Part shown: positions 1-29,307 of the stretch, piece after piece
How positions within the stretch are numbered: the stretch's first letter is position 1
Layout: each line of letters starts with the position of its first letter
Made by a program: the position numbers and the translations under genes
Virus record (IMG/VR): IMGVR_UViG_3300020183_000347
Location: 1-29,307 of that record
Length of the DNA: 29,307 nucleotides
Direction: 5' to 3' (one strand)
Source of the DNA: a virus
The notes under the pieces: model-generated
What the model was told of the DNA's origin: nothing
What the model saw: only the letters and a program-made list of their open reading frames with translations
Databases searched by the model: none

Positions 1-1
1 T

Positions 2-748
2 TTAAGAGTTACTATGGAAGGTGCTACTCCTGGCGCTTCTGCTGGAGCAGCTGCTCCTGCAAACGGTGCCGGGCTTAACACAGTAGAGGCTCAGAAAAAA
101 GCAGCAGAAGCTTCTCAAGGTTTTGGAGATAAGTTAAAACAATTGGGAGTTAACTTTCAAACAGTTGGGGCTGTCGCTATAGGCACCTTCGGTGCTGTAT
201 TAGCAGCAACAGGTAACTGGAAAAAGGCATTCTTGGCTACTATCTTAACCACTTTCTCTACTATGATAACTCAGATAATAATGAAGTCTGGAATGGCGGG
301 TGTAGGATCTGCGTTTAGCGGAGCTTTTAGCGGTTTAGGCAGTGGTATATATAGTTTTTTCACAGGTAATAGCTCTCCGGGAGTTATGGCTTCTGCTTCT
401 GGACCATTATATTCCTCTATAGGAGGGTCTGTACCTGTTAAGCAAATGGCCGCTGGCGGATATGCAGGTCTAAGAGACCGAGTTCCCGCACTCTTAGAAC
501 CGGGTGAATTTGTAATTCGTCGTCCAGCCGCTATGGCCATTGGAGGACAAACCCTTAATCAGATGAATGCAACTGGACAAACTGGTCCTGGAAATGTTAC
601 AGTAAATATGAGTAATCAAGGAACACCTCAAGAGGTTATGGGAACTCCAAAGGTATCTATGAATGGTAGAGATATGATTGTTGATATAGTGGTTAGAGAT
701 ATTCAAAATAATGGTCCAATTCGTAAGACCTTAAGAGGTGGTATGTAA
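2..748 (+). CDS. Tape measure protein, C-terminal part (5' end outside window)
   Basis: The reading frame is open back to base 2, so the ATG at 14 is probably internal and this is the tail end of a much longer gene. The segment has a Gly/Ala-rich, hydrophobic middle and then the motif GG-x-RDRVPALLEPGEFVIRR near the C-terminus. That kind of 'D-x-VPALLxPGEFV' motif is characteristic of siphovirus tape measure proteins, which set tail length and leave the tail tip during DNA ejection. The next gene overlaps it by one base (TAATG at 746-750), and gpM- and gpL-like genes follow in the usual lambda order. The family call rests on motif and position; the true length and any membrane or peptidase domains lie upstream. 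Confidence 0.85.
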   Translation, partial: LRVTMEGATPGASAGAAAPANGAGLNTVEAQKKAAEASQGFGDKLKQLGVNFQTVGAVAIGTFGAVLAATGNWKKAFLATILTTFSTMITQIIMKSGMAGVGSAFSGAFSGLGSGIYSFFTGNSSPGVMASASGPLYSSIGGSVPVKQMAAGGYAGLRDRVPALLEPGEFVIRRPAAMAIGGQTLNQMNATGQTGPGNVTVNMSNQGTPQEVMGTPKVSMNGRDMIVDIVVRDIQNNGPIRKTLRGGM

Positions 749-1689
749 TGGTAGCCTTATATCCTAGCGGTGCAAACGTATCGCCTGATAACTATTCTGT
801 AATAAGTTCTATAACCTATTCTTCTACAGGCGCTACTACTAGTTTTAACATAGGTAGTCATGTCGACTCTTCTGCTGAAGTAGCTGCAATTGTAGATGGT
901 ACAGTTCAATCTTATAAGAGTTATACCCTATCTAATAACGGAGGCACGGTAAATTTTATAGTTGCTCCTAGTGCTACTAGTCTAGTGATTAAAACTTTAT
1001 CTGTTCCTGCATTTTTACGAGTAGTTAAAGAGAGCACTCAGATTTCGGCTCAGTTTTACAGTAATTCTACAACTACCTCTTATAATGGCAATAACTACAT
1101 AATAAATGGTTCTCAAACCAACTGGGCCTTAACAGCAGTTCCTACAGACACTAATCAAATATTAGTAACAGTAGATGGAGTTGTGCAGAGTTCCAGTGCA
1201 TACACATTTCCAAGTTCTACGCTAGGAGTATATGGCATAGATATATCGCCTGCACTTGCTTCTAATGTAGCTAATTTAGATCTCAGAGTGTTTAGCGGAT
1301 CGAGTACTCAGGTTGAGCGTTTTACTACTATGACAGATAAAAAGCCCGATCGAGGCTATACTTTTGATAAACAGTTTGATGTTTTAACATTTGAGAGTCA
1401 GGCTGGTTATGAGACACGTAGATTGCGCAGCAGACGTCCTCGTCGTAACTATAGTTTAAACTATACTAATGTTACTGGACTACATAAGATAGCCATAGAT
1501 AATTTTTATAACGCTCGTAGTGGAACTTTTGAAACTTTTATTTTCGATCTCGCTCATATAAGCGAAACAGGCACTGTGACTGTTAGATTTGATGGTCCTA
1601 TTCAAACCACTCACGTAGCTAGTTCTGGCACTCAACCTTCTCAAAATATCTATACTATTAGTATGAAATTAAAAGAGGTATTTGGTTAA
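748..1689 (+). CDS. gpM-like minor tail protein with N-terminal beta-domain extension
   Basis: 313 residues, about three times the length of lambda gpM. The last ~115 residues look like the gpM/DUF2460 type tail-tip fold: an Arg-rich stretch (RRLRSRRPRR), then an L-x-YTN-x-TGLHKIAIDNFYNARSG-like segment that matches the 'dFy-x-aR-x-G' pattern of the family. The first ~190 residues carry two copies of a beta-rich unit with a V-D-G-x-V-Q signature (residues ~48-53 and ~145-151), a module often found in phage tail and fibre proteins. The protein presumably forms part of the tail tip joining tube to hub. Start ATG overlaps the tape measure stop and the stop overlaps the next start (TAATG at 1687-1691). 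Function is inferred from motif and gene order. Confidence 0.7.
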   Translation: MVALYPSGANVSPDNYSVISSITYSSTGATTSFNIGSHVDSSAEVAAIVDGTVQSYKSYTLSNNGGTVNFIVAPSATSLVIKTLSVPAFLRVVKESTQISAQFYSNSTTTSYNGNNYIINGSQTNWALTAVPTDTNQILVTVDGVVQSSSAYTFPSSTLGVYGIDISPALASNVANLDLRVFSGSSTQVERFTTMTDKKPDRGYTFDKQFDVLTFESQAGYETRRLRSRRPRRNYSLNYTNVTGLHKIAIDNFYNARSGTFETFIFDLAHISETGTVTVRFDGPIQTTHVASSGTQPSQNIYTISMKLKEVFG

Positions 1690-3236
1690 TGACTTCTAGA
1701 AACTACGACTACATTTTAAAAGTAGACTCTACTACAGGGTTTACCGCTGGTAATACCCTAATTGGAGTTACGTCTTTAACTCAAGCTCTAATAGCTAACG
1801 TAGATGTAGCTACTAGTAATATTAAAGTTAAACTATCTAACACTATAGCTGAGTTTCATGTCGGAGAACAAGTTAAAAGTAATCACATAATAAAATCTAC
1901 GTCTTCTAATGTTCACGATATAGCTAATACTATTAGTACTTATGTAGAGGCCACGCTTGGAACCGCTACTATAAGCGCTATAAATACTAGTAAATTCATT
2001 AGTGCAAAAAATGCTTTTGAACAAAAACCACTAGTCAGACTATTTACTCTCTATTACCCAGGAGAGTGGTATCCCTTTAATAGCAACGGTAACCCAAGTG
2101 GTGAGGGATATGGCTTTCCTTGGCCTTATAATTTTCCTTTTAGATTTGCAGAAATACGCGGAGATTATATCTCTGACATAAATTATAGAGTATATATGGG
2201 AGGACAGGAATATATACCTTATCCAATTAATAGTGGTGTTTTGAACACTGATTCTTCTGGTAAAATTAACGAGCTCTCTATTACCGTATCTAACTTTGAT
2301 AATCTTGTAGGTAGTTTAGTAGAAAATGCATTTTTAGTTGGTAATAATAGTACAGGTGCGGTAGCAGCTACCGTTAACGGTCAACTCGTAAATAATATAG
2401 ATCCGAGAACTGTTCCTGGACATGCTCAATACGATCAAGGTGTAGTCGACGCTAGGGGTGGATATAATGTAGCTTTTGATTATGATTCAACTCAAGCTGT
2501 AGGCGGGACTTGGGATAGACTTAAAGAAGATACCAGAGATCTTTTAGGCGGTGTGGTAGAGATAAGATCTACTTTTGCAAATTTTTTAGACGTGTGGCCC
2601 GAATATAGCACTGTATTAGCTGCTATAGATGGAACATCTATTACAACTACTGGTAATCTAATACCCATGACTACTACGATGCCTTATCGAGTAGGCGATG
2701 TTATTACAAATAACGTAAACTGTCACTTTCGTTATGAAGTAGTAGCTATAAATCATCCTTTTCTTATGTGTAATGTTGATATAAGTGCTAATTTCACAGC
2801 TGGATCAGATGTATTCATTGTTAATCAAGAAAAAGATTCTGAAAATTATATGTTAGATACTTTTAAAATAGATAGTCTTAATGAACTAACAGAGCAGACG
2901 GCTACTTTTTCGCTTGCTAGCTGGTTACAGTATTTTAAGCTCCAATTACCTCGTCGTAAATTTTATAAGAATACTTGTCCTTGGGTTTATACAGGATCGG
3001 AGTGTCAATATCCAGTAAGTGGAACCGGTCTCATACCTGGTTCTAATACTTTTTTAGCTAACGGTGTATTACTAGCAGATGGTGCCAGTGCTAATGGTTT
3101 TTTTAATGTTAAAAATGAAACTGTTGCCACAAAAGCACAAGATGTTTGTGCTAAAAACCTACAAGCGTGTGAACTAAGACGCAATCAGTTTCACTTTGGT
3201 GGATTTCCTGGCACAGGAGGAACCTTACCTAGATAA
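1689..3236 (+). CDS. gpL-like minor tail protein with four-cysteine metal site
   Basis: 515 residues, roughly double lambda gpL (232). The C-terminal domain keeps the diagnostic cysteines C430, C439, C487 and C494, arranged C-x8-C-x47-C-x6-C, preceded by LPRRKFYKNTCPW and followed by ELRRNQFHFGGFPG. In lambda gpL the equivalent cysteines bind an iron-sulfur cluster in the tail tip; the outer spacings (x8, x6) are the same, while the middle loop is longer here. The N-terminal ~110 residues are an extra beta-rich region, and there is another insertion around residues 230-330. The gene sits exactly where gpL belongs, between gpM-like and NlpC/JAB genes, with one-base overlaps at both ends. The iron-sulfur role is known for lambda and inferred here. 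Confidence 0.8.
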   Translation: MTSRNYDYILKVDSTTGFTAGNTLIGVTSLTQALIANVDVATSNIKVKLSNTIAEFHVGEQVKSNHIIKSTSSNVHDIANTISTYVEATLGTATISAINTSKFISAKNAFEQKPLVRLFTLYYPGEWYPFNSNGNPSGEGYGFPWPYNFPFRFAEIRGDYISDINYRVYMGGQEYIPYPINSGVLNTDSSGKINELSITVSNFDNLVGSLVENAFLVGNNSTGAVAATVNGQLVNNIDPRTVPGHAQYDQGVVDARGGYNVAFDYDSTQAVGGTWDRLKEDTRDLLGGVVEIRSTFANFLDVWPEYSTVLAAIDGTSITTTGNLIPMTTTMPYRVGDVITNNVNCHFRYEVVAINHPFLMCNVDISANFTAGSDVFIVNQEKDSENYMLDTFKIDSLNELTEQTATFSLASWLQYFKLQLPRRKFYKNTCPWVYTGSECQYPVSGTGLIPGSNTFLANGVLLADGASANGFFNVKNETVATKAQDVCAKNLQACELRRNQFHFGGFPGTGGTLPR

Positions 3237-3622
3237 TGGAATGGTATCAGTACTTAAAGTTACCACATGAAGAGTATAACTGCTTAACCTTAATTGAAAA
3301 GATATGCTTAGATCAAGGTTTTAAAATACAAGGTTTAGATGATATGCTTCAGTATCATTTTAAATACAACTGGGGAACCTATGTATCGTATGAACAGATA
3401 GATCACTTCATAAAAATAAATAATGGTAAACTAGTAACTTTACAAGATGTAAAAGAGTTTGATATTATTTTATTTAATCTTAGAGAGACTAGACCTCAAC
3501 ATTTTGGTGTTTATATAGGGTTAAATAAATTTATACATCATAGAAAATATTTCAAGATAGATGAATTAGAAGATTCTTGGAGAAATAGAATAAAATACAT
3601 AATTAGATGGAAAAATATTTAA
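3236..3622 (+). CDS. NlpC/P60-like tail assembly protein, copy 1
   Basis: 128 residues. A cysteine in YNCLTLIE (C16), a histidine in RPQHFGVYIG (H89) and a following His pair (H101/H102) line up with the Cys-His-His arrangement of NlpC/P60 cysteine peptidases. DIILF before the histidine is the usual core strand. In lambda, gpK carries an NlpC/P60 domain beside a JAB/MPN domain and acts at the tail tip. Here the functions are encoded in separate small genes. The sequence is divergent and lacks the common DCSG signature, so it may be structural rather than an active peptidoglycan hydrolase. Its end overlaps the next NlpC-like gene by 16 bases. Confidence 0.6.
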   Translation: MEWYQYLKLPHEEYNCLTLIEKICLDQGFKIQGLDDMLQYHFKYNWGTYVSYEQIDHFIKINNGKLVTLQDVKEFDIILFNLRETRPQHFGVYIGLNKFIHHRKYFKIDELEDSWRNRIKYIIRWKNI

Positions 3623-4029
3623 AATACGAAGGGTTTCCTTACCTTCACCTAGGGGACGACCCCACTACAGGTATAGATTGTTTTAACCTAGTTAGATTAG
3701 TGTACAAACAAGAACTAGGTATAGAGATAAAGTTAAAAACCTCTGACTTTTGTACCATTAAAGATGAACAGTGGTATTATCAAACCAACTGTCCTTTATT
3801 TAGTCAAGCAAACGCTGAAAGAACAGGATTTAAACAGGTTAAAACTACAAAAGAATTTGATTTAATTTTTATGTCTTTAGGCACAACAAATGTAACTAAC
3901 CATTGTGCTTTATATGTAGGCGCGGATAAGATACTACAAACTATGATAGGTAATAATAGCTGGATTACTTTGTATGGAAGATATTATAAACAATATACAG
4001 TAGGAATATATAGATGGCATCAATTTTAG
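3607..4029 (+). CDS. NlpC/P60-like tail assembly protein, copy 2
   Basis: 140 residues. GIDCFNLVRLVYKQELGI holds the nucleophile-position cysteine (C25) and is a clearer NlpC/P60 match than the upstream copy. EFDLIFM and NHCALYVGADKILQ supply the core strands and H99. The third catalytic position appears to be Gln (Q111) rather than His. The protein probably belongs to the tail tip and may process peptidoglycan or act in assembly, as the gpK NlpC domain is thought to. It overlaps copy 1 by 16 bases and the JAB gene by 16 bases. Why two divergent copies are kept is unknown; one could be active and one structural. Confidence 0.7.
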   Translation: MEKYLKYEGFPYLHLGDDPTTGIDCFNLVRLVYKQELGIEIKLKTSDFCTIKDEQWYYQTNCPLFSQANAERTGFKQVKTTKEFDLIFMSLGTTNVTNHCALYVGADKILQTMIGNNSWITLYGRYYKQYTVGIYRWHQF

Positions 4030-4385
4030 ATAGCTTAAAAAATCAGATGACTATTCATTTTATTAATGAATATCCTAAAGAGGCTTGCGGTATAATTACT
4101 CGCGATTGGCAGTATATTCCTTGTAAAAATATTAGCTCTACTCCTAAAACTAATTTTATACTAGATCCTGTAAGTCTTTTAGAATACGAAGATAATACCT
4201 GGGGGGTAGTGCATTCTCACCCGGGTAGTGACAACCCCATCCCAAGCGAAGAAGATATGGCTAGCACAGTCTTTGACTGTTATAAGTTTATTGTAGGCTT
4301 TAATAACCGTTTTTATATCTACTGGTATAACAAAACTGGTAACGTACTTATGTATGAAGAGCTAGAAGAACGTCATCTTGAGTAG
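4014..4385 (+). CDS. JAB/MPN (Mov34) metallopeptidase-like tail protein
   Basis: 123 residues. PKEACGII (E23) and GVVHSHPGSDNPIPSEED (H67, H69, D81) form the JAMM zinc motif, glutamate followed by H-x-H and a Ser-x-x-Asp, so the metal site looks intact. This is the equivalent of the N-terminal JAB half of lambda gpK, which has a JAB domain fused to an NlpC/P60 domain. Here it is a free-standing gene placed after, not before, the NlpC-like genes. The likely location is the tail tip. What it cleaves is not known for phages of this type. Its stop (TAG at 4383-4385) overlaps the TTG start proposed for the next gene. Confidence 0.8.
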   Translation: MASILDSLKNQMTIHFINEYPKEACGIITRDWQYIPCKNISSTPKTNFILDPVSLLEYEDNTWGVVHSHPGSDNPIPSEEDMASTVFDCYKFIVGFNNRFYIYWYNKTGNVLMYEELEERHLE

Positions 4386-5166
4386 TGTAACAGTAGTTTT
4401 TCACAATAGTTTTTTATCTTATACTGGAGGTGTTAAAAAAATAGAGATGACGCCTGATACAGTTTATTTTTTATTTTTAAACTGTTTAAATCTTTTTCCA
4501 GATCTAGAAAAGTTTTCTAAGAAAGCGATGTTTAGTAAATTAGAAGAAATAGCTATTGTAAAAAATAAAAAACATCTTTCTCAAGAAGAATTTCTTTTTA
4601 AAGCAAAAGAAGGAGAGACATACTATCTTGTACCTATTTTCAAAGGAGCAGGAGTAGAGGTAGCCGTAGGTTTTGCGATAGGTTTTGCTTTTAGTTTTGC
4701 CTCTTCTATGTTACAAGGCGCTAGCTTTGGGCAAGCCCTACTACGAGGATTTATTGGTGGTGCTGCTGGAGCATTAGGTGCTTATGGATTTTCATATTTT
4801 GCTACCCCAGCAACAACAGTAGGGGTATCTAGTACTTTTGCAGGAGCTGCTGAAGGATTAGTAATTAGTGCCGGAGGGCCTACTATAGGATCTTATGCTG
4901 CCGCAGGTTTAGCCAGTGCAGTTGGCAGTATTTTACAAAATACTTTAGTACCAATTAAGCCTAAATCACAAACCGTAGACTCTGCAGATTCTGGAGACAG
5001 ACCTGGTAACGATGCTTTCGATGCACAAATTAATACTGTAGCATCAAATCAATTAATACCTCTTAACTATGGTTTGTTAAGGTTAGGAGGACAAATTATT
5101 AGTGCAGATGTTGATACTATAAATCACGGTAAAGATGAACAGATAAAAGTAGTTGATCATGTATAA
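4378..5166 (+). CDS. Tail tip assembly protein gpI/TipI-like, copy 1 (long)
   Basis: 262 residues from a TTG start at 4378. No other start occurs before Met24, and TTG overlaps the previous stop, which favours it. The N-terminal ~85 residues are a beta-grasp-like region (VTVVFHNSFLSYTGG...). Residues ~90-190 are strongly hydrophobic and rich in Gly/Ala, like the apolar stretch of lambda gpI. The C-terminus has PLNYGLLRLGGQIISADVD, the conserved 'Y-G-x-x-R-x-GG-x-x-I-S' ending of the Lambda_tail_I family. It is needed in tail tip assembly next to gpJ. A shorter paralogue follows immediately and overlaps by 8 bases (ATGTATAA). The extra ~75 hydrophobic residues distinguish this copy. Confidence 0.75.
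   Translation: MSSVTVVFHNSFLSYTGGVKKIEMTPDTVYFLFLNCLNLFPDLEKFSKKAMFSKLEEIAIVKNKKHLSQEEFLFKAKEGETYYLVPIFKGAGVEVAVGFAIGFAFSFASSMLQGASFGQALLRGFIGGAAGALGAYGFSYFATPATTVGVSSTFAGAAEGLVISAGGPTIGSYAAAGLASAVGSILQNTLVPIKPKSQTVDSADSGDRPGNDAFDAQINTVASNQLIPLNYGLLRLGGQIISADVDTINHGKDEQIKVVDHV
5089..5166 (+). repeat. Direct repeat, unit 1 (3' end of TipI copy 1)
   Basis: These 78 bases match 5636-5713 at 72 positions with no gaps. The shared block ends in the ATGTATAA stop/start overlap, so it duplicates both the C-terminal peptide and the translational coupling site. Confidence 0.85.
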
Positions 5167-5713
5167 AGTGAAAATTCATAAATTATTGTTAGAAAAACAT
5201 CAGGCTGCTGAACTAGAAGTAGATATAAAACGAGTTTCAGAGTTACTATCTTTTTTAGATGTTTTCTATCCAACTATAGATAAAAATGGTGTATTACTTT
5301 TAAATAGTTCAAAAAATAAATTTCCCGATAGTTGGATGTATAAAGATGAGATACCTGAATCTGAAATAGTTTGTTATGTTGTACCATTGATTTGTGGTAA
5401 TGCGGAAATAACTGCAGCCGCTATAGGTAATATGTTATTAAAAGCAGTAGTAGCCACTGTTATTAATCTTGCATTAGGTGCAGTAATTAGTGCAATCATG
5501 CCTAAACCTAAAAACAACTCTAATACAGGTATAAACGATCAAGATAGAAATAATAATGATTCTTTCGATGGTATAATAAATACAATTGACAGTGGTAATT
5601 CTATACCTTTAAACTATGGTATGTTAAGAATAGGTGGACAGATTATTAGTGCAGATGTTGATACTATAAATCATGGAAAAGATGAGCAGATAAAAGTAAT
5701 TGATAATGTATAA
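5159..5713 (+). CDS. Tail tip assembly protein gpI/TipI-like, copy 2 (short)
   Basis: 184 residues from ATG 5159; an in-frame TTG at 5153 is possible but less likely. It has the same plan as the upstream copy: an N-terminal beta-grasp-like region, a shorter apolar segment (TAAAIGNMLLKAVVATVI) and a C-terminus with PLNYGMLRIGGQIISADVD. The last 26 codons match those of copy 1 at 72 of 78 bases, including most silent positions, although the N-terminal halves have diverged widely. The start overlaps the end of copy 1 and the stop overlaps gpJ by the same ATGTATAA junction. Lambda has a single gpI here, so this is a tandem duplication. Confidence 0.75.
   Translation: MYKVKIHKLLLEKHQAAELEVDIKRVSELLSFLDVFYPTIDKNGVLLLNSSKNKFPDSWMYKDEIPESEIVCYVVPLICGNAEITAAAIGNMLLKAVVATVINLALGAVISAIMPKPKNNSNTGINDQDRNNNDSFDGIINTIDSGNSIPLNYGMLRIGGQIISADVDTINHGKDEQIKVIDNV
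5636..5713 (+). repeat. Direct repeat, unit 2 (3' end of TipI copy 2)
   Basis: Partner of 5089-5166. The six differences are caa/cag, cac/cat, ggt/gga, gaa/gag, gtt/att and cat/aat; four are silent. Confidence 0.85.
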
Positions 5714-8700
5714 ATCTTATTATATCATCAACGGAAAAGCAGTTCCTTTAATACAAGGAGGTAAGGGAGGATGCTTTGCAGCCGGTACATTAATAGATGT
5801 ACCAGGCGGCGTTAAAGCTATTGAGTTGGTACAGGTAGGCGATCTAGTAACTAGTTTTAACGAACATGGTCTTATTACTCAGAATAGAGTTACGCACATA
5901 TTTGAGCATGAAGATGATGAGATACTAGAGGTTAAATATTGGAACGGTAGTTTTGATATAACACCTAATCATTGGGTTCTTAATGAGTATATGGCTTTTA
6001 CAGCCATAGGTAACCTTAAAGTAGACGATGTTCTAGTTGATAGACTTGGTTATTTTAGACCTATTTTAGCTGTTAACAAAAAACCTAATGCTAGAGTATA
6101 TAACTTAACGGTTGAAAACAATCATACTTACATATCTAATGGTATAAGAGTTCATAACAAAGGAGGAAGAAAGAGCGCTGCTGCTCCTGCTACAGAAGCA
6201 CCTAACTCTTTATTTTCCACTGATTTACTTTTTTGTACTTTTGCTTTTGGAGAAGGCCCCCTATATAGAATTAATCCTAACGGACCTCAAGATATAGAAT
6301 TTAATGAGTCTAGTATAGATGATTTAGTTAAGTTAGATGGTGATGGCACTCTTAATACTGATCTATTTTTTACAACATCCTCTACAGGAGCCGTTACAGG
6401 AAAAGGAGTGCCTTCAGCTACTCGTTTTGCAGGAAAAACTGTAACTCCTCAAGGATTCAACTCTCCAGTTTCTCTTAAAAAAGGTAACTTAACTAGTATA
6501 CCTGCTGTAACAGTTATACAAAACACCAGTCAAAATTCGTGGGATGCTCTTGACTTTAATTTTTTAATATCAGGTCTTCAAAAAATGGATAGTCAGGGTA
6601 ATGTTTTTGGCTTTTCAGTGGGCATAAAAATAACTCTTTTTGAGCACACAGGAACTACTATTTTAAAAAACAAAGATGGTGAAGAGATAATAGTAGAAAA
6701 AACAATTGAAGGTAGAACTAATACTAACTTTAAATTTAACGTTAATATAATTATACCAGATAACGCTAAGAGCTCTAATGGGTATAAATATAAAATAGAA
6801 AAAACCACTGACGATTCAGATAGCTCTAAAATAGCGGACGCTATATCTTTTGTAGGATGGGATGAAATAAAAAACTCTAAACAACTGTATCCTAGAACAG
6901 CTCTTTTAGGAGTTGCTCTCAGATCTGGAGCAGAATACTCAGGTAGTATACCTACAATTACTTCTTTAATTAAAGGTCTTATTATTAAGGTTCCTAGTAA
7001 TTATAATCAACCTGTGTTAAGCACGGGAGAAATAGATTGGAGAGAGTTAGAAACTCCTACTTCTGGACCCAATAGTTACACAACTTGCGGGTATAATCTT
7101 GAAACCCAAGGTGTTGGAGTTAGTAGTGTAACTCTAGGAGATAGTAACGACTCAACAGGTTACACAACGGGAGATTCAGTAACTTTTTCTGCTCCTCAAA
7201 TTTTAGGAGGAGTAACAGCTACCGGCACCGTAGTTGCTACGGATGGTAAAATAACTTCTGTTACAATTACTAATTCAGGTTCTGGTTATTTATCGACGCC
7301 GACAATAACAGCATCTACAGGCATCCTTAACAACCTTACTCTAACAGCAGTGTTAGCAGCAAAGTCATTACTAACTGATATTAATCCTATTATCTATAAA
7401 GGTGCATGGGATGGAACTTTTGTATATAAGTGGACTCAAAACCCTGTTTGGGTATTATATGATTTACTAACTAATCAATCTTATGGTTTGGGTATACCAG
7501 AAGATAATATAGATAAATTTAAATTTTTTAAAGTAGCACAGTACTGTGATGCAGTAGATCCAAAAACAGGTAAATTTGATGGTGTATCTGGTTTTGCAGA
7601 TGGAACTTTTAGACATAAACCAAGGGGTAAATTCACAAGCGTTAGACAAAATCAAATAGGATTAGACCTAGGAACTGCTATAGTTGAACGTAGATTTGTT
7701 TGTAACATTTCTATAAATACACAAAAACAAGTTATGGATATAATTAATCAAGTATCTGCTCTTTTTAGAGGTATTTTATTTTATAATGGTGGAAAAATAT
7801 CCATTAACGTAGATATGCCCGATGAAATACCTGTAGCAATTTATAATGAAACTAATATATTAAAAGAATCTTTAATCATTAGCGGTATAAAAGAATCAGA
7901 ACTATTAACCGGCGTAGAAGTTTCATATTTAGAGCCTAGAAATCACTCTAGAAGAGAACTTGTTCGATTAGACGACCCTAAAGCTATCTCAGATTTTAAT
8001 TCTATTGAAAATGTTAAATCAATCGATTTACCTGGATGCGACCGTAGAAGCCAAGCTCTTAGATTTGCTCAATATTTATTAGCCTCTAGTAAATACATCA
8101 GAAGAAAAGCAATTTTCAAAACTCCAGCAGAGGGTATGACTTCTACTATCGGAGATATTATAGCCATCTCTCAAAAAATAGGTGGTATATCTTGGGGTTA
8201 TGGCGGTCGCGTGTTTGCAAACTCAAGTGTAGCGTCAACTAATGTAATATTAGAACATTTTACAAGCCCTGCAATAACTGCGGCTGATATTCAGGGTAAT
8301 ACCTTACCTATAGCTCTTAGAGTTATCAATAGAGAAACCGATAGGGTAGAACTATATATTTGTCAAAATACTTTTAGTTCAGTATCAAGTTCTAATGTAA
8401 ACGCTGGTATTGACATTGTAGAATTAACTGTACAAAAAATTTATAAGCCTCAAACTAAAAGTTTTGCCAATATAGGTAATTTTAGCGCTAATCTTGTACC
8501 TGTAAAAGGAGACATCTGGTCGTTAGGAGAAGTAAATCCAACAAATTTCTATATCAATACTAACGATAAATTATTTAAAATTATAAATGTTGAAAGAGAT
8601 ACCGATGAAGTAGTAACTATTACAGCTTCTGAATATATATCTAATGTATATGTAGACTCAGACAGTCTCATCAGTTATGTACCAGTAAAATATACAGATA

Positions 8701-8897
8701 CAGCTAATCCTTTAGTTCCTCCTCCAGCACCTGTGCTTAATATAGTGCCTAGACCAATAAAACAGCTAGACGGTTCTGTTGAGTATGATTTAGAAATATA
8801 TACGGCTACAGATACTACCGGATATCCAATTGCAATTAGCACTGAACTTCAGATTTCAAGACCTTCTGAGATAATAACTATACAAGGCATAACATAA
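5706..8897 (+). CDS. Tail hub / host-specificity protein gpJ-like, N-terminal half, with inserted Hint domain
   Basis: 1063 residues from ATG 5706 (an in-frame TTG at 5700 is less likely). After a short leader QGGKGG comes a Hint domain (residues 23-151, listed separately), then KGGRKS and the gpJ core. Core landmarks shared with lambda gpJ are EAPNSLFS...FGEGP, VPSNYNQ (429 on), GAWDGTF (568), NPVWVLYDLLTNQSYGLG, AQYCD, GCDRRSQALRFAQYLL and VERDTDEVVTITASEY. The hub caps the tail tube and carries fibres that contact the host. Between VPSNY and WDGTF there is a ~120-residue insertion absent from lambda, with a GSGYLSTPTITAS beta-domain signature. The ORF stops near where lambda gpJ enters its FN3 region; the next gene starts by TAATG overlap and seems to supply the rest. 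Confidence 0.85.
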   Translation: MYKSYYIINGKAVPLIQGGKGGCFAAGTLIDVPGGVKAIELVQVGDLVTSFNEHGLITQNRVTHIFEHEDDEILEVKYWNGSFDITPNHWVLNEYMAFTAIGNLKVDDVLVDRLGYFRPILAVNKKPNARVYNLTVENNHTYISNGIRVHNKGGRKSAAAPATEAPNSLFSTDLLFCTFAFGEGPLYRINPNGPQDIEFNESSIDDLVKLDGDGTLNTDLFFTTSSTGAVTGKGVPSATRFAGKTVTPQGFNSPVSLKKGNLTSIPAVTVIQNTSQNSWDALDFNFLISGLQKMDSQGNVFGFSVGIKITLFEHTGTTILKNKDGEEIIVEKTIEGRTNTNFKFNVNIIIPDNAKSSNGYKYKIEKTTDDSDSSKIADAISFVGWDEIKNSKQLYPRTALLGVALRSGAEYSGSIPTITSLIKGLIIKVPSNYNQPVLSTGEIDWRELETPTSGPNSYTTCGYNLETQGVGVSSVTLGDSNDSTGYTTGDSVTFSAPQILGGVTATGTVVATDGKITSVTITNSGSGYLSTPTITASTGILNNLTLTAVLAAKSLLTDINPIIYKGAWDGTFVYKWTQNPVWVLYDLLTNQSYGLGIPEDNIDKFKFFKVAQYCDAVDPKTGKFDGVSGFADGTFRHKPRGKFTSVRQNQIGLDLGTAIVERRFVCNISINTQKQVMDIINQVSALFRGILFYNGGKISINVDMPDEIPVAIYNETNILKESLIISGIKESELLTGVEVSYLEPRNHSRRELVRLDDPKAISDFNSIENVKSIDLPGCDRRSQALRFAQYLLASSKYIRRKAIFKTPAEGMTSTIGDIIAISQKIGGISWGYGGRVFANSSVASTNVILEHFTSPAITAADIQGNTLPIALRVINRETDRVELYICQNTFSSVSSSNVNAGIDIVELTVQKIYKPQTKSFANIGNFSANLVPVKGDIWSLGEVNPTNFYINTNDKLFKIINVERDTDEVVTITASEYISNVYVDSDSLISYVPVKYTDTANPLVPPPAPVLNIVPRPIKQLDGSVEYDLEIYTATDTTGYPIAISTELQISRPSEIITIQGIT
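5772..6158 (+). other. Hint (mini-intein / BIL-like) domain inside gpJ
   Basis: 129 residues, C23 to N151 of the hub protein. Block A starts with CFAAGTLI and continues to IELVQVGDLV. Block B has the TPNH (T-x-x-H) motif at 86-89. Block F is RVYNLTVENNHTYISNG and block G ends in VHN. No LAGLIDADG or HNH homing endonuclease fits in this length. The residue after HN is Lys, not Cys, Ser or Thr, so standard protein splicing would lack its +1 nucleophile. That pattern resembles A-type bacterial intein-like (BIL) domains, which can cleave at their ends. Flanks are GGKGG and KGGRKS, so the domain interrupts the Gly/Lys leader seen at the start of many gpJ proteins. Activity is inference. Confidence 0.85.
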
Positions 8898-11800
8898 TGG
8901 CATTCAAAACAATAAAAGTAGATAGCACAGCTAATATTACTAACGGTATGGGCGTAGCCATAGTAGGTAAAAATGGTTTTAATACTGTTTTAGGATCTAT
9001 ACCTGTTTTATGTAACGCTGTTTCTAAAACGGATGTTACTGGTGATAAGACTATTAAGGACGGTAATTTACAGCTTACTCTAGAGGGTTTTTCAGGACTA
9101 TTTGATCTTAACTTTTTTAAACATGTTTTAGAAGTTAATGACGATCCTGCGGTGTTTGGAGGATTAAAAGGTATTGATCACATAGGTATACCTATAAATG
9201 AAAAATCAGGTACAGGCGCTGAAATAGGACATGTAGGACATAATCCTATCATTACTCAAATCAGCGCCCCTGTTCAAAGTTTTGACTTAGCAACTAATAC
9301 ACTTAAAGTAAATAATAGTGTTAGTGCAAATAATCCTAACACATTTTTGCTTGATGCTCTACCGTCAACACCTTTCTATATAAAAATTAGTCAATTATTA
9401 GATCAAACAAATTTTGCTAATAACAGTGTATATGTAGAGGGATTAAGAGAAACTTTTACAAAAACTTTTAATACATCTGTTACAAATCAATTTGGTTTTA
9501 GTAATGTAAATATAAATATTACGCCTAGATATAAAACAGCTATTTCTGTTTACATAGACAATGAAGAACAACAACAAGCTATTTTTACTTGGGATTTTAA
9601 ATCTAATGTGAATGTTCAGGTTGCGACAGGCAAAGTTTTAACTATTAGAACAGATCACTATACAGTGCCTGTTATAGAACCTGGAGATAACATATCTCTG
9701 TTTTCTAGTAACGTCTACGCTATATCAGAAACTAGTTATAACCCTGGTAGCCCTAGTTATAACGCTGCATTAACAGCTAATAGTTTATACAGAGTTAAAT
9801 TTGCCTCTACTTTAACTGCTAACTTATCTGGAGATACAGGTGTAAACATTACTCCTGATACTCAAGGAACTGTGGGTAACCTTAATTCTAGCACAAAAAC
9901 TTTTACAGTAGATTATGATCAGACTATATTTCCCGGTGTATATGATCTAGCTAATTATAAAATATATGACATAAGTTTAAGTAGAGATTTTGAAAGTTTA
10001 GAACTCACTAAGGAAGGGAAAATAAAAAATATTCCTATAGGTAATTATGTAGTTAGAGCTAGAAATACTAACTCTTTTAATAGAAAAAGTCCTTTTTCTA
10101 CTAAACGTGTGCTTATTAAAAGCATACCTATAGGCAGAGTAGTAGATTTAAACATATCAGAAGAGCTATATAAAGATAAACAAGTAGGAGTGGCTGTTAG
10201 AGCTACTGTTTCTTTTACTCCCATTATAAATCAATCTGTAACAGAATACGAGGTATCTTATAAAATAGTTAATAATTCAACAAGTGTAGATCTACTTAGT
10301 TTTACAACTGTCAAAGTACCTGCCAGTGGTATAGCAGAAGATGGTAAAATACATTTTAAAATAGATAATATAGAAAGAGGTGGTGCGCCAGCAGCTCATA
10401 AACTACATGTAAGAGTAACTCCTTTAAACAACGATATAAGAGGAATAACTTCTGAAACAACTAAAGATATAGTAGGTAAAACAGCTAAACCATCTGGGGT
10501 TACTAGATTTGCGGTTAGTCAACTTGCAGATCAATTGTTATTTAGTTGGACAGTGCCCAGAGACGCAAACGGTGATCCACTTGAAATAGATCTCTATCAG
10601 TTTACTATCAAGCAACTTGCAGGTGCCTATTCATCCGTTAGTGAATCTGACTGGGATTCTTCTACAGAGATAGGATCAGCTTTTGCTAATGTCAGTTTTT
10701 TAAGTTCTCCGGTTAGAGAGTACGGTACATTTACTTATTTGATAAGAACTAAAGACACAACATCTAATCAATGTGAGCCCGATCAGATAGAGGCCTATAC
10801 TATAACCACTATAAGACCTCCTAATCTACAAACTTTTAGAGCCTTTAGTGAAGATGATCCTGGCGCTAATGACTATATCTCTGGAAGCACTAATAATAAC
10901 TTTTTTGAAGCACATTATCCAAGTTTTGCTAATTCAGCTCATGGAGGTATTGCAGGAGCAGGTAGAAACATAGTAGATAATTCTAATGGCACTTCTATAG
11001 GATTTAGTGTAGCCTCTGGAGCTACAGATTTAAAAGCCACAAGTAATGCTACTTATTTTACACAAATTAGAGATTTAGGAGAACTCGTAACAGCCAGATT
11101 AATATCTACTGTTAACTTAGTTCAGATTATTACTACTACTTATAATGACTTTAAAGAAAATTTACACGTAGGTGTGTCAGACGTATCTGCGTCACCAGGA
11201 ACTTTCAATGATACTGATATCGGATTAATTTTATCTTCTAATAGTGCTGTTTATGATTCCAATAATAAAACATTGACAAGTGGCGGATCTACTGGTAACG
11301 TATATGCAATATGGAATTATGGTCAGTATGCACCCTCGGCAGGAATACCTGCCGGTGATGTCTCAAATTCCAACAGCTATGCTTTAATAGCTGGAGTATT
11401 AGACGATGATCAGATAGTTTTAGGAAACACTTATTTTGCTAATGGAGCGCTTACCGGGTCGAACACTTTAGCTAATTTAACTAGTGGTATTTCTTATGCT
11501 TTGGTTAACTTAGGTCAGTTTAGCGATAAATCTACTGTTACATACTCAGGTCCTTCGGGGTCATTAAGTTTTAACGTAGACTTTAGATATTCTACTTCTA
11601 GTAATGTGTACTACTCAAGTAATAATCAAGTTAATACCAATGCTTTTGTAGGTTATGAAACAAATGAGGGATTTATACCTATAGCAGAGTCAGATATTTC
11701 ATTTAGACATTTTCAACTTAGATTAAGTGTAATTAATAGTAAACCGGATCAAGTATCTGCTATATTAGATAAATTTAGGTACGCTGTTAACCTAACTAGA

Positions 11801-12034
11801 AAAATTTTCTCGACTAGTAATACTGTTAATAGCAGTAATGTTAAAATAGATTACAGTTCTGCAGGGTTTTCAATTGATCCAAACATTTCTGTTACACAGG
11901 CTTCGGGCTTAACCCCGGTAGTAGCCATAGTAAATTCTAGAAATACAAATAACTGTCATATATCTCTATTCGACTCTGCAACAGGAGTTTCTGTTACAGG
12001 CGTAAAAATAGATATCATAGCAAACGGAGCTTAA
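8897..12034 (+). CDS. J-like tail protein with FN3-like modules, probable C-terminal half of the hub/fibre
   Basis: 1045 residues. The early part is beta-rich and not recognised in detail. PIGNYVVRARNTNSFNRKSPFS (around residues 375-395) resembles the FN3 strand 'LGNYRLTVRAVNAWG' of lambda gpJ. Residues ~530-635 (KPSGVTRFAV...LLFSWTVP...YTFTIKQL-like) look like a fibronectin type III module. The C-terminal 400 residues are Ser/Asn/Thr-rich beta structure, as expected for a surface-exposed receptor-contact region. It starts within the stop codon of the gpJ-like gene (TAATG), so the two halves of a lambda-type J appear to be made as separate coupled proteins. It could equally be an independent tail-tip fibre protein; the assignment is from order and weak similarity. 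Confidence 0.6.
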   Translation: MAFKTIKVDSTANITNGMGVAIVGKNGFNTVLGSIPVLCNAVSKTDVTGDKTIKDGNLQLTLEGFSGLFDLNFFKHVLEVNDDPAVFGGLKGIDHIGIPINEKSGTGAEIGHVGHNPIITQISAPVQSFDLATNTLKVNNSVSANNPNTFLLDALPSTPFYIKISQLLDQTNFANNSVYVEGLRETFTKTFNTSVTNQFGFSNVNINITPRYKTAISVYIDNEEQQQAIFTWDFKSNVNVQVATGKVLTIRTDHYTVPVIEPGDNISLFSSNVYAISETSYNPGSPSYNAALTANSLYRVKFASTLTANLSGDTGVNITPDTQGTVGNLNSSTKTFTVDYDQTIFPGVYDLANYKIYDISLSRDFESLELTKEGKIKNIPIGNYVVRARNTNSFNRKSPFSTKRVLIKSIPIGRVVDLNISEELYKDKQVGVAVRATVSFTPIINQSVTEYEVSYKIVNNSTSVDLLSFTTVKVPASGIAEDGKIHFKIDNIERGGAPAAHKLHVRVTPLNNDIRGITSETTKDIVGKTAKPSGVTRFAVSQLADQLLFSWTVPRDANGDPLEIDLYQFTIKQLAGAYSSVSESDWDSSTEIGSAFANVSFLSSPVREYGTFTYLIRTKDTTSNQCEPDQIEAYTITTIRPPNLQTFRAFSEDDPGANDYISGSTNNNFFEAHYPSFANSAHGGIAGAGRNIVDNSNGTSIGFSVASGATDLKATSNATYFTQIRDLGELVTARLISTVNLVQIITTTYNDFKENLHVGVSDVSASPGTFNDTDIGLILSSNSAVYDSNNKTLTSGGSTGNVYAIWNYGQYAPSAGIPAGDVSNSNSYALIAGVLDDDQIVLGNTYFANGALTGSNTLANLTSGISYALVNLGQFSDKSTVTYSGPSGSLSFNVDFRYSTSSNVYYSSNNQVNTNAFVGYETNEGFIPIAESDISFRHFQLRLSVINSKPDQVSAILDKFRYAVNLTRKIFSTSNTVNSSNVKIDYSSAGFSIDPNISVTQASGLTPVVAIVNSRNTNNCHISLFDSATGVSVTGVKIDIIANGA

Positions 12035-12037
12035 TTT

Positions 12038-12958
12038 ATGCCAACTTCAAATATTTTTTCAACTCCATCTGCGTCTCAGAGCATAGGATTAGGTAGAATT
12101 CAAGTTAATGAATCTCTGTTTGCTTTATTACAAAATTTTTATAGCCTTGCCAAACCTACAACTACTAATATTACCTATGAAAACGATGCTACTGCTCTTC
12201 CAAACGGCATGTTGTACGTTGATGCTAACAACGGTGTTCTATATAAAGTAGATGGTACACATTCCAAAAATGCAGTAGTCGGACAGAATCTATCTAGGTA
12301 CGGAATAGCTTATCGTATAGAAAAAGATCTAGTTCATGCAGCGGGTAATGTAATAAATCAATACGAAATAGGAGAATTATTTAGTACTACTTTTACCGGT
12401 GCTCCAGCATCAAACGCTAGACTCTATATGAAGTTTTCGAATAGTAGTCCTTTTATAGTAGATGTTGGTATACCTCCTACTAATTCCGTTGATTCAACTA
12501 TCCTGCAAGATTCCGCTGTAACAGATGCTAAACTAGCTAGCGGTGGTAAAATAAAATTTAATACAACAGGTTTCACAACAATTGGTAACAGTACCCTAAA
12601 CAGTAATCATCACCTTGTAGTATATAATAATGTTAATACTGCTTATGCCAACGTATCTAATCAAACTTTAACAGATGCATCTACTATTACTTGGGATCTG
12701 TTTCTTGGTCAAGTTGCCACAGTTACTATCGCAGGAAATAGAACTTTTGGAGCACCACAAAATATGAGAGTAGGAACTTATATTCTTCACGTCATACAAG
12801 ACGGTACCGGTAGTAGAACAATCACATGGAATAGTGCTTATAAATTTCCTGCAGGTGTAGCACCAACACTAACTAGTACTGCTAGTGCCAGAGACGTATT
12901 TTCATTTATATCAGACGGTACTAATATGTATGGCAATATGTTGCCAGATGTTAAATAA
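12038..12958 (+). CDS. Tail fibre-like protein
   Basis: 306 residues. The N-terminal third (IQVNESLFALLQNFYSLA) may attach to the tail. A short DSTILQDSAVTDAKLASGG stretch resembles the link segments of fibre proteins. The C-terminal ~110 residues (TLTDASTITWDLFLGQ... TVTIAGNRTFGAP... GTYILHVIQDGTGSRTI) match a beta-sandwich module common at the ends of marine phage fibres and other virion proteins, with the recurring 'Q-D-G-T-G-S-R-T-I-T-W' strand. It follows the J-like gene after three bases and precedes a second fibre gene with its own AAGGAG ribosome-binding site. Receptor binding or scaffold role is inferred. Confidence 0.65.
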   Translation: MPTSNIFSTPSASQSIGLGRIQVNESLFALLQNFYSLAKPTTTNITYENDATALPNGMLYVDANNGVLYKVDGTHSKNAVVGQNLSRYGIAYRIEKDLVHAAGNVINQYEIGELFSTTFTGAPASNARLYMKFSNSSPFIVDVGIPPTNSVDSTILQDSAVTDAKLASGGKIKFNTTGFTTIGNSTLNSNHHLVVYNNVNTAYANVSNQTLTDASTITWDLFLGQVATVTIAGNRTFGAPQNMRVGTYILHVIQDGTGSRTITWNSAYKFPAGVAPTLTSTASARDVFSFISDGTNMYGNMLPDVK

Positions 12959-12967
12959 GGAGACTCT

Positions 12968-14752
12968 ATGGCATTAACTAAAATAACTAGTACCGTAATT
13001 GGAGCTAATGTTATAGGTGAGTCTCAAATTGCTAATAATGCAATTGTACAGAGACATATAAACAGTTCTATAGTTATATTAGGAAATGAAGCTAATCTTT
13101 ATAATACTTTTATTACTCTTAGTGCAAACGATTTTAATACTCTTGAAGCTGCTCAGGCAAACGATTTTAATACTCTTGAAGCTGCTCAGGCAAACGATTT
13201 TAATACGAGAGCATCTATTAGAAATGAATTTAGGGCTAATGATTTTAATTCTTTTGCTAATGCTCTAGCTAACGATTTTGGAACTTTTAGTAATGTTGAA
13301 GCTAATATTTATAATACTTTTCTTGCTTTTAGTGCAAACGATTTTAATACGCTACTTAGCGCCCAGAGCAATGACGGCGCTACACTCGCCACTGCACGTG
13401 GCAATGACCACTCAACGCTGCTTAGCGCTCAGAGCAATGACGGCGTTACGCTTGCCACTGCACGTGACAATGACCACTCAACGCTACTTAGCGCTCAGAG
13501 TAATGATGGCGCTACACTCGCCACTGCACGTGGCAATGACCACTTAACGCTACTTAGCGCTCAATCAAATGACGGCGCTACACTACTTAGCGCTAGGGCA
13601 AACGATTTTGATACATACACTGCAATAACTGCTGACGCAAGTAAAACTTTTACAAGTAATAAAACTTTTGATAGAGACGTTATAATAACAGGTAATCTAT
13701 TTATATTAGGAGATAGTGTAACCGCTAATGTCTCTAATATAGTTACAGAAGATAAAACCCTAGTAGTAAACTTTAACAGCTCCGATGCTTTAGCTGAAGG
13801 CGCTGGTATTCAAATAGCGGGTACTAGTAATCAACTATTAGCTAATATAATTTATGCAACAGCATCGCTGTCTAATTTTAGAGTAGGAACAGGTACTTTA
13901 ACCAGTGCAGATGATGTAGCTAGAGTTAAAGATTTTCAGGCAAATGACCACGCTACACTACTTAGTGCTCAGAGCAATGATGGCGCTACACTTGCCACTG
14001 CACGTGGCAATGACCACTCAACGCTACTCAGCGCTCAGAGCAATGACGGCGCTACATTACTTAGCGCTCAATCTAATGACGGCGCTACACTCGCTACCGC
14101 ACGTGGCAACGACCACTCAACGCTACTTAGCGCTCAGAGCAATGATGGCGCTACATTACTTAGCGCTCAATCAAATGACGGCGCTACACTCGCTACTGCA
14201 CGTGGCAACGACCACTCAACGCTACTTAGCGCTCAATCTAATGACGGCGCTACACTTCTTACAGCACTTAGCAACGACCACTCAACGTTACTTAGCGCTC
14301 AGAGCAATGATGGCGCTACACTCGCTACTGCACGTGGCAATGACCACTCAACGCTACTTAGCGCTCAGGCGAATGATTTTAATACTTTTACAAGTTTAGA
14401 CGCAGCTAAAGTATCTAAAACTGGCGACACAATGACTGGAGAACTTACTCTCTCTGGTCCACCTACAAGCTCTTCTAATGCTGCTACTAAAGCCTATGTA
14501 GATGGAGCTCTAGGTTTAAATTTACAACCCCGTTTTAACACTAATACAACTTCTGGCACTAGTAATTGTTTTTTTGTTAGAGTAAGTGCAAATAGTCCTG
14601 CTAGTATAAGTCATGTATATAGTTCTTTAAACGGAGTGGACCAAATTAACGGAACAGATTTTATATATAATTCAAGTAATGATACTATTCAATTTACAGA
14701 TAATTCTGTGCCATCCGGTCTTTCCGTATTAATTAGAGCCTTTACTAATTAA
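12968..14752 (+). CDS. Repetitive tail fibre protein with 11-residue repeats
   Basis: 594 residues, with an AAGGAG site seven bases before ATG 12968. Residues 1-41 form a cap (ITSTVIGANVIGESQIANNAIV). Residues 42-221 and 325-478 are two blocks of 11-residue units of the form (A/S/G)-N-D-x-x-T-L-x-x-A-(Q/R), about 16 and 14 units, with a four-residue insert (NEFR, 86-89). A globular module (222-324, SNKTFDRDVIITGNLFILG...) lies between them. VSKTGDTMTGELTL...NAATKAYVDGAL near residue 481 on is the Phage_fiber_2 type signature. The C-terminus holds a beta unit with NGVDQINGTDF and NDTIQFTDNSVPSG. Eleven-residue periodicity suggests a right-handed trimeric coiled coil, so the blocks are probably a long shaft. 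Confidence 0.8.
   Translation: MALTKITSTVIGANVIGESQIANNAIVQRHINSSIVILGNEANLYNTFITLSANDFNTLEAAQANDFNTLEAAQANDFNTRASIRNEFRANDFNSFANALANDFGTFSNVEANIYNTFLAFSANDFNTLLSAQSNDGATLATARGNDHSTLLSAQSNDGVTLATARDNDHSTLLSAQSNDGATLATARGNDHLTLLSAQSNDGATLLSARANDFDTYTAITADASKTFTSNKTFDRDVIITGNLFILGDSVTANVSNIVTEDKTLVVNFNSSDALAEGAGIQIAGTSNQLLANIIYATASLSNFRVGTGTLTSADDVARVKDFQANDHATLLSAQSNDGATLATARGNDHSTLLSAQSNDGATLLSAQSNDGATLATARGNDHSTLLSAQSNDGATLLSAQSNDGATLATARGNDHSTLLSAQSNDGATLLTALSNDHSTLLSAQSNDGATLATARGNDHSTLLSAQANDFNTFTSLDAAKVSKTGDTMTGELTLSGPPTSSSNAATKAYVDGALGLNLQPRFNTNTTSGTSNCFFVRVSANSPASISHVYSSLNGVDQINGTDFIYNSSNDTIQFTDNSVPSGLSVLIRAFTN
13091..13630 (+). repeat. 11-codon (33-base) repeat block 1 in fibre gene
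   Basis: About 16 units of 33 bases. Early units are degenerate (ANDFNTLEAAQ twice identically, ANIYNTFLAFS). From about 13356 they become near-identical 66-base pairs alternating SNDGATLATAR and GNDHSTLLSAQ. The late units look visibly richer in G+C than the flanking gene. Confidence 0.9.
13940..14401 (+). repeat. 11-codon (33-base) repeat block 2 in fibre gene
   Basis: Fourteen units of 33 bases, ANDHATLLSAQ to ANDFNTFTSLD. Two 99-base runs (SNDGATLATAR, GNDHSTLLSAQ, SNDGATLLSAQ) follow each other almost unchanged. Nucleotide identity with the late part of block 1 is high, pointing to recent expansion or exchange between blocks. Confidence 0.9.
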
Positions 14753-14763
14753 TAAATTTAACT

Positions 14764-14792
14764 TTGCCACTTTGTTATTAGTGTTATATCAT
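14764..14792 (+). promoter_or_regulatory. Sigma70-type promoter candidate
   Basis: TTGCCA at 14764-14769 (5 of 6 to TTGACA), a 17-base spacer, and TATCAT at 14787-14792 (5 of 6 to TATAAT) lie in the only gap between the fibre gene and the small-protein cluster. Transcription would begin near 14799, just before the AAGGAG ribosome-binding site at 14800-14805, giving a very short leader. Confidence 0.45.
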
Positions 14793-14811
14793 ACTAAAAA
14801 AGGAGTAAGAA

Positions 14812-14955
14812 GTGCCTCTTAAAAAAGGAAGTTCTCAAAAAACTATTAGTCGTAACATCTCTTATACCATGAAAAAATATCCAGACATGAGTCAGAAACA
14901 AGCTGTTGCTATTGCGCTATCAACTGCAAATAAAACTAAAAAGGTAAAAAAATGA
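14812..14955 (+). CDS. Small basic conserved phage protein (47 aa)
   Basis: The GTG start at 14812 has a strong AAGGAG site six bases upstream. The 47-residue product begins [16 protein letters not shown] and ends with [20 protein letters not shown] recognise this pattern ([12 protein letters not shown]... KQAVAIAL) as a small protein found again and again in unrelated phages, of unknown function. It is highly basic, with short helices, which would suit nucleic-acid contact or virion packing, but that is a guess. Its stop overlaps the next start as ATGA at 14952-14955. Confidence 0.8.
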
Positions 14956-15248
14956 AAAAAGCAGAAGAAGAATATGATTATGAAGGAGAGATGGCTAAAA
15001 CTACGTTGAAAAAGCTTATTGTATTTTCACGAGAACTTCTTCCTATGATTAAAGATGATCAACAACTACCTGCTTGGTTACAAGATAAATTTTCTAAACT
15101 AGATTACTATATAAATTCGGTTTATAGTTATATGAAATTTTCAGAAAATGGACCTGAAAAATACAGTGAAGAAACTGATGAATCTAATTTACCAGAAGCA
15201 AGTCAGATGGAATTAAAAATTGACCTGGAGGATAATTTAAAAAAATGA
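14952..15248 (+). CDS. Conserved small acidic helical phage protein, unknown function
   Basis: 98 residues, starting in the ATGA overlap with the 47-aa gene. The core [14 protein letters not shown]...[20 protein letters not shown] resembles a small family I associate with marine myo- and siphoviruses ('YEGEMAK... LPEWVQSKI... DYI'), without a known role. It is predicted helical with an acidic C-terminal third ([11 protein letters not shown]) and no membrane segment. Its opposite charge to the neighbouring basic proteins may mean they bind each other, which is speculation. The stop is TGA at 15246-15248. Confidence 0.75.
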
Positions 15249-15298
15249 GTATAGTTCCGCCTTTTCTACAAGAAAGTTCAAACATAAGGAGATTAAAA

Positions 15299-15418
15299 AT
15301 GGCAAAAGGAGCCAAAAAAGATACAATGAAAAAAGAAGCGGGTCTAACCGCAAAACAGAAAAAGCTTCCACCTGCTCTTCAAGCGGCTATTTTAAAAAAG
15401 CAAGGAAAAGCTAAATAA
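15299..15418 (+). CDS. Very small basic conserved phage protein (39 aa)
   Basis: ATG 15299 has AAGGAGA at 15287-15293, about five bases upstream. The product contains GLTAKQKKLPPALQAAILKK, a motif (LTxKQKKLPPxLQxAIL) I recognise from many phage small proteins of unknown function. An in-frame ATG at 15245 overlaps the previous stop as ATGA and would add 18 residues ([18 protein letters not shown]). The ribosome-binding site and the family's usual length favour 15299. Strongly basic, with one likely helix. Confidence 0.7.
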   Translation: MAKGAKKDTMKKEAGLTAKQKKLPPALQAAILKKQGKAK

Positions 15419-15427
15419 GGAGATAAT

Positions 15428-15712
15428 ATGGCAATGAATAATGAGACTAGCGGTAAGCCAGTTCCGGTAAAATACAAAGATGCACCTATGGGTGGATCTG
15501 AACTTAACAGTACAAAACCCGGTAGTGGCGGCGCTGCCGGAGCGGGTAAATACAGTTTAAAAAATCCAGAAGCTCACTATAATGTATCTGGCGGACCAAC
15601 TTTAGGATTTCCTATGGGAGGGCCAGAAGAAGATGCTTCTACTAAAACTGGTAAGGTTTTGAAAAAAATTACCGTTCCTAATATGGCACCAAATAATAGC
15701 GCGAGAAATTAA
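15428..15712 (+). CDS. Hypothetical Gly/Pro-rich small protein
   Basis: 94 residues from ATG 15428, with AAGGAG about five bases upstream. The product is low-complexity, rich in Gly, Pro, Ser, Asn and Lys (GSGGAAGAGKYSL, GGPTLGFPMGGPEED), with no membrane segment, cysteine or motif I recognise. It is probably disordered. Position at the end of the late operon suggests a virion or assembly accessory, without direct evidence. Confidence 0.6.
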   Translation: MAMNNETSGKPVPVKYKDAPMGGSELNSTKPGSGGAAGAGKYSLKNPEAHYNVSGGPTLGFPMGGPEEDASTKTGKVLKKITVPNMAPNNSARN

Positions 15713-15714
15713 CC

Positions 15715-15909
15715 GTGATTAAGCCTACAGGATCAGGTAGAATAATGGTTATTCGTAGTAAGTACGGAGACGTCACAGGTCAAGATATTGATGAAGCTGA
15801 TGACATTTTAAAGCCATCTTACAACGGTATTAACGCAGGTGCAAAAATTGACAAATCTAGAAGAAAATTAGACTATGGACAGGAAAAACCTGTAAATAGT
15901 TCAAAGTGA
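15715..15909 (+). CDS. Hypothetical small protein (GTG start or internal ATG)
   Basis: 64 residues from GTG 15715, two bases after the previous stop, with no clear ribosome-binding site. An in-frame ATG at 15745 with AGGT seven bases upstream would give a 54-residue version (MVIRSKYGDVTGQDIDEADD). Coupling to the preceding gene favours the GTG. The product is charged and soluble-looking with no recognised domain. It is the last gene before the terminator at 15940. Confidence 0.5.
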   Translation: MIKPTGSGRIMVIRSKYGDVTGQDIDEADDILKPSYNGINAGAKIDKSRRKLDYGQEKPVNSSK

Positions 15910-15939
15910 TTTAACTACATTTTTTAAACTTAAATAGTT

Positions 15940-15967
15940 AAAACCCCAGTTTATCCTGGGGTTTTTT
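15940..15967. terminator. Bidirectional rho-independent terminator between convergent operons
   Basis: AAAACCCCAG (15940-15949), loop TTTATC, CTGGGGTTTT (15956-15965) form a perfect 10-bp stem with T6 after it on the plus strand. The matching A-run before the stem gives U-run termination on the minus strand. The ThyX stop codon lies in the loop, so the right arm also encodes the last ThyX residues. A 7-bp inverted repeat (TTAACTA 15911-15917, TAGTTAA 15935-15941) lies just upstream and partly overlaps the stem. Confidence 0.85.
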
Positions 15968-16637
15968 CTTGCATTATTGGAAAAATATCTGATATAACTT
16001 TAGCACATTCTTTTGCTATGCTAGCGTGTTCTTTTTGAGTTCCATTATCGCTACGTAGTTCTATATAATGAACCCAGCTACGTAGACTACCGTTCATATA
16101 GAGGACCGTTTTAGTTATACCTTCTGGTAATATAGCTCTAGCCTGCTCTTTAGCAATTCCATTGTTGATAGCCCACTTATAGTACTGACTAGTCATCCAC
16201 GCTACACTACGTTGATATTCTTGCCAGGCTTGATCTATGTCTTTTTGTTTCTGGTCTGATAGATCTATTTCAATAGATTTTTGTCTATTTTTAGGGTCTT
16301 GAAATCTAGTTTCTCTAAACTCAAACATTTCTCCCATCTCGCTAGGGTTAGCATACCGTTGAGAGAACTCTTGAAAGGCAAAAGATCTATGCCTAATTAT
16401 TTGATGAGCAATGTCACGAGTAGTCTTAATTTCAAGACACACATTAACCATCTCTAAGGGTGACCAATGCTTGTGCTTAATAAGATATTTTATTAACTTT
16501 TCAGAAGTTTCTGTATTAAACTGATTTGCTGGATTTGATACCCTGGCACAATATGCTACTAGCTCTTGTGCGTCTATAATACCTTGATTATATAGATCTT
16601 CCGTAGGCTTGGAATAGCTTATAAGTTTTACTTGCAT
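15951..16637 (-). CDS. thyX: FAD-dependent thymidylate synthase ThyX
   Basis: 228 residues from ATG 16637. It makes dTMP from dUMP with methylenetetrahydrofolate, using FAD and NADPH. The ThyX signature RHR-x7-S is present as RHRSFAFQEFS, followed by QRY, and the C-terminal ARAILPEGITKT and SLRSWVHYIELR segments are typical. Length fits the family. A GTG at 16652 would add five residues, but ATG 16637 overlaps the upstream stop as TAATG and has GGTGG upstream. It works with dUTPase (source of dUMP) and RNR in the same operon. The last codons form one arm of the terminator. Confidence 0.95.
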   Translation of the reverse strand: MQVKLISYSKPTEDLYNQGIIDAQELVAYCARVSNPANQFNTETSEKLIKYLIKHKHWSPLEMVNVCLEIKTTRDIAHQIIRHRSFAFQEFSQRYANPSEMGEMFEFRETRFQDPKNRQKSIEIDLSDQKQKDIDQAWQEYQRSVAWMTSQYYKWAINNGIAKEQARAILPEGITKTVLYMNGSLRSWVHYIELRSDNGTQKEHASIAKECAKVISDIFPIMQEKTPG

Positions 16638-16837
16638 TAAAAATTTAGCCACCTTTTCATTCTTATATTAAAGTCTTGTAAACATTTAATTAAATAAAAT
16701 ACACTAGTGGTATAGATAATACCCATTAGTAGGTAAAAATATTCTGAATAGAAAATGTATATGCAAACTACAAATAAATTTATTATCGATAGTAAAATCC
16801 AACTAATGTAACGATTAATATATTCCAGAACTACCAA
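16637..16837 (-). CDS. Small protein with two predicted membrane helices
   Basis: 66 residues, if the TTG at 16837 is the start; no ATG occurs before residue 38. Two apolar stretches (WILLSIINLFVVCIYIFY and LLMGIIYTTSVFYLI) are likely membrane helices, with a basic C-terminus (RMKRWLNF). It overlaps the dUTPase end by 23 bases and ends in a TAATG overlap with thyX. I do not recognise a family. It is holin-like in size and topology, but the location in the nucleotide operon argues against a simple lysis role. Confidence 0.5.
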   Translation of the reverse strand: MVVLEYINRYISWILLSIINLFVVCIYIFYSEYFYLLMGIIYTTSVFYLIKCLQDFNIRMKRWLNF

Positions 16838-17297
16838 AACCGCCTCTTTCTGTTTTTTCTACACTTCCATAATAAAAATTAACCTCTGGAACTGGTCTTA
16901 CGCAGATCTGTGCTATTCTGTCCCCAGGATTAATATGGACATCTTTAGTACCGTTATTGAATAGGATAACCTGCACTTCTTGTCTATAGAGATAGTCTAT
17001 GGTCCCAGGACTGTTTAAGACAAATACGCCCTGTTTTGCAGCTAGACCACTTCTAGAGCGAACCTGTATTTCCCAGAACGGATCATTTAAGATCTGAAAC
17101 TTTAAGCCAGTAGGGATCATCTTGTAGGTTTTAGCAAAAATAATTATAGGCTCGAGAATAGCAGCTCTTACGTCATACCCAGCATCATGTTCATACGCTG
17201 TAACGATATCCCAAGAAATATTTAATCTTTGTTCTAGAATAAGAGCTTTTTCTGTTTTTTCTACTTTAATTTTAACTATTGAATGTGCAAATGACAT
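16815..17297 (-). CDS. dut: dUTP diphosphatase (dUTPase), trimeric type
   Basis: 160 residues. It hydrolyses dUTP to dUMP and diphosphate, keeping uracil out of DNA and feeding ThyX. All five motifs are visible: AGYDVRA (motif 1), RSRSGLA (2), PGTIDYLYRQE (3), PGDRIAQ (4) and the C-terminal RGGFGSSG (5), the flexible arm that closes the active site. Start ATG 17297 has AGAGG six bases upstream, inside the end of the exonuclease gene, which it overlaps by 26 bases. Motif completeness and length make the call secure. Confidence 0.95.
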   Translation of the reverse strand: MSFAHSIVKIKVEKTEKALILEQRLNISWDIVTAYEHDAGYDVRAAILEPIIIFAKTYKMIPTGLKFQILNDPFWEIQVRSRSGLAAKQGVFVLNSPGTIDYLYRQEVQVILFNNGTKDVHINPGDRIAQICVRPVPEVNFYYGSVEKTERGGFGSSGIY

Positions 17298-18153
17298 TTA
17301 ATTCCTCTAAAGTAACATCCTCTCCTTTACCAGAAAGTATTGCTTCTTCATTATACTTAATTAAATTAATGAGTCTCTCATTACGAATGAGAGTTTCTTT
17401 TCCTGCGTTAAGATTTTGAATATATTTAGAACGACTTTTAATAGGTAATGACTCAAGTAATCCCGTAAAAGTTTTGTATTCTTTAGCAAGAGCTGTAGCA
17501 CGTTTTTCTCCAATGCCCTCGATACCTATGATGTTATCTCCATCATCTCCAGAAATAATTCTAGAAATCATATATTCTTTGGGAGTTACTGATAATTTTT
17601 CATACAAAGAATCTATCGTAATCTCTTTTCTAGAAAATATATTAAATATACTTACGTTTTTATCTAAAAGTTGATAGATATCTCTGTCGCTGGAGATAAT
17701 CCAAATATGATCTGACGAGTTTCTATTTTTTAGAACTGCATAGGTAATTAAATCGTCTGCTTCTATACCACGAAATTTAGCTATAGCAAACGGTAACGTA
17801 TCTGCTATGTCATTTAAACAAGCAAAAAATTGATCATAATGTTCTTTTTCTTTTTCGTCTTGTGGTTTTTTACGAGTAGCTTTATATTCTGGATAAAAAT
17901 TAGTTCTATAATAGCTTTTACCATAATCAAAAGCTACAAGTATGTCTTTACAGCCATAGCTTTTAGCTAAACTTTCTATGGTCCTAATATAATCATCTTT
18001 GAAATTATTGTAATTTCTACGTTGTAGGTATCTATAGCCTAGATTGTTGCCGTCACAGACTAATATACTTTTACCTCCTACAACTGGTTTTTGTGGAATA
18101 TAGCTTTCAAGTTCTGAAAGATCATTCCAGCCTTTTGTATCTTGTTCTATCAT
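17272..18153 (-). CDS. 5'-3' exonuclease / flap endonuclease (FEN, T5 D15 / T4 RNase H-like)
   Basis: 293 residues. A PIN-like domain supplies the metal-binding acids: VCDGNN-x-YR (near residue 33), FDYGKSYYR, RGIEADDLI and SSDRDIYQL. A helix-three-turn-helix follows with SGDDGDNIIGIEGIGEKRA, the K+-binding DNA-contact motif of FEN nucleases. The protein would remove RNA primers and 5' flaps during replication. E. coli Pol I has this activity as a fused domain; here it is separate from the polymerase gene. The start has an A-rich leader without a clear ribosome-binding site. Overlaps the dUTPase gene by 26 bases. Confidence 0.9.
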   Translation of the reverse strand: MIEQDTKGWNDLSELESYIPQKPVVGGKSILVCDGNNLGYRYLQRRNYNNFKDDYIRTIESLAKSYGCKDILVAFDYGKSYYRTNFYPEYKATRKKPQDEKEKEHYDQFFACLNDIADTLPFAIAKFRGIEADDLITYAVLKNRNSSDHIWIISSDRDIYQLLDKNVSIFNIFSRKEITIDSLYEKLSVTPKEYMISRIISGDDGDNIIGIEGIGEKRATALAKEYKTFTGLLESLPIKSRSKYIQNLNAGKETLIRNERLINLIKYNEEAILSGKGEDVTLEELNVICTFNS

Positions 18154-18184
18154 AATTTTATTATATCTTATCTAGATGTCGCAG

Positions 18185-18631
18185 TCAAGAAGCTTTAATA
18201 AGTTTAAACTTCTCTATCCAATCAGATAATAAAGCCATTTTAAATCTATAACCAAATACTTTATATTCCACTTGGTGTTCTAAGTCTAAATCTGTGTCCC
18301 AGAGTATAAAATCTTTACTTCTATTCCATCGAAATATAACTATTGGTTTTTTATTCATAGTTTGTGCTTCGTCTAAGGCCTGTTTCCAGAACTCTAATAC
18401 ATCTGTGCTTTTAGCAGTTAACAAATTATTAAATTCTAACTCAGAGTAATGTTTACACTCTATAACGTATTCAAAACCTTTAGTGTCTGAAGGAACCCAA
18501 AGATCTCCTCTAAGATAGGATATACTCCCACTCAAAGGGGTTCTTTCAAATTTTATATTTAATTCTTTTGTTAATATATCTTTTATTTTTGTTTCAAAGG
18601 CTGATCCTTTGAGTTTGCTTTTGCTAGCCAC
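18185..18631 (-). CDS. PD-(D/E)XK nuclease, Holliday-junction-resolvase-like
   Basis: 148 residues from GTG 18631. The pattern KGSAFETKI...ERTPLSGS...RGDLWVP...FEYVIECKHY gives E13, D43 and the E-x-K pair (ECK), the usual catalytic set of Hjc-like and related phage resolvases; the Ser-Gly before GDL is also typical. It probably cuts branched DNA formed by the recombination system encoded upstream (gp46/gp47-like and UvsW-like proteins), but restriction-type or VRR-NUC-like roles are possible. It lies between glutaredoxin and the FEN gene with 20-30 base gaps. Confidence 0.7.
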   Translation of the reverse strand: MASKSKLKGSAFETKIKDILTKELNIKFERTPLSGSISYLRGDLWVPSDTKGFEYVIECKHYSELEFNNLLTAKSTDVLEFWKQALDEAQTMNKKPIVIFRWNRSKDFILWDTDLDLEHQVEYKVFGYRFKMALLSDWIEKFKLIKAS

Positions 18632-18652
18632 CTCATAAGGTCTCTCTTTCTG

Positions 18653-18889
18653 TTACTGCGCTGGTAAATTTAACTTTATTAAGTCCATATATCCTCCGAT
18701 TAATTTGTTATTAATAACTATAATCGGTACAGTATTCATGTTATATAATTCTTTAATTTCTATTAGTTGAGATATAGATATATCTTTTAATACATCTATA
18801 TAGGTATAGCTAATATTTTTTTCATCTAACCATGTTTTTGTTTTTACACAAAAAGTACAATTCTGTTTGCCATACACTTGTATTTTCAT
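18653..18889 (-). CDS. Glutaredoxin-like thiol reductant
   Basis: 78 residues from ATG 18889, which overlaps the RNR stop as ATGA; a GTG at 18898 would add three residues. The CTFC active site (C-x-x-C) sits near residue 11, and NTVPIIVINNKLIGGY carries the cis-proline (TVP) and the GG of the glutathione site, as in glutaredoxins. It is encoded directly after the RNR and so is the likely electron donor that re-reduces the RNR cysteines. NrdH-type redoxins share this fold, so donor specificity is not settled by sequence alone. Confidence 0.88.
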   Translation of the reverse strand: MKIQVYGKQNCTFCVKTKTWLDEKNISYTYIDVLKDISISQLIEIKELYNMNTVPIIVINNKLIGGYMDLIKLNLPAQ

Positions 18890-21009
18890 ATTAGACACAC
18901 ATCACCATCGCAGAATTTGTTAGCATCGGCATTATCGCCTTCTTTAGTTAGACTTTCAAAATTAATATCTTTAATAGTTTTAGCATAGGCTTCTACTTCT
19001 TCTCTAGGTGCAGAAGTGTATGGAGCCTGTGCATATCCGTGATCTGACACAGGTAATAGCGATACACCTTTTAGCCTGTTATCAAAAGCAGACAGAGCTC
19101 TAGCAATCTGTGAAGCCTCTGTCTGGTTAAAAGTAATGGTAATAGATACTTGATTATCAGCCCAGTAGTGTTGCATATCTATCGCATTTGCAAATTGTTC
19201 CCAAATAGAAATATTCTTATTAGAGATGGTGCCTTCTAAGAGAAGTACCGGAAAGTACACTACTACAGTTCTAGTAGGGTCTGATACTGCGGGTTCAATT
19301 CTATAGCCTGCCTCTTTTAAGAGGGGTACAAATGGTGAATTTGCAGCTACGCGTACGGTTCTAAAATAGCTTTCGCTCTCTGCATAGTGAATACCTGGGA
19401 GCTCTCCAGCTACTAGTGATACAGTACCGCTAGGTTTTACAGAGGTAGACTTAATACTTTTGGGAACACCTAGCCACTCTGCATATTTCTGATCTACATA
19501 TTGAATATAAGTATAGGCTCTGTCACAGAATTGATCAAAATATTTATGCCTACCAAATTTTAACATAGCTGTCTGAATACCGCTTTGAGAACAACCGATT
19601 CTACGATTACGTGTAATAACAGCGTTGGTTTCTGACCAATGAGTAGCCACTAGTGTAACTGTTTTAGCATACATATAGGAAAATTTTAAGGTTCTTTGAA
19701 AATCCCAATAATCTTTGTGTTTTGCCGGAAAATTTTCTACTAAGCAGCAGAGTTCGTAAGGTTCGAGACTCTGTTCTAAGCAGGGATTACCTCCACGTAC
19801 TCTATAGTCTTTATTATTAATACCATCTTTCATGCGACCGTATTTTTGCATGTTGTCTAACCAAGCAAAACCAGGCTCACCATTAACAGCTATGTTTTTA
19901 GCAACGTCTGTATAGTCCATTCCCACGTAGGCAAAAAGAGAATTATTTGAAGCCCATCTCCAGCCTCCAAACTTGTAAGACCACTCATAGTTTGCATATT
20001 TTTTCGCAATTTCTCCACGAGCATTCCAATCGCTGTTATAGTTATTATAGTCGTCTTTTGACAAAGCTAGCAGCTCTGGAGGAGCGATGCTACCAGTTTC
20101 TACACCATACTTATCCCAACGTTTCATTTCAATGAAATCTTGGTCGTCTGGTTCTGCAAACGCAATTTCTGCGGTACGACGAACATTACCTGCTACTACA
20201 ATTTTTCCGATAAGATTCATAATGTCAACTATATCGGTGGAAGATAGTGAGTTTTCTTCACTCATAGCACGTTTTTCTAAAACATCACGAATACCATAAA
20301 ATCCTTGCTCAAGAGGTTCTGGACCAGAAGCAACTCCTCCAAATCCAGCTATAGGTTCTCCATAAGCACGTACTAGAGAAGTATTAATCTCCACAGGACG
20401 AGAATTAGGTTCTAAATATGAGTCTATGAGACACGAAATAACCTCTACCCAACCCTCGCGAGAATCTTCTACAACTACGGTCTCGGATTCTCCAACAGGA
20501 ATAGTTACCGAAACCTTATCTGCACCTTTAGTATCAAATCCTACCCCGACACCAACCATGGACATGTCCATTAAAAATGCAAAAGGCTTAGATAACTCGG
20601 ACTCAATATTTTCAGTGGTGACAAAAGCACAGTTGTTGAGACAGGCTCCGCCTTTTTCCCAAACAAACGGAGTCCCCATCATCCATAAACCTCGACCAGG
20701 CGGTAACCATTTAAATTCAAACATACGAATCGCGGCTTCTTCGGCATGTTTTGTTGCTTTAGCTTTATCCCAAGGAATATGAGATAATTTAGCGTGAGTT
20801 TTAAGAATAGTAAACATGCCCTCAATTACTCTAATCACGCAGTCTGCCCAGGTTTCCATGGCACCGTTTTCTTTTTTCCTAGAGTACGTCCTATAAAAAG
20901 TAAAAGCAGAAAGACCACCAAAACCCCATTGTTCTGGCAACTCTCTTAATTTTTGTTTGAATGAGTTATTAAATTGAAAAAGTTGTGGCTTTGTGCCTGG
21001 TGCAATCAT
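18886..21009 (-). CDS. Class II (adenosylcobalamin-dependent) ribonucleotide reductase
   Basis: 707 residues, the length of monomeric Lactobacillus-type RTPR. It reduces ribonucleotides to deoxyribonucleotides with a B12-generated thiyl radical. NPCLEQSLEPYELC holds C410, E412 and C421, with the same spacing as RTPR C408/E410/C419. C127 in LNNCAFVTT is the other redox-pair cysteine. The C-terminus FCDGDVC (C700, C705) is the shuttle pair that passes electrons to a redoxin. No small (R2) subunit gene is present, consistent with class II. AGGAG lies six bases before ATG 21009. The host must supply or import cobalamin. Triphosphate rather than diphosphate use is inferred from the monomeric type. 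Confidence 0.92.
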   Translation of the reverse strand: MIAPGTKPQLFQFNNSFKQKLRELPEQWGFGGLSAFTFYRTYSRKKENGAMETWADCVIRVIEGMFTILKTHAKLSHIPWDKAKATKHAEEAAIRMFEFKWLPPGRGLWMMGTPFVWEKGGACLNNCAFVTTENIESELSKPFAFLMDMSMVGVGVGFDTKGADKVSVTIPVGESETVVVEDSREGWVEVISCLIDSYLEPNSRPVEINTSLVRAYGEPIAGFGGVASGPEPLEQGFYGIRDVLEKRAMSEENSLSSTDIVDIMNLIGKIVVAGNVRRTAEIAFAEPDDQDFIEMKRWDKYGVETGSIAPPELLALSKDDYNNYNSDWNARGEIAKKYANYEWSYKFGGWRWASNNSLFAYVGMDYTDVAKNIAVNGEPGFAWLDNMQKYGRMKDGINNKDYRVRGGNPCLEQSLEPYELCCLVENFPAKHKDYWDFQRTLKFSYMYAKTVTLVATHWSETNAVITRNRRIGCSQSGIQTAMLKFGRHKYFDQFCDRAYTYIQYVDQKYAEWLGVPKSIKSTSVKPSGTVSLVAGELPGIHYAESESYFRTVRVAANSPFVPLLKEAGYRIEPAVSDPTRTVVVYFPVLLLEGTISNKNISIWEQFANAIDMQHYWADNQVSITITFNQTEASQIARALSAFDNRLKGVSLLPVSDHGYAQAPYTSAPREEVEAYAKTIKDINFESLTKEGDNADANKFCDGDVCLI

Positions 21010-21010
21010 A

Positions 21011-22837
21011 TTATTCTCCTATTTTAGATATATTGTTTCTTTTAGCTATATGAATTTTTTCTATGAGTGGATGCTCGAAATCGTGTGAGATAAAAAATGT
21101 ATTAGCATCTTCTTGCATTAGAATATCTACCAATCTTTCTTTACCTGCGGCATCTAAGACTCCAGTTATCTCGTCTAAAAATAAGATATTTATCTTACTG
21201 CCGCCAATTTTAGATAAAATATTTCTTATGGCGAGCAGGATAGAGGTTTGAATTCTACCAAATTCGCCACCGGACACTGTTTCTATGGGCGTCTCTTTAC
21301 CGTTATTAGCAACAACGATATTAAGTTTTTCGCCGTTGAGTCTGAAGATAATCTGGAACTGACCATCACTTAACTCAGCAAGATAGTGGTTAATAGTGGT
21401 CTCTAATTGTTTAGTAAGATTTTCTAGCTTAAAAGCAACAATACCTGAAGTAGAAAACGCTTTTTTAAGAATGTTCAAGTGATTAATCTTTAATTTAAGA
21501 TTTATTATATCTTTTTCTAGTAACTCTTGTCTAGCTAAAAAATCTCTACGTTGCTCTACTAGGGTTTCTACTCTAGTATTATGAATATGGACCTGTTCAT
21601 TATGACGAGTGGAGATTTCTATGGATTCTTGTAAATTTTTAAGTTTTTGTGTTATATCATCGTGTTCAGTTTTAATAGCGGTGTAGTCTGGATAGGTCGT
21701 GGGCATAGAGATGTCTACTAGTTGGGAGAGCTGTTCAAATCTTTCAATAGAACGTTGATTATTACTCCACTCTTGATACTGTTGTCTCTCTACCGACTCC
21801 GTGCTCTTATAACTAGCTATCTGTTCAGCCAGAACTGTTTGCTCTCTGGTTAGTTTACCTATGTCAAGATCTAGTTGATTTTTTAACTCTACGGCTTTAG
21901 AGTTATCTATGTGTTGTCCACAGGCGTGACAAGAACTACTAGTGTCAATGCTCATCTTGTTCTTATTAAGAGTAGAGAGTATTTGAGCATTGATGGAGCT
22001 TTGAGTTACAGCTTGCTTAATCATATCAGCGAGTCCTACTGTTTGACTAGGTCTACCCATACCCATATCAAACTTTAAACTATCTCGCTCACGAATAAGC
22101 ATAAGATTTTTATCTATTTTAAGACATTGCTTATTAAAGTCGTCTAGTTGTACTTTTAGATGTGCTCTGCGAGTCTCTGCCTGGTGATCGTATGGAGGAA
22201 TGTCTTTTAGTGTTTTCTTAGGCTGAATCACCGTGCTATCTAAAAACCGCTTAACTCCTGATAGATCTCCTTGTAGAGCAGCATGATCCTGTTCAACATC
22301 AGTTAGTTTAATTTTTAAGATATCGCCAATCTCTAAATATCTCTCTAGACCAAATAGTGTAATCAAGAACCGCTTGCGATTAGTGTCTGTAGCCTTGATA
22401 AAATCTAAGAGATCTGTGCTGCTCTGATAGGTAAGTTGAGAAAATACCTCAAAACTCATCCCAAGAATCTGTTGAAGTTTCTTATAGGTATCAGGAATCT
22501 TGTGTTCAGAGATATCTTTTCCGTTTTTTAAGAGTTTGATCTTACTTGCATCTCCTATACGATCCACAGTAAGGTCATAGAGGTCACGGTCTACAATAAA
22601 ACTAAGGTGACCTGTCCAACCTTTAGACCCTGTATATCGGTTGAGAATATCACCTTTCTTGATGCCTTTTACGTTTTTACTATAGAGCAGTTCTTGAAGA
22701 ATCAAAGATATACTAGTCTTGCCATTGCCGTTTACTCCCGAGAGTTGAGAGATCTTGTTTTTCTCTAGGTTTAAAGTGTTGTCGCGCCCATAACTAAACA
22801 TATTAGACCATGAGAGACTTCTTAGTTGAATATTCAT
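21011..22837 (-). CDS. Rad50/SbcC-like recombination nuclease subunit (T4 gp46-like)
   Basis: 608 residues from ATG 22837, which overlaps the previous stop as ATGA; an in-frame ATG at 22858 would add seven residues. Walker A is GVNGNGKTS near residue 34. A CHAC zinc-hook motif (C303, C306) sits in the middle of a long coiled coil. ETVSGGEFGR is the ABC signature and ILFLDEITGVLD the Walker B and D-loop. With the next upstream gene it forms the ATP-driven nuclease that resects DNA ends for recombination-dependent replication. The coiled coil is short, as in phage gp46 (560 aa). Directly followed by RNR. Confidence 0.93.
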   Translation of the reverse strand: MNIQLRSLSWSNMFSYGRDNTLNLEKNKISQLSGVNGNGKTSISLILQELLYSKNVKGIKKGDILNRYTGSKGWTGHLSFIVDRDLYDLTVDRIGDASKIKLLKNGKDISEHKIPDTYKKLQQILGMSFEVFSQLTYQSSTDLLDFIKATDTNRKRFLITLFGLERYLEIGDILKIKLTDVEQDHAALQGDLSGVKRFLDSTVIQPKKTLKDIPPYDHQAETRRAHLKVQLDDFNKQCLKIDKNLMLIRERDSLKFDMGMGRPSQTVGLADMIKQAVTQSSINAQILSTLNKNKMSIDTSSSCHACGQHIDNSKAVELKNQLDLDIGKLTREQTVLAEQIASYKSTESVERQQYQEWSNNQRSIERFEQLSQLVDISMPTTYPDYTAIKTEHDDITQKLKNLQESIEISTRHNEQVHIHNTRVETLVEQRRDFLARQELLEKDIINLKLKINHLNILKKAFSTSGIVAFKLENLTKQLETTINHYLAELSDGQFQIIFRLNGEKLNIVVANNGKETPIETVSGGEFGRIQTSILLAIRNILSKIGGSKINILFLDEITGVLDAAGKERLVDILMQEDANTFFISHDFEHPLIEKIHIAKRNNISKIGE

Positions 22838-23793
22838 GTGATTCCTAGTCCTTTCCAAGTCTGAGAGATACCTTCAACATCTTCTACTCTTTGATGACGA
22901 AGATATATCTCTATCTCTTCTACTAATGAGAGTCCTGAGAGATCTAAGGCGCTAGCCTCATCTGCGCGATGAGCAATTTTTTTATCTAGCAGCACAGATC
23001 CCTCTACTCGTGCCAGCTCGTCTACGCTACCTACTACTTCATAGATTACGTGATTGCGAATCTCTTCTACCATCTCTTCACCTGTCTTAATTCTACGTCT
23101 AACTAGTCTAGGTAAATCAAGAGGAACAAACGTTACCTTGTAGTTGTCTAGCGTGCCCTCTACTAGGTTAACACCATATTCACGACTTTCATCGCGATCA
23201 AAACTTACTCCCATAGGGCTCCCTGGATAGTAGAGAGGATAGTCTCGATAACGATGATTATGGTGTAAGTCTCCGCAGAGAACTAGCTTCCAAGGACGCA
23301 GACGTTCAAAATCATACTCAGCAGTGATATGCGGAGGCACCTCTCCTCTGATGTGTGTAACAAGGATGTGACCCGGTATAGGACGGGGCAGGTTATCTTT
23401 TTGCATCTCTCCATAAGGAAAAAACTGCAGATCGACTCCCTCTAAACTTCTGCAAGCGTTGTAACAGATAATCTCTACTAGAGGGTTGTTAATCTTGTAG
23501 TCTCCAGTAAAGTGTTTTAAGAACGACTCACCTCTAGAAGTAGCCTCATGATTACCAGGAATAATGAAGGTCGGAATCTGTACTCTATGGATATAGGATA
23601 GAAAAAGAGCTACTTCATCAGGTTCTGGTTTCTTATCAAATACATCTCCCGCAATAACGTGAACTGTGCAATTTTTTTCTAACTCTAAGAGACGGTCGAA
23701 AAACTCTTGAAACCTACGATTTTGCCACTCCCAGGGTACTTTTTTCTTATGTAAAAGTATATGCCAATCTGCACTGTGTAAGATTTTAAACAT
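22834..23793 (-). CDS. Mre11/SbcD-like nuclease subunit (T4 gp47-like)
   Basis: 319 residues, close to T4 gp47. The calcineurin-type phosphoesterase motifs run SADWH (D9, H11), AGDVFD (D50), GNHE (N81, H82), VTHIRGE and CGDLHHNH, which bind two Mn ions and give 3'-5' exo- and endonuclease activity. It pairs with the gp46-like protein encoded next. ATG 23793 is preceded by AAAGGA at the end of the folded 163-base gap, so its translation could be tuned by that structure. The stop overlaps the partner gene's start (ATGA). Confidence 0.92.
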   Translation of the reverse strand: MFKILHSADWHILLHKKKVPWEWQNRRFQEFFDRLLELEKNCTVHVIAGDVFDKKPEPDEVALFLSYIHRVQIPTFIIPGNHEATSRGESFLKHFTGDYKINNPLVEIICYNACRSLEGVDLQFFPYGEMQKDNLPRPIPGHILVTHIRGEVPPHITAEYDFERLRPWKLVLCGDLHHNHRYRDYPLYYPGSPMGVSFDRDESREYGVNLVEGTLDNYKVTFVPLDLPRLVRRRIKTGEEMVEEIRNHVIYEVVGSVDELARVEGSVLLDKKIAHRADEASALDLSGLSLVEEIEIYLRHQRVEDVEGISQTWKGLGIT

Positions 23794-23941
23794 GGTAATC
23801 CTTTAAACTATATGCTATTATAAGTACGTATTCGTAGTTGCACATATGTGAAAGGCGATTTACTATATGGCACATACGCTTACTGCCTGCAATGGAATTG
23901 CTCCACGCAGGCAGATGCAACAACGTGTCTCGTAGAGACAT
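23786..23941 (-). CDS. Possible 51-aa ORF across the same gap
   Basis: An ATG at 23941 opens 51 codons and stops at 23786-23788, overlapping the gp47 start by eight bases. The product begins MSLRDTLLHLPAWSNSI and ends YSLKDYHV, with no recognised motif. There is no ribosome-binding site in front of the ATG. Because the gap is short, an open frame of this size could occur by chance, and the strong RNA folding of the same bases is a competing explanation. Confidence 0.25.
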   Translation of the reverse strand: MSLRDTLLHLPAWSNSIAGSKRMCHIVNRLSHMCNYEYVLIIAYSLKDYHV

Positions 23942-23956
23942 AACGTGAACGTGGGC
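23794..23956 (-). ncRNA. Structured leader or noncoding RNA candidate upstream of gp47
   Basis: This is the largest gap in an otherwise overlapping operon. Read on the minus strand it can fold as a three-way junction. The outer stem pairs 23916-23921 with 23837-23842 (GUUGCA/UGCAAC). Arm 1 pairs 23914-23907 with 23890-23883 (CUGCCUGC/GCAGGCAG), extended by GUGGA/UCCAU. Arm 2 pairs GUAUGUG with CACAUAU. A separate hairpin UGUCUC-UAC-GAGACA lies at 23940-23926, and CACGTT occurs three times at 23922-23953. The structure ends before the AAAGGA site of gp47. No B12 box or other riboswitch signature is visible. Pairing was found by eye and no energy was computed. Confidence 0.4.
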
Positions 23957-24820
23957 TTATTGTCCCTCGCGTTTACCGAATAAACGGCTCACATCTCCAG
24001 GAAAAGTGAAAGCCCCAACATGACTTAGTCTAGTATTTGGATCTAGCCATATCTTTCCACCAATTTTTTGCCACCTGCGACAAAAAGTATAATCTTCTGA
24101 TAGATATCTATTGTCATCTGGATCTATCCAAGTATCGAACAGAGCATAACAGTGAGGATTAAATTTAGGATCTATCGAGCTATCATTTTTATAATGTAAT
24201 TCTGGATAGGCTTGAATCATCTTTTCAAATACTACTCTCTGTACAAGAAAAAATCCTGTAGATGCGTCCATCACTTCTATAGCACCGTTTTCTACGTTTA
24301 ATTCTTTAGTTCTTGGATCTTTGAATTTAAGATTAATTGCATACTGAGCACTGTACTTTGAAATATCATCTTTTCCTTCTATTGCGGCTTTTTTAACACC
24401 ATCCCAATCAATTGTTTTTTTAGGATAAGCTGAAGCAATTAGAGGCTTGTTCATAGCCAGCATTCTGAGCACAGACTCTGGTTCAAACTCAATATCTGCA
24501 TCGATGAACATTAGGTGAGTGCAATCACTCTCTAAAAACATTGCGGTTAAGATATTTCTTGCTCTAGTCACTAGACTTTCATTTCTAAGAGTGGTAATTC
24601 TATAATTAATCTTATAATGATTCAGTGTTTGTGTAAGTCTAAACATAGACAGAAAAAATTGATCAGTTAGCATTCCGCCATAACAAGGTGTTGCAAAAAA
24701 TATGTTATATTTTTTTAACTCTTCAACACTTATATTTATTTGACCTGGCTTACTAGGTTCCGGTGATGAGTTTGGATTTGGGGCAGGGACCATTTCAGCT
24801 AGTTTTGAAACTTTTCCCAT
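23957..24820 (-). CDS. GT-A-type glycosyltransferase-like protein
   Basis: 287 residues. After a low-complexity Pro/Ser/Asn N-terminus, the core starts at NIFFATPCYGG. HLMFIDADIEF contains the D-x-D motif that binds the sugar-nucleotide and metal. STGFFLVQR and YLSEDYTFCRRWQKIGG are further marks of this phage glycosyltransferase group, with SEDYTFC at the acceptor-side acid. It may glucosylate modified DNA or alter host or virion glycans; the sequence does not say which. Start overlaps the SSB stop as TAATG. Its position in the replication operon leans slightly towards DNA modification, though no hydroxymethylase is in view. Confidence 0.75.
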   Translation of the reverse strand: MGKVSKLAEMVPAPNPNSSPEPSKPGQINISVEELKKYNIFFATPCYGGMLTDQFFLSMFRLTQTLNHYKINYRITTLRNESLVTRARNILTAMFLESDCTHLMFIDADIEFEPESVLRMLAMNKPLIASAYPKKTIDWDGVKKAAIEGKDDISKYSAQYAINLKFKDPRTKELNVENGAIEVMDASTGFFLVQRVVFEKMIQAYPELHYKNDSSIDPKFNPHCYALFDTWIDPDDNRYLSEDYTFCRRWQKIGGKIWLDPNTRLSHVGAFTFPGDVSRLFGKREGQ

Positions 24821-25464
24821 TATTTAAGATCCTCTACTTCTTCTGGCGATAGAGAGGAATCAGTTAAAGTACTAAATAACATTGTATTATCTAGTAACCA
24901 CTTCTTTTGCTCTTCGTATGTTGGACGCTTATACATCTTTGAAACTTCATATAGTTCAAGAGCACGCTCTTCAGCACTTAGCGCCTTACTGGTTCTAGCA
25001 GGAACGCAAGTATACTTAACGTTCTGAGGAAGAGGTCCAGTCTTTTCCTTCTTAATAGTGATATCGTAACCCTTTTCTAAATCAGCAGGGTTACCGTATT
25101 CTGGATTACGAGCATAATCTACAATTTGTTTGTAAACAGTTGCTTTAACATCAAATAATTTAATTTTACCATCTGTTCTATCTAGAACGTTGCACACATA
25201 TGCAAATTGTGGTTTTTCCGAATAAACTTCAGCAGGAAGTTCTTTCATCGGATCTCTCGCATTACTGTCAAAAGACTCTGTTTGACGATTAAATTGCAGA
25301 CACTCTACAGGCATTTTCTTGCCTTCTTTAGTAATCACCCAGTAGACGTAACGAGGAAGAACCTCTCCTACAAATCTAACTTTTGTATCGCCAGCTAGTG
25401 TTAGTCTTTCTATTACTTTTTTATCTGTTTTTGTGTTTGTTTTAGCCTGATCCCATGCTACCAT
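24820..25464 (-). CDS. Single-stranded DNA-binding protein, gp32-like
   Basis: 214 residues with AGGAG eight bases before ATG 25464. The OB-fold region has RFVGEVLPRYVYWV, PVECLQFNR, FAYVCNVLDR-x-DGK, NPEYGNPAD-x-x-x-GYDI and KTGPLPQNVKYTC, a pattern I associate with gp32-like SSBs of marine phages. The C-terminal tail is acidic (SSLSPEEVEDLK), as usual in SSBs that recruit partners. The Zn-binding cysteine cluster of T4 gp32 is not evident. Coats ssDNA for the polymerase, helicase and nucleases encoded around it. Confidence 0.7.
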   Translation of the reverse strand: MVAWDQAKTNTKTDKKVIERLTLAGDTKVRFVGEVLPRYVYWVITKEGKKMPVECLQFNRQTESFDSNARDPMKELPAEVYSEKPQFAYVCNVLDRTDGKIKLFDVKATVYKQIVDYARNPEYGNPADLEKGYDITIKKEKTGPLPQNVKYTCVPARTSKALSAEERALELYEVSKMYKRPTYEEQKKWLLDNTMLFSTLTDSSLSPEEVEDLK

Positions 25465-25467
25465 TTG

Positions 25468-25932
25468 TTATCTCCTTTTGATTATGTTAGTTGAAATATA
25501 TGTAAGTTCTGGTTTGAACCATAGTTTTTTGTCTTTATTGTTTAGATAAGGATTATCCCAATACTTATTATCAATATAATAATTAGGAATATATAGATTT
25601 TTGTTGTTTATGGATCGTTGACTCAGTGCATAGATATATACCATTTTATTATATACAGATTGTTTATCTGTTAACCAGTCGCTATTAATAAAGTAGCACT
25701 GTGGCTCTTTAGTTACGTATTTATTTAGTAAACCAAAAGCACTCTTAACTATAAAACCTTTTCTATATATAACTTGTGGTACGTAATCAATATTAAGTCT
25801 AGAGAGTAGTGAACTCTCTGAAGAACTTATAACTGAATTATATCCTTTACTTAGAGCATATGTCAAAGTGATTATACCTTCAAATAGATTATCACTCCCC
25901 GATTTTAACTCGTACCAGTTAAATAGATTCAA
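25468..25932 (-). CDS. Hypothetical protein, unknown
   Basis: 154 residues from TTG 25932, the only start codon before Met97; it overlaps the helicase end by 14 bases, so it is likely translated by coupling. The product is rich in Tyr, Asn, Ser and Lys (NNKNLYIPNYYIDNKYW), soluble-looking, with a basic C-terminus. No domain is recognised. The stop sits within the ribosome-binding region of the SSB gene. It may be an accessory of the replication machinery, but nothing in the sequence shows this. Confidence 0.6.
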   Translation of the reverse strand: MNLFNWYELKSGSDNLFEGIITLTYALSKGYNSVISSSESSLLSRLNIDYVPQVIYRKGFIVKSAFGLLNKYVTKEPQCYFINSDWLTDKQSVYNKMVYIYALSQRSINNKNLYIPNYYIDNKYWDNPYLNNKDKKLWFKPELTYISTNIIKRR

Positions 25933-27217
25933 TTAGTTTAAATCCTTTAGCAAGATACCATTGAACTCTCTTCGATTGCTGAGCGTTTACAATGTGTCCC
26001 CGAAGCCAAAAGTCTACTATTAGTGGATCTTTTTTATCCGGGTGTAGCCTAATAATTCTACCTACTCTCTGCTCTAGTTTAATAGGGTTATTATTAGGAC
26101 AAGTTAAAAATATAGTATCTAGACGATGACAACTAATACCTTCATCGAATATTTTAGTAGTAAGAATTGCTTTTACGTTTTTTCCTACATCATTTAAAAT
26201 TTTATCTCGTTCTGTTTGTGGCGTCTCACCGATTAAAAGTTTACTTTCCGGTATTAGTTTTAGTAGTTCTTTTAACATAGATACTCGTTCTGAAAGTATT
26301 AACAGACATCTTCCTTCAGATATTTTATTTTTTGCTTTATCAGCTATTAGGTTTAAATACTTAGTATTTTCTCCTAGTTCTGACAACTTAGAAGTCCAAT
26401 CTCTATTGATATTAAATATCATAAATGGAATATCTGTTCTTACTATCTCAAAGTGACAATCTGCTAATTTTCTGCTATCTTTTGCTACTACAGTCTTGTC
26501 TCCAAAATAATCTGGTAAAACTAGGTGATGCCCATCTTTTCTAGCTGGAGTAGCTGTAATTGCTATTTTATACTTAGAGTTTATATTATTTACAGTTTCA
26601 GAAAAAGTCTCTGCAGGACATAGATGTGCTTCGTCTACTATAACTAGAGAAAATTCATTCTTTATAGTATCTATATTATTATTGGCACTCTTATATATAG
26701 CTACTGTGATAGGTTTTAAATTGAACTTACCATCACCTATCATTCCGATCTCTTGATTAGGTATAAGTTTTTTTAACTCATCTATCCATTGATAGAATAG
26801 TAGCTTAGTGTGTACTATAACAATAGTTGTTAGACTTGCTTCAGCTATTAGGCTACAAGCTGCGAAGGTTTTACCCCATCCGCAAGGCGCTTGTAATAGA
26901 CCAGAACTAAGACCTCTCTGTCCTACTCCATTTGGAAAAAAAGGCCTGATAGCTTCAAGCTGTTCAGGTCTTAATTTACCGTTAAATTCTAGAAGAGGAT
27001 CTATTTCTTTTTTTATACGATTATCTACTAATTCTTCAATATTCAGTTTAAAGATAGAATTACTTGGAACTAAATAGATATCCTCTATTTGCTCTATTGA
27101 TGAGAAAAACTCGTCTCCGTAGTTATACAGATACAAAGATTCAAAATCATTTATATCCTCTATATCATCTTTATGTATGACTAACTTTTCATTTATAAGA
27201 GCTTTTTTTATTTTCAT
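25919..27217 (-). CDS. SF2 DNA helicase, UvsW-like
   Basis: 432 residues. Helicase motifs in order are LRPEQLEAI (82-90), Walker A APCGWGKT (110-117), Walker B with DEAH (195-198), motif III TATPARKDG (221 on), and motif VI EQRVGRIIRLHPDK in the second RecA-like domain. The layout is that of UvsW/RadD-type helicases, which unwind branched intermediates and R-loops and support replication restart. Together with the gp46/gp47-like nuclease and the resolvase-like gene it fits a recombination-dependent replication scheme. Start is in an ATGA overlap with the preceding gene. The N-terminal ~75 residues are divergent. Confidence 0.88.
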   Translation of the reverse strand: MKIKKALINEKLVIHKDDIEDINDFESLYLYNYGDEFFSSIEQIEDIYLVPSNSIFKLNIEELVDNRIKKEIDPLLEFNGKLRPEQLEAIRPFFPNGVGQRGLSSGLLQAPCGWGKTFAACSLIAEASLTTIVIVHTKLLFYQWIDELKKLIPNQEIGMIGDGKFNLKPITVAIYKSANNNIDTIKNEFSLVIVDEAHLCPAETFSETVNNINSKYKIAITATPARKDGHHLVLPDYFGDKTVVAKDSRKLADCHFEIVRTDIPFMIFNINRDWTSKLSELGENTKYLNLIADKAKNKISEGRCLLILSERVSMLKELLKLIPESKLLIGETPQTERDKILNDVGKNVKAILTTKIFDEGISCHRLDTIFLTCPNNNPIKLEQRVGRIIRLHPDKKDPLIVDFWLRGHIVNAQQSKRVQWYLAKGFKLIESI

Positions 27218-27726
27218 ATTGATATGTACTCACTAATTTTTGTGTCGTAGGTAACTTTATACAAAACCCACTCATTATCTATATATACTAACAATATTCT
27301 TAGCACTTCAAAGTCTGCACTTTCAAGGTTTATTGTTTTATCTATAAGTATTGGATAACTTACTGAGTTTACCCAGATTAATCCATTTTTTACTTTTCGT
27401 ATCTTTACTAGTTTTGTTTTATATCTTTCTGTATTAATCAGATCAAATACTTTTCCAGTAGAGTCTACGCCCCAACAGCTTTTAGAATTTAAGAGTTCTG
27501 TCAAATTACGACAAGTATATTCGAAAAATAATCTATTATCTAAAGAAGCAATCCTATCAAGATAAGAAAAGTTTTTTGTTTTTTCTGTAGCTATGTCTAG
27601 GATTGTATCTTTACTATGTGATGTTAGTTTAATTAAAATCTTATCTTTTTTATATAAAACTTTATAAGGGTTGTGTTTCCTTCCGAAAAAAGGAAACACA
27701 ATCTCCTTAAATTTTGAATGAATCAA
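27214..27726 (-). CDS. Hypothetical protein, unknown
   Basis: 170 residues from TTG 27726, or 161 from GTG 27699. The TTG has GGGGAG and the GTG has AAGGAG upstream, each only about three bases away. The product is mixed alpha/beta, rich in Lys, Ile, Leu and Tyr, with no recognised motif or membrane segment; a few positions (CWGVDSTGKVFDL) hint at a beta-rich core. It overlaps the polymerase end by 20 bases and the helicase start by four. The 12-bp hairpin at 27671-27701 covers its first codons. Confidence 0.6.
   Translation of the reverse strand: MIHSKFKEIVFPFFGRKHNPYKVLYKKDKILIKLTSHSKDTILDIATEKTKNFSYLDRIASLDNRLFFEYTCRNLTELLNSKSCWGVDSTGKVFDLINTERYKTKLVKIRKVKNGLIWVNSVSYPILIDKTINLESADFEVLRILLVYIDNEWVLYKVTYDTKISEYISI
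27671..27701. promoter_or_regulatory. 12-bp perfect inverted repeat at gene start
   Basis: TTGTGTTTCCTT (27671-27682), seven-base loop, AAGGAAACACAA (27690-27701). On the minus strand the hairpin begins six bases after the polymerase stop codon and encloses the possible GTG start at 27699. It has no following U-tract, so it is not a classic terminator. It could block translation of the downstream gene or stabilise the polymerase mRNA 3' end. Confidence 0.6.
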
Positions 27727-29307
27727 GTTCTCCCCAGCTTGGACCTACTTCGAAATCTACATCAATTGGACAGTTAGGAATACTAATGCCTCTATCTTTT
27801 TGAATAAAGTTACGCATATTAGTCGCCCATAGATTTACTAGATCTTCTCGTACCTCAGCAACAATCGAGTCGTGAACTACTGTAAATGGGATAATATCCT
27901 TAGTGTAGTTATTATCAACTATCCACTTCATAGCATCTACTAGACCTAATAGATTGATGTCAGATGCTACACTTTGAACTAAAAAGTTCACACCTGATCT
28001 GATAGCATGACCTGCTACTCCTCTATTAGGCGATTTACTTTCAGGAAGCCTACGTTTTCTTCCAAAAAAACTATAGATGTAAGCGTTAACTGCTATAAAA
28101 TCGTTAGCTTGGTCTATCCAAATCTTTAGTTTGTTAGCTTCGCCAAAGTATTTATTAATAAAGATTTTTGCTTCTTGATAAGTTACATTAGCTGTTTCTG
28201 AAATTTTACCAGGACCTGCTTGATACATAATACCAAAAGTAATAGCTTTTGCCCACTGTCTGTTATCAGGATAAAACTTTTTAACCTCTTCTACAGCACA
28301 AGGAAGGTTAAATATTTGTTTTGCGATATAGGAATGGAAGTCTACTTTCTCAATGAACGCTTTCTGTAAGAACTCGTCCTTACTTAAGACTGCTGCATAA
28401 TAGACTTCAGCAGTTTTTAAATCTCCTTGAACAATCTTAAAGCCTGGACGAGCTTTGAACATTTTCTTAATGTCTTTATTATCTCTAGGAATATTCTGAT
28501 AATTGATTACTCCAGAGCTTGATAAACGACCGCTAGTGGTCCCATGAATATTGAAACCGCTACGTAGTCTTCCGTCTGTATTTAGTCCCGAGATAATACC
28601 ACCAAGATAGGTGTCTTGAATCTTACGCTTTTTTCTAAGATCTAAAATCAAAGTAGCAAGTGGGTGATCTAGTTCTTCTAGAACCTCTTTATCTGTAGAC
28701 CAAGCTCCAGAGTCAGTTTTCTTGACTGGTTTTAGTCTTAGTATTTCAAAAAACAACTGACGAAGTTGCATAGTACTATTAGGATTGAAACTCTTTTCAT
28801 AGAGTCTTTCAAACCTAGCTACTGCTTCATCTTGATAAATTTGCTTCAAAGTAGTATCAATTTCTACTTGATAGTTATCTACAAGTGTTTTAGCAAACTC
28901 TGTATTAATAGGCCCACCGTTTTCCTCCAAAGTCATCAGAGAAATGCTTGCGGGCAGCAGAATAGTTTCATATAGGACTTTGAACTTTGGGTTCTTATCT
29001 ACTAAAGGCTTAAATTTCTTATAGAGTTGAAAAGATGCATCTGCATCCTTACAAGCATAAGGAGATAGAATATCTAGAGGTAACATTCCATAGTTAAAAT
29101 CCTCTAGCTTAATCTTACTTTTTCTACAAAAAGCTTTCTTATACTCATCGAGATCGCGTTCATAATCTCCTAAGTCTGTATACTTAAGAGCTAGTGACTT
29201 TAGACCGTGCGTTCCTACAGCTTCTTCTAGGCAATAATGTAGTAGCATTGTATCTTCGAAATTTGGGAATTCCCATTCAAAATGATACTTCAAAAATTGT
29301 TGATCGA
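27707..29307 (-). CDS. Family A DNA polymerase (5' end outside window)
   Basis: The frame stays open to the window edge, so the TTG at 29293 is not the true start. Visible parts are the end of a DnaQ-like 3'-5' exonuclease (FEDTMLLHYCLEE, GTHGLKSLA, YACKDADASFQLY) and the whole polymerase domain. Motif A is QGDLKTAEVYYAA with the catalytic Asp and the Glu steric gate. Motif B RQWAKAITFGIMY has Arg, Lys, Phe and Tyr at the places of E. coli R754, K758, F762 and Y766. Motif C is VVHDSIVAEV, with Ser where Pol I has the second acid. No 5'-3' exonuclease domain is visible here, in line with the separate FEN gene. It is the replicative polymerase. Confidence 0.93.
   Translation of the reverse strand, partial: DQQFLKYHFEWEFPNFEDTMLLHYCLEEAVGTHGLKSLALKYTDLGDYERDLDEYKKAFCRKSKIKLEDFNYGMLPLDILSPYACKDADASFQLYKKFKPLVDKNPKFKVLYETILLPASISLMTLEENGGPINTEFAKTLVDNYQVEIDTTLKQIYQDEAVARFERLYEKSFNPNSTMQLRQLFFEILRLKPVKKTDSGAWSTDKEVLEELDHPLATLILDLRKKRKIQDTYLGGIISGLNTDGRLRSGFNIHGTTSGRLSSSGVINYQNIPRDNKDIKKMFKARPGFKIVQGDLKTAEVYYAAVLSKDEFLQKAFIEKVDFHSYIAKQIFNLPCAVEEVKKFYPDNRQWAKAITFGIMYQAGPGKISETANVTYQEAKIFINKYFGEANKLKIWIDQANDFIAVNAYIYSFFGRKRRLPESKSPNRGVAGHAIRSGVNFLVQSVASDINLLGLVDAMKWIVDNNYTKDIIPFTVVHDSIVAEVREDLVNLWATNMRNFIQKDRGISIPNCPIDVDFEVGPSWGELDSFKI

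Follow-up and report, generated by a model that had tools for sequence, protein, structure and literature searches.

The RNAs CsrB and RsmZ titrate a protein by means of multiple hairpins, and CsrA needs GGA in the loops of hairpins of this type. To our knowledge, replication origins in the T5-like phages have been only loosely defined. In phage T4, the R-loop origins oriF and oriG include an A+T-rich unwinding element (PMC3016281). A G-N-A or G-N-N-A loop closed by a C-G pair is given as the rule for hyperstable DNA mini-hairpins, which that source describes as designed or isolated DNA pieces (PMC4686876). The promoters read by the N4 virion RNA polymerase are described as hairpins of 5-7 bp with a 3-nt loop and a partly free stem (PMC4496689).

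The locus compared here with these systems lies in a stretch of 29,307 nucleotides (the window) from an uncultured T5-like phage. The plus-strand genes of the window form a lambda-J-like tail module. A 1045-aa late protein without a PHROG match is encoded at 8897-12034. A cluster of early replication and nucleotide genes occupies the minus strand; it comprises a polymerase, helicase, SSB, glycosyltransferase-like gene, gp47, gp46, class II RNR, thioredoxin, RusA-like, flap nuclease, dUTPase and thyX. This cluster follows the order of the T5 D genes; the string of polymerase, D10 helicase, D11/SSB, D12, D13, flap nuclease and dUTPase is shared with T5 and Vibrio phage Thalassa, and among relatives of the window T5-like D5, D6, primase, D11 and D14 occur as well. 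As the earlier note pointed out, the 163-base gap in front of gp47 is exceptional, the remaining minus-strand neighbours overlapping or lying within about 35 nt of each other. The features of the gap and its surroundings are as follows:

22834..23793, minus strand: gp47/SbcD gene (T5 D12-like), neighbour downstream of the gap on the minus strand
23786..23941, minus strand: 51-codon ORF, frame not conserved
23793..23798, plus strand: -35 position, TGGTAA (3 of 6 bases), 17 nt from the -10 and overlapping the gp47 start codon
23794-23956: gap of 163 nt between gp47 and the glycosyltransferase-like gene
23811..23821, plus strand: extended -10, TATGC-TATTAT, a conserved motif; predicted transcript start at about 23828
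23828..23956, plus strand: predicted noncoding transcript region, deduced from promoter and hairpins
23837..23921, plus strand: three-way junction segment in the DNA fold, aligned in close relatives
23845-23850 / 23871-23876, plus strand: stem TATGTG/CACATA inside the three-way junction segment
23883..23914, plus strand: hairpin CTGCCTGC ... GCAGGCAG inside the junction, in both RNA and DNA folds, relatives aligned
23926..23940, plus strand: mini-hairpin TGTCTC-GTA-GAGACA with a C-GNA-G loop, same class in relatives
23957..24820, minus strand: glycosyltransferase-like gene (phrog_1574), neighbour upstream of the gap on the minus strand

The gap belongs to an element that recurs in most gp47-bearing relatives and the constant parts of which are one to five (usually two) hairpins of 5-7 bp and a tail. 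On the early-gene strand the hairpin loop is T-N-C closed by C-G, which corresponds to G-N-A on the other strand. Small perfect hairpins with 3-nt loops were seen by eye directly upstream of gp47 in 19 of the 28 loci with a gp47 relative that were collected as the starting set; in L013, L014 and L016 the element lies farther upstream, and within the stretches examined it was not found in L006, L009-L012 and L023. A DNA pattern of the window hairpin returned 31 stretches, some of them chance matches inside genes, and a pattern for the downstream motif at least 120; of 80 pattern matches read, 28 lacked the hairpin and were discarded as chance. In 12 whole or nearly whole contigs, the C-TNC-G class gave 13 clusters of at least two hairpins within 60 nt, the other G-C-closed loop classes none and the A-T-closed classes at most six; the window, having one C-TNC-G hairpin, yields no cluster in that count.

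The 117-kb contig G018 carries a single element, at 54.3 kb. There is one further element in G005 and there are two in G017, all keeping their orientation in the genome within gene blocks on the opposite strand; the G017 copy at 39.2 kb sits within a gene, a G018 gene related to it carries one hairpin of this kind, and this copy may be something other than the element. The second copies at L030:7215-7460 (G005) and L074:6265-6445 (G017) are far from gp47 and near lysis-like and accessory genes. In the G005 element at L033:7867-8099 (G005 67867-68099), an expanded form, five C-TCC-G hairpins alternate with larger hairpins, CGTGGGAG/CTCCCACG; this repeat array is not found in the window and is shorter or decayed in L004, L007 and L028. 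In relatives such as L014, L044, L053, L082 and L104, the site beside the element is a hot spot of insertion, methyltransferase, radical-SAM and other accessory genes being gained and lost between the element and gp47, in the interval that begins at the glycosyltransferase-like gene.

Every relative found to have the element is an IMG/VR contig. A search of bacterial genomes gave one MAG contig with a close gp47 and no element just upstream, and blastn of window positions 22500-25500 or of the consensus matched nothing among named phages; therefore, no cultured carrier is known. The early D regions of T5 and Thalassa share their gene order with the window, and no copy of the element turned up in the parts of them examined: T5 35-85 kb and 12.9 kb of Thalassa contain no C-TNC-G or C-GNA-G hairpin, five such hairpins are scattered over T5 85-121.75 kb, and the sole match of the covariance model in these stretches had an E-value of 4.6. 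No description of the element was found in a literature search of open-licence papers.

Conservation of the hairpins was measured in 66 distinct elements picked by the third hairpin and the tail, blind to the two main hairpins, and both of these were present in 64 of them. Among the 640 inner pairs of the 64 elements, 637 were Watson-Crick, none was G.T and one was A.C, at a variety of nine distinct stems for the first hairpin and eight for the second; shuffled controls reached at most 272 and 269 pairs per 320. The single A.C pair would read as U-G in a plus-strand RNA, and otherwise no G-U occurs in the 640 pairs on either reading. Pairing is thus kept while stems vary, and these compensatory changes among relatives, which the earlier note had proposed as a check, establish a real structured element.

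The loops of the same 128 hairpins were TAC in 60, TCC in 60 and TTC in 8 on the early-gene strand, that is, GTA, GGA and GAA in the same numbers on the plus strand, so that the first two hairpins have T, G or A at the loop centre; the third has C or T there, its loops TGC or TAC having been fixed by the choice of pattern. In L127 and L160, the two exceptions among the 66, which were counted as misses, the second hairpin is present by eye, its 4-nt loop reading GTTA on the other strand, and the third hairpin of L017 has a loop of GGCA on that strand; the third loop of L020 violates the rule. As read from these sequences, the rule on the window plus strand is a G-N-A or G-N-N-A loop closed by C-G. 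On the early-gene strand of L018 and L024, a T-run comes after the third hairpin, which there resembles an intrinsic terminator.

Between hairpins and tail, three direct TTCANNNGCT-like repeats are spaced 11 and 20-22 nt in 66 elements; the first two are partly set by the search pattern, and the third is independent of it. Only members whose two hairpins were both perfect entered the alignment set (44 of 118 once near-copies had been removed, the window being admitted with one), and 40 of these 44 were aligned, so the 40-member figures lean towards structure, a bias from which the 66-element count is free. RNAalifold gave no common fold beyond three hairpins, and in one alignment it missed the first hairpin because gaps misplace the hairpin arms; that hairpin was therefore counted by loop anchoring. 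The GC content of the element is 0.46-0.49, against 0.33-0.35 for the contigs.

The three TTCANNNGCT repeats, which are helically phased, occur in most relatives; the subgroup to which the window belongs has neither them nor the third hairpin, and carries the three-way-junction segment in their place. The covariance model built from the 40 members found L074 at an E-value of 5e-6 and did not find the window subgroup, so the window is counted as a member by its position, its class of hairpin and its extended -10. We are highly confident of the family anatomy, conserved hairpins plus an opposing sigma-70 promoter, and consider it probable that the window is a full member.

Within the window itself, the fold of the gap is only marginally better than chance expectation: as minus-strand RNA it reaches -45.1 kcal/mol (z -1.95, with 7 of 200 shuffles equally good), and on the plus strand the z value is -2.25 as RNA and -3.43 as DNA. 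The three-way junction of the earlier note is possible and appears in the plus-strand DNA fold, but is missing from the RNA minimum of both strands. Its closing stem pairs GTTGCA (23837-23842) with TGCAAC (23916-23921), further stems lying inside; the CTGCCTGC/GCAGGCAG hairpin occupies the slot of the second C-GNA-G hairpin in relatives with a closer array, and the mini-hairpin at 23926..23940 reads TGTCTC-TAC-GAGACA on the minus strand. The three copies of CACGTT on the minus strand are indeed there, at 23948-23953, 23942-23947 and 23922-23927, as is the 51-aa ORF at 23786-23941 (minus strand). The suggestion that the latter is a small gene failed: its frame is broken in all four close relatives read, with stops at 20, 26, 26 and 42 codons in L001, L002, L005 and L007 and a differing sequence, and the longest closed ATG frame inside the 66 elements has a median of 9 codons sense and 10 antisense. 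The small ORF was consequently dropped as an explanation, there being no frame conservation among relatives.

The TATAAT reported on the minus strand is present at 23816-23821 but is not conserved in relatives, in which the conserved feature at this site is an extended -10 promoter read on the plus strand. The tail motif used in the search, TARCAYA, shows conservation in the alignment of 40 members when read on the early-gene strand, and its reverse complement, TRTGYTA, forms the extended -10; read on the window plus strand, the tail is a predicted promoter of sigma-70 type, TTG-17-(TRTGY)TAnnnT. TTG stands exactly 17 nt upstream of the -10 in 58 of 69 tails, which are related sequences and not independent samples, and never at spacers of 14-16 or 18-20. 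In a cleaner set, the -35 TTG was found in 69 of 73 elements, the four without it being the window (TGGTAA), L090, L192 and the second motif in L114. The -35 overlaps an ATG in 38 of 69 cases, and the context of this ATG may contribute to keeping the TTG constant; among elements free of such an overlap, TTG is still present in 31 of 32, with TTGACG and TTGCCG among the hexamers. The window has a good -10 and a weak -35. This predicted promoter is directed from the gp47 start through the hairpins, against the early genes, and the idea that the tail is the promoter of gp47 was ruled out, the conserved promoter pointing away from that gene.

An automated promoter scan of the window did not list the plus-strand promoter, and no intrinsic terminator was found within window positions 23600-24300. 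Candidate terminators on the promoter strand accompany 4 of 81 elements and are convincing in L074 only, where promoter, hairpins and terminator form a closed unit of about 130 nt (hand count). Genome-wide, the same promoter was found before other genes at 6 sites, against 2-6 in control orientations, which is no clear enrichment.

We tentatively rank first the reading of the gap as a noncoding RNA gene on the plus strand, lying inside the early minus-strand cluster and against it, since the element is untied to gp47, frameless, without an Rfam relative and raised in GC. The processed or noncoding RNA proposed in the earlier note is accordingly plausible, on the strand opposite to the one named there. 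Host RNA polymerase would start at about 23828 and make a noncoding RNA of roughly 110-150 nt, the repeated mini-hairpins of which may bind one host or phage protein; the RNA would then titrate or position that protein, as multi-hairpin sponge RNAs do. A putative promoter of its own stands ahead of the structured region in 69 of 73 elements (the -35 being weak in the window), the structure shows compensatory change and no reading frame is conserved. The number of hairpins varies among elements, reaching five in G005, which also supports an RNA gene. A GC content above that of the genome is common for structured RNA genes in A+T-rich genomes.

Like CsrB and RsmZ, the element would give a short noncoding transcript with several hairpins of one type in varying number. 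Unlike them, it has GNA loops in which the middle base is free, GGA being found in 60 of 128 and lacking in many, and Rfam yielded no match: at the gathering cut-off, no family was found in the window or in eight loci, and a weak additional search of the window likewise matched no known RNA family, cobalamin riboswitch included, which bears out the earlier statement that no B12 box is visible. The RNA reading is weakened by the absence of G-U pairs, unusual for RNA, and by a loop rule that is the published one for DNA mini-hairpins (PMC4686876). It is further weakened by the lack of an RNAalifold common fold past three hairpins, a convincing terminator in L074 only, a weak -35 in the window, a promoter absent from the scan and not enriched before other genes, and a window subgroup that escaped the covariance model.

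It is owing to the missing G-U pairs and the DNA-type loop rule that a transcription-primed replication origin with DNA mini-hairpins is kept close behind the RNA gene, as a possible reading, if an unlikely one. Under such a model, the RNA from the plus-strand promoter would stay paired with its template as an R-loop across the element, while the displaced plus strand would fold into hyperstable c(GNA)g DNA mini-hairpins and so stay open; these hairpins may mark the displaced strand for loading of a helicase or primase, and the phased TTCANNNGCT repeats may bind an initiator. The loop rule is that of d(GNA) and d(GNNA) hairpins, with a C-G closing pair (PMC4686876), and here includes all four middle bases and GNNA variants; the inner stems of the phage hairpins, which are putatively hyperstable, are not all G-C. 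No G.T pair among 640, three repeats at constrained spacing in 66 elements, and a promoter aimed at no gene all suit an origin, as do the single element near the middle of G018, in the replication gene cluster, and the extra copies that hold the genome orientation despite surrounding genes running opposite. The latter copies in G005 and L074 can, however, also be read as leaders of genes co-directional with the promoter.

The T4 origins are the nearest precedent for this reading: there too a promoter drives RNA across a short noncoding element of the early region (PMC3016281), and the putative promoter found here would drive a transcript across the site. Unlike oriF and oriG (PMC3016281), the element lacks an A+T-rich unwinding element, its GC content exceeding that of the genome, and it holds conserved mini-hairpins, the T4 origins not being known to have a hairpin array. 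No skew change is seen at the element, where skew is uninformative as to a replication start, and the origin-binding-protein-like T5.108 was not found in the six relatives searched. It is doubtful, though conceivable, that these loci represent a new class of phage origin in which a sigma-70 promoter sends a primer RNA through three initiator repeats and c(GNA)g hairpins lock the displaced strand; just as tentative is the corollary that such origins would have been conserved in structure while stem sequences drift, across a large uncultured T5-like clade.

A cis-acting leader of the minus-strand early operon, in which hairpins of the mRNA would control gp47, gp46 and RNR, as the earlier note suggested, is improbable. 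The early transcript necessarily includes the hairpins, and 42 of 83 elements occupy the gap ahead of gp47, most of these with the tail at a fixed distance of 25 nt from the start. In 32 of the 83, however, the next gene is another one, on the same strand in 29 and on the opposite strand in 3 (the remaining 9 abut a contig edge), and for these varying neighbours a gp47 leader was dropped as the general role. Moreover, the promoter points away, the minus strand having no conserved -10 or -35 whereas the plus strand keeps both, and U-N-C loops would lack a known rationale in RNA.

A hairpin promoter of the N4 type, serving a virion RNA polymerase, was the first idea considered and is very improbable. 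It is favoured by the short stem, 3-nt loop and variable stem sequence (PMC4496689), and was abandoned because no polymerase appeared in the records searched and the loop centre is free, whereas the N4 polymerase recognises A or G at -11 (PMC4496689). The element also has several hairpins, with a sigma-70 promoter instead, 70-110 nt away. A T7-type polymerase (PF00940) was found in none of seven records, a weak result in incomplete contigs with a silent control, and the 2133-aa late protein of G013 reads by eye as a tail protein. This tail-J-like protein (G013 59426-65824, minus strand; L036/L037) has by eye an intein- or Hint-like start. Chance structure in an ordinary gap, for which the marginal fold of the window alone would speak, is scarcely credible, since dozens of relatives show covariation, one exclusive class of loop and a fixed spacing within the promoter.

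An element found clade-wide, with a precise structural rule, a promoter opposing the operon and no known family, would be either a new regulatory RNA or a replication start, and the RNA-gene and origin readings make differing, simply testable predictions. If the DNA reading is true, these phages would show that a loop rule familiar chiefly from DNA chemistry is used, under selection, in nature.
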